A program made the translations under genes and the position numbers. DNA of 64,000 bases from Methanosarcina mazei S-6 (GTDB taxonomy: Archaea > Halobacteriota > Methanosarcinia > Methanosarcinales > Methanosarcinaceae), in assembly GCF_000970205.1 (NCBI RefSeq), contig NZ_CP009512.1, positions 434,001 through 498,000 of the forward strand, read 5' to 3'. Under the pieces are notes generated by a model that searched no databases, was not told where the DNA came from, and saw nothing but the letters and a program-made list of their open reading frames with translations. Shown here piece after piece: positions 1 through 64,000 of this stretch (positions are counted from its first letter, which is position 1; each line of letters opens with the position of its first letter).

Positions 1-257
1 TAGAAAATGCTAAGGATCATATCTTTCACTCCATTCTTTTCCTTTATTTTGTTCATTTCCCGTTATACCCGCTCTATCGGGCCCGGAGCACATAGCCCCT
101 TATAGCCTGGTAGTTTTCCCATCATAGCTCAATTACATACAGTAAAAGAACTTGAAGACGGTAGATGTGTAGGCGATTTCTACAGCCTTATAGAATAAGC
201 TGAGGAACATATCTTTCACTCCATTCTTTTCTTTTATTTTGTTCATTCCCGTTATAC
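1..257. repeat. Imperfect direct repeat, two copies of about 68 nt
   Basis: Positions 1-68 and 191-257 are near-identical. Both start with tagaa, share atctttcactccattctttt, then a T-rich stretch, and end in cgttatac. The second copy differs by a few substitutions and one missing base. A weaker third resemblance (a cccggttata-type core) lies near 326. No open frame joins them. They look like a duplicated intergenic segment, possibly the edge of a larger element cut by the window start. Confidence 0.6.
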
Positions 258-1373
258 ATCCGTCTGCAATTGGTCCAGGGATTCACTGCACTCCCAATTG
301 CCCTTTATGACTTTCTTTGCATCCCGGTTATATCCGGTAAATGAATCTTACACAGGTTGCTTTGCAAATCTATACATTCATATCTTATATCGGCTGAATC
401 TGGATTTGAACTCAGATTCAATCTATCGAATTCGATTAGAAGCCGAAGAACATTCCCAGGTTGAAGTTAAATATGAGCTGAAGGAATGTATCAAGGTTGA
501 TTATAAAGCCGAATGGCATATTGGTTTCCTCCTTGTTTGTATTGTTTCAATACCGATGCCTATGTATACTCTTTTGAGTAACACTTCTTCGAAAAGCTTG
601 CTTAAAGCTTTCTTTACCAACCCCCCCATAATGTTACTCTGCCAGCCACTCACAGAAATTATTTTTGGAAATTTCTGTTCTATTTAAATTTACAGTTCTA
701 ATTTCTAAGTGGCAGTGAGCATACTTAGCTATATATATCAGCTTATATAAATTGAATAGAACTAGACATCCTTACAAATCATAGTTCTTAAAAATTTAGA
801 TAAAATGTATTGGACAACTAATTATATATTTTTTACAATTATAAATGGTGGACGTTTATTAAAGTTCTGAATTTTGAATAAATATTTTTCTGCTCCTCTC
901 TTATTTCAGGACAACTTTTTGAAACTGACCTCGTCAGCGATCACAGTTTTCTATTTGACATATGTGCCTTGAATCCTCCAGGAAAAGGGCTTAAAATTCC
1001 AAATCTATGACCTGGATAAGAATTTAAATTTCTGCAAACCTTTTGTTTTCAGAAATAACCTGTAAATTCTCTATTTTCTGCTGTCAAAAGTTACTACTGT
1101 TTTTATTTCCGTTTTAATAAGAAAGACTGATCTTAATGATCTGTTGAAGAGTCCAAAACAGTGGACTAAATGCTTACTTTAAGAATTAAGCTCCGACACC
1201 CACGCTGGAAGACATAAATAATGAACTGTTAGATATTGACTCCAACTTTATAAATAAATTAAGAGAGCATAGGTTAAAATGGACTTTCTTACATAAGGAG
1301 TAAAAAAACAATTGAGATTATTTTATGTAATTTTCTTTCTGATCATATCTCAGTAATCATTGGGGGGAGGGAT
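258..1373. other. AT-rich spacer upstream of the first export cassette
   Basis: No convincing gene is seen. A 129-codon frame at 298-687 starts with TTG, has no Shine-Dalgarno site and no recognisable family, and is treated as chance. TATA-like stretches occur near 730-745 and 822-835. The last 50 bases carry the strong GGGGAGG ribosome site (1364-1370) of the following ATPase gene. Confidence 0.5.
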
Positions 1374-2078
1374 GTGAACATTAATGAAAATAGTTTACCT
1401 GATGATAAGTCGCCTATAGTTGAGGTTTCTAACGTCAGGAAAAGTTATATGCTTGGGAAGATGGAAGTCCCTGTACTTTCAAATATTTCCCTTCGAATCG
1501 AAAAAGGAGAATTTCTCGCGATTGTAGGCCCTTCAGGTTCTGGAAAAAGCACTCTTATGAACCTTATAGGCTGCCTTGATAGGCCTACTGAAGGTCAGGT
1601 CCTTATAAAAGGAAGAGATCTGGATGGGATGTCCGATGAAGAGCTTGCCCGCCTCCGGGGGCTTGAAATAGGTTTTGTTTTTCAAACATTCAATCTGGTC
1701 CCTCGATTGACCGCTTTCGAGAATGTTTTGCTTCCTACTTTTGCTAATTCAAGGAGCACAGATCCGCAAAAGCGTGCAAAGGAACTTCTCAGTATTATGG
1801 GACTGAAGGACCGCATGCGCCACAGGCCTGGAGAGCTTTCTGGGGGTCAATCGCAGAGAGTCTCAATTGCAAGGGCACTCATCAATGATCCTTCAATTCT
1901 TCTTGCGGATGAACCGACTGGAAACCTGGACTCGAAAACAGGCTTTGAAATCCTTAACATATTTATGGATTTAAATAAGGACGGAAGGACAGTCGTAATA
2001 GTTACACACGACCCCGAGATCGCAAAATTTGCTGATAGGGTCATCCTGGTAAAAGATGGAACAATTCAATATAATTAA
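1374..2078 (+). CDS. ABC transporter ATPase, MacB/LolD type (cassette 1)
   Basis: This is a 234-residue cytoplasmic ATPase expected to power the permease at 3396-4610. Walker A GPSGSGKST is at residues 52-60, the LSGGQ signature at about 155-159, Walker B ILLADEP at about 175-181 and the switch His at about 212. The architecture and length match the MacB/LolD family of mechanotransmission or export ATPases. The GTG start is supported by GGGGAGG four bases upstream. It is followed after 26 bp by the secreted COG1361 gene and then the permease, so the three probably form an operon. A close paralogue with a longer N-terminus is at 5031-5912. The transported or extruded substrate cannot be read from the sequence. 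Confidence 0.9.
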   Translation: MNINENSLPDDKSPIVEVSNVRKSYMLGKMEVPVLSNISLRIEKGEFLAIVGPSGSGKSTLMNLIGCLDRPTEGQVLIKGRDLDGMSDEELARLRGLEIGFVFQTFNLVPRLTAFENVLLPTFANSRSTDPQKRAKELLSIMGLKDRMRHRPGELSGGQSQRVSIARALINDPSILLADEPTGNLDSKTGFEILNIFMDLNKDGRTVVIVTHDPEIAKFADRVILVKDGTIQYN

Positions 2079-2104
2079 TTAAACGATAGATAAGGTGGGA
2101 ATAT

Positions 2105-3349
2105 ATGGGGTTAATTAAAGAGCGTATTATTGCAACTTTTTTTTCTTTACTTCTAGTTGCCTCAGTTTTTGCATGTCCGGCTTCTGCAGCAGTGGGAAGT
2201 GCAAACCTGAAAGTAACGATCGTTGAAACAAATCCTTATCCTGCAAAAATAGGAGAGTATCTTACCCTGAATATACAGGTGGAAAATGTCGGAGGAGCCA
2301 AAGCGGATAACATTGATATTGAAGTAGTCCCTGAATTTCCTTTTTCTCTTGACTCTAAGGAAAATGCCCGGCAGAACATCGGAGCTCTCAATCCTGGCAG
2401 GACTGCTACAAAAGAGTTCTATCTGTTTGTTGATAAAAGCGCCAAGAAAGGAAGTCGTTCTATAGACATCCGTACGAGAACGAGCCCGAATGATCCATGG
2501 AGTGAACAATCTTTTGATATAAGAGTAGGCACTGAGACATTTACCAGCAAAGGCACTGTCGAACTTGCAGAGATCGTCTCGTCCCCTGAGGTCTTTATGC
2601 CAGGAGATGAAGGTACTGTCACAGTAACTCTTAAGAATACCGCAACTGCGGCTACAGTTAGCATCGATGGAAAAGATTACGATACCAATGCAAGGATTCA
2701 GGCTGCAGTTTTAAGGCCGTTGTCTGATGGAATTCGTGTTCAGTACGCTCCCTATTACGAAATGGGACTTTTGGGGCCGGGAGAAAGTATTAAATTGACT
2801 TTCAATATCGAGGTTGAGGAAGATGCTAAAGAAGGAGTTCACAACCTTGAACTTGATATCGAAGGAAACTCTTATGACTATAACAGCCGGAAGAATATCC
2901 CGCTCAAAGTTGACTCTTCAAATATTAAGGTGATTACTTCAAAACCACTTGAGCTGGTAAATGGTCAAGCTATAGTAGAGTTTGACGTAGCAAACACTCA
3001 TCCAAACGAGCTAAACTCTGTCAGCATAAGACCTGAAGCTGAAGGTCTGAAATTTTATCCTGCAGAATACTTCATAGGACCTATGGACCCTGATGAACTG
3101 TTCACCATAAAATTTGATGCTGTCCGGGACAATTCTTCGGGATCTGACAATGAAGACTCAGAAGGCATAAATATGTCTGTTACTGCAAGCTATAATAATG
3201 GAATTAACAGACACGAAAATGTTGCAGGTAACCTGGAATTTGCAACTGACTCTTTGCCTTCTGAAGGAAACTCTACAGTTGCAATTGCGGGTGTTATTGC
3301 AGTCATTTTTATCCCTGCAGCTGTTCTCCTGTATAGAAGAAAAAAATAA
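2105..3349 (+). CDS. Secreted COG1361/CARDB-type protein of export cassette 1
   Basis: The 414-residue protein has an N-terminal signal peptide (hydrophobic run about 10-25, cleavage probably after Ala-Ser-Ala near 28). Two or three beta-rich repeats of the COG1361 S-layer-like/CARDB type follow, then a C-terminal membrane anchor at about 391-410 ending in Arg-Arg-Lys-Lys. The body should lie outside the cell. Its place between a MacB-like ATPase and permease suggests that it replaces the periplasmic adaptor MacA of bacterial systems; that is inference. Its paralogue at 6061-7317 shares long identical stretches. The ATG start has a GGTGG site about 8 bases upstream. Confidence 0.8.
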   Translation: MGLIKERIIATFFSLLLVASVFACPASAAVGSANLKVTIVETNPYPAKIGEYLTLNIQVENVGGAKADNIDIEVVPEFPFSLDSKENARQNIGALNPGRTATKEFYLFVDKSAKKGSRSIDIRTRTSPNDPWSEQSFDIRVGTETFTSKGTVELAEIVSSPEVFMPGDEGTVTVTLKNTATAATVSIDGKDYDTNARIQAAVLRPLSDGIRVQYAPYYEMGLLGPGESIKLTFNIEVEEDAKEGVHNLELDIEGNSYDYNSRKNIPLKVDSSNIKVITSKPLELVNGQAIVEFDVANTHPNELNSVSIRPEAEGLKFYPAEYFIGPMDPDELFTIKFDAVRDNSSGSDNEDSEGINMSVTASYNNGINRHENVAGNLEFATDSLPSEGNSTVAIAGVIAVIFIPAAVLLYRRKK

Positions 3350-3395
3350 TGAGTGAATGAAGGCCTTCTAAATGTCATATTTGCGGGGGTAAAAT

Positions 3396-4610
3396 ATGAT
3401 ACAATTTGTACAGGCGGCTCACATTGCTTCAGGAAGCATACGCAGCGCCAAGCTTCGGTCTGCACTCACGACACTCGGAATAGTGATAGGCGTCGCAGCA
3501 GTAATTATAAACGCATCCCTAGGTGCCAGCTTTAATCAGTTCTTCACTGATGAAGTTTCCTCAGTGGGCTCAAACTTTATAATTGCATATAGCGATCAGC
3601 CAAACCTCTTCTATGATAGTGAGCTTGAAATTATTAAAAACACTCCCGGGATTTTAGGAGTTTCTCCCAGGAAGACGGTATCCGGAGAGATCAATTACCT
3701 TTCTGATGTTAAAAGCGTGAGCATTGTGGGTGTAAACGGAGATTTTCAGGAAATCCAGGGAATCAAAATGGAAGAGGGCAGTTTCCTTACAGATAAGGAT
3801 ATTTATTCTGCTGTGCTCGGGTATGATCTTGCGAAAGAGGAATTTGGCAGGAGTATTTCGCACAGGAGCAGTGTTGATATTGCTTTCCGGCAGGAGGACG
3901 GCACGCTTGTAATAAAAAAATTCAAAGTAAAAGGGATTCTGGAGGATTCAAAAGAAACTATTGTTGGAGGGGATGGCAGTACAGACATGATAGTCTATAT
4001 CCCTATCTCGACCATGAATGAGATGACTGGGGAAAAGGACTATGGAGCCTTTTTTGCGATGGCAGAAAGTTCTGAAAACATCGGCAGTATTTCGAAAGAC
4101 GTGGATAAAAGACTTGCCCGAAGCTTCGGAATTTCTGAAAGGGATCTCAACAATGAAGACGCGAAGCCTTATACTGTATTCGATCAGGCAGATGTCCTAG
4201 AAGAGACCGGTGCACTGGGAAAAGCTTTGAGCACTTTTCTGCTTGTCCTTGCTTTAATTTCACTGTTTGTAGGCTCAATAGGAATAATGAATATCATGCT
4301 TGTTACGGTCACTGAACGCACAAGGGAGATCGGTATTATGAAGTCCGTAGGTTACAGCAGTTCCAATATTTTGTCCCTTTTTTTACTGGAGTCAATAATG
4401 GTCAGCTCTCTCGGCGGGCTACTGGGTACTGCTATAGGAGGTTTTGGAGCCTATATCCTTGAAGAGGCACTTAAACTTCCGCCGGTTTTCCCTTTCAAGT
4501 TAATCGAAATCGGAATTCTTATTTCGGTTCTCGTGGGAGTGGGCGCGGGATTGTACCCTGCAAGAAAAGCTGCAAATATGAATCCTGTAGATGCCTTACG
4601 ATATGAATAA
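3396..4610 (+). CDS. MacB/FtsX-family permease (cassette 1)
   Basis: The 404-residue permease has one N-terminal membrane segment (about residues 24-44), a large extracellular MacB-type core domain (about 45-265) and three C-terminal membrane helices. The family motif around GSIGIMNIMLVTVTERTREI precedes the second helix. The C-terminus (ending around NPVDALRYE) is typical of MacB/FtsX proteins. It is the last gene of cassette 1. Its stop codon lies in the stem of a hairpin that probably ends transcription. It is the same length as the paralogue at 9372-10586. Confidence 0.9.
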   Translation: MIQFVQAAHIASGSIRSAKLRSALTTLGIVIGVAAVIINASLGASFNQFFTDEVSSVGSNFIIAYSDQPNLFYDSELEIIKNTPGILGVSPRKTVSGEINYLSDVKSVSIVGVNGDFQEIQGIKMEEGSFLTDKDIYSAVLGYDLAKEEFGRSISHRSSVDIAFRQEDGTLVIKKFKVKGILEDSKETIVGGDGSTDMIVYIPISTMNEMTGEKDYGAFFAMAESSENIGSISKDVDKRLARSFGISERDLNNEDAKPYTVFDQADVLEETGALGKALSTFLLVLALISLFVGSIGIMNIMLVTVTERTREIGIMKSVGYSSSNILSLFLLESIMVSSLGGLLGTAIGGFGAYILEEALKLPPVFPFKLIEIGILISVLVGVGAGLYPARKAANMNPVDALRYE

Positions 4611-4643
4611 GGGTCTTTTAAGTTTGAAGGAATGACCCTTATT
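4606..4643 (+). terminator. Hairpin terminator after cassette 1
   Basis: Positions 4606-4615 (AATAAGGGTC) pair perfectly with 4634-4643 (GACCCTTATT). The permease stop codon is inside the stem, and a T-rich run follows (4644-4657). Confidence 0.6.
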
Positions 4644-4764
4644 CTTTCAATATTTTTTACCATCTCTATCTTTTTCTTCGAGTTTTTTTCTACTTTTAAT
4701 CCCGTTATATTAAATAAGTAAAATGACTTTTAATATCCTTTGTTTACAGTACTTTTACTGATAA

Positions 4765-4925
4765 GCTCATCCCAAAACCAATTTTATTCTCAAATCAATG
4801 AAAGTTTCAGAATTACAGCTCGCGATCCGAATCTTGATTGAATATCCTGAATTCGAGATTGTGAAAAGCAATTTTGAATTTTGGGATCAGCCCCTTAACT
4901 GGAAAAATTGGTTTTCTCGATATTA
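4765..4925. repeat. Nested inverted repeats in an intergenic spacer
   Basis: GCTCATCCCAAAA (4765-4777) is nearly complementary to TTTTGGGATCAGC (4879-4891). Overlapping it, AAAACCAATTTT (4774-4785) is complementary to AAAATTGGTTTT (4914-4925). The two pairings cannot both be fully extended, so this could be a folded RNA or a small palindromic intergenic element. The same core recurs at 35250-35264. Confidence 0.5.
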
Positions 4926-5030
4926 TCATGAACTCGAATACCGATGAAAAACACTTATAGCTAATAAATACTGATGTCTTTAAACGAATCCATATAATAA
5001 CTTCAAAGTTGGACAAACAGCGGAGTAAAC

Positions 5031-5912
5031 ATGAATTCCAAAACAGCTGATCATGAAGTTTCTTTTCCCGATGTTTCCTCTCTGGAAACAGACGCTAGAG
5101 ATGAAAATAAGGAAAAGTTGTTTTCGGAAGAAAAACTTTCTTATAGTGAAACTTCTGATACAGAGTCCTTTAAATGTGAGTTGCCCCATTCTGGTCAATC
5201 AGGCAGTAATGGTAGAGGAAAAAGTCAACCTGGGCCTCCAGTAATAGAAGTCATAAACGTCAAGAAGAGTTATACCCTGGGAGATATGGAAGTTCCCATT
5301 CTCAGTGATGTTAACCTTACAGTATATGCGGGGGAATTTCTTGCTATAATGGGCCCTTCAGGTTCTGGAAAAAGCACACTTATGAACCTTATAGGCTTTC
5401 TTGATAGGCCTACGGAAGGAAAAATCCTGATTAAAGGCCGTGATATTATTAAACTATCTGATAAGGAAGTTGCCAGGCTCAGAGGGCTTGAAATTGGTTT
5501 TATTTTTCAGACGTTCAATCTAATCCCGAGGCTCACAGCCCTTGAGAATGTTGAGTTGCCCACCTATGCTAACTCACGAGAAGGTGTGGATACGCGCAAA
5601 AGGGCAAAAGAACTTCTTGATATGGTCGGGCTTGCGGACCGCATGCACCATAAACCCGGTGAACTTTCCGGAGGACAGTCGCAAAGGGTAGCCATTGCCA
5701 GAGCTCTTATTAATGACCCGGCAATCCTTCTTGCCGATGAACCCACAGGAAATCTGGACTCTAAAACAGGCTGTGAAATTCTTGGCATGTTCGCCAGACT
5801 TAACAAAGACGGCAGGACTATTATAATGATAACTCATGACCCAGAAATTGCGAAATATGCTGACAGGGTAGTACTCGTAAAAGACGGAATAATCCAGAGC
5901 AATACAGAATAA
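5031..5912 (+). CDS. ABC transporter ATPase, MacB/LolD type, with N-terminal extension (cassette 2)
   Basis: This 293-residue paralogue of the ATPase at 1374-2078 has the same Walker A, LSGGQSQR signature and ILLADEPTGNLDSKTG region. It carries about 72 extra N-terminal residues rich in Glu, Asp, Ser and Lys before the ATPase domain begins. The extension looks unstructured and has no recognised motif. The ATG at 5031 has GGAG at 5020-5023, which supports the long form. The second secreted protein gene follows after 148 bp. The ATPase domain is very similar to cassette 1, so the cassettes probably arose by tandem duplication. Confidence 0.88.
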   Translation: MNSKTADHEVSFPDVSSLETDARDENKEKLFSEEKLSYSETSDTESFKCELPHSGQSGSNGRGKSQPGPPVIEVINVKKSYTLGDMEVPILSDVNLTVYAGEFLAIMGPSGSGKSTLMNLIGFLDRPTEGKILIKGRDIIKLSDKEVARLRGLEIGFIFQTFNLIPRLTALENVELPTYANSREGVDTRKRAKELLDMVGLADRMHHKPGELSGGQSQRVAIARALINDPAILLADEPTGNLDSKTGCEILGMFARLNKDGRTIIMITHDPEIAKYADRVVLVKDGIIQSNTE

Positions 5913-6060
5913 ACAGGATTAATTTTGAATCTTCTATACATTTTGAAATTCAATGTCAAAATACTAATAATCTGGATATATAAAAATAGTCAAGATAGAT
6001 ATGAATAATCAGAACTCCCGGATTATTTTATCTGCATTAAGCTAATCAGGATGAGTTAAA

Positions 6061-7317
6061 ATGGAACGAATAAAGACGCCGACTGCCTCCATTATTATAT
6101 TTTTACTTTTAGTTTCATCCATTATTGCGACACCTGCATCTGCATCGACTGCCGGTGCTAATCTGAAGATTACAATAGTCGAAACAAATCCTTATCCAGC
6201 AAAAATAGGAGAATATCTGGACCTCACAGTTCAGGTAGAAAACGTGGGCAGGGATAGGGCAGAAAACGTTGATCTCGAAATAGTTCCTGAATATCCCTTT
6301 TCCCTTGATTCCCAGGAAAATGCCGTGCAGAATATAGGGTCTCTTGCTCCTGGTAAATTTGCATCCAGAGAGTTTCATCTTTTCGTGGACAAGAACGCTC
6401 AGAAAGGGGTCAGGTCAATTGATGTTCGTGCCCGAATTAATAATAACAGCCCATGGAGTGAGAAATCATTTGATATAAGAATAGGTACCGAAACATTCGA
6501 CAGTAAAGGCACTGTCGAGCTTGCAGAGATTGTCTCATCCCCTGAAGTCTTTATGCCCGGGGACCGGGGCACTATTACAGCAACTCTTAAAAATACTGCA
6601 ACAACCCCGATTGTTACTATCAGTGGAAAAGATTACGATACCAATGCGAGGATCCAGTCTGCAGTTTTAAGACCACTTTCTGACGAGGTAATCGTCCTTG
6701 ATGCTCCTTACGGAGAAATGGGCCTTCTTGGTCCGGGTGACAGTATCAAACTGACATTTAACGTTATGGTCTCTGAGGACGCTAATGAGGGAACGCACAA
6801 CCTCGAGCTTGCAATCGAAGGCAACTCTTTTGATTACAATAGCCGGAAGAACATTCCCCTTGAGGTTGACCCCTCAAATGTAAAGGTCATTCCTTCAAAG
6901 CCCCTCACGCTGGTAAATGGCGAAGCTACTGTAGAATTTGATGTGGCAAATACTCACCCAAACAGTTTTAACTCTGTTAGCATAAGGCCTGAAGCTGAAG
7001 GTGTAAAGTTTTACCCTGTCGAATATTTTATCGGACCAATGGACCCTGACGAGCTTTTCACAATAAAGTTTGATGCTGTGGCAGACTCATCTCTGGATAA
7101 CAGATGGGAAACTTCTGAACCTATAAACCTCAGTCTCTCCGCAAGTTATAGCAATGGCATTAACAAGCATGAAAATCTGGTAAGTAATCTTTATATTCAG
7201 CAGACTAGGGAAAACCAGGGAAGTAACTCCGGTATGATTCTACTTGCCCTCGTGCTTGTCGCCCTTGCCACTGCAGGTGTGTTCTTATATCGAAAAAAAC
7301 AGAGTAAAAATAAATAA
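6061..7317 (+). CDS. Secreted COG1361/CARDB-type protein of export cassette 2
   Basis: The 418-residue paralogue of 2105-3349 has a signal peptide (about 1-30), beta-rich extracellular repeats and a C-terminal membrane helix (about 393-411) followed by a Lys-rich tail. Long blocks are shared with the first copy, including the ETNPYPAKIGEYL block near the N-terminus and HPNS/NELNSVSIRPEAEG-like blocks near the C-terminus. In cassette 1 the permease follows at once. Here a kinase on the opposite strand and about 470 bp of spacer separate it from the permease at 9372. Confidence 0.8.
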   Translation: MERIKTPTASIIIFLLLVSSIIATPASASTAGANLKITIVETNPYPAKIGEYLDLTVQVENVGRDRAENVDLEIVPEYPFSLDSQENAVQNIGSLAPGKFASREFHLFVDKNAQKGVRSIDVRARINNNSPWSEKSFDIRIGTETFDSKGTVELAEIVSSPEVFMPGDRGTITATLKNTATTPIVTISGKDYDTNARIQSAVLRPLSDEVIVLDAPYGEMGLLGPGDSIKLTFNVMVSEDANEGTHNLELAIEGNSFDYNSRKNIPLEVDPSNVKVIPSKPLTLVNGEATVEFDVANTHPNSFNSVSIRPEAEGVKFYPVEYFIGPMDPDELFTIKFDAVADSSLDNRWETSEPINLSLSASYSNGINKHENLVSNLYIQQTRENQGSNSGMILLALVLVALATAGVFLYRKKQSKNK

Positions 7318-7349
7318 GTAATCCGGAAGCATTCCGGTAACTAGCTGCT

Positions 7350-7388
7350 GATGCCTGCAGTTAAATTGTCACTTTTTAATCAGGCATC
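7350..7388. terminator. Weak hairpin between convergent genes
   Basis: GATGCCTG (7350-7357) pairs with CAGGCATC (7381-7388) around a T-rich loop, between the ends of the secreted protein gene (+) and the kinase gene (-). It may end transcription from either side; the long loop makes this uncertain. Confidence 0.3.
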
Positions 7389-7493
7389 TTCCTCTGGATC
7401 TCCATCCTTAAAATAGAGGTTTTAATCCAGGCCCGTATTTAATGAAAGTTATATATTTTCAATTTTCATCTTCACTTAATAGTTCTGTTTTTT

Positions 7494-8900
7494 TCAATTT
7501 TTTTCCTTTTGTAGATGATTCCACTTTTTTGTTTCGTTCTCCTGAAGGGAAGTGTTCTCTGGTTTTGCCGGAATGGTGAAAGTAAATGTACTTCCTTTCC
7601 CTACTTCGGAGTTCACACTTATATCCCCTCCATGCAGGTCTACAAAGTTTCTGACAATAAATAACCCAAGTCCTGCTCCCCCATATCCTCGTGCTGCGGA
7701 AGAATCTGCCTGTGTGAAAGGCATGAATATTTTCTCGTAGCTATCTTCAGAAATCCCTATCCCGTTATCCGAGACTTTTACTTCGAGAACTCCTTCTTTT
7801 TTGCAGGCGCTGATTACAACCTTTCCTCTCGCTGGAGTGAACTTTATGGCGTTACTTACCAGGTTATACAGGATCTGTCTGAGTTTTGAAATATCAGCTT
7901 CAACATTTCCTACAGAGGGGTCTATCTTCAGTTCGACATTGATCTTCTTTACCGAAGCAGGTGAAAGGAGGTTCATTCTAACCTCTCCTATGAGGCTTGC
8001 AACATCCACGTCCTCATATTTGAGAGTCTTTTCTCCAGCTTCAAGCCTCGAGATATCAAGCAGGTTATTAATGATCTCAAGCAGATTTTTTCCGCTTATA
8101 AGGATATTATTGACATATTTTGACTGCTTTGTATTCATGGGCCCGAATGCTCCTTCCAGCAGCAGGTCAGAAAAACCTATAACCGAATTGAGAGGGGTCC
8201 TGAGCTCATGGCTCATATTCATTATGAAACTGTTCTTTGCCCGGTTTGTAGCTTCAGCATCTTTTTTTGCTCTAAGGAGGGTCGTTTCAAGCTCTTTTTG
8301 CCCGTTTATGTTGCATGTATGCATCAGGCATTCCCAGCCACCTTTTCTTTTAACGAGAACGCCCTTTTCCTCCACAAGCCTGAGAAGTTCGCTGCCCGAT
8401 AATTCTTCAAGAGGAAAAGTACATAGATATGTAAGCTTTCTTTCGTTATCCCGGTTAATCTCTTTAAGGTTTTCTTCCAGCTTTTCAGGGTCGGGATTCA
8501 GGGAACCTCCCTTCCTGGTAATACTAACATTCATTCTAAAGCCGGGGAATCCTTCAGAAAAGGCTTTTTCACTCTTTTCTTTCATGAGTTCTTTTACTGC
8601 TGATTCAGGAAGCGGGGAACCTTTCGAAAGCGTGCCGGTGTTAATAATCTCTAATTGAAATGAAGTCAGATATTTCTCGACACTCACATCTGCTTTCTCA
8701 AGTTCTTTTTTTACTCTTTCTTCTTCAAGTGCGTCCGTAACAGTCCAGAGGCAGTACTCTCCCCTCTCAATTCCCTGTTTAAAATAGGAAACAAGTAGTT
8801 CTGTCAGTTCTTCGATATCACTATATACGGCAGAGAGCTGAGAGCTCTGTGGAATGCTTGAAAAAAGTTCGGGGTATTTGTCAGTCTTTTTTGTCAGAAT
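7494..8900 (-). CDS. Sensor histidine kinase with N-terminal MEDS domain; probable non-canonical start
   Basis: The protein combines a MEDS-like sensory domain (about residues 1-150; the ERGEYCLW-type motif is visible), a short coiled linker, HisKA (phospho-acceptor His in MNMSHELRTP) and HATPase_c with N box (SNAIKFTP), DNGIGI and GGAGLGL. It has no membrane segment, so it should be cytoplasmic. The first ordinary start codon is GTG at 8687, but the frame stays open upstream and encodes the first half of the MEDS domain. No ATG, GTG or TTG exists there. The best site is ATT at 8900 with GGAGG (8912-8908) seven bases upstream. One extra base in the G/A run would instead bring an ATG at 8914 into frame. 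No response regulator is adjacent. Confidence 0.8.
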   Translation of the reverse strand: MLTKKTDKYPELFSSIPQSSQLSAVYSDIEELTELLVSYFKQGIERGEYCLWTVTDALEEERVKKELEKADVSVEKYLTSFQLEIINTGTLSKGSPLPESAVKELMKEKSEKAFSEGFPGFRMNVSITRKGGSLNPDPEKLEENLKEINRDNERKLTYLCTFPLEELSGSELLRLVEEKGVLVKRKGGWECLMHTCNINGQKELETTLLRAKKDAEATNRAKNSFIMNMSHELRTPLNSVIGFSDLLLEGAFGPMNTKQSKYVNNILISGKNLLEIINNLLDISRLEAGEKTLKYEDVDVASLIGEVRMNLLSPASVKKINVELKIDPSVGNVEADISKLRQILYNLVSNAIKFTPARGKVVISACKKEGVLEVKVSDNGIGISEDSYEKIFMPFTQADSSAARGYGGAGLGLFIVRNFVDLHGGDISVNSEVGKGSTFTFTIPAKPENTSLQENETKKWNHLQKEKN

Positions 8901-9371
8901 CTTTCCCCCTCCATATGTTTACAGTAAGCGCATCTTCAGCGCACATCCGGGTTTGAGTGGGGCATGAGACAGAGGCTGCGGAGATGTATGATAATTTTCC
9001 GCGCTCCAAATAGGGTTAAAGTTTTAGGGAATCTCCCTGAAAATTACAGGACAATATTAATTTTCAAACATTTATTTTTTCCTAACTTCCAATATTTAAT
9101 ACATATGCTTTTATTTTCTATCATATTACATCAGCATATATAAGAAATGTGCTAATTTCCAATGTTGCAAATTATTCTCCTTTTTTATTGTCTGTCTCTT
9201 CGCAAAATATCTGAGTGACCTTTTTATTTTTTTCTTATAATGCTCTTATATATTTGTGAATTAATATCTACTAAGGTTTTCTGGATAATTAATCAGCACC
9301 AGGTTAACTGAAGGTACGGATTTCTTACATCCTTTATGATTGCGTGAAGCTTCATTTGACGTGGAGATTGT
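8901..9371. other. Divergent regulatory spacer between kinase and permease 2
   Basis: The AT-rich spacer holds promoters for both directions. A TATA-like cttatatatttg at about 9245-9256 faces the permease. The kinase ribosome site lies at 8905-8912. No gene is seen. Confidence 0.5.
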
Positions 9372-10586
9372 ATGCTGAAGTTGAGGCAAGCTATTGGGAT
9401 TTCTCTTGGGAGTATAAAGAGCTCAAAGCTCCGTTCAGGCCTGACAACCCTTGGTATTGTCATAGGTATTGCCGCAGTAGTTGCAAATATCTCTCTTGGG
9501 GAAAGTTTTAATGTGTTTTTTGAAGAGGAAATAAGTGCCCAGGGCTCCAATTTTATTATCATTTACAGCCAGGAGCCTAACCTTTTTTACAGCAACGAGC
9601 TTCAAATAATCGAAAAAACTCCTGGAATCAGCGGGGTCTCTCCAATAAAACAGCAGCTTGGGGAAGTGACCTATTTCTCCCAGAATAAAAATATCGACAT
9701 CGCAGGGGTGACCGGAGACTATGAGGATACTGCTAACATCGTTATGGAAAGTGGAAGTTTCATAAGCGACCAGGACACTTTTTCTGCAGCTATCGGGTCT
9801 GAAATCGCAAATGAAAAATTTGACAGGAGTATTTCTGCCCGCAGTTCAATAGATGTTACCCTGCGTCTGGAGGGTGGGCGGACTGTGACCAGAACGTTCA
9901 AGGTGAAAGGCGTTGTTGAAAGCCTGAACGCTTCGTTTACCGGAGGCGGAATAGATAGGGATGTAACCATTTTTGTACCTGTTTCAACCATCAACCAGAT
10001 GCTCGAAGAAGATGATTTTTCAGCCTTTTTTGCGATGTCTGACAGTCTCGAGGATGTGGAGGAAGTCTCGGATGAGGTGGATGAGCGACTTGCCCGAAAC
10101 TTTGGGGTCTCATCAAGGGACCTTGATGATGAAGACGCAAAACCCTACAGTATTTTTAATCAGGCGGATGTCCTTGAGCAAATAAACCAGCTTTCTGACA
10201 CCCTGAGAAATTTCCTCGTTGCAGTAGCTCTCATCTCTCTACTTGTGGGTTCGATAGGAATCATGAACATAATGCTTGTTACAGTTACAGAAAGGACCAG
10301 GGAAATAGGGATCATGAAAGCTCTGGGATTTTCAAGCACTGACATTCTTGTCCTTTTTATTGTCGAGTCTATTATTCTCAGTCTGTTTGGAGGGCTTCTG
10401 GGACTGATTGTAGGAATTGGGGGAGCTTATGCAGTCACAACCGCCCTTAACCTGCCTTTCCTTTATCCACATTATATTTTCGAGGCAGGAATTCTAGTTG
10501 CAATAATTGTCGGCGTTTCTGCCGGAGTTTACCCTGCAAACAAAGCAGCAAAACTCACTCCTGTGGATGCGCTGAGGCATGAGTAA
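9372..10586 (+). CDS. MacB/FtsX-family permease (cassette 2)
   Basis: The 404-residue permease is paralogous along its whole length to 3396-4610: N-terminal helix, about 220-residue extracellular core and three C-terminal helices with the SIGIMNIMLV block. The ATG has GGAG six to nine bases upstream. It should work with the ATPase at 5031 and the secreted protein at 6061, although the kinase gene lies between. Its own upstream TATA box suggests a separate transcript. Confidence 0.88.
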   Translation: MLKLRQAIGISLGSIKSSKLRSGLTTLGIVIGIAAVVANISLGESFNVFFEEEISAQGSNFIIIYSQEPNLFYSNELQIIEKTPGISGVSPIKQQLGEVTYFSQNKNIDIAGVTGDYEDTANIVMESGSFISDQDTFSAAIGSEIANEKFDRSISARSSIDVTLRLEGGRTVTRTFKVKGVVESLNASFTGGGIDRDVTIFVPVSTINQMLEEDDFSAFFAMSDSLEDVEEVSDEVDERLARNFGVSSRDLDDEDAKPYSIFNQADVLEQINQLSDTLRNFLVAVALISLLVGSIGIMNIMLVTVTERTREIGIMKALGFSSTDILVLFIVESIILSLFGGLLGLIVGIGGAYAVTTALNLPFLYPHYIFEAGILVAIIVGVSAGVYPANKAAKLTPVDALRHE

Positions 10587-10775
10587 AAACAACGGTCTTA
10601 AACACCAGTTCTTACGAATTTTAATTTATCCTTAAACAGAAACCGGAATACTAATTACATATGCAGGAGGATACTTATTCAAAAATACATTTTTTGTGTT
10701 TTCTTCCACAGGTTCATGAAAAGGGCAACCAAGAACCTGGATTTTTGCTTATATAATTTTGTGGAGGATTTAAGG

Positions 10776-11384
10776 GTGGAACTCGGAGAGAAGAAGACTA
10801 TTGGATCCAGGAATTTCCTTTATCCTATGCCCACTGTCCTTGTAGGTGCCGATGTTAATGGAAAGCCAAATTACCTGACAGTTGCTTTTTGTGGAATTGT
10901 TCAGGCAGGTCCCCCTATGATTGCGGTAACTCTCGGAAAAATGCATTATACAAATGAGGGTATCCGGGAAAATAAATGCTTCAGCGTGAATATTCCTTCC
11001 AGACATATGCTTGAAGTCACGGATTACTGCGGCATAGTATCCGGGAAAAAAGCCGATAAATCCGACATTTTTCGGAGTTTTTACGGAAAACTTGGGAAAG
11101 CTCCAATGATCCATGAATGTCCTGTCAATCTCGAGTGCAGGCTGGTCGATACTCTGGACTTTGGCGGTGGCAGTGAGGTTTTTATCGGTGAGATTATGGA
11201 AAGCTATGCAGAAGAGAAATATCTCTGCAACGGGATTCCTGATGTAGAAAAGATCGAACCCATCGTTTTTTCCATGTATGACAACAATTACTGGGGAATC
11301 GGCGAGCACCTCGGCAAAGCATGGCATTCTGGAAAAAAATTCAGTCAGAATATTAATGAGGACAGAAGTGAAAATAACATGTAG
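10776..11384 (+). CDS. Flavin reductase-like / flavoredoxin family protein
   Basis: The 202-residue protein is of the flavin reductase-like FMN-binding fold. Near the N-terminus it has the FLYPMPTVLVGA and GKPNYLTVAFCG segments that bind FMN in this family, and a central FSVNIPS strand. Such proteins carry FMN and reduce flavins or act as electron carriers in anaerobes. The GTG at 10776 was chosen because GGAGG lies eight bases upstream and a TATA-like stretch sits just before it. The frame is open back to an ATG at 10716, which would add 20 residues without family support. A flavodoxin-like protein gene follows. Confidence 0.75.
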   Translation: MELGEKKTIGSRNFLYPMPTVLVGADVNGKPNYLTVAFCGIVQAGPPMIAVTLGKMHYTNEGIRENKCFSVNIPSRHMLEVTDYCGIVSGKKADKSDIFRSFYGKLGKAPMIHECPVNLECRLVDTLDFGGGSEVFIGEIMESYAEEKYLCNGIPDVEKIEPIVFSMYDNNYWGIGEHLGKAWHSGKKFSQNINEDRSENNM

Positions 11385-11415
11385 AAAAAAGGCGCTCTTT
11401 GAAGAGGGCTTTTTC
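11385..11415 (+). terminator. Hairpin terminator
   Basis: AAAAAG/CTTTTT and CTCTT/AAGAG arms (11386-11415) form an interrupted hairpin directly after the flavin reductase-like gene, ending in TTTTTC. Confidence 0.5.
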
Positions 11416-11517
11416 GCAGGCGCAAACAAAGGGTTTTGATAGCAATTTTGAAAATTTCAGGCCGAATAATCAGCTTTTACCAGTTTCGATTTCTATGGGA
11501 CAGCAGGGGGTTATCTT

Positions 11518-12249
11518 ATAAAAATAACAGTATTCAGCGGGAGCCATAAGGGCAGGGAAGGAAATACTCTTATTATGGTTGAGGAGTTCCTGAAAGGAGC
11601 AGAAGAAGCCGGGGCAGAGACTGAAAATATTATTCTGGCAGAGAAAAATATCAGGCGCTGCAGGGGGAAATTTGAGTGCTGGCTTAAGACTCCGGGCAGC
11701 TGTACTATTCACGATGACATGGAAGACCTGATCTCCAGGTTCATGGGCTCGGATATTGTGGTCTTTGCATGCCCTGTATACTTTGATAATGTCCCTTCTA
11801 TAATGAAAAGCTTCGTAGAGAGGCTTTCTCCTGTACTTTTGCCTCAATTCGAGGAAGACGGGAAGGGAGAGTACAGACACGCTAAACGTTATGAAAAATA
11901 TCCGAAATTTGCCGTAATTTCGAATGCAGGGCTTCCCGGGCAGATAAATTTCGATGTAGAGAGGCTTTTCTTTCGGAGGCTTGCAAGAACTTTTCATACT
12001 GAGCTTGTCGCGGAAATCTATAGAGCAGAAGGGGAAATTTTCAGGGGCCAGAAAAATATCATGCTGAAACCTCTCATAGGAAAATACAAAAAACTGCTCA
12101 GGTCTGCCGGTAAAGAAATCGTTGAAAACCACATGCTTTCTGAAAAAATAATTGAAGACCTTGGGAAGCCAATTGTACCTTCCAGCCTGTACATAAAATT
12201 CGGAAACGAAGAGTGGGACAGGCTCATAAAAGAAAACCAGACCGAATAA
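11518..12249 (+). CDS. NAD(P)H-dependent FMN reductase / flavodoxin-like protein; ATA in place of start
   Basis: This is an FMN-binding flavodoxin-fold protein. The phosphate-binding loop FSGSHKGREGNT lies at the very N-terminus, followed by the DDM segment and FACPVYFDNVPSIMKSF, the usual second FMN-contact region. The first ATG (11575) would remove the first strand and the FMN loop. The in-frame codon where the family starts is ATA at 11518, seven bases after GGGGG (11506-11510), and the next residues are Lys-Ile-Thr-Val-Phe. Either ATA is used or the gene has lost its start. The C-terminal 80 residues are helical and Lys-rich. It may pair with the flavin reductase just upstream. Confidence 0.72.
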   Translation: MKITVFSGSHKGREGNTLIMVEEFLKGAEEAGAETENIILAEKNIRRCRGKFECWLKTPGSCTIHDDMEDLISRFMGSDIVVFACPVYFDNVPSIMKSFVERLSPVLLPQFEEDGKGEYRHAKRYEKYPKFAVISNAGLPGQINFDVERLFFRRLARTFHTELVAEIYRAEGEIFRGQKNIMLKPLIGKYKKLLRSAGKEIVENHMLSEKIIEDLGKPIVPSSLYIKFGNEEWDRLIKENQTE

Positions 12250-12359
12250 AAATGACGTCCTGTAACTTATTTTTTTCTCTGGAGCTCAGATAAGGAGTAA
12301 ATGCTTAAATAAGCTGTAAAAACTCTTATTTGGCCAGCAATACTGGTAAAAAATGAAGG

Positions 12360-12382
12360 AAAGAGTCTATAGCAGACTCTTT
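12360..12382. terminator. Perfect 9-bp hairpin between convergent genes
   Basis: AAAGAGTCT (12360-12368) pairs with AGACTCTTT (12374-12382) around a 5-nt loop. A second hairpin, ACTGG...CCAGT, overlaps the end of the minus-strand gene at 12387-12403. T-rich sequence follows on the minus-strand side, so it most likely ends the A2-like transcript. Confidence 0.55.
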
Positions 12383-12402
12383 AATCACTGGTTTAATACC
12401 AG

Positions 12403-14139
12403 TTATTGACTCTGGAGGTCTCCTTCAACCAGGTCATCCAGGCTGTGTTCCATGTAAGGTGCATTACTCCTGTTAATAAGCTCCTGGCAGACTTCAACAG
12501 GCTTTCCGTCCATTACAAGAGCTCCGTTTTCTATCAACAGAGCTCTATGAGCGACTTCTCTAACAAAGTCCATATGGTGGCTTACGAGTACAATTGTTGT
12601 GCCAAAACGCTCGTTAACCCTTTTTAATGAATTTGTTACATCCCTCAGGGTTACGGGGTCAAGGTCTCCGAAAGGCTCGTCAAGCATAAGGTATTCTGGA
12701 GAGGTTGCAAGGCTCAGGGCAATAAAAGCTCTGACGTGTTCTCCTCCGCTTATCTGGTAAGGAGTCTTGTCAAGGATTTCAAGTGGAAGGTCAAGGGCTT
12801 CGAAAACGGGTTTTGAGTAGATGTCAACATCAGTAACCGGAACTGTTGGGAAAAGTTCGTAATAAATCGTGTCGCTGAGGTTGAGTTCTCTAAGCGCTTC
12901 TGTCTTTTCCTCTTCAGGCATATCTGGCAGGCGATAAATTGTATCCAGGGTTTCATCTGAGAGTCCCAGTTCGCTGGCTTTATTTCTTGCATATTCGATT
13001 GCACCCTGTTTTTTCAGGCTCAGCCTGAAGCGGATCTGGTCTCTCACAGTTGAGTTTACGGACATTGAGAATTCCTGGTTCATAATGCTCATAATGCGCC
13101 TGAGTTCCATACGCTTCCTGCTATATCCGGTGACATCCACCCACTCACCTTTGCAGAGGTACTCGACAGTCCCACTTTTCGGTTTTACCAGACCTTCCAT
13201 CAGTTTCATTATTGTTGTTTTTCCGGCTCCTGAAGGCCCTATAAACGCCAGAATTTCTCCTTTATAAACATCCAGAGAGAAATCTTTGATGTTGAGAACT
13301 TCTCCCATCCGGATAAGAGAATAACGTTTTGATATCTCTCTTACTTTAATGCAGACTTCTTTGTTCCCGGATTCTGAAAGTTCTTCCCTTGGTTTCATAT
13401 CTTTCAGGAAGTTTTTAAGGACCCAGGCGGGTTCACCATCTGCTGCGATTTTCCCTTTCTCAAGGAAGATAAGTCTGTCTGCAAGATAAGCATGGATTTC
13501 AGGAAGGTGGGATACAACTATAATAGGGATATTCAGTTTTTCTTTCAGACTCTTTATAACGTCAAGGATTTCCTGCTTTGTATCCGGGCCTGTCATCGTT
13601 ACGGGCTCATCAAGGAGAAGGACTTTTGGTTTTGCTGCAAGCTGCCTTGCCATTACAACCCTTTGTTTTTCTCCCCCGCTCAGAAGATTTGTGGAATGAA
13701 GGGCTTTGTGTTCCAGGCCCACCAGTTTTATGTACTCCATAGCTTCGTCAAAGAGATCTTTATAATCATCTGTCTCATTGTGCGGAAGAGCTTCATGCCC
13801 TACTCTAAGGTAATTCAATTTCCTTATGATGTTTTCTATTGCAGGACCGTTCCAGAGACCGAAATTCCGCTGGAGGTGTATTGCCGTGACACTTTTCAGA
13901 AAGTGTTCGCCCTCAATCCCTGAATCCGGAGTTACAACTTTTCCATCAACTTCTATAGTCCCTTCGTTAAAGGGCTCGACTCCACGGATAATCCGTAACA
14001 GAGTAGATTTTCCACTTCCGCTTCGACCTGTAATTCCGAGGATTTCTCCGTCCTCCACCGTGAGGTCGATATGGTCTAATACTCTTATTTTTTCGGAACG
14101 TACCTCATAATCTTTTACCAGATTGGAAATCCTGATCAT
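12403..14139 (-). CDS. Twin-ATPase ABC protein, paralogue of MCR activation component A2
   Basis: The 578-residue soluble protein has two ABC ATPase domains. Domain 1 has Walker A GRSGSGKST and LSGGEKQR. Domain 2 has GPSGAGKTT and the unusual signature ISGGEHVR, then a YLMLDEP Walker B. The layout resembles component A2 (AtwA, at 51424-53037), the ATPase that drives reductive activation of methyl-coenzyme M reductase. This copy lacks the two CxxC zinc-ribbon pairs in domain 1 and carries a longer insert in domain 2. No membrane partner is nearby. The start at 14139 follows GAGGT by six bases; an ATG at 14166 is possible. Its role is unknown. Confidence 0.75.
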   Translation of the reverse strand: MIRISNLVKDYEVRSEKIRVLDHIDLTVEDGEILGITGRSGSGKSTLLRIIRGVEPFNEGTIEVDGKVVTPDSGIEGEHFLKSVTAIHLQRNFGLWNGPAIENIIRKLNYLRVGHEALPHNETDDYKDLFDEAMEYIKLVGLEHKALHSTNLLSGGEKQRVVMARQLAAKPKVLLLDEPVTMTGPDTKQEILDVIKSLKEKLNIPIIVVSHLPEIHAYLADRLIFLEKGKIAADGEPAWVLKNFLKDMKPREELSESGNKEVCIKVREISKRYSLIRMGEVLNIKDFSLDVYKGEILAFIGPSGAGKTTIMKLMEGLVKPKSGTVEYLCKGEWVDVTGYSRKRMELRRIMSIMNQEFSMSVNSTVRDQIRFRLSLKKQGAIEYARNKASELGLSDETLDTIYRLPDMPEEEKTEALRELNLSDTIYYELFPTVPVTDVDIYSKPVFEALDLPLEILDKTPYQISGGEHVRAFIALSLATSPEYLMLDEPFGDLDPVTLRDVTNSLKRVNERFGTTIVLVSHHMDFVREVAHRALLIENGALVMDGKPVEVCQELINRSNAPYMEHSLDDLVEGDLQSQ

Positions 14140-14634
14140 AATCATACCTCTTAGTGCTGACTGCATTTTTGGGCCCGATACTGAGATTTTCAGGTCTATT
14201 ACAAGAAGTTACTCGTTCTTGCCTGAATCCTGGGCCATGTAACACTAATTAATATCTTTTATTGTTTAATATGTTACTAGATTAAATTTAAGTGATATTT
14301 CTGAATGTGTGTATTACAACAGGTTACTGATGGTCTACCTGTGAACTATTAATATTATATGCTCTGAGAAGTTAAGTATTCAAGAATATTTCTAAGTATA
14401 AAAGGTTTCAGAAATAAAAAGTTTAGGTAAAAGTCTTACAGGAAACTCAAAGCAAAAATCTGAAAAGGAACCATAAGTCTAAAATTTGAAGTCAAACAGC
14501 AAATCTCTGAAAAGAAATAAGTAAGTTCCGAAACTTTCAGAACCACAAAAATATTAATGTTTAAAATCGGTCAAGCGCAACAAATCTTTTTGATGCAATA
14601 AGCAGGTAGCACACCTTGAGCCCTTAACAGGCAC
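14140..14634. other. Intergenic spacer, no gene seen
   Basis: About 495 bp of AT-rich sequence. It must hold the promoter of the A2-like gene (TATA-like sequence around 14255-14285 on the minus strand) and the 3' end of the lipid synthase transcript. No repeat or frame of note. Confidence 0.4.
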
Positions 14635-15378
14635 TTATCTTTTTATGGCTGATACAATCTCAGCCACCTTTGCAGTAACGTCTTTTACTTCTTCAACAAC
14701 TGTGCCGGTGACGATCATATCCGCACCTGCAGAGGTACAGATCTTTGCTGTTTCCGCGTTTCTTATCCCGCCGCCAACAATAAGTTTGTTTTCTCCAAGT
14801 ACCTGCTTGACAGCCCCTATCATTTCAGGGTTGACTGGAGAATCAGCCCCGGATCCTGCTTCCAGATAGGTATAATGCATGCCAAGATATTTGCCTGCAA
14901 GAGCATAGACTGCGGCAATTTCAGGCTTCTTTCTTGGAATCAGTTTGGCGTCCCCCACCCAGCCAACAGTGCCTCCTGGTTCAACTATAAGGTATGCCAT
15001 GGAGATTGGCTCGATCTGGCTTCTGTATACAAGCGGAGCTCCAAGAACCTGGTTTGTAATTACATATCCCAGATCCCTTGAGTTCAAAAGGCTCATAAAA
15101 AACACCGCATCTGCGTACTTACTGAGCCCGGCTGAGCTTCCCGGGAAAAGGATTGTGGGGACGTGTATATTCTCTTTGATTTTTATTACAGTCTCATCTA
15201 ACAGGGTTCCCGACGCTCCGGTTGAGCCCCCTATCATGATGGCATCAGTGCCCCCTTCAACTGCTGCAAGAGCAATTTCGGCGGCTCTATCAGGCGTCTG
15301 GGACGCCGGATCGATAAGGGTAAGATGAACTTTTCCGTCCTTTTCAATAATCTTCTGGAGGTGTGCTTCCACCTGCAA
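14635..15378 (-). CDS. Geranylgeranylglyceryl phosphate synthase
   Basis: The 247-residue TIM-barrel prenyltransferase joins geranylgeranyl diphosphate to sn-glycerol-1-phosphate, the first committed step of archaeal ether lipids. Family marks are HLTLIDPA near the N-terminus, AIMIGGSTGASG, the YLEAGSGA segment, and the GGGIRN and ADMIVTGT phosphate-binding loops at the C-terminus. The TTG at 15378 is taken as the start; GTG at 15372 is a close alternative. The gene begins six bases after the stop codon of L40e, whose last codons contain its GGGAG site, so the two are co-transcribed. Confidence 0.93.
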   Translation of the reverse strand: MQVEAHLQKIIEKDGKVHLTLIDPASQTPDRAAEIALAAVEGGTDAIMIGGSTGASGTLLDETVIKIKENIHVPTILFPGSSAGLSKYADAVFFMSLLNSRDLGYVITNQVLGAPLVYRSQIEPISMAYLIVEPGGTVGWVGDAKLIPRKKPEIAAVYALAGKYLGMHYTYLEAGSGADSPVNPEMIGAVKQVLGENKLIVGGGIRNAETAKICTSAGADMIVTGTVVEEVKDVTAKVAEIVSAIKR

Positions 15379-15384
15379 AAAAGA

Positions 15385-15534
15385 TCATGCTCCCTTGGAT
15401 TCCTTGGATTTTACGCGAAGAGCGCTGGAACCGCACTTTCTGCAGCGGGTTGCCCTTGTAGCGTTTCTGGCATTACACTTCATGCAGATTTTCTTGTTTA
15501 ACAATCTTTCTTCTGCTTCTGGAAAACGACCCAT
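15385..15534 (-). CDS. rpl40e: Ribosomal protein L40e
   Basis: A 49-residue zinc-finger protein of the large ribosomal subunit. It begins [12 protein letters not shown] and has two CxxC pairs (Cys17/Cys20 and Cys31/Cys34) in a basic context, followed by a Lys/Ser tail, exactly as archaeal L40e. The ATG at 15534 has AGGTGA five bases upstream. It is the first gene of a two-gene operon with geranylgeranylglyceryl phosphate synthase. Confidence 0.93.
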
Positions 15535-16057
15535 TTTTGTCACCTGCTATTATTTTTTATTATCAATACGGTATATAGCCCGCTTAATGGATGTTAAGAC
15601 ATATAATGTTTTTCATCAAAAATTTCCGCGGCTTACTGGGTTTGAACTCTTTTTCTCTTCTATCACATACCCTGCCCTTTTCTTCATACTCAAAGGTTAT
15701 TTATTGGTTATGCTGTTTATCCCGTATCCTGCAGGCTGGAGTTAGAGACTGCAGAATATTGCAGAATATTAATGACATCTGTTTAATAGTAATAATATCA
15801 ATGCTGGCATTTCTGGCGGTAAATGTATTTTTACACTGCCATTAACAGGCTGATATTGATAGCCTGTGAAGTTTATGACTGAATTTATGTAATTCCAGGA
15901 TTGTCAGGCCAAAGGTAATCTAGTCTGAAAGACAATTTTGACTCAAAAACAATCAGGCAGAAAATATCGAACTCAGACTATTCAAAAACCAGGATTAATT
16001 TAAAATTTAATGTAGACCCGGGATAACTTAATTCTCGATTCCAGTGTGGTGATTGAT
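15535..16057. other. Divergent spacer between L40e and purB
   Basis: About 520 bp of AT-rich sequence holding the promoters of the L40e operon (leftward) and purB (rightward). Short frames inside have neither ribosome sites nor family features. No RNA gene recognised. Confidence 0.4.
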
Positions 16058-17404
16058 ATGGCTATTCATCCTATAGAATACCGGTACGGTACAGCAGAAA
16101 TGAAATATGTGTGGAGTCAGGAAAACAGACTTGCTAAGATCTTGCAGACCGAGGCAGCTCTTGCCCGGGCAGAAGCGGATATGGGGCTTATTCCCGCAGA
16201 AGCGGCTGAAATTATATTCGAAAGCATTGCCTCTGTAAAAGCCGAGAGAGTCGATGAAATAGAATCCGAGATCCACCATGACATGATGGCTGTCGTTGTT
16301 GCAATTTCAGAGATGTGCAGGGATGACGCAGGAAAATGGGTTCACTTCGGAGCCACTTCAAACGATATTCTTGATACCGCAACAGCTCTCCAGATTAAAG
16401 ACGCAATTGATATTCTGGAAGACAAACTCAAAACCCTTCTAAAAGTTCTGGTAAACCAGGCTGAAGCCCACAAAAATACTGTCTGCTGCGGAAGGACTCA
16501 CGGGCAGATAGGTGTTCCAACCACTTACGGTCTTCGTTTTGCAATCTGGGCTTCTGAAATCTCAAGGCATCTTGACCGCCTGTACGAACTGACTCCAAGA
16601 GCTACTGTGGGGCAGATGACCGGCGCTGTAGGCACTCAGGCAGCTTTTGGAAAATCGGGAATCCTTATTCAGAAACTTACAATGCAACACCTCGGAATCG
16701 GGGCTGTTGATGTCTCAAACCAGATTATCCAGAGGGACAGACATGCCGAGTTTGTTATGTGGATGGCAAATGTAGTTACAACACTGGACAAGATCGGGAT
16801 CGAAATCAGGACTCTTCAACGCAGTGAGATCGCCGAGATAGAGGAAAGTTTCGGGAAAAAGCAGGTAGGTTCATCCACCATGCCTCACAAGCGTAATCCT
16901 ATCAAGTCCGAACAGATCTGCGGGCTCGCCCGAATAGTAAGGGCAATGGTTGAGCCTGAACTCCTTAACAACACACTATGGGACGAGAGGGACCTCACGA
17001 ATTCTTCAAGTGAACGGATTGTCTTCCCTGAAGCCTGTATACTTACCGATCATATCATTAAACTCGGGATCAGCGTTCTTGAAAACCTCAGGTTCTATCC
17101 TGAAAATATCCGCAGGAACCTTGATTCCTTAAATGGTCTGAATATGGGCGAGGCTGTTATGATAGAACTTGCAAAAAGAGGTGTCGGCAGGCAGGAAGCC
17201 CACGAACTTGTCCGGACTGCAGCTATGAGAGCTCATGATACAGGGCAGCATTTCAAACAGGTTCTTCTGGATACTCCTTCCGTTTCAAAATATCTGAGTG
17301 CAGGAGATATTGAGAACCTTGTAAACCCTGACAAATATATAGGGACAGCAGTGGAACAGGTAGAAGGGCTCGTTATAAAGCTTCGAGAAGCCTATTCACT
17401 CTGA
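16058..17404 (+). CDS. purB: Adenylosuccinate lyase
   Basis: The 448-residue fumarase/aspartase-superfamily enzyme catalyses two steps of purine synthesis: SAICAR to AICAR, and adenylosuccinate to AMP. The signature loop GSSTMPHKRNP lies around residue 275. The substrate-binding HFGATSNDI and GRTHGQ segments precede it. The ATG at 16058 is preferred (family N-terminus MAIHPIEYRYG, GGTGAT site five bases upstream) over GTG at 16046. It stands alone. Confidence 0.94.
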   Translation: MAIHPIEYRYGTAEMKYVWSQENRLAKILQTEAALARAEADMGLIPAEAAEIIFESIASVKAERVDEIESEIHHDMMAVVVAISEMCRDDAGKWVHFGATSNDILDTATALQIKDAIDILEDKLKTLLKVLVNQAEAHKNTVCCGRTHGQIGVPTTYGLRFAIWASEISRHLDRLYELTPRATVGQMTGAVGTQAAFGKSGILIQKLTMQHLGIGAVDVSNQIIQRDRHAEFVMWMANVVTTLDKIGIEIRTLQRSEIAEIEESFGKKQVGSSTMPHKRNPIKSEQICGLARIVRAMVEPELLNNTLWDERDLTNSSSERIVFPEACILTDHIIKLGISVLENLRFYPENIRRNLDSLNGLNMGEAVMIELAKRGVGRQEAHELVRTAAMRAHDTGQHFKQVLLDTPSVSKYLSAGDIENLVNPDKYIGTAVEQVEGLVIKLREAYSL

Positions 17405-17544
17405 AACTCTTTTCCTTTTTTATTAAATTTCATAAATACAAAAAAAGTAATTTCTTTCGTGATCCTAAAATATTATCGATCGTTCTGTTTTTATCGACAG
17501 GCTTAAATATAAATATTTATATCTAATGAATCCCTTCTGTATAT

Positions 17545-17680
17545 GAAAGCTTTAACCTGAATATAATTCAATTGGGTGATGAGGCATCTAATTAACGGGT
17601 GATGCGTAACTAAATTCTACAGGGCTAGATGTTGTAGATAATTTGTGGTGTGAAAGTGGATAAGATGCCTCATTAACTCC
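17545..17680 (+). ncRNA. Candidate structured RNA, copy 1
   Basis: A 13-nt box (TTAAATATAAATATTTAT region, 17503-17520) lies about 30 bases before a conserved GCTTTAACC (17549-17557). The core follows: ATGAGGCATCT (17579-17589) pairs perfectly with AGATGCCTCAT (17663-17673). Inside is a small hairpin TCTAC/GTAGA (17616-17620 with 17634-17638) whose loop carries GGGCTAGATG. A conserved single strand TGGTGTGAAAGTGGAT precedes the closing arm. A second copy lies about 650 bp downstream. No frame is conserved. Ends are estimates from the TATA spacing and the stem. Confidence 0.6.
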
Positions 17681-18193
17681 TATGTACAGGTTATTTATAA
17701 AATTTATGCTAATTTTATTCCCTGTTTTCCCAGAATAATTCTTTCTCCCACTATCTCTTTTTCTTATCTTTCTATTCTTTTTTATTGAGTTTTTGTTTAT
17801 TTAACACTAATCATCTACAGACCAGTCGAAAATGAAGATCATATTAAGCTTTTTACGGAAAAGATGAATGGAGTATTCCGGATGAACGGATACTTTCTTA
17901 TCTGGCTTCCCATTTTAGGACTTCTATTTTTCCCATGCAATGTCTGGACCAGACTGTTATCTACATCTCCGAGAAATAATACTTCTATGAGCTCTCCATG
18001 CCCTGACCCGGAAGTTTTCTGAGAAAAGGAAGACAATACATCATAAGGGTATTTAATCTTTTGAGTTTTGCAGGCATTCATGCCTGGATCTATATGAAAT
18101 TACTTTATTTGTCGAAAGAAATAGATGATCTCATTTTTTTATTTTATGATTATAAAATAAAAGTTTATATATGATGATTCTCTATCCCACTTA
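17681..18193. other. Spacer between the two RNA copies
   Basis: It contains an 80-codon minus-strand frame (17839-18081) with no ribosome site and no recognised family, perhaps a gene remnant, and a T-rich stretch around 17740-17800. The promoter of RNA copy 2 (gtttatatatg, 18163-18173) lies at the right end. Confidence 0.4.
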
Positions 18194-18330
18194 GCGTGCT
18201 TTAACCAGAATTCATCCACATGGGTGATTGAGGCATCTAACAAAACAGACTTTATTTAATCAGAAATCTATTATGGGCTAGATGGTAGATTCTTTTTGGT
18301 GTGAAAGTGGATTAGATGCCTCAATAATTT
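18194..18330 (+). ncRNA. Candidate structured RNA, copy 2
   Basis: Same layout as copy 1: TATA-like gtttatatatg (18163-18173), GCTTTAACC (18198-18206), TGGGTGAT, then TTGAGGCATCTAA (18228-18240) pairing perfectly with TTAGATGCCTCAA (18312-18324). The inner hairpin is AATCTA/TAGATT (18265-18270 with 18285-18291 region), again presenting GGGCTAGATG, followed by TGGTGTGAAAGTGGAT. Between the copies one stem pair changes from A-T to T-A, so pairing is kept while sequence changes. Confidence 0.6.
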
Positions 18331-18771
18331 CTAATGATGAGGTTGTTTATATAATTTGTGTTTATTCTGCACACAACCGCCCAAAACTATCTGCTTAATT
18401 CTGTTTTCCCTTTTCCGGACCAGCATACTCTCTTTCTATCCGAGTTTTTTCATTATTCCCTGCATTTTCATTATTTCTCTCAATTAAGCAGAAGTTCTCA
18501 GTAAGAGTATAATTCCCAAATTAAGCAGAAATCTCAATAAGAGTATAGTTCCTCAATAAAACAAAAATTCTCAATTCCTCAATAAGAGACGATTCTATTA
18601 TACAGTACTTCCTTGCAGGGGCAGTACCAGATGACACTTTAAGATGACACATTAAATACTGTCGTGCGTGGGCGTCTCTCAGCTTCAACTCTCATTAAAT
18701 ATTTATTTTAAACTTATGTCTTCCTGCACGATCAGTATTAAAGTGCCGGTTCAGTAGTAACCAGATTTGGC
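18331..18771. other. Spacer with short repeated motifs
   Basis: AT-rich. Between 18480 and 18590 short phrases such as attaagcagaa and tcaataagag recur irregularly, suggesting slippage. The 3' end of the RamA-like gene follows. No gene seen. Confidence 0.4.
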
Positions 18772-20400
18772 TTACTCCTGCTGTGGGGGTTTGAAAACTT
18801 CCAGGTTCTTCCAGTCGAATTTGTCCGGAGGGCAGGCTCTAATGCATTTCTGACAGTGTGCACCTTCACAGAGGTCAGTGCTTATCATAACCCTGTTTTC
18901 TTCGTCAATTGAAATGGCATCGTTGGGGCAGACCTTTATGCACTTCCTGCACTCGGGGCAGTCAGAGACTACCATGGTCATATAGGTCCCTACCCTTTCC
19001 AGTACGTACAGGCCCTCCTCTCCAAGCACAGGGATATCTCTTTCCACGCGCTTATCGACCACAGGGTTGCTTATAGGGTCATCGAGTGACGGAAGCCCCT
19101 TCTTTTTAAGGTATTTCTTAAACATCTTGAAGGGCATCCCCTCTTCCCAGTACGCAAGTTCAAGGACATATGCATCCCTGAATTCCGGAACAGTCGCAAA
19201 CATTATATGAGTGCCTATTATCTGGCTTGCAATGTCCTGAAGCTCCCAGAGCCTCTCCTCTGAAAGCAGGGTCTCCCTTGCAACTGCAAGTGAAGTATTT
19301 CCGAGCTGAGCAATTTTTCCTGTCGAGTAAGGGATTAATCCAATTTTCTGGGCTTTTTCAGCGTCCATGTAAGTTCCGGCAGCCCCTGCCATATAGGCAA
19401 CATCTATATCTGTCATTTCGATGCCTGCAGCCGCACAGAGAGTTATATGCCCTGCTCTGATAGCGCCAATAGCTTTTCCGGCTTCTTTCAGGTCTCTTTC
19501 CGAGAAAGAAATATTGTTCTGCAGGTGAATAAATCCGTCCGGGGTCTTGACTTTCGGAAGTTCAACCAGGCCATACCCTATGGCTTTTTCAATAAGGGCA
19601 ATAACTCCAGTACCTGTGATCCCTTTTGCTTTAATCTTACCTTCTTCAAGGATTTCCCCGGTTTTAGGGTCAACAAGATCCCCAGGGTCGGGCTTCATCT
19701 CTTCGTTCAATACATAGTTCCTCAATGCCCCGTTTTCGAATTCAAAGTCCGAAATTGCAAAGGGAGAAGCAAGGGTTCCGTGCTTTATCTGCTGCCCTTC
19801 AAGCGCAGGACCTGCTGCTGCCGAGCCTGTATAAATGATATCCTTTACTTTGAGTGCCATCTCGGCATTTGTCCCATAATCCGTTGCAATTGATATTTCG
19901 TCACTTTCAAGCATTCCCGATTTGGTTATGAGAGCAAGGGCATCCGCTCCTACCTCGTGTTTTATGGCAGGAGGGACTACAACTTCGCAGTTGAACTCTT
20001 CAAGCCCTGAAATTTCGCTGCTGGGTATTATCCTCGCGTTTCTGGTCTGTTCCTGTATGTTGTACTTCTTTTTCTTCCGTTCCCCTGCGTAAGCCAGGTC
20101 TTCGATAGTGATTCCCTGGAAAATAGACAACTGAATCGGGTTTCCGCAGATTGAAATTCTGTCCAGTTCCTCGCTAGGCACATCAAGCGTCTGGAGCAGG
20201 GTTTTTACCGCATTTACCGATAGCCCATGTGCAAGATCCTGCCCGTAGCGAATTGCGAAGTCCATGTGATCCATCACATTCGCTCCGGGAAGAGGATTTC
20301 TCAGTGTTATTACTGTCCTTTTGATTTCTCTGGTATCCATGTCAATCTTCTGAGCTCGATACCCACTTGTTCCCAGGTCAACTGCAACTCCATATCTCAT
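18772..20400 (-). CDS. RamA-type corrinoid protein reductive activase
   Basis: The 542-residue protein has an ASKHA-fold ATPase body (DUF4445/RACo type; GVAVDLGTSGYR at the N-terminus, ATDYGTNAEM and AGAAGTYMD phosphate loops). A C-terminal ferredoxin domain carries two 4Fe-4S motifs: CxxCxxCxxxCP (around residue 483) and Cx4CxxCxxxCP (around 514). RamA uses ATP to reduce Co(II) corrinoid proteins to Co(I) so that methylamine methyltransferases can work. Length and both clusters fit RamA. No methyltransferase or corrinoid gene is nearby, so it may be RamA itself or a paralogue for another substrate. GAGGGG stands eight bases before the ATG. Confidence 0.85.
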   Translation of the reverse strand: MRYGVAVDLGTSGYRAQKIDMDTREIKRTVITLRNPLPGANVMDHMDFAIRYGQDLAHGLSVNAVKTLLQTLDVPSEELDRISICGNPIQLSIFQGITIEDLAYAGERKKKKYNIQEQTRNARIIPSSEISGLEEFNCEVVVPPAIKHEVGADALALITKSGMLESDEISIATDYGTNAEMALKVKDIIYTGSAAAGPALEGQQIKHGTLASPFAISDFEFENGALRNYVLNEEMKPDPGDLVDPKTGEILEEGKIKAKGITGTGVIALIEKAIGYGLVELPKVKTPDGFIHLQNNISFSERDLKEAGKAIGAIRAGHITLCAAAGIEMTDIDVAYMAGAAGTYMDAEKAQKIGLIPYSTGKIAQLGNTSLAVARETLLSEERLWELQDIASQIIGTHIMFATVPEFRDAYVLELAYWEEGMPFKMFKKYLKKKGLPSLDDPISNPVVDKRVERDIPVLGEEGLYVLERVGTYMTMVVSDCPECRKCIKVCPNDAISIDEENRVMISTDLCEGAHCQKCIRACPPDKFDWKNLEVFKPPQQE

Positions 20401-20672
20401 ATAGATCCCCTCATCTTTTTATTTTTCCGGGTTTTTGACATATCACTTAAGCCGTTTGAGATTTTGTGTAATATTACTTTGAAAAATGACGTATAAATAA
20501 ATGCGGGGATTTATTCTTTATCAAATATTTTAATACCTGGCAAATTTTTTAATTTTCCTGTTCTATGTGTAAAAAATACCTTTTCCGTCTTTGCTTTTTC
20601 TTTTCAGGCGGATTAAATATCCGGACTATTTTACTAAAAAATAGATATCGGGAGAGATACGGGTAGGATATT

Positions 20673-20680
20673 TTTATATA
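20673..20680 (+). promoter_or_regulatory. TATA box of the SRP RNA gene
   Basis: TTTATATA centred about 25 bases before the predicted 5' end of the SRP RNA at about 20701, the usual archaeal spacing. Confidence 0.6.
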
Positions 20681-20700
20681 CTACATATGTCTTTGTATAG

Positions 20701-21017
20701 CTGATGAGCTAGTCCGGGTAGCCCGGCGTTACCTGTAACCCGAAATCGCCGATACGCGGGGGACGAAGCCAAAGGAAGATGTGCCAGAGAGATTCCAGCC
20801 TGAAGTCTCAACTGAGAAGCCCCGTCCTGCTTGGATGGTGCAGGTATGCGGGCCTGCTGGAAAACAGGTTCTCATACCCTAACCGTGGAAACCGGTCGAG
20901 GCCCGGAAGGGAGCAGACTCACTGTGGGCAACCGTCGCTTGCGGGGTCGCGGGGTGGAGAAGAGATCTCAGCCTACTGGAGCTTCCGAGGCGCAGCGACC
21001 TGAGGCGTGCTCATCAC
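20701..21017 (+). ncRNA. Signal recognition particle 7S RNA
   Basis: About 317 nt of GC-rich sequence in an AT-rich setting. The 5' end GATGAGC (20703-20709) pairs with GCTCATC (21009-21015), the archaeal-type helix 1. CCGGGTAGCCCGG near the 5' end is the Alu-domain hairpin. The conserved SRP54-binding domain appears as GGTCGAGGCCCGGAAGGGAG (around 20895-20915) followed by CAGAC. With SRP19 and SRP54 it directs membrane and secreted proteins to the translocon. Ends are set by the terminal helix and may be off by a few bases. Short open frames across it are chance. Confidence 0.92.
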
Positions 21018-21167
21018 TTGATCCATTATTGAATCCATTTGAAAAGTTTGGTTTTATAATATAACTGTGATTTTTCACTTAATCAATCCCTTAAATATGT
21101 TTCTCTCTCCGGAAAAGGTTAAATATATGAAATGCGTTTTAGGGGACGCGTTTCTAAAGTTCAATGT

Positions 21168-21252
21168 GACGAGATAGCCAAGCCCGGTATGGCGCGGGAT
21201 TGCTAATCCCGTGATGCTCCGCATCCCGGGGGTTCGAGTCCCCCTCTCGTCG
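21168..21252 (+). tRNA. tRNA-Ser (anticodon GCT)
   Basis: 85 nt with acceptor arm GACGAGA/TCTCGTC, discriminator G, anticodon stem CGGGA/TCCCG with loop TTGCTAA (anticodon GCT, reads AGC/AGT), a long variable arm as expected for serine, and the T arm GGGGGTTCGAGTCCCCC. CCA is not encoded. A TATA-like ttaaatatat lies at 21119-21128. Confidence 0.96.
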
Positions 21253-21416
21253 TTTCTTTTTTAATATCTTTTTAATTTTTATTTCTTCTTTATCTATTTT
21301 CTTCTCTTTTCTGTATGTACATTTTATATAAGAGCTCTCCTTATACTCTATAAATAAAATTCAATTCTAGCCCTCTTCTCTGTACTGCAACTCAGCGGGT
21401 TAAAGATTATGATAAA

Positions 21417-22133
21417 ATGGACCGAGTTAAAACAATGAAACGGATATCATCAGGAATACCTGAGCTTGACACAAGAATCGGCGGTGGATACCTGGCGGGC
21501 AGGGTTCTCCTTATCACAGGGGATACAGGAACCGGTAAAACAACTTTTACCATTCATTTTCTGCACAGGGCATGCCTTGATGGTAAAAAGTGTGTTCTGG
21601 TTGCAACGGAAGAACTTCCTGAGGATATTCTTGACCTATCCGAAATGCTGGGTCTCGGGCTTACTAAATATTATGAAAATGGTCAGCTTGCTATTGAGAG
21701 GTCCTTTCAGAACCGCTCGGAAAAAGTTCAGACTTCCAAATTCGGTTTCACTCCCGAAGGCCTTGAAATTGAACTGCCCACCCTTTCTGATTATGTACCT
21801 GAAGGAACAGATGTCGTGGTTATTGACAATATAGGGGTTTTCACACTAAGGCTCTCTATACAGGATTTCAGGGACCAGTTTGACGCATTGAATTTTATCC
21901 TGAGCACCAGAGGTGACTGCACGGCAATGTTTGTCATGGACGACACGGCTTGCAAGATGACTCACAACCTTGCCGAATATTCTGTAAGCGGTTCTCTCCG
22001 GCTTATGGTAGACGAAAACCCATATACGGGAAACATTGAACGCTACATAAGAATTCCTAAAATGAGACGGACATGCCTCAGTTTAAACCCTATTAGATTT
22101 GAAATTACCTCATCCGGGATTAAACTCCTTTGA
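21417..22133 (+). CDS. KaiC/FlaH-like RecA-fold ATPase
   Basis: The 238-residue single-domain RecA-fold ATPase opens with the family phrase SSGIPELDTRIGGG, then Walker A GDTGTGKTT (about residues 38-46), an ATEEL segment and Walker B VVVIDN (about 137-142). This is the KaiC/GvpD/FlaH group. FlaH (ArlH) binds ATP in the archaellum motor with FlaI and FlaJ. The next two genes are FlaI- and FlaJ-like, so a motor role is plausible but inferred; 409 bp separate it from them. No clear Shine-Dalgarno precedes the ATG; Met7 is an alternative start. Confidence 0.75.
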   Translation: MDRVKTMKRISSGIPELDTRIGGGYLAGRVLLITGDTGTGKTTFTIHFLHRACLDGKKCVLVATEELPEDILDLSEMLGLGLTKYYENGQLAIERSFQNRSEKVQTSKFGFTPEGLEIELPTLSDYVPEGTDVVVIDNIGVFTLRLSIQDFRDQFDALNFILSTRGDCTAMFVMDDTACKMTHNLAEYSVSGSLRLMVDENPYTGNIERYIRIPKMRRTCLSLNPIRFEITSSGIKLL

Positions 22134-22542
22134 GCCTCTGATTAATTATAATTCTATTCTCTTTTTCAAATAATTTTTCTTTTCAAATAATTTTTCTTAA
22201 AAATCCTTTTTATATTTTCCTGTATGGATATTAGCTTTTAAATTTGAATTCAATTTTCAATACAAATTAAATATAATATATTTTTTATGATTTATCTTCA
22301 TGAAAAGATTTATACTCTTAAACGCTATTTCTTATTTAATTAATTTCAAAATTTTCAGTAGTTTTTCTCTATATTCATTGAAGAGTAAATTAAATTTCGA
22401 ATGAAATATCATTGTTTAGTAACACGATGAATACTATTGGAGACCTTTAACAATTAGGATAAATTTAAACAGAACTTATATTATTATTTTATACTGATAG
22501 CCGAATTTACGAGGGGACTAATCTCCGGTGGGGTGAGCTTCT
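22134..22542. other. AT-rich spacer before the secretion operon
   Basis: No gene seen. Very AT-rich (aaattaaatataatatatttttta around 22263-22287), so the promoter of the ATPase/membrane-protein operon probably lies here. Confidence 0.4.
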
Positions 22543-24999
22543 ATGGTTTCTAAAAACGAGAAATCTCCGGATGACTCAGAAAGATCAGAAAAGAACATGT
22601 GTACAGGCGAGGAAAAAGATGTTCAGGCAGGCAAATCCTATCTTTTACAGGTGCCTGTCAAGAAAATTCCTTATGAAACCGGTGCTAATACGCCCGGTAG
22701 CAGCCCTCAGGCTGGAAAGGATACAGGTGCAGATACGGATAATATCCTGCAGGAAGCTTTAAAAGACGAAACTGCGGGAAATGAAAATGATTTCAATAAA
22801 ATTGCAAAAAATGAGAATGAAGAAGATGGGGATGCTCAAAATGAAAATACTCATCTCCCTGATATGAAAATCAAGGTAGAAAGCCGTAAAACCAAACCTG
22901 TACTGGAATCTGTACAATTTGAGAGTTTTTCCCCGGAAACAGGGGCTGAAGGGGGTTTGAAATCTGAAGTTTTACATGGCCCATCTTTAATTGCAGACGA
23001 GCCCGACAGCGATAAAACGACCTTTTCTGATGGAAATGCGGCTTCTGAACAAAAACCTGCTGTTTCTAAAGAGGCGACTTCTGAAAAGAAAGTTGAACTA
23101 ATTCAGGAAACTGAAAATAAAGGCATTTTTCCCCCTCCGAGAGGGCCTCATCTTGAAGGGACTGCAGGCGATAAAGATGGAGTTAAGGAATTAAAGAGTT
23201 CTCATGAAACAAAAATAGAGAAAAAAGTCCGAACTTCAGGTAAATCCAAAAAAGCTGTCCGGAAGGCAAAAATCAAGAAAAAACCCGGATTCGCCGAAAA
23301 TATGAAAGGTCTTACCCGGGACATAATGGGGATTAAAGAAGGCGAAAAATTAAGTGATAAGCTCAAAGAGTTCTTTGAGGAAGTAAAAACCCCTGAGGGG
23401 GCAAAAAAGAAATTTGAAGAAATAATCCGGAATTTGAAGGACGAGGAAATAAGGGTTCTTCCGCCTTATGATCCGGAAACCTGCGGCCCTCTTCTTGAAT
23501 ATGAAATTCCTGCGGGATTTACTGAAATCGAACGCTACTGGGTAGAAGAGCCTTACGCTTTTGTCAGCATAATAGAAAACAGGGAAATGAAATACTATTA
23601 TGTTATTGAGCCTACTCTAACCGTCTATGAAAAAACTGTTCTTGAAAGGGTCAGAAATAATCTTGAAGACGTTCTTACTCAGGAGGACATGATAACCGGA
23701 AAAGAAAAAGACGTCGTCCTCATTAACAGGTCTATGCGGCTTTTTGATCAATATTACAGTACCCTTGAAGTTTCCTCCATTCATAAAATAATGTATTTCC
23801 TGAGAAGAAATTTCATTGGATATGAAAGGATAAACCCGCTGATTCATGACCCGAACATAGAAGATATTTCCTGTTCCGGTATCGAAATCCCTATTTATCT
23901 TTACCATAGAAAGCACAACAACATCGTGACCAATATCCATTTTGGGGAGAAAGAACTGGATTCCCTTGTTGTCAAGCTCTGCCAGAGGAGCGGCAAGCAC
24001 ATCTCCATAGGAGAACCAATCGTAGATGCGACTCTTCCTGACGGGTCAAGAATTCAGGCAACCCTCGGAAAAGAAGTTACTACAAGGGGAAGTTCTTACA
24101 CAATCCGTAAGTTTAAAGGAGATCCGATAACTCCTGTTGACCTGATGCGGTACGGCACATGCAGTGTCGAAATGATGGCTTACTACTGGATTGCAATTGA
24201 AAACAACATCAGTGTGCTTTTTGCTGGGGGCACGGCCTCAGGTAAAACTTCTCTTATGAATGCTATTTCTCTTTTTATTCCAAGGCTGTCAAAAGTGGTG
24301 TCCATTGAAGACACAAGGGAAATAATGCTCTACCATGAAAACTGGATTGCAGGAGCAACCAGGAAATCGTTCACAGTTGGAGGTACTGGCGAAGTTTCAA
24401 TGTATGAGCTCCTGAAAGCTGCTCTCAGGCAGCGTCCTGAGTATATCCTGGTGGGCGAAGTACGTGGTAAAGAGGCTCTTACCCTTTTCCAGGCAATGTC
24501 GACAGGCCACACCACCTATTCAACAATGCATGCAAGCGATGTGCAGACTGTAGTTAACAGGCTTGAGAACGAGCCTATCAACGTACCTCATGTAATGATG
24601 CAGGCCCTTGGTATCATCTGCATTCAGATGCAGACCTATGTCAATGAGACCAGAGTTAGGAGAACCAAAACAATAGTGGAGATCACAGGACTTGACGCAA
24701 GGTCAGGAAGTCTGAGGATCAATGAACTCTACCGCTGGGAGCCGGTGCACGATAACTTCAAGCGGGCAGGCGATTCCTATGTGCTTAATGAGATTATGAG
24801 AGCAAGAGGATGGAGCCCTGATAAACTCTTTATTGAATTTAAAAACCGGGAGCAAATCCTTGCCTATATGGCAGCAAAACAGATCCGTGATTACGTGAGC
24901 GTTTCCCTTATAGTACATATGTATGCTACAAATCCGCAGCTTGTAATGGAAGCGGTTGGAAACGATACCCTGCGGGATATGGTAGCACATCACAGTTAA
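22543..24999 (+). CDS. Type IV pilus/archaellum-type secretion ATPase (PilB/TadA/FlaI family)
   Basis: This 818-residue ATPase is expected to drive assembly of a surface filament or secretion. Residues 1 to about 240 are charged and low in complexity (Glu, Lys, Asp, Ser) and probably disordered. The conserved part starts near 290. Walker A GGTASGKTS is at about 564-572, followed by the Asp box SIEDTREIML, the Walker B region ILVGEVRG and the His box STGHTTYSTMHA. FlaI proteins are about 550 residues, so the extra N-terminus is the oddity. The stop is 12 bp before the FlaJ/TadC-like gene, so they are co-transcribed. Confidence 0.9.
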   Translation: MVSKNEKSPDDSERSEKNMCTGEEKDVQAGKSYLLQVPVKKIPYETGANTPGSSPQAGKDTGADTDNILQEALKDETAGNENDFNKIAKNENEEDGDAQNENTHLPDMKIKVESRKTKPVLESVQFESFSPETGAEGGLKSEVLHGPSLIADEPDSDKTTFSDGNAASEQKPAVSKEATSEKKVELIQETENKGIFPPPRGPHLEGTAGDKDGVKELKSSHETKIEKKVRTSGKSKKAVRKAKIKKKPGFAENMKGLTRDIMGIKEGEKLSDKLKEFFEEVKTPEGAKKKFEEIIRNLKDEEIRVLPPYDPETCGPLLEYEIPAGFTEIERYWVEEPYAFVSIIENREMKYYYVIEPTLTVYEKTVLERVRNNLEDVLTQEDMITGKEKDVVLINRSMRLFDQYYSTLEVSSIHKIMYFLRRNFIGYERINPLIHDPNIEDISCSGIEIPIYLYHRKHNNIVTNIHFGEKELDSLVVKLCQRSGKHISIGEPIVDATLPDGSRIQATLGKEVTTRGSSYTIRKFKGDPITPVDLMRYGTCSVEMMAYYWIAIENNISVLFAGGTASGKTSLMNAISLFIPRLSKVVSIEDTREIMLYHENWIAGATRKSFTVGGTGEVSMYELLKAALRQRPEYILVGEVRGKEALTLFQAMSTGHTTYSTMHASDVQTVVNRLENEPINVPHVMMQALGIICIQMQTYVNETRVRRTKTIVEITGLDARSGSLRINELYRWEPVHDNFKRAGDSYVLNEIMRARGWSPDKLFIEFKNREQILAYMAAKQIRDYVSVSLIVHMYATNPQLVMEAVGNDTLRDMVAHHS

Positions 25000-25011
25000 T
25001 CGGGGGTATCC

Positions 25012-26961
25012 ATGAACGCTATAAATACCCTGGCATTCAGGATTTTCGGAGAAAAAATTCTTGAAAAAGAAGATAAGTTTGCCCTTCTCAGGATAAAGCT
25101 TCGTCAGGCCCAAATTCCCTTGCCTGTGGAGCAGTATGTTTCAACCGCAATTTTATTTTCCCTGCTTGCGGGAATTTTTGGAGGGCTTGCAGGCTTGCTT
25201 CTCGGGAGTCAACTTTTCCGGGGAATTACTCCGGAAAGCATTGTTTCAATGTTCGGCATCTCGAACAGGGTAACCCGGGCGGTTGAGACTCCTGCATTTA
25301 TCGAATCTCATCTCCCTTTTATCCTTACGGTTATAGGGGGAATCATTCTCTTTTCTATGATTTCTGCCCTTACTTACGGGCTTATCATGGCATACCCGCC
25401 CATGAAGGCTGACAGCAGGAAGCGCGCTATCAACGCATCAATGCCTCATGCAACAGCTTTTCTCTATGTCCTGCAGAGAGGCGGAGGCATGACCATCTAT
25501 GATATCATGAAGTCGCTTTCGAAGCATTCCCATCTTTACGGGACCACCGCCCGTGAATTCGGGAATATTGTCAGGGATATAGAGTACTTTGGAAAAGACC
25601 TTCAGGATTCTCTCTGGGACTCTGCTGACAGGACGCCTTCTGAGCAGTTCAAAGACCTTGTAGACGGTCTGATTTCTATAGTTTCAAGCGGAGGAGACAT
25701 TACTCTTTACCTGAAAAACAAGACTGACCTTTATAAATCGAATGCAAATAAGGAACACAAACGTTTCCTTGAAACCCTCGGTCTCCTGGCAGAGGTTTAT
25801 ATTACGGTGTTCGTTGTAGGTCCCCTTTTCCTTATGGTTATCCTCGTTGTTATGAATATGATCGATAACGGGGGCCCAACCCAGCTCTATATCCTTGTAT
25901 ACGGTGCAATTCCTTTCGGGACTATGATTTTCCTTGTCTTTCTGGATATGCTTACAGGAGATGCGGAAAAGATGCCTGAAGAGCAAATCTCTGCAATCAG
26001 GCCGGATTCTTTCAGCGACGTCAGGGTAAAACCGTTAACCGAAGTTGATGAAGAGCTACTTCAGAAAATGGAGTTCTTTGAAAAGGTCTCCAGAGTCAAA
26101 AGAATTCTCCTGCATCCCATAAGGGCTATGATTGACAGACCTGTATATGCTTTCGTGGTGAGCGCTCCGGTCGCCCTGGGATATTTTGTTTCTGCTTACA
26201 TGGAACACGGGCCTTACTATGGAGGTTTTGTCGAGACAGCATCCACTCTTGACGACTATCTCTATGCAACTCTTCTTATTCTTTTCATTCCTTACATAAT
26301 CTTCCACGAACTTGAAGTCCGCAGGATAAGGCAGATTGAGGACCAGGTTCCTGAATTCCTTAAAAGGCTTGCAAGTATCAACGGTACAGGAATTCTGCTT
26401 GCCGATGCCATTGCCATTACAGCCCAGTCAAATATGGGCAGGCTTAAATCCGAAATTAAACGTACGGTTGCGGATATCCGCTGGAATTCAAACCTTGTAG
26501 ACGCTATGAAGCGTTTTGAAGCCAGGATCCGGACCAACATGACCAGACGTAGCCTGAGCCTTATTGCCAAAGCAAGCGAGTCCACAGGAGATATACATCA
26601 GGTTATCAGCACGGTTGCGGATGATGCAGATATCGAGAAAAACCTCAAGAAAGAGCGTTCTGCAGAGATGTTTATCTATGTCTTTATCATCTTTGTGACG
26701 TTCTTTGTTTTTCTGGTGATAGTATACGTGCTTGCTGCGTTCTTCCTGCCTGCACTTGACGGTTCGAGTAACCCAGCAATGTCCATGGGAGGTTTTGACC
26801 TGAAGGAATACACCCTTCTCTTCTTCCATGCAGCTCTCCTGCAGGGTTTCGGCTCAGGGCTGGTTGCAGGTAAAATGGGCTCGGGAAACATTTCCTCAGG
26901 GATCAAGCACTCCCTTGCGATGATGTCGCTGTCTTATGTGCTGTTCGTTATGTTTATCTGA
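25012..26961 (+). CDS. TadC/FlaJ-like type II/IV secretion membrane protein
   Basis: The 649-residue polytopic platform protein has two T2SSF-type halves. Each has a cytoplasmic helical domain followed by membrane helices: about residues 40-65, 100-130, 255-310 in the first half and about 375-435, 555-580 and 605-648 in the second. It should anchor the ATPase encoded just upstream and the filament base. The ATG has GGGGG eight bases upstream. Archaeal FlaJ has a similar double arrangement. No pilin or archaellin gene is seen in the window. Confidence 0.88.
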   Translation: MNAINTLAFRIFGEKILEKEDKFALLRIKLRQAQIPLPVEQYVSTAILFSLLAGIFGGLAGLLLGSQLFRGITPESIVSMFGISNRVTRAVETPAFIESHLPFILTVIGGIILFSMISALTYGLIMAYPPMKADSRKRAINASMPHATAFLYVLQRGGGMTIYDIMKSLSKHSHLYGTTAREFGNIVRDIEYFGKDLQDSLWDSADRTPSEQFKDLVDGLISIVSSGGDITLYLKNKTDLYKSNANKEHKRFLETLGLLAEVYITVFVVGPLFLMVILVVMNMIDNGGPTQLYILVYGAIPFGTMIFLVFLDMLTGDAEKMPEEQISAIRPDSFSDVRVKPLTEVDEELLQKMEFFEKVSRVKRILLHPIRAMIDRPVYAFVVSAPVALGYFVSAYMEHGPYYGGFVETASTLDDYLYATLLILFIPYIIFHELEVRRIRQIEDQVPEFLKRLASINGTGILLADAIAITAQSNMGRLKSEIKRTVADIRWNSNLVDAMKRFEARIRTNMTRRSLSLIAKASESTGDIHQVISTVADDADIEKNLKKERSAEMFIYVFIIFVTFFVFLVIVYVLAAFFLPALDGSSNPAMSMGGFDLKEYTLLFFHAALLQGFGSGLVAGKMGSGNISSGIKHSLAMMSLSYVLFVMFI

Positions 26962-26973
26962 GTCCTGGGTTTG

Positions 26974-27009
26974 AGGTTAAGCCTTCGAGATTTTTCCGGA
27001 GGCTTACCT
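26974..27009 (+). terminator. Hairpin after the secretion operon
   Basis: AGGTTAAGCCT (26974-26984) pairs with AGGCTTACCT (27000-27009) with one bulged base; T-rich sequence follows (27011-27017). Confidence 0.5.
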
Positions 27010-27079
27010 GAATTTTTATCCAATTTTTACCTGCTTTTTAACCCATTCCTTTTTAATATCTAAAATGAATTTTTAAAGT

Positions 27080-27697
27080 ATGTCTGAAAATCCGAAAATA
27101 AAGAAAATACTTCTGGTCTTTTTTGTCTTTGCACTTCTTCTTTCCGCTTTCTATGCCCTGGACTTCAAAATATCACAGAGCGAGACCCATGTAAACTCTG
27201 GATTAAGTGCTTATTCTTCAGGCAGCCCTGAACTCAACTCTTCTGGCAGGATTTACCTCTATACTGAAGGAGAGGATGCGCTTTCAGTAAATTTGAAAGA
27301 GAAGCTTAAGGAAGACCTTGAAGCAGAAGGTATGGAAGTTATAGCTATAAACTCCATTGAGGAAAAATATGGTTCTCAGGCTCTCCTGGTGAATGTCAGC
27401 AGAGATAAATGGCTGTATACTCCTGTTTACGCTTCTTCAAACCTCAATTTAGCATTCTTTTATACCTCCACAGGTGAAGATACAAAATATTTCGAACAAT
27501 TCAAAAATGGAAACGAGTCTGTTATCTTTGTAAATGACGGTTCTGGCAAAGGGAAAATGTTGATGGATGGGAAAATTGTAGTGCAGGACTCCACAAAAGG
27601 GATTATCTCTTTAAAAGCTTACAGGAAACACCTGGCTGAAGAAGCTGCAGGAAAAACTGTAGAGCAGCTCCTGCAGCATATCAACAAACTTCCTTAA
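27080..27697 (+). CDS. Membrane-anchored protein of unknown function
   Basis: I do not recognise this 205-residue protein. It has an N-terminal signal anchor (about residues 9-27) after a short basic stretch. A mostly hydrophilic mixed alpha/beta domain follows, and the body should be extracellular. There is no Cys pair, pilin-type cleavage site or catalytic motif. It follows the secretion operon after a hairpin, with no Shine-Dalgarno but a TATA-like stretch about 25 bases upstream, so it may be leaderless and separately transcribed. A link to the filament system is possible from position only. Confidence 0.65.
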   Translation: MSENPKIKKILLVFFVFALLLSAFYALDFKISQSETHVNSGLSAYSSGSPELNSSGRIYLYTEGEDALSVNLKEKLKEDLEAEGMEVIAINSIEEKYGSQALLVNVSRDKWLYTPVYASSNLNLAFFYTSTGEDTKYFEQFKNGNESVIFVNDGSGKGKMLMDGKIVVQDSTKGIISLKAYRKHLAEEAAGKTVEQLLQHINKLP

Positions 27698-27718
27698 TCC
27701 TGGTTTTCTGGAGAGGAT

Positions 27719-28669
27719 TCATAACATCCTGCACCAGATGTTCATATCCTCAAATCCGTTTCCTATCCTGCAGTTGTTCACAAGCCTGCCTGTAAAGGCA
27801 TAGCCAAGGGAAGAAAAGGCTGCATTAATTCCGGGGGCTGAAGCTCTGCAAAGGGTATAGGAAATCAGGAAGCTTCTTTCTGAAAGTTCTTTCTCCAGAG
27901 CTCTGATAAGCTCTTTCATATGCCCTTTCCCTCTTTCTGAAGGGATTGTCAGGCAGTCGGTTATTTCAGCATTTCTGTTTTTTGGGTCCATTTCTGCTGA
28001 GGCAAGGCTTACAATTTTTCCGTATTTTTCCACAAGGAAATAAAGTACATTTGAGTGCATTGTTTCGAGAATGTAGTTTTCCATATGCAGGGGAGTGGGA
28101 TATAGTTCAAATCCCTGGCTGTACAGGCTTGCCATTGCAGAGGCATCAGCCTGAACTGCAGGTCTTAGCGTATACCCTTCCGGAAGCCGGCTTTTCTCTT
28201 TTCGTTTTTTCCAGTTATCTTTTTTCCGTGAAATTTTCTTTTTTTTCTGGTTTTTTCCGGTCCCTCTATCTTTTCTAAGGCAATTTTTGATAATCCGGTC
28301 TTCTTTTTCTTTATGGAAGGATATTTCCCTGGAGCTTTCAGGGTAGTTTGAATAAATGTGGCAGTCCTTTCCTGCATAATATCTCCTGATAATACCTTCT
28401 TCCATATAGCCGCAGGTTTCTGGTTCGTCCTTTTTTTCCGGAGGGGTATATACGATTATTTTTCCCATTTTTTCGGTTCCTGCCAGAGCTTTGAGGGCTC
28501 CTGCAATCTCCTCAAAACGTCCGATAAAGTCCATGACTTTTATTCTTCTGTTATAATAATCAATTATAAGTTCGGCTCTTTTTACTTCGGATTCCTTTAA
28601 CTCTGCATTTATCCAGTACCCGGGAAGTTCTTCTTTGATCTCGAGCGTTAAGGAGACGTTTTTTTCCGT
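27719..28669 (-). CDS. ablB: Beta-lysine N6-acetyltransferase (AblB); ACG in place of start
   Basis: The GNAT-family enzyme acetylates beta-lysine to N-epsilon-acetyl-beta-lysine, a compatible solute made by methanogens under salt stress. The C-terminal GNAT core has the acetyl-CoA loop SERGKGHMKEL. A Lys/Arg-rich insert (about residues 130-165 of the long form) separates it from the N-terminal half. The first ATG (28534) would drop the IDYYNRRIKV segment that I associate with this family. Upstream the frame is open and lacks ATG/GTG/TTG. GAGGAGGG (28683-28676) stands six bases before ACG at 28669, the likely start (316 residues). It follows ablA on the same strand. Confidence 0.85.
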   Translation of the reverse strand, partial: TEKNVSLTLEIKEELPGYWINAELKESEVKRAELIIDYYNRRIKVMDFIGRFEEIAGALKALAGTEKMGKIIVYTPPEKKDEPETCGYMEEGIIRRYYAGKDCHIYSNYPESSREISFHKEKEDRIIKNCLRKDRGTGKNQKKKKISRKKDNWKKRKEKSRLPEGYTLRPAVQADASAMASLYSQGFELYPTPLHMENYILETMHSNVLYFLVEKYGKIVSLASAEMDPKNRNAEITDCLTIPSERGKGHMKELIRALEKELSERSFLISYTLCRASAPGINAAFSSLGYAFTGRLVNNCRIGNGFEDMNIWCRML

Positions 28670-28738
28670 GGCTGGCCCTCCTCAGTTTAAATACATTTTT
28701 TAATTTTAGATAACCTGTTTTTCCGGAATTTTTTCCTT

Positions 28739-29998
28739 TCAGAAACGCTGTTTTCTTTCAAGTCCTTCCGGCTCAAGGGCGATAACATCATTTTCCTCAT
28801 CATAAAGCCTGGCAAGCCCTGTATCACTTTTAAGCCCTGGGTGCTTATCACAGATAGTACATTTTTGCTGGCACTTTGAGGAGTACTCTGCAGGTTCCGG
28901 ATATACGCAGATTACCCCTTCGTAGTTTCTGAGAGTAACTCCTGTATCCGAGCTTGAGATCAGGTAATTGGGCCCGACAGGAATTTTTCCTCCCCCTCCC
29001 GGAGCGTCGACCACAAAAGTAGGGACTGCAAGCCCTGATGTGTGCCCTCTTAGCATCTCTATTATTTCTATGCCCCTTGCAACTGAGGTTCTGAAATGTT
29101 CCAGCCCGAAAGAGAGGTCACACTGATAGAGGTAATAAGGTCTGGTCTTTATCTTCAGGAGTTCGTGACAGAGGTTTTTGATTATCACCGGACAGTCATT
29201 TACTCTTCTGAGGAGTACGGACTGGTTGCCAAGTGGAATTCCAGCACAGGCGAGCATATTCATTGCCTTTTTAGCTTCAGGAGTGATCTCTTTTGGGTGG
29301 TTAAAATGAGTATTGAGCCAGACCGACGGATATTTTCCAAGGATTTCGCACAGTTCCGGGGTTATGCGCTGGGGCAGGGTCACAGGTGCTCTTGTACCTA
29401 ACCTTACTATCTCTACGTGAGGAATGCTGAAGAGTTCACCTAAAAGCCAGTCCAGCCTTTCATCAGATACCAGCAGGGCATCTCCTCCTGAAAGAAGCAC
29501 ATCCCTTACTTCATGGTGCATCCGGATGTACTCGATTCCTTCCCGGATTGCTTTTTCAGAATAGTCATGCTCTCTGTTGCCGACCCTGCGCTTGCGAGTG
29601 CAGTGCCTGCAGTACATCCCACAGCGGTTTGAGATTAGGAAAAGAACCCTATCCGGGTACCTGTGGGTTATACAGCTCTCTTCAGATGGTGAGTCCTGGT
29701 CCTCACAGAGAGGGTCTTCAAGTTCCCAGGACGATTTTTGAAGCTCTGCTGACTGTGGCACAGCCTGCAGTCTTACAGGACATTCCGGGTCGTCAGGGTC
29801 GATAAGTGAGGCATAATAAGGGGAAATAGCCATTGGAAAAACCTCAAGCGCTTTCTTTATGTCTCTCTTTTCCGTGTCCGAAAGCAGAATCAGTTTTTCG
29901 AGTTCTTCAACGGTGGTAATTCTATTTCTATACTGCCATTTCCAGTCTGAAAATTCTTCTTCGGATGCATTAAAACAGTCTTTTATCCTGGATTTCAC
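28739..29998 (-). CDS. ablA: Lysine 2,3-aminomutase (AblA)
   Basis: The 419-residue radical SAM enzyme uses PLP to convert L-lysine to beta-lysine, the precursor of N-epsilon-acetyl-beta-lysine. The cluster motif CGMYCRHC (Cx3CxxC) is at about residues 131-138. The LLSGGDALL segment follows, and a C-terminal region contains CxxxC/CxxC cysteines that would bind zinc in this family. The GTG at 29998 has GAGGT six bases upstream. It forms the osmolyte operon with ablB, 69 bp downstream when the long AblB start is used. In Methanosarcina these genes are known to respond to salt; the long AT-rich region upstream probably holds that control. Confidence 0.95.
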
Positions 29999-30906
29999 GT
30001 TTAAACCTCGTGACTGCTGGGAGAAAAATTAAGGGACAGATGTCCAGAACATAAAATATCTATAATACGTGAAAAATTTAAATATGTCCTATGAACTAAA
30101 TCCTGTCTTTCCCAGCTTATTTAAAGAAAATGCGTCTATAATTGATTAATTTTAAGATTAAACACATCTATTAAATACTTTTTTATCGAAATGAGCTGTA
30201 ATAATCCTTATATTTTTATGAAAAGCTCCAAAAAAGCTCCTTTTATATTCAGTTTTTTCTCTTTCAAACCTGTTTTATCTCTTTATTCTTTTATAATGTA
30301 GCAGGATCCAGATTATTCCTTATTTAATCATTCCTGAATATTGCAAGCCTGAAAAAAAAGAGTTTAATTCTTTTAATAACCTTTTAAAGCTTCCAGAATA
30401 GATAATTTCTATATAGAAAAACTATTCTTCTTCTTCCATCCTGAAAAAAACTTTATATAGATTTTAAAATGAGCTTTTCTCAGGGTTAAACTTTTATCCC
30501 TTTAAAGTTCGCTCCGTTAATAACCTATTAAGTTCTGAATTCTATAATTAAAATTTGAATTATAAATTAAAACTTGAATTCTAAAATTAAAACTTGAATT
30601 TTAAAATTAAACATTAAATTATATATAATGACACTGAATGATTTTTGAGATCAACTCAAATAATGTCCAATATTTTCTATCTGCATGAAGGACGATTAAT
30701 GGTTAAAAATATTAATTTTTTGTCGTCAGTTTCTTAAAATATTATTTTTTCGCCATTAAATTTTTCATTATTGATTTTTCATCACTCTTTTTTCATTACT
30801 GGTCCCTCATTATTGTTTTTTCATTTTTTTCGGTTACAGATTTTCAATGTTTCGATAATAGATAATATGATGAAATTTATATCATTTGAAATTTAAATAT
30901 ATATTA
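29999..30906. other. 900-bp AT-rich divergent spacer between ablA and an antiporter gene
   Basis: No gene seen. The ablA promoter is likely near 30070-30085 (TATA-like on the minus strand). A 20-nt degenerate tandem repeat lies at 30545-30620 and a run of T-blocks punctuated by cattat/catcac at 30715-30835. The spacer separates two genes that both serve osmotic balance. Confidence 0.5.
30545..30620. repeat. Degenerate tandem repeat, about 20 nt x 4
   Basis: Successive units of the form TTAAAACTTGAATTCTAAAA, with one to five changes each, are followed by a decayed fourth unit. It lies between ablA and the antiporter gene and codes for nothing. Confidence 0.6.
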
Positions 30907-32898
30907 ATGGCAACAGATCTTTTAACCGACTTACTCATTATTTTCGGGCTTTCTATTCCCGTAGTTTTCACCTTCTCAAAGCTGAAAATAGCTCCGCTGG
31001 TGGGTTTTTTGCTTGTTGGCATCCTTGCGGGGCCTTTTGGTTTGGGCTTGGTCCAAGATCTGGGCAATATTGAAATGCTGGCTGAGATAGGAGTCATATT
31101 GCTGCTCTTTACTATCGGGATGGAATTTTCCCTGCGTGAACTCCTGCAGCTTCGCAGAATAGTCATCTTTGGAGGAGGGTTGCAGCTTTTTATAACTACT
31201 CTTGCTGCCGCTTTTATTTTCCTCATTCTTGGAATTTCCAGAGAAACTGCAATTTTCCTCGGACTCCTGGTGGCATTGAGCAGTACGGCAATAGTCCTTA
31301 AAATCTTGCAGGAAAAAGGGGAAATTTACAGTCTTCACGGGCGGACTTCCCTGGGGATATTGATCTTCCAGGACGTAGCTGCAGTAATGATAATTCTCCT
31401 GATTCCTCTCCTTGCGGGAACTCAGGGAACGGAAAAATCTTTCTTAGAACTTATCATGCAGGGATTTGGGCTCATACTGTTTACTATATTCAGCGCCAGA
31501 TATGCAGTCCCTTTTATTATGTTCCAGGTAGCAAAGACGCGTAATAGCGAACTGTTTCTCCTGAGTGTTGTGGCAATCGGACTCGCGGTTGCCTGGCTGA
31601 CTTCCATGGTCGGTCTTTCTCTGGCTCTTGGAGCTTTTCTTGCCGGTCTGATCATTTCAGAGTCCGAATATTCGATCCAGGCTCTTGGGAACTTAATTCC
31701 TTTCAGGGATATGTTTATGAGCATTTTTTTCATTTCAATGGGGATGCTTCTTGATCTGGGTGTATTAAGAGAACATTTACCCTTAATACTGGCTGCAACT
31801 CTTGGAGTGCTTATTTTGAAAGCTGCAGCGAATTCCCTTAGCACTTTCCTTATAGGTTTTCCTTTGCACACCATGATCCTGGTCGGTTTCTCCCTCTCTC
31901 AGGTTGGGGAATTTTCACTGATTCTTGCGAAGGTAGGCTTTACGAGCGGGCTGATAACTACTGAAATTTATCAGGAGTTTCTAGATATCGCCGTAATTTC
32001 CATGGTACTCACTCCTTTCATAATGAGCATGGGGTATCGGACTACATCATTTGCCGAGTCTCTCCCCTTACCTTCAATAGTAAAAACCGGGTGGTACAGG
32101 CATTTTAAGGAGCACGTACCTCAAGATGCACCTGAAAATCATGTGATTGTAATAGGTTTCGGAATAAATGGGAGAAATGTCGCAGCAGCTGCAAAGTCAT
32201 CTTCTATCCCCTACCGGATAATCGAGATCAATCCCGAAACCGTCAGGCAGGAGAAACAGAAAGGAGAACATATCCTTTATGGAGACGCTGCCCAGAAAGC
32301 TGTTCTGGAACATGCAGGTATCCGGGCTGCGAAATCGGTCGTTGTGACCGCAGGGGATCCGGTAAGTGCCAGAAGAGTTATTGAAGCTGCTAGGCGGCTA
32401 AACCCTGAAGTCCATATTATTGCCAGGACACATTTCCTGAGCGAGCTGGATAAATTTCATATCGCCGGAGCCGATGAAGTTATTTCGGATGAGTTTGAAA
32501 GCTCAATAGAAATTTTCACAAGAGTGCTCCACAGGTATCTGGTTCCTTCAAGTGAAATCGATTCTCTGGGCTCAACCTTACGCTCCGACCATTACAGGAT
32601 GCTTCGCAGTCCTGACATTCCCCGGAAAAAGTTCTGCGACCTGGCTCTCGATTTTGCAGATGTGGAAATAAGGAGTATCAGGGTTGGGGAACTTTCCAGG
32701 GCGGCAGGAATGACCATTGGAGATCTCAACGTCAGGAAAAAATATGGAGTCTCTATACTTGCAATTTCCAGAAATCATAAACTTATCTCCGAGCTGCAAG
32801 CAGAGACCAAAATCCATTCAAGCGATATCCTGCTTGTGATCAGCCCTCCTGAAAAGCTTGATGAAGTTAAAAAGCTTTTTGAAGATCAGGTGGGATAA
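30907..32898 (+). CDS. CPA2-family cation/proton antiporter with TrkA domains
   Basis: The 663-residue membrane protein has about 12 membrane helices in residues 5-375 (Na+/H+ exchanger CPA2/KefB type), then a Rossmann TrkA-N domain (nucleotide loop VIGFGINGRN near residue 420) and a TrkA-C domain. TrkA domains bind NAD(H) or nucleotides and gate transport, so the protein should exchange Na+ or K+ for protons under metabolic control. The start at ATG 30907 fits the family N-terminus; an in-frame TTG at 30886 lies in TATA-like sequence. The stop codon is within a terminator hairpin. It faces ablA across a shared spacer. Confidence 0.88.
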   Translation: MATDLLTDLLIIFGLSIPVVFTFSKLKIAPLVGFLLVGILAGPFGLGLVQDLGNIEMLAEIGVILLLFTIGMEFSLRELLQLRRIVIFGGGLQLFITTLAAAFIFLILGISRETAIFLGLLVALSSTAIVLKILQEKGEIYSLHGRTSLGILIFQDVAAVMIILLIPLLAGTQGTEKSFLELIMQGFGLILFTIFSARYAVPFIMFQVAKTRNSELFLLSVVAIGLAVAWLTSMVGLSLALGAFLAGLIISESEYSIQALGNLIPFRDMFMSIFFISMGMLLDLGVLREHLPLILAATLGVLILKAAANSLSTFLIGFPLHTMILVGFSLSQVGEFSLILAKVGFTSGLITTEIYQEFLDIAVISMVLTPFIMSMGYRTTSFAESLPLPSIVKTGWYRHFKEHVPQDAPENHVIVIGFGINGRNVAAAAKSSSIPYRIIEINPETVRQEKQKGEHILYGDAAQKAVLEHAGIRAAKSVVVTAGDPVSARRVIEAARRLNPEVHIIARTHFLSELDKFHIAGADEVISDEFESSIEIFTRVLHRYLVPSSEIDSLGSTLRSDHYRMLRSPDIPRKKFCDLALDFADVEIRSIRVGELSRAAGMTIGDLNVRKKYGVSILAISRNHKLISELQAETKIHSSDILLVISPPEKLDEVKKLFEDQVG

Positions 32899-32912
32899 AG
32901 TTTCTTTATCCC
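32892..32912 (+). terminator. Perfect 9-bp hairpin terminator
   Basis: GGGATAAAG (32892-32900) pairs with CTTTATCCC (32904-32912) around TTT, overlapping the antiporter stop codon and followed by GGTATTTTT. Confidence 0.65.
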
Positions 32913-33225
32913 GGTATTTTTCAGGTAAGGTTGAAAATAAACAATTTCAGGGATAACGCCGGAAGTCAGGATACGCGAATACGAATACATGAATATTTAC
33001 TTATATTATTATGTAAATTTATTAATACTTACACGCTTATTAGTGCTTACATTTAACAATACTTAATACTTAATCTTGCGTAGCTTCAGACCTGCAAACT
33101 GAAATTTCGATGACTATTAGCGGCAATTTAGATTCCAATTCAGTCTCGTTAATTAAATATTTTTGAATATTTCCGCTTTTCACGTTTATGGCTACCTTTC
33201 ATTATTTATCTGGTGGAAAATTCTT
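32913..33225. other. Spacer before the DUF1538 operon
   Basis: AT-rich; phrases such as ttaatacttac, ttagtgcttac and acaatacttaatactta recur at 33015-33075. Probable promoter region; no gene. Confidence 0.4.
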
Positions 33226-33921
33226 ATGATGAGAGATTTTAAAGAGACTTTTCTTGAAGTTATTCAGGCGGTATTGCCTCTAACACTGGCGGTGATAGTG
33301 ATCATGCTGGTATTTCTCGGCTCGAACCTGGGACATCTGGCGTCCTTCCTGACCGGGACAATAATGGTCATAGCAGGAATGACTTTTTTTCTTATGGGGG
33401 TCAAACTGGGCATGCTGCCAATGGGTGAAGCGATAGGGTCTAATTTGCCAAAGCACGGATCACTGATATTTATTGCAGTTGCAGCATTTTTTCTCTCTTT
33501 TCTGACAACTGTTGCGGAACCCGATGTAAGAGTCCTGAGCAGCATGATCGATTCAGTCTCAAAAGACAGCATAGACAGAAATATACTGATAGTATCAATA
33601 GGTGTTGGAGTAGGGTTTTTTGTGACCGTTTCCATCCTCAGGATAATTTACGGAATCCCTATAAAATATCTTTTTGCAATAAGCTACCTTCTCATAATCT
33701 TTCTGTCCTTTATCACACCGGCGGAGTTCCGTGCTATTTCTTTTGATGCGGGAGGTGTGACCACCGGACCAATGACCGTGCCTGTAATTATGGCACTGGG
33801 GATCGGGACAGCTTCGGTACTGCAGGAAAGATCCCAGCTTTCTGAAGGGTTTGGGCTCATTGGTTTTGCCTCTATAGGTCCCATACTCAGCCTGATGCTA
33901 CTGGGGGTACTGTCTTCATGA
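33226..33921 (+). CDS. DUF1538 membrane protein, first of a pair
   Basis: The 231-residue protein has about seven membrane helices and the family phrases AEPDVRVL and FDAGGVTTGPMTVP. Paired DUF1538 proteins (UmpAB of Halomonas) have been reported, from memory, as a two-part Na+(Li+, K+)/H+ antiporter. The start was set at ATG 33226, preceded by GGTGG nine bases upstream; a TTG 21 codons earlier has no support. It overlaps the next DUF1538 gene by four bases (ATGA), so the two are translationally coupled. Position between two CPA2 antiporters fits ion transport. Confidence 0.82.
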   Translation: MMRDFKETFLEVIQAVLPLTLAVIVIMLVFLGSNLGHLASFLTGTIMVIAGMTFFLMGVKLGMLPMGEAIGSNLPKHGSLIFIAVAAFFLSFLTTVAEPDVRVLSSMIDSVSKDSIDRNILIVSIGVGVGFFVTVSILRIIYGIPIKYLFAISYLLIIFLSFITPAEFRAISFDAGGVTTGPMTVPVIMALGIGTASVLQERSQLSEGFGLIGFASIGPILSLMLLGVLSS

Positions 33922-34649
33922 GTGGAAGTACAGAAGGGATACTGTCTGTAGTTGTCGAAGTAAGTCAGGCACTTATCCCTCTTGTGATATTTTTTATCGT
34001 ATTCCAGCGCCTGTACCTGAAGCTCCCCAGATCACAGCTGGTTAAGCTCTTTACAGGAATCTTTTTTACTGCAATTGGAATGATCCTGTTTCTATACGGA
34101 GTTTATAATGGCTTTTTCCCGATAGGAACGGAAATAGGTGAATTTTTTGGTGGCTCTGATAAAAAGAGCCTGTTAATCCCGATAGGTTTTGTTCTCGGGT
34201 TTCTTGCCACCTTCGCAGAACCTGCTGTAAGGGTATTATGCTATCAAATTGAGGAATCTTCCAGCGGTTATATCAGCTCGAAGCTCATGCTCTATACGCT
34301 TTCTTCCGGAGTTGCGGTATTTGTATCCATCGCAATGGCAAAACTGGTTTACGGGATTCCTTTCCTTTATATAATAGTTCCAGGATACTTACTTGTCCTT
34401 GTTCTGTTATGGTTATGCGACAAGGACTTCATAGCTATTGCATTTGACTCTGGTGGAGTTGCAACAGGCCCTATGGCTGTGACATTTCTCATGTCAATGG
34501 CAGTTGGCGTAGCCTCGGCGCAGGAAGGCGGAAATCCCCTTGTAGACGGTTTCGGCCTGATCGCAATGATCGCTCTTGCGCCTATTATCTTTGTTATGCT
34601 GCTGGGTGTTTATATACGATTTAAAGGAGGTATAAATAATGTCGAGTGA
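33918..34649 (+). CDS. DUF1538 membrane protein, second of a pair
   Basis: The 243-residue partner of the preceding gene has about seven helices and the matching phrases AEPAVRVL and FDSGGVATGPMAVTF. The two proteins are clearly homologous, so they probably form a heterodimer of inverted or parallel halves (inference). The ATG overlaps the upstream stop. Its last bases contain GGAGGT, the ribosome site of the PII-like gene, which overlaps its 3' end by 11 bp. The three genes must be one transcript. Confidence 0.82.
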   Translation: MSGSTEGILSVVVEVSQALIPLVIFFIVFQRLYLKLPRSQLVKLFTGIFFTAIGMILFLYGVYNGFFPIGTEIGEFFGGSDKKSLLIPIGFVLGFLATFAEPAVRVLCYQIEESSSGYISSKLMLYTLSSGVAVFVSIAMAKLVYGIPFLYIIVPGYLLVLVLLWLCDKDFIAIAFDSGGVATGPMAVTFLMSMAVGVASAQEGGNPLVDGFGLIAMIALAPIIFVMLLGVYIRFKGGINNVE

Positions 34650-35001
34650 AGGAGATTTTCTACTGGTCGTAACTATAGTGAAAAAAGGATGGGGGGATGA
34701 AGTGGTCAAAGCTTCCAGAAAAGCTGGTGCTCAGGGTGGGACAATCTTATACGGGCGCGGCACAGGTATACACGAAAATAAGAGTATTCTTGGTCTGATG
34801 ATAGAACCTGAAAAGGAAATCGTTCTTACCATAACCGAATCATGTATAGCAGACAATATCCTGAAATCCATTACTGAGGCGGTAAAACTCGATGAGCCCG
34901 GAACAGGTGTAGGATTTATAGTCCCTCTGGAGAAAGTGTTTGGCATTACCCGTTACTTCTGTGAAATGCAGGACAGATCACAGAAAAGTTCCGGTTCATA
35001 A
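34639..35001 (+). CDS. PII-like (GlnB-type) regulatory protein of the DUF1538 pair
   Basis: The 120-residue protein has a PII fold: beta strand LLVVTIVKKGWGDEVVKAS, then GAQGGTILYGRGTG leading into the T-loop region, and a C-terminal beta-alpha unit. PII trimers sense ATP/ADP and often 2-oxoglutarate and plug or gate membrane transporters. The canonical uridylylated T-loop Tyr is not evident. It sits in a DUF1538-DUF1538 operon and not by amtB, so its likely target is that transporter pair. GGAGGT lies eight bases before the ATG. Confidence 0.8.
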   Translation: MSSEGDFLLVVTIVKKGWGDEVVKASRKAGAQGGTILYGRGTGIHENKSILGLMIEPEKEIVLTITESCIADNILKSITEAVKLDEPGTGVGFIVPLEKVFGITRYFCEMQDRSQKSSGS

Positions 35002-35227
35002 GTAGGCATTAGGGGTAATGTGGATATCTTTCTGACATCAGATGTTTATTGTAATATAAAGAAAAATAGTTTTCATTTGCCTCTCATTATTTCAGAATTA
35101 CCCCTTCAGAATTACTCCTGCAGGCTTTCAATAATAGTTGCTGGTCCCAGAATTTAAGTCCACTTCTCTTAACCTCGAATTTAAAATGCCTGTCTGTATT
35201 CCTGAATATTTAAGTAATTCTGAACTT

Positions 35228-37315
35228 TTAGTTATGTGGGAATGAATCCGGTTTTGGGATCAGCTCAATTTTACTCCCGGATTGAAAAGAAGGTCTTACT
35301 TCTCCGGTGATGCTTTCAAACAACTTTCTCACATTGAGCAGGCTTTCAGGCTTTCCCAGAAGAACGCAGGCATCTTTTGCTTTGAGAAGGAAATCGCCTT
35401 CAGGAGTGTGAATCATTTCCGAGCCCCTGCGGACAGAAAGTACTGTTACTCCGTGCTTTTTCCTGAATTCCATCTCTGCAAGGGTTTTTCCGTCAAAACC
35501 TGACCCTTTCCCCACTTTAAGAACCTGGATCTCAACACCCGGAAGCTCATCCTTTATGCTGAATTCATTATCTGTATCCTGATCGACTGACAGTTTTCTC
35601 AATCTTCTGTAACCGTTAGCTCTCAAGTCATTTATCATCTTTTCAATATTTTCCCTCGGCACAAGATACTTTTCGAGAAGGCGGACAAATATTTCTACTG
35701 AGGTTTCGTATTCTTCAGGGATAATTTCATCCGCACCCAGGTGATGGAGGTGCTTCATTTCCTGCAGGTTCCGAACCTTTGCAATTACATAGATATTTGG
35801 ATTCAACTCTTTTGCCTTCTCTACAATTTTTCTTGTGGCAACCGAATCGGATATTCCGGTTATGAGCACTCTTGCGTTCCTGATTCCTGCATGTTCCTGG
35901 ACAGCCCCGAATGTTGCATCTCCGTACTGTATTCTTTCACCCTTTGTTTTTTCCTGCTTAACAATATCGGGGTTTGTTTCCAGGATGATGTATGGAATAC
36001 CTGCAGCTTTTGCAGCTTTTGAAATCGTTTTTCCGGAAAATCCAAAACCTACCATTATAAGATGATCTTTTATCTCAGGTTCAACGCATTCTTTCCATTC
36101 AAAGGAACCTGAGCAAAAGCCACGTACGAGCTTCATGCCATATACAGAGTCTGAAGCCTTTTTGACAAAGAACTCAGCAGGCCTGTAAGAGGCATTGATC
36201 AAAAAGGGTGTAACTCCCATGGTAATGATTGAAACTGCCAGAAATGCCTGGTAAGTCTCCTTCGACAGGAGGGAATACTCCAGCCCCAGTTTGGAAAGAA
36301 CAAATGAGAACTCTCCCACCTGTGAAAGTGCAAGCCCTGTAATTATAGTTGTACGTAGAGGATATCCAAGAATAATGGTGATAAGCATTCCTGCAATTGA
36401 TTTTATAATAATAAGGGCGACTGCAGCAAGAGCCAGGAGAGGGAGATGATCAAGCAGGTAGCTGATGTTAAGAAGCATACCTATGGACACAAAGAAAAAG
36501 CTCATGAACATATCTTTCAAAGGCAGGATATTTCCCATCGCCTGGTGGCTGTACTGGGACCCTGAGATGACTATCCCGGCTAAAAAAGCTCCAAGGGCTA
36601 AAGAGAGGCCAATGCTTGATGTAAAGACTGCTGCGGATAAGCATATAAAAACAACACTGACAAGGAATAACTGTTTGCTGCCTGTCCTGCCTACACAGTA
36701 AAATATCCAGGGGACCAGAAATCTGGAGCTCAGGATAAAAACAAAGATGATCAGTGAGCCTTTAAAGAAAATATTGGAAAAAGCTCCATCAAAACTTATG
36801 GAACTTCCTGCAAGTATTGGAGTTATAAGAATAAGAGGGACTATGGCAAGGTCCTGAAAGATCAGAATTGCGAGTGAAGTTTTTCCGTGTGGGGTATCAA
36901 CCTCGTTTTTGTCCTGAAAAACTTTGAGTACTATTGCGGTACTGCTAAGTGAAATCAGGAGCCCTATAAAAATTGATGTGGAAGAACTGAATCCAATCCA
37001 TGTGCATATAATAAAAGCTAGAGTTGTTGTAAAAAGGATCTGAAGAACTCCTCCGCCCATTATGGCTTTTTTCATTTTCCAGAGGTCATTTAAGGAGAGG
37101 TCTACTCCTATCGTAAATAACAGAAAGACTACTCCGAGTTCGGAAGTCATGTCTATCTCCCCTCCGCTCAGGATTCCAAGACCGTAAGGCCCTATTAGCA
37201 TCCCGGTTACAAGAAAGCCCAGTATCGGAGGGAATTCAAATCTATAAAATATAGTAAGAATTACGACTGCAAAGCCGAGAATCACATCAACATTTGCCAG
37301 CAAATAGTCTTCCAT
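35228..37315 (-). CDS. CPA2-family cation/proton antiporter with TrkA domains, second copy
   Basis: The 695-residue protein has the same plan as 30907-32898: about 12 membrane helices, a TrkA-N domain (MVGFGFSGKT loop near residue 420, LETNPD acidic end) and TrkA-C. The two antiporters flank the DUF1538-PII operon in opposite directions. GGGGAG stands before the ATG. The last 20 codons contain the repeat core GCTGATCCCAAAACC also found at 4765-4891, so the C-terminal tail may have been added by an inserted intergenic element. Confidence 0.87.
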   Translation of the reverse strand: MEDYLLANVDVILGFAVVILTIFYRFEFPPILGFLVTGMLIGPYGLGILSGGEIDMTSELGVVFLLFTIGVDLSLNDLWKMKKAIMGGGVLQILFTTTLAFIICTWIGFSSSTSIFIGLLISLSSTAIVLKVFQDKNEVDTPHGKTSLAILIFQDLAIVPLILITPILAGSSISFDGAFSNIFFKGSLIIFVFILSSRFLVPWIFYCVGRTGSKQLFLVSVVFICLSAAVFTSSIGLSLALGAFLAGIVISGSQYSHQAMGNILPLKDMFMSFFFVSIGMLLNISYLLDHLPLLALAAVALIIIKSIAGMLITIILGYPLRTTIITGLALSQVGEFSFVLSKLGLEYSLLSKETYQAFLAVSIITMGVTPFLINASYRPAEFFVKKASDSVYGMKLVRGFCSGSFEWKECVEPEIKDHLIMVGFGFSGKTISKAAKAAGIPYIILETNPDIVKQEKTKGERIQYGDATFGAVQEHAGIRNARVLITGISDSVATRKIVEKAKELNPNIYVIAKVRNLQEMKHLHHLGADEIIPEEYETSVEIFVRLLEKYLVPRENIEKMINDLRANGYRRLRKLSVDQDTDNEFSIKDELPGVEIQVLKVGKGSGFDGKTLAEMEFRKKHGVTVLSVRRGSEMIHTPEGDFLLKAKDACVLLGKPESLLNVRKLFESITGEVRPSFQSGSKIELIPKPDSFPHN

Positions 37316-38046
37316 CTATTTCGCTCCCCGGAAAACGCAAAAATAAATTATGTCATTGATGTCATTGTCTACTCAATTAGTTCATGAAGGTGTATTGAAA
37401 CTGGAAATTAGAAAAAGTATGAAGAGAGTGATGCAAAATATAATCTCAACATATTTTAAAAATTTATCCTCCATAATGTTTATAATATTCTCTTCTTATT
37501 TGAATTCTTCTAACAGTTCGTTCTGGTTTCTGACTGATGTTTTCAAACTTTAAGGCTTATTCCTCCGGGAAATATTCCCAGAATGAAAATGAAATACCTG
37601 CCTTACTTTATATATATTTTTAATAATTGGCGTGTTGCTGACATGGTATTTATATCCACGATTACATCCTCGAGCTTTTGAAATTTCAACTGTTGTATCC
37701 AATTTCTACTGTTATATTTTTTAATTTTGACTTTGATTTCTGGCATGTTAAGATTATCTGGTCTCTAAAAATAGTCATTCTGTCAATTGCTCGAGCTACA
37801 GGCACTCTTTCCAGAGAATATCTTCAATACTTTTTCAAAATCAATTTGCAGGGATTTTTCAACATTTTGTTTTTTGTTTCTTTCAGATATCTTTAAATAA
37901 TACCTTAGCTATTTTACATAATGTAATGTTTTCTTTACATTATGTTAATTTAATTTTGCTATTTGTCTTTAAAGCTTTACTTAATTTTTAGACTAAATAA
38001 TAACTCTACTAATTAAAACTGTAAATGGAAAACAAGGTGGTTTCAG
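37316..38046. other. 730-bp AT-rich spacer with a probable operator
   Basis: No gene seen. An inverted repeat lies at 37916-37945 (separate entry). TATA-like sequences occur around 37605-37620 and 37885-37895. Confidence 0.4.
37916..37945. promoter_or_regulatory. Inverted repeat, candidate operator of the DUF2178-XRE operon
   Basis: ACATAATGTAA (37916-37926) is exactly complementary to TTACATTATGT (37935-37945). Each arm is itself nearly palindromic (TTACATNATGTAA). It lies about 100 bp before the operon that ends in an XRE repressor gene, so autoregulation is likely but inferred. Confidence 0.45.
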
Positions 38047-38430
38047 ATGAAGCGAAAGCAATTCCGGATAGTTTCTCTCCTGATTGTGATGATGATTGGA
38101 GCTGTGGTAGGTTTCTCGGCATCTATAGGAAATCCTGTGCTAGCTGTAGGAGTCGTGCTTGCAGGCATGGCTGTTATGTATATTCTGAAAAGCAGGCTGG
38201 AAGGCGTGGTCGAAGATGAAAGGATCTATCAGGTGAGCCAGAAAGCTTCCCGCATTACTCTCCAGATAGTTGCACTGGGCTTTGCCCTTGGAGGTGCAGC
38301 CCTCATAGCCATGAGAGATACTTATCCGGGATACGTGGATCTGGGGTTCTTCATGGCTTATGCAGGCTGCGGAGTTCTTGTGCTTTACTCCCTGTTTTAT
38401 ATGTATTATAACAGGGAATACGGTGGCTGA
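38047..38430 (+). CDS. Small membrane protein, DUF2178-like
   Basis: The 127-residue protein has four predicted membrane helices (about residues 8-25, 28-45, 72-92 and 100-120) and a charged loop containing EDERIYQVSQKASR between the second and third. That loop and layout match the DUF2178 family, which often sits beside an XRE repressor in archaea and bacteria. AAGGTGG precedes the ATG. The stop is one base from the repressor ATG. Function unknown. Confidence 0.8.
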   Translation: MKRKQFRIVSLLIVMMIGAVVGFSASIGNPVLAVGVVLAGMAVMYILKSRLEGVVEDERIYQVSQKASRITLQIVALGFALGGAALIAMRDTYPGYVDLGFFMAYAGCGVLVLYSLFYMYYNREYGG

Positions 38431-38431
38431 T

Positions 38432-38635
38432 ATGAAAAACAAAATTAAAGTTTACAGGGCAATGCACGATCTTACCCAGGAAAACCTTGCTGACAGGGTT
38501 GGGGTCACAAGGCAGACAATACATGCCATTGAGAAAGGTAAGTATGACCCTTCCCTCGACCTTGCTTTCAAGCTTGCCCGGCTTTTTAACGCAAATATCG
38601 AAGACATCTTTCTCTATGAGGAAAAAGGGAAGTAA
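38432..38635 (+). CDS. XRE-family transcriptional regulator
   Basis: The 67-residue protein is a single Cro/C1-type helix-turn-helix. The recognition core TQENLADRVGVTRQTIHAIE is at residues 14-33, followed by the usual YDPSLDLAFKLA and IFLYEE ends. The ATG at 38432 is one base past the stop of the membrane protein. A longer frame starting at 38360 reads through the upstream gene and is rejected. It probably regulates its own operon. Confidence 0.9.
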   Translation: MKNKIKVYRAMHDLTQENLADRVGVTRQTIHAIEKGKYDPSLDLAFKLARLFNANIEDIFLYEEKGK

Positions 38636-38656
38636 GACTGCTCTTGATATGTTTTT

Positions 38657-38730
38657 TCTTACTTTTTTTTACTTTTTTTTACTTTTTTTCACTTTTTTTT
38701 ACTTTTTTTTACTTTTTTTTACTTTTTCTC
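38657..38730. repeat. Short tandem repeat (ACTTTTTTTT)n
   Basis: About seven units of 9-10 bases (acttttttttt with one cactttt variant) follow directly after the XRE gene. The T-run could end transcription on the plus strand. Such tracts are prone to slippage. Confidence 0.7.
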
Positions 38731-39145
38731 GGAATCGGTAAAAAATCTTTTATTCCGTTTTTTTTCTGTATTTTTTCCGATTTTTTTATAAAAGCAACCT
38801 CCTCATATTTTTTTCAGATAAACTTAGCTTTCCTTTTCTCCTTTACGCAAATAAACCTGAAGTAAAATGTATATATTTCTTGCTTTATTTCCTGTAAAAT
38901 CGCTGTCTATCAATGATATGGGATTTTCTCACTTAAGCTAGATTTACCAGTTAATTTTGAAGGCTCTGCATCAGGAAAATCAAGATTAGTTTTTAAATAA
39001 ACTTATAAGGAATGAGCAGTTAGTTTAACAGGGTACCTGTTTCTATTGTATCGGTTTGATAACCTGTATCCAGACAATAAAGCAGGAACAGCCGAATAAA
39101 CAAAACCAGTTTCCCGAAAAGGGAGATCAGCAGGAGTGTAAAAGT
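38731..39145. other. Spacer, no gene seen
   Basis: AT-rich; holds the promoter of the small protein gene at 39146. Nothing else recognised. Confidence 0.35.
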
Positions 39146-39325
39146 ATGATGCAATCTTTTATAGTGGAGCACTATCTCGAAAGTGCTGTAGACGTTTACT
39201 GTGGCGGGCCGGACATTTTCAAAGGAAGCGTAAAAGCATGTGCAGATAATGTACTCACCCTCGAAAATGATGGAAAACTGACACATATAGCCATTGATAA
39301 AATCATAGCTATGTGGCCGCAGTAA
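39146..39325 (+). CDS. Small beta-barrel-like protein, paralogue A
   Basis: The 59-residue protein reads like a small SH3/Sm-type beta barrel: FIVEHYLES, VDVYCGGPDIFKG, VLTLEND and HIAIDKIIAMW strands. It has one Cys in the CGG turn and a second at ACADN. I know of no function. GGAG (39133-39136) stands nine bases before ATG 39146; ATG 39149 is an alternative. The upstream open frame to 39056 has no support. A paralogue with about 70 percent matching residues is at 39542-39718. Confidence 0.65.
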   Translation: MMQSFIVEHYLESAVDVYCGGPDIFKGSVKACADNVLTLENDGKLTHIAIDKIIAMWPQ

Positions 39326-39541
39326 TTTCGAATTGCAGATTTAAGGTGATATAACGCGGCAGACAGGGAAAAAAAGGACATCCATAATCCTTTTTTGAGC
39401 TATCTGTATCGCTGAATAATTCTATGGATTGAAGGATTAGCCCGGGTTTTTTGCTCAGCCAGGTTTTTATTCTCCATTACCTGGGTGGAAGCTGATCCTT
39501 TATTCCACAGGAGCGAAAATGAACACACCGAGGTGCAGAAA

Positions 39542-39718
39542 ATGCAGTGTTTTATAGTGGAGCACTATTTTGACGAAGTTTTGGATGTTTACTGTGGGGG
39601 TTCAGACGTTTTTAACGGAAAGGTTAAAGCCTGCGCAGATAACGTTCTAACTCTTGACAAGAATGGAAAATTCACGCACATAGCAATCGATAAGATCATA
39701 GCGGTCTGGCGTGCATAA
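39542..39718 (+). CDS. Small beta-barrel-like protein, paralogue B
   Basis: The 58-residue paralogue of 39146-39325 shares the FIVEHY, DVYCGG, KACADNVLTL and HIAIDKII blocks. GAGGTG (39530-39535) stands six bases before the ATG. Each copy has its own 200-bp spacer, so they may be separately controlled. The spacing between the conserved strands is identical, which argues for a real protein and recent duplication. Confidence 0.65.
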   Translation: MQCFIVEHYFDEVLDVYCGGSDVFNGKVKACADNVLTLDKNGKFTHIAIDKIIAVWRA

Positions 39719-40001
39719 AAGGGAAAACGAGCATAATCGAGCCAGTTTTTTGAACCGAAAGCTGTCAGATAGAGCAGTTGAATAACAGGACTGAGTAGCA
39801 GAAAAGTCTTTGAATGGAATATTTTTATCCATCCCCGAATTTTCTTCATTGGGCTGAAACTGCTCTATCAGTGACGGTTATTTTGAATTTCAACAGTAAA
39901 TGCTTCCTGAAAGCTGATACTGAGAGCTAATATTTTCCTGTTTTTACCGTTTTACCTGCAGTAGATTTACAGTTCATAGCTCATGTTTTCATTCTATCCT
40001 T

Positions 40002-40877
40002 TTATTTTTTGATGCAGCTTTTTGCATGAGAGGCAATAAATTCTCTCATAAGTTTTGCTCCGAGCATCGCTGTCTGTCCGGAGTCGTATTCAGGGGCAAT
40101 TTCAACAACATCGAAAGCCATTGAGTAAGGGGCAAGGGTCCTTATCGCAGTCCTGACATCCCTGGCACTCAGCCCGAAAGGTTCAGGTGTTCCCAGTCCG
40201 GGGGCATACGCGGGATCTATTGCATCCATATCAAGGGAAAGGTAGAGCTGGCTGCAGTCAAGCGATTCAATCGCTTCTTTGAGGACTTCTACCATGCCTA
40301 TGGATTCAACATCATCTGCCGTGTAGTATTTCAGCTTATTTTCTCTGGCAAAAATCCATTCTTCTTCGGGCCCGCTCCTTATACCTATAGAAACGAGATT
40401 ATCCGTGATATTTTCCAGAATATTCCGGGATACACATGCATGGTTGTGTTTGAACCCTCTGTACTCCTCCCTGAGGTCAAAGTGGGCATCAAGAATAAGG
40501 ACTCCGAAATCATCCCCTGCGAATTCCGCACAGGCTTTGACCGTAGAATAAGTCAGGGAGTGCTCGCCCCCAAGCATAATAGGAAGCTTTCCGTTGTTCA
40601 GCAGAGCCTTTACCTCTTCGTAAAGGTCTCTCAGGGTCTCGTCAACCGAGGCTGAAGTTTCCAGGTTTCCTGCATCATATATCGGAAGGTCTACAAGGTC
40701 TATGTCGAAAACCGGGTTATAACTCTCAAAATTTGCAGAAACCTGCCTCATAGCATCCGGAGCCCAGCGGCTGCCTGCACGGTATGAAGAGGTATTATCA
40801 AAGGGTACGCCAAAAATTACGTAGCGTGCAGATTCGTAGTCTGCGAGGGCATCTATAAAGGAATTGGGTAAAAACAT
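40002..40877 (-). CDS. speB: Agmatinase (ureohydrolase)
   Basis: The 291-residue arginase-superfamily enzyme hydrolyses agmatine to putrescine and urea. The manganese-binding motifs are all present: GGEHS (about residue 109), DAHFD (about 134-138) and DMDAIDPAY (about 213). AGGTAAGAG precedes the ATG. It lies 107 bp after eIF-5A on the same strand; putrescine leads to spermidine, the donor for hypusine on eIF-5A. Confidence 0.92.
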   Translation of the reverse strand: MFLPNSFIDALADYESARYVIFGVPFDNTSSYRAGSRWAPDAMRQVSANFESYNPVFDIDLVDLPIYDAGNLETSASVDETLRDLYEEVKALLNNGKLPIMLGGEHSLTYSTVKACAEFAGDDFGVLILDAHFDLREEYRGFKHNHACVSRNILENITDNLVSIGIRSGPEEEWIFARENKLKYYTADDVESIGMVEVLKEAIESLDCSQLYLSLDMDAIDPAYAPGLGTPEPFGLSARDVRTAIRTLAPYSMAFDVVEIAPEYDSGQTAMLGAKLMREFIASHAKSCIKK

Positions 40878-40933
40878 ACTCTTACCTGATGTAAATTATA
40901 CCTGATGTAAATTGTTTAATTAGTAAAAAAGAG

Positions 40934-40960
40934 AACTCAGGCTCTGTATTAACCTGAGTT
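40934..40960. terminator. Hairpin between eIF-5A and agmatinase
   Basis: AACTCAGG (40934-40941) pairs with CCTGAGTT (40953-40960). T-runs flank it on both strands (TCTCTTTTTT on the minus side), so it likely ends or attenuates the minus-strand eIF-5A transcript before speB. Confidence 0.6.
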
Positions 40961-40983
40961 TTTGTTTGTCTGTTTTTCAATGA

Positions 40984-41370
40984 TTACGTCCTTATATCGA
41001 GTTTGACCTTTCCGAGGGCTGTGATATAGGATACCTCTTCACCCTCTTTCACTCTGTCCTTTAATTCATCAGGAATCACGATTTCAAAAGTTGAAAAGTC
41101 TCCCATGTCCATAAGCTGGGCAATGTCTCCGGTGATTGAGATAACCTGTGCACTCTTTCTTTCCACGATCGGGACATAAACTTTGTTTGCTACGGACCCG
41201 ATATAGGAGCGCTTCTGGCCGTCAAAAAGGCCTATTGCCTCTACTCTTGCCTTTGCTGCTCCGTGTTTCCCGGGTTTTGACTTGGTAATGCTTTTTATCA
41301 CACATGCTTCATCGTCAATAATTACATATTTTCCTTCTTTAAGTTCCTTTACTTCTACCTGCTGTTTCAT
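40984..41370 (-). CDS. Translation factor aIF-5A (hypusine-containing)
   Basis: The 128-residue protein has an N-terminal SH3-like domain carrying the hypusine loop SKPGKHGAAKAR, with the modified Lys at residue 35. An OB-fold C-terminal domain follows. The factor helps ribosomes through difficult peptide bonds; deoxyhypusine synthase modifies the Lys with spermidine. GGGAG lies before the ATG. Its position next to agmatinase links factor and polyamine supply. Confidence 0.95.
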   Translation of the reverse strand: MKQQVEVKELKEGKYVIIDDEACVIKSITKSKPGKHGAAKARVEAIGLFDGQKRSYIGSVANKVYVPIVERKSAQVISITGDIAQLMDMGDFSTFEIVIPDELKDRVKEGEEVSYITALGKVKLDIRT

Positions 41371-41808
41371 AGTGATTCTCCCTTACATTTTATATATTTA
41401 TAATAAGCTGTAAACGTCATACCGGATTTGATCTAAAGTTTTCAGCGCCAATTCCGGTGAAGTGGTATAAGAAGGCTTTTTTAATTTTTAAGCCTGTCTA
41501 CCCTTTCATCCATACTTTACTTAACTGCTCGTATAGAAAAGCTGGAAGTAATTATTATCTGAATGCCTGTGCAACCTGACAGGTCGAGACTAATACGATT
41601 AATTATCCTAGAGTATATAACGCTTATGCGAGATTTCGTTTTTCCAGACATAATTTCAGAGGATTTCTCTCGAAAAACCGGACAGTTTTATTTATTTGAG
41701 TAAAATATTACTTTTCAAAGTTCAAAGGCGATTATTATTAATTTCTGTGGACATTTTTTCTTAGAAATTTAAGATTTGCCCAAAATCCCTTAATTCTTCT
41801 CAATTTTT
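41371..41808. other. Spacer, no gene seen
   Basis: AT-rich, about 440 bp; holds the eIF-5A promoter and the 3' end of the AOR-family gene. Confidence 0.35.
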
Positions 41809-43524
41809 TCAGTATGCGATTTCCAGTTCTTCAAGCTTTTCCTGGAGAGGCACGCCTTCTCTGTCCCAGCCCCTGTAATGATAATACTCCCGGAGAGCTG
41901 CGTTAAACTCCTGCTTATCTATTCCAATTCCTTTCCATTCACTCGTTTCGAACAGCCTTTGCGGGAGTGTATCATCTTCTCGAGAGAATCCTGCTTTTAT
42001 ATTGTAAACTCTTTCAAGATTCCAGATCCTTTCCCCAGCCTTCAGGAGTTCTGCAGGAGATATTTTTATTCCTGTCCCGGCGTATAATAAAGCTGAACAG
42101 AGTTCTTCGCCTACGGCAAAAACCGAGAACGGGCAGAGTACAAGAGAATCAAGCACAGCAGTCATGTTTTCAAATGCCTGCAGGATTCCGGCTTTTCCTT
42201 TAAGGCTGAAGCGGTCCAGCATCAGTGGTTTTCCTAGAACTTCCGGCCCTACCATAAAGGCTGTAAGATAATCTCCGCCGTGGCAGGAAGTCGCGTAAGC
42301 CAGAGCCTGACCTTTAATCCCCCTGGGGTCAAACCCTGCGAGTTCAAGCCCTTTTACATCCATGCTGATATCTTCTCTCCCCCGGCTTGAGAGATATTTT
42401 CTGGCACCTTCCCCGGCTTTGCCTCCTTCTCCCATTTCTTCAAGCAGACCTTCAAGTTCTCTTGCCTCTATTTTTTCTGATTTGAGTTCTGCCAGAGCGC
42501 CAAGTACCGAACCCGCAGAAACAGGGTCAAGCCCGTAGTCTTTGCATATTCTGTCTGCCAGGAGCACGGAGTTAAAGTCGGGGTTTTCAAGGTTAAATCC
42601 GAAAGCCCATAAAGAATCGTAGTCAGGAAGAATTTGCCCTGTTTTTTTTATTCTCCGTTTACAGCTCAGGGGGCAGGAGGGGCAGCTTTCTTTTTCGAGA
42701 TTAAAACTGGCTTTTATATACTCACCTGAGAAACGGTCAGCAAAAGAAGTCCTTCTTTCGGAAAAGTTTCTTCCCGGGATGAGGTCCATATAGTCCAGCA
42801 GCTTGACAAATGCAGGAGTGCCGTAATTTGAAAGCCCTTTGGAAAGTACAGGGTTTGCTTCAAAAAGCTTCAACATTTTTGCCCTGAGATCCCCAAAACT
42901 CTCAGGGCTGGCAGGCAGGATCTCTTTTTCACCCTTTACAATCACCGCTTTCAACATCTTTGAGCCTGCAACAGCTCCCAGGCCTCCCCGGCCGCTGTGA
43001 ATGGAATCAATTACAAAAGAAGAAATAAGGGCTCCCTTTTCTCCTGCCCTGCCTATACAGGCTGCGCTTCCTTTATTTTTCAGGGCTTCGGTACATGCTC
43101 CCGTATTTTTACCCCATAAATGGTCTGCCTGCCTGACTTTTATCTTCTCGCCCTTTACCTCCACAAGAGAAGGCCTCTTTGCTTTTCCGGTAATGACAAG
43201 CGCATCAATTCCAGCTGTTTTCAGTTCCCTTCCAAAGCCTCCGCCTGTGTTCCAGCTGAATACCGTGCCTGTGAGGGGGGATTTCGATGTAACAACTGCA
43301 CCTGAAGACATGGGAGCAAGTCCCGTGATCAGCCCTGCAGTGAAAATAAGTGGATTTAACGGGCTGAGGGGATCAATATCAGCATCTGCCAGTTCGGAAA
43401 GCAGTTTTACTCCGAGCCCTCTCCCCCCAAGGTAATTGAGGACTAACTTTTCATCAGTCTCTACAGCATTAACCGATTCCGAGCCAAGGTCTATATATAC
43501 TGTTTTTCCTGTCCGGTAAACCAT
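41809..43524 (-). CDS. Aldehyde:ferredoxin oxidoreductase family tungsten enzyme
   Basis: The 571-residue protein has the AOR N-terminal domain (GGRGLG near residue 30; NTGGGFG and SGRGGLGAV cofactor loops) and the iron-sulfur site CPSCPLSC (CxxCxxxC) near residue 290. The fourth ligand is probably the Cys in LVLCPF near 480. These enzymes hold a tungsten bis-pterin and a 4Fe-4S cluster and oxidise aldehydes to acids with ferredoxin. The substrate is unknown. ATG 43524 follows AAGGG by about seven bases and matches the family start; ATG 43542 is possible. It stands alone. Confidence 0.88.
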   Translation of the reverse strand: MVYRTGKTVYIDLGSESVNAVETDEKLVLNYLGGRGLGVKLLSELADADIDPLSPLNPLIFTAGLITGLAPMSSGAVVTSKSPLTGTVFSWNTGGGFGRELKTAGIDALVITGKAKRPSLVEVKGEKIKVRQADHLWGKNTGACTEALKNKGSAACIGRAGEKGALISSFVIDSIHSGRGGLGAVAGSKMLKAVIVKGEKEILPASPESFGDLRAKMLKLFEANPVLSKGLSNYGTPAFVKLLDYMDLIPGRNFSERRTSFADRFSGEYIKASFNLEKESCPSCPLSCKRRIKKTGQILPDYDSLWAFGFNLENPDFNSVLLADRICKDYGLDPVSAGSVLGALAELKSEKIEARELEGLLEEMGEGGKAGEGARKYLSSRGREDISMDVKGLELAGFDPRGIKGQALAYATSCHGGDYLTAFMVGPEVLGKPLMLDRFSLKGKAGILQAFENMTAVLDSLVLCPFSVFAVGEELCSALLYAGTGIKISPAELLKAGERIWNLERVYNIKAGFSREDDTLPQRLFETSEWKGIGIDKQEFNAALREYYHYRGWDREGVPLQEKLEELEIAY

Positions 43525-43680
43525 ATCAAAATCCCTTTTCATATCTTTTAATCTTTTCTGGGCTTTCTTGATGCTTAAATTTTGAAAATGCTTTTTGAGA
43601 ATGAGCTTTAATTGTAATTTTTACCGTGAAAATCTTGAAAGAGCCATTCTTTAAGGCAGAGAAATTGTAGATAATATTAC

Positions 43681-44118
43681 ATGAACCTGGAGAAACCTTA
43701 TATCATTTCCGTATATGCTCTCATCCGGAACGAAAAAGGGGAATTTCTGCTGCTCAGGCGCTCGGAAAATTCCCGCACCAATGCAGGAAAGTGGGACCTT
43801 CCGGGAGGAAAGGTAAACCCGGACGAGTCTCTTAAAGAAGGGGTTGCGCGTGAAGTCTGGGAGGAAACCGGAATTACAATGGTTCCCGGGGATATTGCAG
43901 GGCAGGTAAACTTTGAACTCACTGAAAAGAAGGTCATTGCTATCGTGTTTGATGGGGGGTATGTTGTCGCTGACGTTAAATTGAGCTATGAGCACATTGA
44001 ATATTCCTGGGTCTCGCTGGAAAAGATTCTCGGTATGGAGACGCTCCCGGCTTATTTCCGGGATTTCTTTGAAAGGTTTGATCGTGAGAACAAAAAACCT
44101 TCAAAGCTCTTTATTTAA
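43681..44118 (+). CDS. Nudix hydrolase
   Basis: The 145-residue protein has a complete Nudix box (GGKVNPDESLKEGVAREVWEET, Gx5Ex7REVxEExG) at about residues 41-64. The N-terminal strand reads SVYALIRNEKGEFLLLRRS. These enzymes cleave nucleoside diphosphates linked to another group; the substrate cannot be inferred. No clear ribosome site; it may be leaderless. Confidence 0.9.
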   Translation: MNLEKPYIISVYALIRNEKGEFLLLRRSENSRTNAGKWDLPGGKVNPDESLKEGVAREVWEETGITMVPGDIAGQVNFELTEKKVIAIVFDGGYVVADVKLSYEHIEYSWVSLEKILGMETLPAYFRDFFERFDRENKKPSKLFI

Positions 44119-44151
44119 TCTGAGTATTGCATTTTTTATCCTTTGGATTTT

Positions 44152-44883
44152 TTATTCTTTAAAATACTCATCTTCGAGTTTTTTTCTTTTTCTTCGGCTT
44201 TTCTGCCAGCTTATCCCCAGGAAGAGCAGGACTGCAAGAGCTAAAAAAATTGCTGCACGTATCAGGCCTCCATACCTGCTCCACAATATGGGATTAATGT
44301 TATCCCTCATTTCATATTTCGGATACATTATATCCCTCGGGTTATCGCTGTGACCGAGACCAAGGGCATGTCCAAGCTCATGCTTTGAAATGCTGAGCAT
44401 GGTTGAGTCTCCATACTGGCGCCATGACCTGCCCTGATAATTCCCAACCTCAAGTACTATTTCAACTTCAATGAAACGGTCTCCGGATATCCTCGGCTTT
44501 GCATAGCCTGCCACACCTGAAGGAGCGTCCTCTACTTTCTCAAGGTTTTCAACCCACCTTATCTTTATGTCAGCATTTTCGGAATCAACGATCTCAAAAA
44601 CAGGGGTATAATTAAGGTTCCCGTTTCCTCCTTCTTCCCAGTATTCAAGAGCTTTTTCTACCTGTTCATAATATGTGGGGCTGTAACGGGAAGGGGTATT
44701 CTTATCGTCAATGTATACTGTGATTGGGGAATGGTCCCAGGGTTTATCGAGAATTTTTTCCGGGACTTCCCCGGATTCTGCGGAAACGGCAGGTATTAAA
44801 AATACTATCAGCAATAAAACGAAGGATAATATTATTAGATTTATTTTTTTTTGATTAATAAAGATGAGCCCCCGTATCAGCAT
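44152..44883 (-). CDS. Matrixin-like zinc metalloprotease (peptidase M10 type), membrane-anchored
   Basis: The 243-residue secreted protease has a signal peptide (hydrophobic run about residues 14-31, cleavage near VSAES), the zinc site HELGHALGLGH (HExxHxxGxxH) and a Met turn DIMYP. A C-terminal membrane helix (about 212-231) ends in a Lys/Arg-rich tail. The catalytic domain should face outside. The frame is open back to 45057, but that part reads through short repeats rich in Lys, Cys and Asn, so ATG 44883 is preferred. No Shine-Dalgarno is seen for either start. Substrate unknown. Confidence 0.78.
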   Translation of the reverse strand: MLIRGLIFINQKKINLIILSFVLLLIVFLIPAVSAESGEVPEKILDKPWDHSPITVYIDDKNTPSRYSPTYYEQVEKALEYWEEGGNGNLNYTPVFEIVDSENADIKIRWVENLEKVEDAPSGVAGYAKPRISGDRFIEVEIVLEVGNYQGRSWRQYGDSTMLSISKHELGHALGLGHSDNPRDIMYPKYEMRDNINPILWSRYGGLIRAAIFLALAVLLFLGISWQKSRRKRKKLEDEYFKE

Positions 44884-44961
44884 TGATTTGTTTAAACTAT
44901 TTTCAGGTATACTACTGTACAAACAGTATGGGTTCTGATTCGAGCCTGCGTGAGTTTGATG

Positions 44962-45022
44962 TTTACAGTTAATCTGGTATTTATAGCAATTTTTATGTTT
45001 ACAGTTAATCTGGCGTTTACAG
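44962..45022. repeat. Short direct repeats upstream of the protease
   Basis: TTTACAGTTAATCTGG occurs twice (about 44964 and 45000) with a shorter tttacag partial copy after it. The repeat lies in the region read as coding if the protease started at 45057. Confidence 0.55.
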
Positions 45023-45256
45023 CTTGAGTTAATCAGTGTTAGAAATATATTTTTCAAAAAGTAGTTCCATGGTTATAATGACTTTGACGCGGATCTATTC
45101 GCCTGGAAACCTATCTGGATCTCAGGTTCACTTTTTGATAAAACAGACCAGAAAATGTCTTTAAAATCAAGTATTGAAAACTGGTTCTTTAATCCACCAG
45201 TTTGAAAAAGTTAAATTTCAGGTTTACATGTTTATTTCATTCATGCCTGCTTTCAT

Positions 45257-45754
45257 TCATGTTTGCTTTATATGTGCTCCGGCAATATTGCATACCTCGC
45301 AGTCAGGGTCGTCGCATTGCTCTTTTTCTTCGTTTTTTTCTTCTTTATTTTTTCCATTCTCATCTGGAAATTCCGAAGCAAGAGCTCTTGTACTTTCTGC
45401 AAGCACCGCAGCATTTGACAGAGATGCCCCTATCATTATTGCAGAAAATATTTTTTCTTTTGAAATCCCTCTTCTTTTAGCTATTCTTACATGCATCTTC
45501 AAACAGTGTTCACAGCGAAGGGCAGAAGCCACTCCAATGGAGATAAGTTCCACGGTATCCTGGTCGAGATTTTTTACCTCCCGCATGATGGAGTTATCAT
45601 AAAGGGTTTTCGGAATGAAGATCTCAGGGAGATCTTTCATAAAATTCATAATATAGGGGACTTCTCCATACTGCTCCCGAACGTCATCAAGGAGCTTAGG
45701 AATGACTTTTTGGGGATCATTTTTTAAAATTTCCACAATATCCTCAAGTTCCAT
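45257..45754 (-). CDS. Carboxymuconolactone decarboxylase (CMD/AhpD)-family protein with Cys-rich tail
   Basis: The 165-residue protein has a CMD helical core with CEHC (CxxC) followed by LKMH, the thiol pair and His of AhpD-type peroxidase partners, at about residues 80-87. After a Glu/Lys-rich linker the C-terminal tail adds CDDPDCEVC. That would give a second redox or metal site and is unusual for the family. GGTGG precedes the ATG. Likely role: thiol-based oxidative stress defence; the exact partner is not visible. Confidence 0.82.
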   Translation of the reverse strand: MELEDIVEILKNDPQKVIPKLLDDVREQYGEVPYIMNFMKDLPEIFIPKTLYDNSIMREVKNLDQDTVELISIGVASALRCEHCLKMHVRIAKRRGISKEKIFSAIMIGASLSNAAVLAESTRALASEFPDENGKNKEEKNEEKEQCDDPDCEVCNIAGAHIKQT

Positions 45755-45895
45755 ATGAAACCACCAGCATAGATTAACGTGGAAACCGGGCTAGACCCAT
45801 TTTCCGGGTCGGGTTTTACAGTTTTAAGGATAAGTGAAAAGGCACAAACCCAGTAAAAATGTAAAATGGATAGTTTTAGCTCAACAGAATCCGGG

Positions 45896-46831
45896 TCAAA
45901 TTGCAAAACCTATGTCGGATTTAGATTTGATTTTTATCAATATATAATTTTTCATTTTTGATCGCGAAATATTTGCAAGCTCTGAAAGAGTAACCCCTTC
46001 ATCAAACTCCAGCTTTTCTATCTTTTCATGGAATTGGTCATACGGCAGTTTTACCCTGACCCCATCGAGCTGAAGGGTAAGCGGGGCGGGAGAGAGCACA
46101 GTACGGATTTCCGGGACCTGATTTTCTATCTCTTTCATCACCCTTGCAGGAAGTACTGCCAGAGGATCTCTTGCCTGCTGTTTGCGAATACTGTCCGCTA
46201 TTTTTGAAACCTCCTGGTTAAGATTCTCAAGGGCATTAACTTCCTCAGTTCTTCTTAACCTGTGGGAAACTCTTCCGATATTTCCTACGTAGAGGTCTGC
46301 TCCCTGAATATCCTCCGTTTTAAGATCTGAAGGCCCACCTGTCACCACAATGGGTATCTCTATGCCTTCAAAAAGTTTTGGCTTCTTTTTTGTGATGCAG
46401 TCACTGAAAGAGCCAAAGGTGAAAACTGCAATATCGTGCTCGTTAATCAGCTTCCTTTCGTAGTCCATTGAAAGGGATACCCTTCGCCCCATCCCTCGTG
46501 CGAGCCCTAACATGTTCGTATTGGCTCCGGGGTGACGCAGGTATTCTGCTACATCGCAGGCTGAGTGGGGCAGGTGATGAGAAGCAAGTGTTGGGGATAC
46601 AACTGCGATTTCCACACCTGTTAAAGGCGCTTCCACCAGTATTCCAAGCAGTTCTTTAGAAAGTTTTTTCACAATATCAACGTCTTTTTCAGGCACAAGC
46701 ATTATGAGATTGACTTCGGTCCCTGTAACCACTTTCTGAATTATGTATCCTCCAAGGTCTTCCATCAGCTCGATTAGAAGCCCGTGCTTATGGACTCCGC
46801 CGGTATAAAGATAGGGTAGGAGTACAGCCAT
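45896..46831 (-). CDS. mmp7: Methanogenesis marker protein 7
   Basis: The 311-residue protein is found only in organisms with methyl-coenzyme M reductase. The sequence shows an N-terminal alpha/beta part (LPYLYTGGVHKHGLL, EVNLIMLVPE) and a central SACDVAEYLRHPGANTNM block with one conserved Cys. From memory, a recent structure of the MCR activation complex contains Mmp7 with McrC, Mmp3, Mmp17 and A2 and holds nitrogenase-like iron-sulfur clusters. It is the last gene of the seven-gene operon; one base separates it from mmp17. Confidence 0.88.
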   Translation of the reverse strand: MAVLLPYLYTGGVHKHGLLIELMEDLGGYIIQKVVTGTEVNLIMLVPEKDVDIVKKLSKELLGILVEAPLTGVEIAVVSPTLASHHLPHSACDVAEYLRHPGANTNMLGLARGMGRRVSLSMDYERKLINEHDIAVFTFGSFSDCITKKKPKLFEGIEIPIVVTGGPSDLKTEDIQGADLYVGNIGRVSHRLRRTEEVNALENLNQEVSKIADSIRKQQARDPLAVLPARVMKEIENQVPEIRTVLSPAPLTLQLDGVRVKLPYDQFHEKIEKLEFDEGVTLSELANISRSKMKNYILIKIKSKSDIGFAI

Positions 46832-46832
46832 C

Positions 46833-47432
46833 TTACTTTTTCCCTCCTTCCATTAATTCGTCTAGCATTGCTCCTGCTTCTTCGATCCACTCACGCTCTA
46901 ATGTTTCTTCTGATGCTACAAATACAAAGCGATTGCCTTTATAAAGGTGGTAGCGCACCCTGAAACCCTCTGGTGTTACCCGGATTGCAAAGTCCACAAG
47001 GTTTTCATGAAGCCTGTGCCTGGGATCTGCAATCAGCATTTCTTTAATAAATTCAGCCTCTTCTGCAGGCTTATCCGTACTGATGGTCACTGTCCAGCGG
47101 TCCGGCTGACTGATGTTTGCTTTTCCGTAGCGTTCCCAGAGTTTTACAAGCAGTTCCGGGATATACTGTTCTTTTTTAATAGAGATCACTACTTCGCCGG
47201 CGACGGGTTTTGTTTCCACGTCGGCAATATCGATTGTCGTAACCCTGGTGCCTACATCCCTCAGGATGATTGCCATCTGGAAAAGGGAATCTTCAGGTCT
47301 CAGTACTACCTTGATTCTTCCTATTGCAGGGGCAAGCTTGAGACTCGCAAGGTTGTCCTCGATGATCTTTCTGTAAAACTCCGTTTCCGAATCAATTGCG
47401 GACTCGACAACAAAGGTCTCAAGCGAATCCAT
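46833..47432 (-). CDS. mmp17: Methanogenesis marker protein 17
   Basis: The 199-residue soluble protein is restricted to methane-metabolising archaea and reported (recalled) as part of the MCR activation complex. It has no catalytic motif I can point to; strands such as IGRIKVVLRPE and VVISIKKEQYIPELL suggest two alpha/beta halves. The start at 47432 has GGAGG upstream and leaves seven bases after mmp15. The longer frame to 47465 overlaps mmp15 and lacks support. Confidence 0.86.
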   Translation of the reverse strand: MDSLETFVVESAIDSETEFYRKIIEDNLASLKLAPAIGRIKVVLRPEDSLFQMAIILRDVGTRVTTIDIADVETKPVAGEVVISIKKEQYIPELLVKLWERYGKANISQPDRWTVTISTDKPAEEAEFIKEMLIADPRHRLHENLVDFAIRVTPEGFRVRYHLYKGNRFVFVASEETLEREWIEEAGAMLDELMEGGKK

Positions 47433-47439
47433 TTTGATC

Positions 47440-48687
47440 TCACTCCTCCACGAAGCCGGAAGCAAGAAGTGCTGCTCCTACTGCCCCTATCAGGTGGGAG
47501 TTTTCAGGAACAAGGACATCGATCTTGAGAAGCTTTCCAAGGGCTTTTGGAACCCCTTCGATCAGGGAAGAGCCGCCTACGAGAATCAGGGGTTCTTTTA
47601 CGTCAACTTCCTGAAGCTGCTGCTCATAAATCTGCTCTACCACACTATAACATGCAGCAGCGGCTACATCTTCAGGGGTGGACCCTTTGGCAAGGGAATT
47701 TACAAGGGACTGAATCCCGAAAACTATGCAGTAGCTGTTCATGGATACATTTTCATGCATACCTTTAACTGCAAGAGCTCCAAGTTCGGTGATATCCACA
47801 CCAAGTCTTTTTGAAATCATTTCAAAGAAACGTCCTGAAGCTCCGGCGCAGATCCCGCCCATTGTAAACATTCCCGGAATTCCATCTTCAACCGAGATCG
47901 CCTTGTTGTCCATCCCGCCTATGTCAATAACTGTTGCAGGCCCCTTCTGCCTGTCTGCGAGATAGACCGCTCCCTTTGAATTGACGGTTATCTCTTCCTG
48001 GATAAGCTGAGCGTTAAAATGGTTTCCTATAAGGAAGCGTCCGTATCCTGTCGTTCCCATAGCCTGGACTTCTTCCCTGGAAACTCCGGCTTCTTTCAGG
48101 GCAATAGAGTATGCTTCTTCAGCGCTCTCAATGACTTTTGTTGTCGGCACCCACCCTTTGCCTATTATTTTATTGTCCTTCATTACCACTGCTTTTGTAG
48201 TTGTTGACCCTGAGTCTATCCCGGCAGTAAGCCCGTGCTGAACTTCCCTTGTAAGGAGGTGCCTGCGTCTGACAATTGTAGTAAGGGCTTCCAGTCGGGT
48301 GAGCAGAGTACCTGCAGTGGTGCTCTCGGTAAAAGAGTAGCTAATAACCGGAATATTCGAGTGTCTATGGATGTACCTTCTGACCTCGTTCCGTACGATA
48401 GCTCCTTCTGCACAGCGAAAGCAGGTAGTGATAAAGACTCCATCGGCATTGGTTGTCCCTTCAACGACAGCTTTTGCCCGAGCCATCATAAGCCTCAGGT
48501 CTCCGCTTGCAACTTCAAGCCCGAAATCCCTGCCTATGGTGTCTATGGATGCAACGTCAACTTCAGGAAAAATAAATTTTGCTTTCACTTTGGCTGCAGC
48601 TTCATCAAATTCAGGCTGGACTCCCGCATATTCGGAGCCGCAGGACACCAGGGCAATCTTGACAAGTCCGGATTCTTCAGTGCTCAT
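47440..48687 (-). CDS. mmp15: Methanogenesis marker protein 15 (ASKHA-type activase)
   Basis: The 415-residue protein has a C-terminal ASKHA domain like the activators of 2-hydroxyacyl-CoA dehydratases. The ATP loop [13 protein letters not shown] is at about residues 154-166, and [10 protein letters not shown] carries the Cys that binds a 4Fe-4S cluster between subunits in that family. About 145 residues precede the domain, including a CFRCAEGA motif. It could drive ATP-dependent electron transfer to the MCR activation machinery; that role is inference. The ATG overlaps the mmp5 stop (ATGA) and follows GGAGG. Confidence 0.88.
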
Positions 48688-49187
48688 TTACTGTCCTCCT
48701 CTTCAGCTGTTTTTTCTTTGTCTGCCTTATTACTTTCTTCAGAATTTTCTTTAGGCAATGATTCCAGGAATTCTGCGATCTGGCTTACAAAATCCCGGGC
48801 TTCTTCACTGGATTCAGGATACTTTACTTCAAGTATGGGGACATTTTTTGAGCGGACCAGATATTTCATTAACTCATTTGTACGGTTACAGCCCACACAG
48901 CCAAAATTAGCAGGAGGATTTTCAACTATAATTGCAGCTTCGGTCTCTTCTATCAGTGGACCTATAAGTGACATCCTTCCTCTTACTCCGGCAGGCACTT
49001 CAATTGCAGCATATTTAAGACCAAGTTTAGGGTCTTCGGAAGTGATATTAATAGGGGGAGAGTCCAGGCCGATGTTTGTAACTTTTTCTCGTATCTGGTT
49101 CATCATGCTAAGGGGCCTGTGCCCGAAACGTTCAACAAGATCAGCAAGAATAAGACTGTTTATAGGGTAAATGAAAACCTTTACCAA
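48684..49187 (-). CDS. mmp5: Methanogenesis marker protein 5
   Basis: The 167-residue protein starts [17 protein letters not shown], my expected family N-terminus, with TTG at 49187 eight bases after GAGG. The middle carries FGCVGCNRT (CxxC), possibly a metal or thiol site. The C-terminal 25 residues are Glu/Lys-rich and probably disordered. Function unknown; it is coupled to mmp6 and mmp15 by short overlaps. Confidence 0.84.
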
Positions 49188-49192
49188 AAAAT

Positions 49193-49636
49193 TCACCTCG
49201 AAAGTTCCGCTTCAATAACTTTTTCAAGCTCCGAAACTTTAAGTCTGCGTTTCTCCTCTGGCTTCTCTTTTACACATCCTTTTGCTTCCAGGTCATCGAG
49301 TGCAGCCCCTATGGCAGGGAGCATCTCAACTTCTTCTCTCAGGAAATGGAATCCAGGTCTCGGACCTCCCCCCCGGCTTGCCCGGCAGCGTCTCTCGTCG
49401 CCAGCAGGAAATCCCCTATCTTTTATAAAAATATGGTTTTTATCCAGTTCCCGGATCTTTTCGGCCACTGATAAAACATCTTCTTTAGGACCTGTTACAA
49501 TCAATCCAAAGCAGGTTTCCTTTACAGTAACCGGAAACTCTGATTCGTAAATCTTCATGGCTGCGTCTGAAGGCAGCACTTTATCCGAACTGATTACAAT
49601 AACTTTCGTAATCTCTTCCTTTTTTATCTCTGTCAT
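49193..49636 (-). CDS. mmp6: Methanogenesis marker protein 6
   Basis: The 147-residue protein occurs with mmp5 in methanogens. N-terminal strands VIVISSDKVLP and CFGLIVTGPKEDV, then a basic GDERRCRASRGGG segment, are followed by a helical Glu-rich end. Start at ATG 49636 (GGAGAG upstream); the longer frame from 49699 has no ribosome site. Function unknown. Confidence 0.82.
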   Translation of the reverse strand: MTEIKKEEITKVIVISSDKVLPSDAAMKIYESEFPVTVKETCFGLIVTGPKEDVLSVAEKIRELDKNHIFIKDRGFPAGDERRCRASRGGGPRPGFHFLREEVEMLPAIGAALDDLEAKGCVKEKPEEKRRLKVSELEKVIEAELSR

Positions 49637-49804
49637 TTTCTGTCTCTCCTTAGCTTCGGGAGACTTCACCTGAAAAAAAATCAAAATATGTGAATCCACT
49701 CAAGCATCGGGTATTTATTTCGCTTATGTATTATTTTATTGTTGCATTACTTATCAATTTATGCGGCTATTTTTATACTTCACTAATTATTCTTATCCCT
49801 GTTC

Positions 49805-51382
49805 TCAATTTTTCTGGCCACCATTTTCTTTGCGTGCAACTTCGGTTATGTATATGGCATCTCCTTCTTTGATGCCTTTGAGTCTGTCAGGCTCGACAAT
49901 TCTGCCGATAATGTTTGTGGAAGAGAATTTCTCTCCTGTGGGGCCGAAAAGATCGTCATCTATAAGTCTGACTCCTATTGTACCCATTCTCTTTGCTGCC
50001 TGGTTTGTGATTCCTATTTCCCCAGCCAGTACTTTCTTCTCAGGCGTGTTTTCAGGGAGGATTTCCTTATATTTCACCATTTCCTTTTCCGTTTTAAAAA
50101 GGTAAGTGGTCTCGTATATCATATGAACGGGAAGTTTTCCGACGGTTTTGGTTTTAAGATCAAGAGCGTGGCGGAAAAAGTCAATAGATTTTGGAGCTAT
50201 CTCCGTATAAAGTTCAACCTCGATGAGTTTTGTCCTGGCTACGGCATATGCCTTTACTTTAGCCTCTCCGAGAATTTCCAGGGTAGTTGGGGGTTCCTGC
50301 CTGACAATCACCGAATTTTCTCCGGCGTAGCCTTCTTTTATCAGTTCAACTCCAATAGAGGAAAGTAAAGGCTCCACCTCTTCAAAGCTGTGCCCTAGAA
50401 GGACGATCTGGGGAGGAAGACTTTCTACTGACAGTTTTTGCCCCTTTTCTGCAAGTTTTATGAGTTCGAGCCCTTTTGTTACCTGTCCCACGACAGAATG
50501 CACAAGGCTTGAAGGGCGTTCTTCTCTTGAAATATATATTCTACCTGTCCCGTATCCAACTGTCCTTACCGAAATGGCACCTTCTCTTCTCTGCTCAAAA
50601 TTTTCATAAGGAGCAGGCACTTCCCTGAGACTGTCGTCAGAAATAAACGAGCTGGTAACCGCATCTACTTTAAGTGTCCCTTCACGGGTCAGGGCATAGA
50701 AATGCTCTGCCCCCACAGGAGCATTTCTGGAAAGCTCAACCTCAAAATAAGTATATACACTGTCCTCGTCTTCGAGAGGGGTCGAGAGGTCGGTAGTGCA
50801 TGTTTTCTCTGTAATCCGTTCCCATTCTATAACAGGCTCTATGCTCAGGATAGAATCTTCTTTGGAAATCTTGGAAATTATTTTTCTCCCGGTTACAATG
50901 CTTGCAAAAACACCATCATCAGGAGACCCATACTCGGCTGAATGTCTTTTCCTTGACAGGATCAGATGAGTATTGTGCGGATCAAACCCTCCAGCTCCGA
51001 AAAGGACATCAAAAGCTTCAAAGTTTCCTGTTTCACGCGAAGGTTTTATATCGGCTTCAAAAGGTCCGAAAGCCAGAGCTTCAGGGCTTTCCCAGTGGAT
51101 GTCCTTTCCTTCGTATTCTTTATAATGTTCGGCCCATAATTTTCCTGAGGTTGACTCGGGGTCTTTGATTTCTATCCTCAGCTCCCCTTTGGGCGTATTG
51201 ATAGCGTATTCGGTGATTTTCTCCGTTCTCTTTTCAGCGGCTTTTTTGAGAATCCCAATCGCTGCACCGGCTATGTAGGGGGCTCTGGAAACTTTAAGGG
51301 CGTCTCCAAGGGTAGAGCCTGCGGGCAAAGTGTAAACCTGCCCGTTCACCTCTACGCTGATCTCATTACTCGTAATCGGCAC
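49805..51382 (-). CDS. mmp3: Methanogenesis marker protein 3
   Basis: The 525-residue protein has an N-terminal ubiquitin/ThiS-like strand pair (EVNGQVYTLPAGSTLGDAL) and cyclophilin-like peptidyl-prolyl isomerase stretches (GYGTGRIYISRE, VVGQVTKGLELI) in its central part. From memory it is a subunit of the MCR activation complex. The GTG at 51382 overlaps its own GAGGTG site. The in-frame ACG at 51373 lies six bases after GAGGTG and would give an N-terminus of Met-Ser-Asn-Glu-Ile, so the true start may be ACG. Confidence 0.86.
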   Translation of the reverse strand: MPITSNEISVEVNGQVYTLPAGSTLGDALKVSRAPYIAGAAIGILKKAAEKRTEKITEYAINTPKGELRIEIKDPESTSGKLWAEHYKEYEGKDIHWESPEALAFGPFEADIKPSRETGNFEAFDVLFGAGGFDPHNTHLILSRKRHSAEYGSPDDGVFASIVTGRKIISKISKEDSILSIEPVIEWERITEKTCTTDLSTPLEDEDSVYTYFEVELSRNAPVGAEHFYALTREGTLKVDAVTSSFISDDSLREVPAPYENFEQRREGAISVRTVGYGTGRIYISREERPSSLVHSVVGQVTKGLELIKLAEKGQKLSVESLPPQIVLLGHSFEEVEPLLSSIGVELIKEGYAGENSVIVRQEPPTTLEILGEAKVKAYAVARTKLIEVELYTEIAPKSIDFFRHALDLKTKTVGKLPVHMIYETTYLFKTEKEMVKYKEILPENTPEKKVLAGEIGITNQAAKRMGTIGVRLIDDDLFGPTGEKFSSTNIIGRIVEPDRLKGIKEGDAIYITEVARKENGGQKN

Positions 51383-51423
51383 CTCATTTTAGTATTTTTC
51401 CATACTAAGAGGTGGCAGCATAT

Positions 51424-53037
51424 TTATATTTCTTCTGCAGCTTTGATCTTTTCTTCTTCTGTAAGCTGGGAAAGTACGTTCTTTGGCTGACCTATATCCA
51501 CTATCTTCCCATCGCGCATAAGTGCGACGCGGTCGCAGATCTCATTTACAAAGTCCATATCGTGCGAGACAATAACAAACGTTTCTCCGATTTCTTCTCT
51601 GGCTTTAAGAATCGAATTTGTCACCGCAACTTTTGTAATTGGGTCCATTGTCCCGGTTGGCTCGTCCATAATGACGATTCTTGGCTCCTTGATCAGAACC
51701 TGCGCAAGTGCAATCCTATGCCGCTCCCCTTCACTCATTTCATCGGTCATTTTGGGTAAAATACTTTTTGCCTTGTCTTCTTCAAACCCTGCGGCTTTAA
51801 GAGTTATTACGGCTTTTCTTACCCCCAGTTCAAATGGGAGGTCAAGGCTGATGGATTCTGTAAGGTTGTCTATTACGGAACTGTGGGTGTAAAGCCCATA
51901 TTCCTGGTGCAGGAATCCCATGTATTTCGTTGCCCTGCCTTTATTATCAACTCCCAGTTTTGTCATGTCCACCCATTCGTCTCCGATGCGGACTTCGACT
52001 TCTCCTGAGGTTGGCGGTAAAATCCCCATAAGGATTTTTGAGGTCGTGGTCTTGCCTGCCCCGCTTACTCCGACAAGTCCGAATATTTCTCCTTCCTTCA
52101 CTTCAAAAGATATATTGTCAACAGCCCTTACAACGCCCCTGTCAACTGAAATATAACGTTTTGACAGGTTCCTTACGCGGATAATAGGCTCCCCTACCAG
52201 GACATTCCTGTCCTGCCTGACCATGGATGCACTTTGCATAAAGACTGCAGAAACCTCAAGCGGGTTTCCTTCCTGAACGACTTCCCCATTTTCAAGCAGG
52301 ATTGCCTTATCTGCCAGTTTCTCTATTACCTCGGGCCAGTGTGAGGTGAGCACCATGCTCATATCGTAGTTCTTGACAGCTTTTATAATAGCTTCATGAA
52401 CCAGTTTTGCCGTCATGGGGTCAAGAGTCCCTGTGGGTTCGTCTGCTAACAGCAGCAGGGGGTTCCTTACGAGCTGCCTTGCAAGTACAACCCTCTGTTT
52501 TTCTCCTCCCGACAGCTCCCTTGCAACATGCATCATGCGGTGGCTTAAGTTTACTTCTTCAAGGAGTTCAACTGCCTTTTTCATGGCGTCATCTCCCTTA
52601 TACCCGATTTCATTAAGGGAGTTTATGACATTTACAAGAACTCTTTCATCACCATAAAGGGCAAAGGTTCTCTGGAGCATGATTGCAATACGTTTGGTGA
52701 TATCCTTTCTCACCGGATCATAAAGAGAAAGTTTTATGAAATCGGCTTTAAATGACTCAAGAGTCTCGCCACAGACCGGGCATTTCTGTCCTACTCTGCT
52801 TGGACGTTCTATATATCCACATTTTTCACAGCGGGCCAGATGATATATTACTTCGCCTGAGATGTTTTCAAATGATTCTGTCCCGCGCAACACATGCATC
52901 AGGATTGTTTTTCCGGATCCGCTTTTTCCCAGAATTCCAACGACTTCCCCTTCGTTGATCTTTAAATTTACGTTTTTCAGAGCTTTGAGACCGTCGAAGT
53001 CTACAGTTAGGTTTTTAACTTCAATAAATACTGGCAT
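51424..53037 (-). CDS. atwA: MCR activation system component A2 (twin ABC ATPase)
   Basis: The 537-residue ATPase powers reductive activation of methyl-coenzyme M reductase (nickel F430 to Ni(I)). Domain 1 has GKSGSGKT, LSGGEKQR and ADEPTGTLDP. A zinc ribbon is inserted in domain 1 (CEKC and CPVC, about residues 67-86), the mark of A2. Domain 2 has GVSGAGKTT and MSEGERHR. No membrane part. GGAGG lies before the ATG. It is the first gene of the operon that continues with mmp3-6-5-15-17-7. A paralogue lacking the zinc ribbon is at 12403-14139. Confidence 0.93.
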   Translation of the reverse strand: MPVFIEVKNLTVDFDGLKALKNVNLKINEGEVVGILGKSGSGKTILMHVLRGTESFENISGEVIYHLARCEKCGYIERPSRVGQKCPVCGETLESFKADFIKLSLYDPVRKDITKRIAIMLQRTFALYGDERVLVNVINSLNEIGYKGDDAMKKAVELLEEVNLSHRMMHVARELSGGEKQRVVLARQLVRNPLLLLADEPTGTLDPMTAKLVHEAIIKAVKNYDMSMVLTSHWPEVIEKLADKAILLENGEVVQEGNPLEVSAVFMQSASMVRQDRNVLVGEPIIRVRNLSKRYISVDRGVVRAVDNISFEVKEGEIFGLVGVSGAGKTTTSKILMGILPPTSGEVEVRIGDEWVDMTKLGVDNKGRATKYMGFLHQEYGLYTHSSVIDNLTESISLDLPFELGVRKAVITLKAAGFEEDKAKSILPKMTDEMSEGERHRIALAQVLIKEPRIVIMDEPTGTMDPITKVAVTNSILKAREEIGETFVIVSHDMDFVNEICDRVALMRDGKIVDIGQPKNVLSQLTEEEKIKAAEEI

Positions 53038-53284
53038 GAATTTTCCTCCGCAATAATGAGCTGCATATGAATCTGGTGGCTTTCTCCCGCCTGCCTGGGC
53101 GTATCGCTCAAGAGTGAAAAGTAATTATCTCAAAGTGGAATTTTGCACTAACATGACCAATAAATTTCACACATATGGGCAACAAGTAGATAAGAATAAA
53201 CATTACATAAACATAACGCATTATTTTGTCACTGTGAACATTGATAACCAGCATCAGCTGGCAAAATTGCCGGATTTTTGCTCC

Positions 53285-54085
53285 TTATAATCCTTTTACC
53301 ACATCCACAACTTTTATGATGTCGTCGAGCACCACATCTGCTGCTTTTCTGAGTTCTTCAGGTCTTTTGTCTCCCTGCTGGACTGTCATTATTCCCACGT
53401 CTGCTGCCCTGAGAGCCAGGATATCGTTAATTCCATCGCCTACCATAACTACTTTCTCATACCTGCTTTTAAGTTCAAGCACAACTTTCTCCTTTATAAA
53501 GGGGTCTGCAAAGGCAAAGACTCTTTCTACAGGGATATTTATTAACTCTGCAAGTTGCGCCAGTGCAGACATTCTATCCCCTGATGCTATATATGTATCC
53601 ACTTCCATGGTCTTGAGTATCTGGACTGTCTGCAAGGTCTTGCTGAATACTTGCCCTCCTGTGCTGAGTACATAAGGTATTTTTCTTGCCTCAGAGTCCA
53701 CTATCAGTCCTGCCGCAAGATAAATGCTGTCAGGGCAGCGGGCTGTAACCGCTTCGAGCACATCGTGAACATCTCCCATAAAGAGGGAAGAGCTTTTTAT
53801 GATCTCACAGGCAATATCCGAGGTAAACAGCCCTTTTGAACAGCTTATGCCTATTGAAATCCTGTAGTCCCTTATAAATTCAAATAAAGTCATCTCTCTT
53901 TTTGAACGCAGGATTATCTCTTTCTCCGTATTAAGAGCTACCAGGCCGCAACCGTTTTTTTTCGCAACAATGGCAGTGCTCTCTATATTTTCGAGAAGGT
54001 TGCCTGTGCTGGATTCTTTTGCAACTCTGTACATATGTAGAAGAGTTCCGGCACTGTCAAAGACCACTGCAATTCGTCTGGCCAT
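53285..54085 (-). CDS. HAD-family phosphatase resembling the P-domain of P-type ATPases
   Basis: The 266-residue soluble HAD protein has motif I FDSAGT (nucleophile Asp; residue +2 is Ala, as P-type ATPases lack the general acid there). Motif IV is GDGINDILAL, close to the P-type GDGINDxxAL. No transmembrane helices. It lies upstream of atwA on the same strand with about 250 bp between, so a separate transcript is likely. The substrate is unknown. Confidence 0.82.
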   Translation of the reverse strand: MARRIAVVFDSAGTLLHMYRVAKESSTGNLLENIESTAIVAKKNGCGLVALNTEKEIILRSKREMTLFEFIRDYRISIGISCSKGLFTSDIACEIIKSSSLFMGDVHDVLEAVTARCPDSIYLAAGLIVDSEARKIPYVLSTGGQVFSKTLQTVQILKTMEVDTYIASGDRMSALAQLAELINIPVERVFAFADPFIKEKVVLELKSRYEKVVMVGDGINDILALRAADVGIMTVQQGDKRPEELRKAADVVLDDIIKVVDVVKGL

Positions 54086-54203
54086 GTCAAATGATTATTC
54101 TATAAAATAAAAAAATCTTTGTGAAAACAGAAAAAAACAGGCGGAAAAAGGAATTTTATAAAAATAAATGAAGTAGTAAAGTTAAACCTTCCTTTTTCTT
54201 TCT

Positions 54204-55097
54204 TCACAGAATTGATGCTCCCGAAAGCAAAACCCCTGCAAAAAAGCCCAGAATTGCTCCGGAATTCAGGAAGGGGAGCCCTGCCTGGGGTTTTCCTCTC
54301 ATCACCAGGATAGACAGGATCACATGCCCTGCAAGAGTCCCCAGCATTGCCCCGAGTACCGGATATGAGATGCCTCCGTTTTCAATGAATACATTTGCGG
54401 AAACTACAAGCAAACTGGGCATGACCGCGTCACCAAGCCCCATGAAAAAAGCTTCACGAGTTTCTCCTTCTTTAAAACTCTCTTTAATAAATGAATAGTC
54501 CCGATGTTTTGGAATTATGAATAGAATGGGGAGTTTAAGGTCCATCACACCCTCAGCCATAGTTATCATGTGTTTTGTTTTGTACACCGAGATAGCATCA
54601 TAGACCGCAAGAAGTATCAGAAGGACTACTACCGGGATAACGGAAAGGGAAATCCCTATCAGGGCACTGACTCCAGCTGCTATGCAGACTCCCAGGATAT
54701 CGATTACATACCATTCCGGGTATTTGTAGAGCAGTAATGTTAATCCGGTAGACAGCAGGATTGAAATTATATTTTCAAGGCCTGCGAGTGAAGGAATCAG
54801 GGTTAAAAGTGCGAAAAATACATAGTATAGAGTGCTTAATATAGCGAGATATATCAGTAAGCTGATGACCCATTTCATGTTTTTCTTTATAGCTATCAGA
54901 ACAAAAAGCGTAAAAGTCAGGATCATTACGATATAATATATTGAGTTGGAAACCTGCGTGGGATCTTCAAAAGCCTGCATTTCATTCGTTTCCATTGGCG
55001 TGGACAGGAGCAGGGAAAGAATCTGTACTATTAATATTAGTCCTGCCATGGAGAGGATTGGTAAATAATCTTTGAGTGAATTTTCGCTGGAACTCAA
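54204..55097 (-). CDS. Presenilin-like A22-family intramembrane aspartyl protease
   Basis: The 297-residue protein has nine predicted membrane helices. The catalytic aspartates sit in YDAIS (about residue 166) and GLGD (about 226), as in archaeal presenilin homologues (PSH). The C-terminal GLPFLNSG segment stands where the PAL motif is expected, so that motif is altered. It cuts transmembrane segments of other proteins; targets unknown. The start TTG at 55097 has GGAG eight bases upstream. The gene faces the same way as the HAD phosphatase 118 bp downstream. Confidence 0.85.
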   Translation of the reverse strand: MSSSENSLKDYLPILSMAGLILIVQILSLLLSTPMETNEMQAFEDPTQVSNSIYYIVMILTFTLFVLIAIKKNMKWVISLLIYLAILSTLYYVFFALLTLIPSLAGLENIISILLSTGLTLLLYKYPEWYVIDILGVCIAAGVSALIGISLSVIPVVVLLILLAVYDAISVYKTKHMITMAEGVMDLKLPILFIIPKHRDYSFIKESFKEGETREAFFMGLGDAVMPSLLVVSANVFIENGGISYPVLGAMLGTLAGHVILSILVMRGKPQAGLPFLNSGAILGFFAGVLLSGASIL

Positions 55098-55656
55098 TTA
55101 TTAAACTCCTTATTTCTTGACAGTATGCTTTTTCTATTCCTTTATATATTTACTCTATCCTCTATCTTCAATTTTTATCCTCTCTATTATATACTGTCTG
55201 ATATACTGTCTGTTGCCCCAATTACTTATCTTATCTGTACCTTTTGTGTAATCGATTTGCAATCTGGTATATTCTCTTGAATTTTTGTTTTATCAAAATT
55301 TCTGGATTGTGTTAGTTTATTTCATTATCTTCCCGGTAACTCTTTTTTATATATTGCCTGGTTTTTTCGTATTACGAAAAAAACAAATTCGAGACAGGGG
55401 ATAAATAAATAATTTATGCAAATCGTTAAATAGAATCACTGTATAAAAAATAAACCGAAATAAAAAATAGTTAATATAGAAGTATATTAAAAATTGAAAA
55501 ACAGTAAATACTTTATGGGATTATCTTCACCTAATAATTTCCATTCCGCCATCTGGAAATTTGTTTTTGATGCAAAAACTGTGATTTATAAAAATACGAC
55601 TTATTAAAATTGTGATTTTATAAAGAAAATTTCCATAAGTACATCAGAGGTATATA
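55098..55656. other. Divergent AT-rich spacer, no gene seen
   Basis: About 560 bp holding the promoters of the presenilin-like protease (leftward) and of the small coiled-coil membrane protein (rightward). Phrases such as tatactgtctg recur near 55190-55215. Nothing else recognised. Confidence 0.4.
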
Positions 55657-55992
55657 ATGGAGACAAGAGACACAGTATTCCTTATTGTGATGGTTCTGTC
55701 ATCTTTCCTTCTATCCTTTGAGTGGCTCAGAAGGTTTACGTACAAGCCCGAAAACCCTTTTATTGACCCTTTAATTATCATATCTATCATGGTCCTGACC
55801 GGAACATTATCTCTCATGCTCATTTCCATTAACAATAAACTTCAGGATTTTGAAGATAAAATTGAAGCAAGAGACCGCGCCCTCAGGGTTAATATGGAAA
55901 CATCGGACACAAAAATTGAAGAAAGGATGAATGAACTCTCAAGCAAAGTTGACAATGCAGTGTATGAATTTAACCGCAGAAAATATCATTAA
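55657..55992 (+). CDS. Small membrane protein with C-terminal coiled coil
   Basis: The 111-residue protein has two membrane helices (about residues 5-22 and 37-57) followed by a charged heptad-rich coil (about 60-110). GAGGT stands six to seven bases before the ATG. The family is not recognised. The layout suggests a membrane-tethered oligomerising protein. Confidence 0.7.
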   Translation: METRDTVFLIVMVLSSFLLSFEWLRRFTYKPENPFIDPLIIISIMVLTGTLSLMLISINNKLQDFEDKIEARDRALRVNMETSDTKIEERMNELSSKVDNAVYEFNRRKYH

Positions 55993-56960
55993 TTTCTGCT
56001 AAATCTTATTTTTTCTCCGCAAAGTTGATTACTGTCGGTCTTCTTTTTATCCGTAACCTTTTTTTCTTTTGACTTTGCCTGACTTTTTTATCTTTAACTT
56101 CATCTTACTTTTGTTTCTCTCTTTTAACCTTTCCTGACTTTAGTTTCTATCTTTTAATCTTATCTGACTCTCGTTTATATCCTTTAACCATATATGGCTT
56201 CAATTTACATCTTTTAACCTTGTATGATTTCCGTTTCTATCTTTTGACTTCACCTTATCCTTGTTTCTATATTTTGACTTTAATTTTCCTCTATTTCTAT
56301 CTTTTCACTTTATTTGATTTCCTTTTTCCTATCTTTTCACTTTATTTGATTTCCTTTTTCCTATCTCTCCACTTTATTTAATTTTTCTTCTTCTATTTTT
56401 CACTGTACTTAATTCTTTTTTTCTTCTTTTCCATTTCATTTTCTCATGATGTAGTTTTTTCTATCTTTCTTTTTCATCATAACCACTTTTCAGTTTCTTT
56501 TTCGTTAATCAACGATTTTTTTTGACTGACTTTTGAATGTTTTAATCTCTAAAATTATTTTGAAATCATGCAATCAGTACAATATATTGAATTATTTTTT
56601 CCCGGGAACAAATTTTTACATTCACGGAATAAATTAAAAGGAAAAGTTCATATACATGTTTTATTGAAGAGACTTTAATCCTCACTTTTACTGAATTGAA
56701 ATTGTTATTATTTTCAATTCTATATTTAACAATTTATGTTACAGAAATCTTCCTAATCATTAATACTCTCATGTTCTTTTCGGGGGCAAGCCCCATGGTT
56801 TAGCAATATTTATATATCGGATGTTCTGTATTAGAGGGGAATATCTGTATCCCAGATATTTATAAATATATTCATATTGATATTGAGAATCGTAAGGTAT
56901 TATTACCCAGAGTTAGTATATTGAATTACTTGTGTAAGCAGGTAAAGAAGGAAAGCTAAT
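55993..56960. other. 970-bp spacer dominated by a pyrimidine repeat array
   Basis: It holds the 30-nt repeat array (56084-56440, separate entry), more T-rich sequence to about 56540, then AT-rich sequence with TATA-like boxes near 56715-56730 and 56808-56818 (caatatttatatatc) that probably drive the gene at 56961. No gene seen. Confidence 0.55.
56084..56440. repeat. Degenerate tandem array of 30-nt pyrimidine-rich units
   Basis: Eight successive units of exactly 30 nt (56084, 56114, 56144, 56174, 56204, 56234, 56264, 56294) begin with TTTCTATCTTTT-like sequence and continue with a less conserved half. Two 32-nt units (56324 and 56356), one of 31 and a partial follow. The plus strand is nearly free of G. 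One frame stays open for about 100 codons but has no start codon. Confidence 0.8.
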
Positions 56961-57263
56961 ATGCACCTCAATCTTGAACCGATTGGTATTATCAAAAAGG
57001 TTGCAAATAAGTCGGAGATTTTGATTTATTCTGATTTTGAGCAGGTCATACGGAATATCGTCTCCAAAATAGGAGAAGGAGCGGAAATGGGCCAGAAGCT
57101 TCTGGTTATCCACAAAAACAACAGTAAAAAACAGATCGATGGTCACCAGGTCCAGGTTACGAAGGCTACTCTTCTGGAAAGGAAAGGGAATCTGCTGACA
57201 ATATCCAAAATAGAGGCAAACGAAGACTCTGTAATTGATGTCCGGCTTGATCTGACTGCCTGA
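56961..57263 (+). CDS. Conserved-looking small protein of unknown function
   Basis: The 100-residue soluble protein is preceded by AAGGAA. Its residues alternate in a mixed alpha/beta pattern (LEPIGIIKKV, EILIYSDFEQVIRNI, QKLLVIHKNN, TLLERKGNLLTISKI). It starts after a good TATA-like region and codon use resembles the neighbours, so it is likely real. The first line is reminiscent of small RNA-modifying N-termini but too short to call. Confidence 0.65.
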   Translation: MHLNLEPIGIIKKVANKSEILIYSDFEQVIRNIVSKIGEGAEMGQKLLVIHKNNSKKQIDGHQVQVTKATLLERKGNLLTISKIEANEDSVIDVRLDLTA

Positions 57264-57870
57264 AATCTTCCGATTTCGACATATGTCGACAAAATCGCAG
57301 ATTTCTTCAAATTTTTTTTCTCCTGAATAGCTTATACTGGAATTCCAGTGGTCGAGCCCTTATTTGGAACTCCTGAAAATGGGTTGCTGCAATTTTATAT
57401 CACATCTTTCTATATCACAGCTTTCTGTTTACGAGAAGAGTACATCTTATGGAAAGTGTACGCTGGGGAGTACATCTAATGGAATGCGCAGGATCTGACA
57501 AGCAGGCACGAGGCTTACATAAAATGAAACAGTCTGTTAAATTTAATATTGATTTTTGCCCTGAGTTCCGGGGAGGAAATTTGATGGCTTTAAAAAGTCT
57601 ATTTTCTCTTTAATTGTTTTCTCCTCGATCTGACACAAATTATCTTTATGCCTTTTTTACTTCTTTTTCCGGTAAAAACTTCTGTCCGGTAGAGCGTAAA
57701 ACTTCAGTATACATAAAGCCTATTGTCAAATAACTGGAGATACCTTCAGTAATACATTCTCGCAATAAACCTGCTGGAGATGATTATTCACCTGACAGCA
57801 AAAGGGTTAATGATAATAAACAAAAAAAATGCATCATTGTTTGATATAGAGTTTTATTCTGAGGGAAAAC
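57264..57870. other. Spacer upstream of fen with a possible short gene
   Basis: 600 bp. A 17-nt phrase GAGTACATCTTATGGAA recurs 30 bases later with one change (57438-57454 and 57468-57484). A 29-codon frame (57524-57613) follows. The fen promoter should lie near its right end. Confidence 0.45.
57524..57613 (+). CDS. Possible 29-residue peptide (or remnant)
   Basis: The frame starts at ATG 57524 after GAGG (57510-57513). An internal in-frame ATG (57584) is placed seven bases after a perfect GGAGG (57572-57576) and would give a nine-residue peptide ending at the same TAA. No family is recognised. It could be a short upstream peptide, a truncated gene, or chance. Confidence 0.25.
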   Translation: MKQSVKFNIDFCPEFRGGNLMALKSLFSL

Positions 57871-58887
57871 ATGGGTACGGATATAGGAGATCTGCTCCAG
57901 AAAAGAAAAATAGAACTTTCTGACCTTTCAAACCGGGTGGTTGCAGTTGACGCATTTAACACCCTGCACCAGTTTTTGAGCATTATCCGCCAGAGAGATG
58001 GAAGCCCTCTGGTTAATTCACAGGGGAAAGTAACTTCTCATCTCTCAGGGCTTCTCTATCGCACAGCCAGTCTGGTAGAGGCAGGTATCAAGCCTGTTTT
58101 CGTTTTTGACGGCAAGCCTCCTGAAATGAAAACAGGAACTCTGAATCGAAGGAAAGAAATCAGGGAATCTTCAAAGGAAAAGTGGGAGAATGCAAAAGCA
58201 GAGGGCAACCTTGAAGCTGCATATAAGTACGCCCAGGCTTCTTCAAAAGTTGACCAGGACATTATTGAGGACTCCAAATATCTCCTCGATATTATGGGCA
58301 TCCCCTGGATACAGGCTCCATGTGAAGGCGAGGCGCAGGCTGCGCATATGGTTCTTAAAAAAGATGCTGACTGTGTTGCTTCCCAGGACTACGATTCTTT
58401 CCTCTTCGGAGCCCCGACTGTAGTCCGTAATCTGGCTGCCACCGGCAAACGCAAGCTCCCCGGGAAAAATGTGTATGTTGATGTTGAACTTGAAATGATT
58501 GAGCTTGAGGAAACCCTGGATTCCCTGGGAATCAACAGAGACCAGCTTATTGATATAGCAATCTGTGTGGGCACGGATTATAATAAAGGATTGGAAAAAG
58601 TGGGTCCCAAAACAGCCCTCAAGCTAATTAAAAAGCACGGAAACATTCATGCCGTGATCCGGGAAAAAGGTATGGAGATTGAAGCTCTGGACAGCATAAA
58701 GGAACTTTTTACCCATCCTGATGTTACGGATGACTATGAAATCAAATGGGGAAAACCCGACTCTGAAAAACTCATTAATTTCCTCTGTGACGAGAACGAT
58801 TTCTCTGAAGACAGGGTGGTAAAAGCCGCAGATCGCCTTAAAGCGGCTTCAGGGGCAAGACAGCAAACTCTTGACCAGTGGTTCTGA
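57871..58887 (+). CDS. fen: Flap endonuclease 1
   Basis: The 338-residue structure-specific nuclease removes 5' flaps in Okazaki fragment processing and repair. N- and I-domain acidic residues are present: VVAVDAF (Asp27), VFVFDGKPP (Asp80), EGEAQAAHM (Glu pair about 152-154), [11 protein letters not shown] and GTDYNKG. The C-terminal PCNA-binding box QQTLDQWF is at residues 331-338. GAGGG lies six bases before the ATG. Confidence 0.96.
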
Positions 58888-58944
58888 AAGGCTTTCAGGA
58901 TTGCGGCGAAGAAGGTTTAAGGCTGGCAGAATCTGAACCGGGGC

Positions 58945-59330
58945 ATTCGAGGGAAAAATACACTCATTCTCACTTACAAGGAGCCGTGGACCTGAGCTTC
59001 TTTCCATGAACAGTGGTCTCTTTGCTGTAAAATGGCTTTTACAGGACTGATACTTACTTGTTGATCAGATCCGCCAGGTAGTCAGTCAGGTAAAAAAGAC
59101 GTAAAGGACAAGGAGAGGTAAAAGTGCGCTGGTTAGGGCACAGGCTTTATGCCTGGGTGAATATTGCAGTAGATTCAAGGCTTTCTGTTAAGGAAGGACA
59201 TGAGATCTCGGTAAGTGTGAAGTAACACTATGCTTCAAAGCCTTAATTAACTTTCAAACGCGTTTGTGCACGTAGACCGGGAGAATCGGGAGAGATTTTT
59301 CACCGGCTTCCGGAAAACGACCCCGACGTT
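58945..59330 (+). pseudogene. Decayed cation diffusion facilitator (CDF) transporter
   Basis: Translated pieces match two ends of a CDF protein with the middle missing. An N-terminal part reads YTHSHLQGAVDLSFF, then in another frame NSGLFAVKWLL. A C-terminal part reads QIRQVVSQV, then RWLGHRLYAWVNIAVDSRL and KEGHEIS, then FVHVD. At least three frame changes and stops separate them, and the membrane core is gone. No start or ribosome site fits. CDF proteins export Zn2+, Mn2+ or Fe2+. Confidence 0.7.
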
Positions 59331-59426
59331 GCCCATGTTAATTCTCCTGAATCCGTATCTCCCGGTAATTTCTCCCGGTAATTAATCCATCCTAACTCTT
59401 TTACCAGGGCTTCAGATTTTTCATAT

Positions 59427-60404
59427 TCAGGTTCTGGTTATCTCTGCTCCGCTGTTTTTAGCCCTGGTCATCATCGTGACTCCGCCTACGGTTTCGTCAA
59501 GCATTTTCTGGACTTCTGTTTGAAGCCTTCTGCCTTCTTCTTTATTGTCCACAAGAGCATAGACCACAGGCCCGAATGAACTTACTCCGGCTCCATAACA
59601 CTGGCTGCGCAGGAAAGAAGCAATATTCTTTACAAAATCCGGCCAGATAAGGCTCTCCCTCTTGTTAAAGCCGACAGTCTGGACATGATTTATTGCAGCT
59701 CCGAAACTCTCAATATCTCCCTCTATTACGGCAGGCATCATCTGCATGAGCACTACATGGGAAATTTCCCTTACTTCCTCTATGGGCAGGGGGCAGAATT
59801 TTTTGAATGTATCAATTTCCTCCTGGTCATGCATTCCTTTCTCATTTGGAATTGCTAACAGGATATCCCATTCAGGGAAATCCTCCCGGAAGAGAACTGG
59901 ACCGGGAGGTACGCGGCTTGCAGCCGATGGCATAAATCCTCCCTTATCTTTAAATTTGTGTCCTCCGTCAACTATAAACCCTCCTTTCTCAAAAGCAGTT
60001 ACTCCTATACCTGAAGTTCCTCCTCTTTTTACTGTGAGTGCGAGTTCTCTGACACTCTTCCCAAGCCCGTAGAGTTCATTCACTGCTGCCGCTACTGCCA
60101 GGGAAGATTGAGTTCCTGATCCAAAACCCACATGAGCCGGGTACACTTCCTCAACATTGACCCTGATTCCTTTCCCTTCAGGGAGCAGGGTTTTTGCAGC
60201 TTTTTCCATTCGATCGGCAAAATCCTGAAGACCTTCAATACTGACTTCCTCGGCTTCTTCTGCCGTAATCTCTATATTCGGAGATGAAAGGGTAAGTCCT
60301 GCTCCTCCATCGACTCTTCCGATTTCTCCATTCATATCAATAAGAGTCATATGAATTCTGCAAGGGGTGGTTATTCTGATCATGTGTTTGTCAATCCCGG
60401 ACAT
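59427..60404 (-). CDS. Beta-ribofuranosylaminobenzene 5'-phosphate synthase
   Basis: The 325-residue GHMP-kinase-fold enzyme joins 4-hydroxybenzoate or p-aminobenzoate to PRPP, an early step of methanopterin synthesis. Marks: MIRITTPCRIHMTLIDMNG near the N-terminus and the GHMP loop HVGFGSGTQSSLAVAAA (about residues 91-107). The ATG at 60404 and the family-like Met at 60383 are both possible. The cofactor carries one-carbon units in methanogenesis. Confidence 0.88.
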   Translation of the reverse strand: MSGIDKHMIRITTPCRIHMTLIDMNGEIGRVDGGAGLTLSSPNIEITAEEAEEVSIEGLQDFADRMEKAAKTLLPEGKGIRVNVEEVYPAHVGFGSGTQSSLAVAAAVNELYGLGKSVRELALTVKRGGTSGIGVTAFEKGGFIVDGGHKFKDKGGFMPSAASRVPPGPVLFREDFPEWDILLAIPNEKGMHDQEEIDTFKKFCPLPIEEVREISHVVLMQMMPAVIEGDIESFGAAINHVQTVGFNKRESLIWPDFVKNIASFLRSQCYGAGVSSFGPVVYALVDNKEEGRRLQTEVQKMLDETVGGVTMMTRAKNSGAEITRT

Positions 60405-60694
60405 TTTAAAATTTTATAATATCCTCATTATCTTTACTTTCTATTGTAATTGCTCATATTTAATCTTTTAAAAAAAATCCTGCTCGGGGAGTCTTTCTGG
60501 TTCTAAAACTGGGTGCAGAAGATTCCGTAAAAAGCTAAGTGTTCTGTGAAAAGAGAACCCCGGTTAGATTGGTAAGTTTACAAAACTAAAAGGGAGTAAT
60601 AAAAATTTAAAATCACTGATTCTCTTCCGGGCTTTGTTTTTTTACTATTCTTTTTTTCGTTATGAGATTCATTGTTTATTTTATTCTTCCACTT
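60405..60694. other. Spacer, no gene seen
   Basis: 290 bp between two minus-strand genes; AT-rich with poly-T runs near 60635-60660 downstream of gpmI on the plus strand. No structure recognised. Confidence 0.35.
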
Positions 60695-62242
60695 TTATTT
60701 TCTCACTATCAATGATCTGCCTGTCATCTTTTCAGGTTTTGGGATTTCAAGAAGATCAAGAAGGGTAGGAGCGAGATCGGACAGTTTCCCATTCTCAAGG
60801 GCTTTTACTTCACCGTTTCCTGTATATATGCACTTTACAGGGTTTGAAGTATGAGCCGTATGCGGCTCGCCTGTATGCGAGTTTTCCATCTGTTCGGCGT
60901 TCCCGTGATCTGCAGTTATAAGTGCTGCCCCGCCTGCCGTTCTCAGTGCTTCTACAATCCTTCCCACGCAGTTATCTACCGTCTCCACAGCCTTTACTGC
61001 GGCTTCAAAGTCTCCTGTGTGCCCCACCATGTCCATATTTGCAAAATTAAGTATGATCACATCGTACTTTCCTGATAGGATTCTTTTTACTACTTCGTCC
61101 GTGACTTCATATGCACTCATTTCAGGTTTGAGGTCATAGGTGGATATTTTAGGTGAGGGGATAAGGCAGCGGTCTTCTCCCGAATAGCATTTTTCCTGCC
61201 CGCCGTTGAGGAAGAAAGTTACATGGGCATATTTTTCGGTTTCAGCAATGCGGAGCTGGATAAGCCCCCTGTCGCTCAGCACTTTGCCAAGAACATCTGT
61301 TAACTCTTCAGGTGGGAATGCTATGGGCAAATCCAGGGTTTCATCATACTGTGCCATGCAGACATAATGGACTTTCGGGCGTTTCTCCCTTGTAAAGCCT
61401 TCAAAGTCGTCTTTTACAAAAGCCCAGGTAAGCTGTCTCGCCCTATCGGGTCTGAAGTTAAGGAAAACTATCGAATCCGTATCCTGTATTACTGCCTCGG
61501 GGTTTCCTTCTGAGTCTGTAACTATTGTGGGCTTTATAAATTCATCAGTTTCTCCCCTTTCATAAGCTTCAGAAACTGCAGTTACGGCATCAGAGGTTTT
61601 GTATGGCGCGACTCCAAGAGTAAGGGCATCATATGCAAGTTTTGTTCTTTCCCAGCGTTTGTCTCTGTCCATTGCGTAGTAGCGCCCCTGTACTGTCGCT
61701 ATTTTTACACTCTGGTTTTCTTTACAAAACGCATCAAGCTCCTTGACGTCTCCTAATGCAGCTTTCGGGGGGACGTCTCTCCCATCCAGAAACACATGTA
61801 TATATACTTTTTTTAGCCCTTTTTCCTGTGCAAGTTTGATAAGGGCATAAAGGTGGGTCATATGACTGTGGACGCCTCCGTAAGAGACAAGTCCCATAAG
61901 GTGAAGGCTCGAATTATTGAGCTTCACATTTGAAATTGCATCCAGCAAAACAGGGTTTTCGAAAAAGTCTCCGTTTCTTATAGAGACGTTTATTTTTGTA
62001 AGGTCCTGGTAAACAACTCTTCCTGCCCCTATGTTCAGATGACCAACTTCAGAGTTTCCCATCTGGCCCTGCGGCAGTCCTACGGCTTCTCCGGATGTTT
62101 CTAAAAAGCACGAGGGACGTTCTTTTTGCAGCCGGTCAAGATGAGGAGTGCTGGCTGCTAGGATAGCGTTTCCTTCTTTTTCCTCCCTGTAGCCCCAGCC
62201 ATCAAGGATCATAAGCATAAGAGGTCTTCTTGCCTGAGTCAT
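60695..62242 (-). CDS. gpmI: Phosphoglycerate mutase, 2,3-bisphosphoglycerate-independent
   Basis: The 515-residue manganese enzyme interconverts 3- and 2-phosphoglycerate in glycolysis and gluconeogenesis. The nucleophile Ser is in [17 protein letters not shown] (about residue 66); metal ligands lie in [19 protein letters not shown] and [11 protein letters not shown] 62242 was chosen because it gives the family length and lies about 25 bases after a TATA-like tctatttattaa, consistent with a leaderless mRNA. A GTG at 62260 adds six residues. Confidence 0.93.
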
Positions 62243-62397
62243 ATGAAGGGAAATCCGCACATGTTAATAAATAGATTCCCGTGATCTGGAGACTTCTTAT
62301 AAAATTAAATGTTATATATTTATAATGTATTGAAAATTTATCTACTGTCCTTAAATATAAGTATTAATAATTACATACTTCTCCAAAAGGTGAAAAA

Positions 62398-62424
62398 GAG
62401 ACATCCTGAAAGGGAGGGTGTCTC
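62398..62424 (+). promoter_or_regulatory. Hairpin in the 5' leader of the acetate transporter
   Basis: GAGACATCC (62398-62406) pairs with GGGTGTCTC (62416-62424), nine pairs with one G-U, loop of nine. A TATA-like ttaaatataa (62351-62360) would start the mRNA near 62382, so the hairpin lies inside a leader of about 100 nt. It could affect stability or translation. Confidence 0.45.
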
Positions 62425-62487
62425 CTCGTATTATTTATTGGAAGTTCAGGCGAAATCTCCGGTTAACGGGAAGGAGGATTGGATTTT

Positions 62488-63090
62488 ATGAGTCAAAACA
62501 TTAAAGATGTTATGGACATTCGTGACATAAAAATCAAGGATTTAACCGCAAACCCCGCTCCACTGGGTTTGATGGGGTTCGGAATGACAACTGTGCTTTT
62601 AAATATACACAATGCAGGTTTCTATCCGATGAATGCAATGATTCTTTCAATGGGCTTTTTCTATGGTGGATTGGCTCAGGTCATTGCAGGGATTCAGGAA
62701 TGGAAGAAAGGTAATACGTTCGGAGCAACGGCTTTTACCTCATACGGGCTTTTCTGGCTCACACTGGTAGGAATTGTCCTGCTTCCCAAGTCTGAAAGCT
62801 ATGCAGGGCTGGCCACGGAGTCATTCCCATTTGCTGCATATCTTTTCATGTGGGGAGTTTTCACTCTTTTCATGTTCATAGGCACGTTAAAAGGATCAAA
62901 AGCTCTCTCTGTTGTTTTTTTTACCCTTACAATCCTGTTCTTCTTGCTGGCTGCAGGCAACTACCTTGGAAGTGAATCAATACTCGTGATCGCAGGTTAT
63001 GAAGGAATCCTCACAGGACTTTCCGCAATATATGCAGCTCTTGGCCAGGTGTTGAACGAGGCTTACGGGAAAAAGATAGTTCCCCTCTAA
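62488..63090 (+). CDS. Acetate transporter (AceTr/GPR1-FUN34-YaaH family)
   Basis: The 200-residue membrane protein has six helices and the family motif [11 protein letters not shown] (about residues 22-32). AceTr proteins take up acetate, the growth substrate of acetate-using Methanosarcina; AceP of M. mazei is a known relative. The start ATG 62488 follows AAGGAGG (62471-62477) by ten bases; a TTG three codons earlier is too close to it. Expression is probably regulated through the long leader. Confidence 0.9.
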
Positions 63091-63444
63091 AAACATTTGC
63101 AGGTTTCTACATGTTTATTCCGGGCTTTTTAGCCCTAATTTTTTCTTTAATTTTTTTTCTCTCCATCATCTTTTCATTTACTCTCATCATCTACTTCTCA
63201 TCTATTCTTCATTGTCTACTTCTCATCCATTCTTTATCGTCTACTTTTCATCTATTCTTCATCGTCCTTTTTGTTATTTTTTATTCTCTATTTTTCTGCA
63301 GTCGTTCAGTCCGACAATAATTCTCAAAGAAGATTCTCTTCATACATGTGCAGGATTTTTTAATAAATTACTTATTTTTTAACACTCATTTAACTTTCTA
63401 TATTACCTGTGGTCAAACCAGGAAAAAACCAACGAGGATGAAGA
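63091..63444. other. Spacer with a 25-nt tandem repeat
   Basis: T-rich. Contains three 25-nt units (63190-63264, separate entry). The ribosome site GAGG of the methyltransferase gene lies at about 63434-63437. No other gene seen. Confidence 0.45.
63190..63264. repeat. Tandem repeat, 25 nt x 3
   Basis: Units starting at 63190, 63215 and 63240 share TCTACTTCTCATCTATTCTT, with one to three changes each. The array is preceded by a decayed copy. No G occurs in most of each unit. Confidence 0.65.
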
Positions 63445-64000
63445 ATGGATCTCAAAATCGACTGGAATGAACTCTGGAAAGAGAAAATGGAATTGCAAAG
63501 TAAAACAAAAACGAATACCGATTGCACGAATATGTGGAAAAGCCAAAAAAGTGCAAAACGTTTCTGGGATATGACTCAGGAAAATAAAGGCAGGGTTGAA
63601 AAAACTCTATCAGGAATGGCTCTTACTCCTGAGTCCAGAGTCCTGGATATAGGTGCCGGCCCGGGGAGCCTGGCAATTCCTCTTGCTGAGATGGTTGCAC
63701 ATGTGACAGCAGTCGAGCCTGCAGAAGGAATGATGGAGATACTGAAACAGAACATGGAGACCTATGGGACCAGGAATATCGACTGTGTTTATAAAGACTG
63801 GGAAACTGTTGACGCAGGGTCTGACCTCTGCCCTCCTTATGATGTTGTATTCGCGTCATATTCACTGGGCATGAAAGATATCCGGGCTTCAATCCAGAAA
63901 ATGATTGACGTCTCTTCAGGATATGTTTACCTTTACTGGTTTGCAGGCGACACATCTTGGGACATTCATTCCCGAAAGCTCTGGCCTATCCTTCATGGCT
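63445..64000 (+). CDS. SAM-dependent class I methyltransferase, partial (cut by window end)
   Basis: The frame is open from ATG 63445 to the window end (185 codons seen). GAGG stands eight bases upstream. The SAM-binding motif VLDIGAGPGSLAIPLA is at about residues 67-82, followed by an acidic VEPAEGMME (motif II) and a PPYDVVFASYS motif IV. The substrate is not evident; the C-terminus is outside the window. Confidence 0.82.
   Translation, partial: MDLKIDWNELWKEKMELQSKTKTNTDCTNMWKSQKSAKRFWDMTQENKGRVEKTLSGMALTPESRVLDIGAGPGSLAIPLAEMVAHVTAVEPAEGMMEILKQNMETYGTRNIDCVYKDWETVDAGSDLCPPYDVVFASYSLGMKDIRASIQKMIDVSSGYVYLYWFAGDTSWDIHSRKLWPILHG

Follow-up and report, generated by a model that had tools for sequence, protein, structure and literature searches.

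A tandem pair of RNA-like segments between purB and ramA in Methanosarcina mazei and its relatives

Two related segments in the purB–ramA gap

The window, a stretch of 64,000 nucleotides of the M. mazei S-6 genome, contains purB (adenylosuccinate lyase; 16046-17404, + strand; TIGR00928, 526.5 bits, cut-off 326.2) and, convergent and downstream of it, ramA (methylamine methyltransferase corrinoid activase; 18772-20400, − strand; TIGR04270, 918.6 bits, cut-off 500). The gap between these genes is 1.37 kb, and an SRP RNA is located in the same neighbourhood (20702-21016). In agreement with the original prediction, which was based on the letters of this region, two related segments are present on the + strand of the gap. 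We name them copy a and copy b. Both contain the motifs TGGGTGAT and TGGTGTGAAAGTGGAT, which had been predicted to be common to them. The RNA of copy a would span 17545-17715 (+) and that of copy b 18194-18389 (+). The 5′ ends, at about 17545 and about 18194, are predicted from the TATA boxes, and the 3′ limits correspond to the ends of the conserved blocks (...CCCAAAACT in copy b). The conserved unit thus extends 3′ past the outer stem at which it had originally been delimited, to about 17715 and 18389.

The two segments had also been proposed to have matching promoters, and TATA-like boxes are indeed present at 17515-17522 (ATTTATAT) and 18164-18171 (TTTATATA), ∼34 nt before GCTTTAACC. In copy a the box is followed by TAATGAAT within a conserved A/T-rich block (17500-17531, +); in copy b it lies together with TGATGATT in an A/T-rich block at 18155-18179 (+). 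Within the 64 kb only the two copies match the promoter pattern, with 0.04 matches expected. The element GCTTTAACC, listed in the prediction among the conserved parts, occupies this position in both M. mazei copies but is not kept in relatives.

A conservation profile, calculated as column identity across six related gaps, showed a peak over the promoter of copy a (0.76 at 17495-17524, flanks 0.24-0.52) and another over that of copy b (0.88). Identity dipped between promoter and body, to 0.52 in copy a and 0.45 in copy b. It was 0.78-0.94 over 17555-17704 in the body of copy a, reached maxima of 0.94 and 0.90 in the bodies of copies a and b, respectively, and then dropped to 0.13-0.4. The spacer between the copies is weakly conserved, and the two conservation peaks rise above it. 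Ahead of the copy b promoter, the region 18005-18154 is moderately conserved (0.53-0.61); at the equivalent position, relatives such as L004 and L005 contain an A/T-rich inverted repeat (ATTAAAGC...GCTTTAAT) that the window does not have.

Distribution and history of the pair

RamA used as a protein query retrieved 26 archaeal loci, the ones closest to the window having both copies at the corresponding position between purB and ramA. Genomes were searched with a covariance model, R1, and with a longer one, R2. In the window, R1 matches copy a at 17567-17703 (127 bits, E 8e-31) and copy b at 18216-18355 (120 bits), and R2 matches copy b over its full length (159 bits, E 5e-28). R1 detected exactly two copies in 10 of the 31 Methanosarcina genomes and none in the others, two copies in all four genomes of one sister genus, and diverged copies (E ∼1e-18) in a more distant genus (G031 and G116), with two in one genome and one in another. 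In the distant genus, copy a is located after purB (L086) and copy b just upstream of the SRP RNA (L087, L088); this neighbourhood is also that of the window. Covariance-model E-values ranged from 1e-17 to 1e-41. No reliable copies were found elsewhere in the searched sets of 238 class genomes and 393 phylum genomes, and R2, run over 112 family and 393 phylum genomes, added nothing convincing except one relic. Every Methanosarcina and sister-genus genome has either two copies or none, always in the same neighbourhood.

The view that the segments belong to a real RNA family is borne out by the presence of the same motifs in syntenic loci of relatives and by the low covariance-model E-values; the additional copies obtained in this way have kept their pairing in two helices, P2 and P4 (see below). 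On sequence grounds, then, this RNA-like family is real, narrowly distributed and, among the genomes searched, confined to Methanosarcina and two sister genera.

The promoter region is not uniform among relatives. For copy b of G031 (L087) and copy b of G027 (L063), no clear TATA box occupies the usual position, and the box of G116 (L088) is weak. In L063, the body of copy b (1082-1220, −) is intact, but the TATA block normally found upstream of it has been lost. Some other signals were discarded. All exact 16-mer matches in non-carrier genomes fell within coding genes, several of them in one nucleotidyltransferase-like gene, or within unrelated repeats, and a weak match in G134 (E 0.04) corresponds to an isolated A/T-rich hairpin beside a different gene, which we took as chance.

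In a purB tree all non-carriers form one clade nested within the carriers, with a support of 0.925 for the relevant split. In addition, half-deleted relics are present on two early branches of this clade: the 5′ half of copy a in L014, and the 3′ end of copy b in L018. Together these sequence comparisons indicate an ancestral pair that was lost in one Methanosarcina clade. The 3′ flanks of copies a and b differ consistently, also between genera, and the cores of the two copies within a genome are 88-97% alike, the window's own copies (75%) being the exception and the most diverged pair seen. This combination of distinct flanks and similar cores suggests an old duplication, perhaps followed by homogenisation of the core.

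Base pairing within the copies

Compared with shuffled sequences, copy a folds moderately better (z −1.8) and copy b clearly better (z −3.2). The predicted outer stem of 11-13 perfect pairs is formed by ATGAGGCATCT/AGATGCCTCAT in copy a (11 pairs) and by ATTGAGGCATCTAA/TTAGATGCCTCAAT in copy b (14 pairs), and the pair described as swapped is A-T in the former and T-A in the latter. Over nine pairs of this stem, P1, the 5′ arm is GAGGCATCT (17581-17589 and 18230-18238, +; with little or no variation among 30 copies) and the 3′ arm AGATGCCTC (17663-17671 and 18314-18322, +). Structures were tested on a hand-made alignment of 30 copies against a null obtained by replaying substitutions on the tree; the P-values given below thus rest on a hand-made alignment of distant copies. 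P1 is almost invariant, the sole double change inside the nine-pair stem being T-A to C-G in L086, and covariation therefore cannot test it. The copies were too alike for RNAalifold, which returned a poor consensus from the first alignment.

More informative results were obtained for the inner helix P2 (consensus CGTAA/TTACG), which was paired in 95% of cases versus 77% under the tree null (P=0.004) and contains three pairs with double changes (for example, CGTAA/TTACG to CATAA/TTGTG and CGTTA/TAACG). In the window, P2 is formed by CGTAA (17605-17609, +) and TTGTG (17643-17647, +) in copy a, and by CAGAA (18261-18265, +) and TTTTG (18294-18298) in copy b, where the alignment was set by hand and two pairs are changed on both sides relative to the consensus. 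A further hairpin, P4, had escaped the original prediction. It is located at 18356-18376 (+) in copy b (TTGTGT/ACACAA) and is degenerate in copy a. Among b copies, P4 (TTGTGY/RCACAA) was 94% paired versus 54% under the null (P=0.002), its closing pair being T-A, T-G or C-G, and the L018 relic contains another double change (CTGTG/CACAG).

The inner hairpin (17616-17638, +, in copy a; 18266-18290, +, in copy b) has two competing pairings. In copy a these are TCTACA/TGTAGA (17616-17621/17633-17638) and TCTA/TAGA (17616-17619/17626-17629); in copy b, ATCTATTA/TGGTAGAT (18266-18273/18283-18290) and ATCTA/TAGAT (18266-18270/18279-18283). The version originally proposed, with loop GGGCTAGATG, is favoured by folding energy, but it shows no double change and competes with ATCTA[TTTGGGC]TAGAT. 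The latter shows double changes at four pairs (P=0.006), with a single exception all from the distant genus, which was aligned by hand; without that genus the signal disappears (P=0.44). The original prediction also envisaged two exclusive folds, in which the loop motif TAGATG would compete for the 5′ arm of the outer stem, CATCTA. This is not supported: the variation in TAGATG is not accompanied by compensating variation in CATCTA, no pair shows a double change, 85% of cells are paired versus 83% under the null, and the ensemble probability of the switch pairing is ∼0. Judged by eye, the 5′ leader (UUGGGU) could pair at long range with the 3′ end (RYCCAA) in many b copies. The strand TGGTGTGAAAGTGGAT (17646-17661 and 18297-18312, +) is nearly invariant in all copies, including those of the distant genus.

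Possible function of the pair and rival readings

A search of the whole window against Rfam 15 returned, at or above the gathering score, only the SRP RNA and tRNA, which agrees, as far as Rfam goes, with the view that the structure was undescribed, and permissive searches of the purB–ramA gap and of the relative L077 gave only chance-level matches. A guide RNA would be expected to carry boxes C/D (RUGAUGA/CUGA) or an ANA box after a stem, and to be complementary to rRNA. The copies had no Rfam guide match, boxes C/D and the ANA box were absent from them as judged by eye, and complementarity to 16S and 23S rRNA was not above that of shuffles, one long duplex lying 1.5 kb outside 16S. Likewise, complementarity to the SRP RNA and tRNA-Ser showed nothing above shuffles inside these RNAs. 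Each copy is a candidate archaeal intergenic small RNA, a kind recognised by a promoter of its own, the lack of a conserved ORF and a discrete transcript; of these features, both copies show the promoter, predicted from sequence, and the lack of a conserved ORF.

sRNA162 and sRNA171 of M. mazei are a homologous pair of intergenic sRNAs (191 nt) with stem loops, a single-stranded linker and compensatory changes between the copies (PMC3510493). The purB/ramA pair resembles them in being homologous and intergenic and in having stem loops and compensatory changes. Members of that family are recognised by a locus next to MM2441 (an ArsR-type regulator) or MM2448 and by a homologue in M. barkeri. 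However, sRNA162 is located between MM2441 and MM2442 and sRNA171 between MM2448 and MM2449, so that they are not in tandem in one gap, whereas the copies studied here are in tandem and elsewhere. In addition, sRNA162 has its M. barkeri homologue, whereas the purB/ramA family is missing from the clade of non-carriers, which we take to be the barkeri clade. Judged by locus and distribution only, the pair does not belong to the sRNA162/sRNA171 family. sRNA154 of M. mazei is also intergenic and structured, is kept in Methanosarcina and acts on several mRNAs (PMC5867862); unlike the purB/ramA pair, it is encoded by one gene, which lies between MM3337 and MM3338 and has an NrpR operator (PMC3177094). 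The purB/ramA family is absent from Rfam 15 and its loci are unlike those of the characterised M. mazei sRNAs compared here.

We consider it probable that the pair is an ancestral set of two noncoding small RNA genes of ∼150-200 nt each, which are transcribed independently, yield folded RNAs and act in trans as regulators. Each copy would be transcribed from its own TATA promoter, and its RNA would close into the long outer stem P1, holding P2 and the inner hairpin and presenting the strands GUGGUAGAU and GGUGUGAAAGUGGAU, both highly conserved; the less altered copy would end with the second hairpin P4. The twins may then offer these strands to mRNA or protein partners. That they are RNA genes is supported by sequence conservation, synteny, conserved promoters, the pairing kept in P2 and P4, and loss in one clade. 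As to their role, trans-acting regulation is the most likely one by analogy with sRNA162/sRNA171 and sRNA154. A comparable arrangement is found in bacterial twins of the PrrF1/PrrF2 type, in which duplicated neighbouring sRNA genes have separate promoters and a common conserved core; we know of no sequence relation between these and the purB/ramA pair.

In a search for antisense targets, reverse complements of two of the conserved strands produced only scattered matches in four genomes; for the first strand, whose matches were read individually, the sole pair of orthologous matches has this strand in the mRNA in sense rather than antisense orientation. Moreover, an antisense seed is usually shorter than the conserved single strands, which counts against an antisense reading. 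With no convincing antisense, rRNA, SRP or tRNA-Ser pairing from simple searches, a protein-binding role stays a serious, if rather unlikely, rival: the strands would form a protein or small-ligand site of a ribonucleoprotein-type RNA acting as scaffold or decoy without pairing to mRNA. This would fit an unpaired core that stays almost unchanged even in the distant genus, in which the arms and linkers have diverged, and the failure of two probes to reveal a conserved antisense target; however, no known protein motif was identified, and the copies have no Rfam box C/D, H/ACA, SRP or RNase P signature. More speculatively, and a shade less likely still, the pair may represent a new class of protein- or ligand-binding RNA, mutually homogenised, with a single-stranded core, ancestral to three Methanosarcinaceae genera, and lost where physiology changed.

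Improbable, in our view, is a DNA element without RNA function, such as paired palindromes serving as a protein-binding or chromosome-organisation site. The almost invariant inverted repeat of the P1 arms, with almost no covariation, and the copy number fixed at two would suit it, but not the conserved upstream promoters, the asymmetric conserved core, the pairing of P2 and P4 that survives changes, or the drop in identity that separates promoter from body. Translated small ORFs occur in many M. mazei sRNA candidates (PMC11456600), and the copies could be short mRNAs for very small proteins. Yet no start codon or reading frame common to the copies was found and their indels are not in threes, making this very improbable. 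Paralogous copies with inverted repeats would also suit a transposable element, a MITE or an integrated mobile element. Such an origin is the hardest of all to credit, as each carrier has two copies in one orthologous, syntenic place, inheritance is vertical with loss, and plasmids and phages contain no match to the copies.

To our knowledge, few archaeal small RNAs have known functions. Small RNA genes of this kind would be of interest as a duplicated pair conserved across genera, in a genetically tractable genus (M. mazei, M. acetivorans), with natural non-carriers and their relics as a ready comparison; Rfam would gain a new family.

Some observations concern the neighbouring genes. Two Methanosarcina loci contain two tandem ramA-like genes (L014, 5001-9391; L011, 3065-6612), those of L014 being ∼84% and 80% identical to the RamA of the window. 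The ramA gene beside the pair in L028 (5001-5650) looks truncated, only residues 2-66 and 489-538 matching. The window also encodes a two-domain ABC ATPase (12403-14166, −) resembling methyl-coenzyme M reductase component A2 (316 bits versus a cut-off of 517). After the SRP RNA and tRNA-Ser follow, at 21417-24999, a KaiC/ArlH-like protein and an archaellum/type IV secretion-like ATPase; the order SRP RNA, tRNA-Ser, KaiC/ArlH-like protein, ATPase is also kept in the distant genus.
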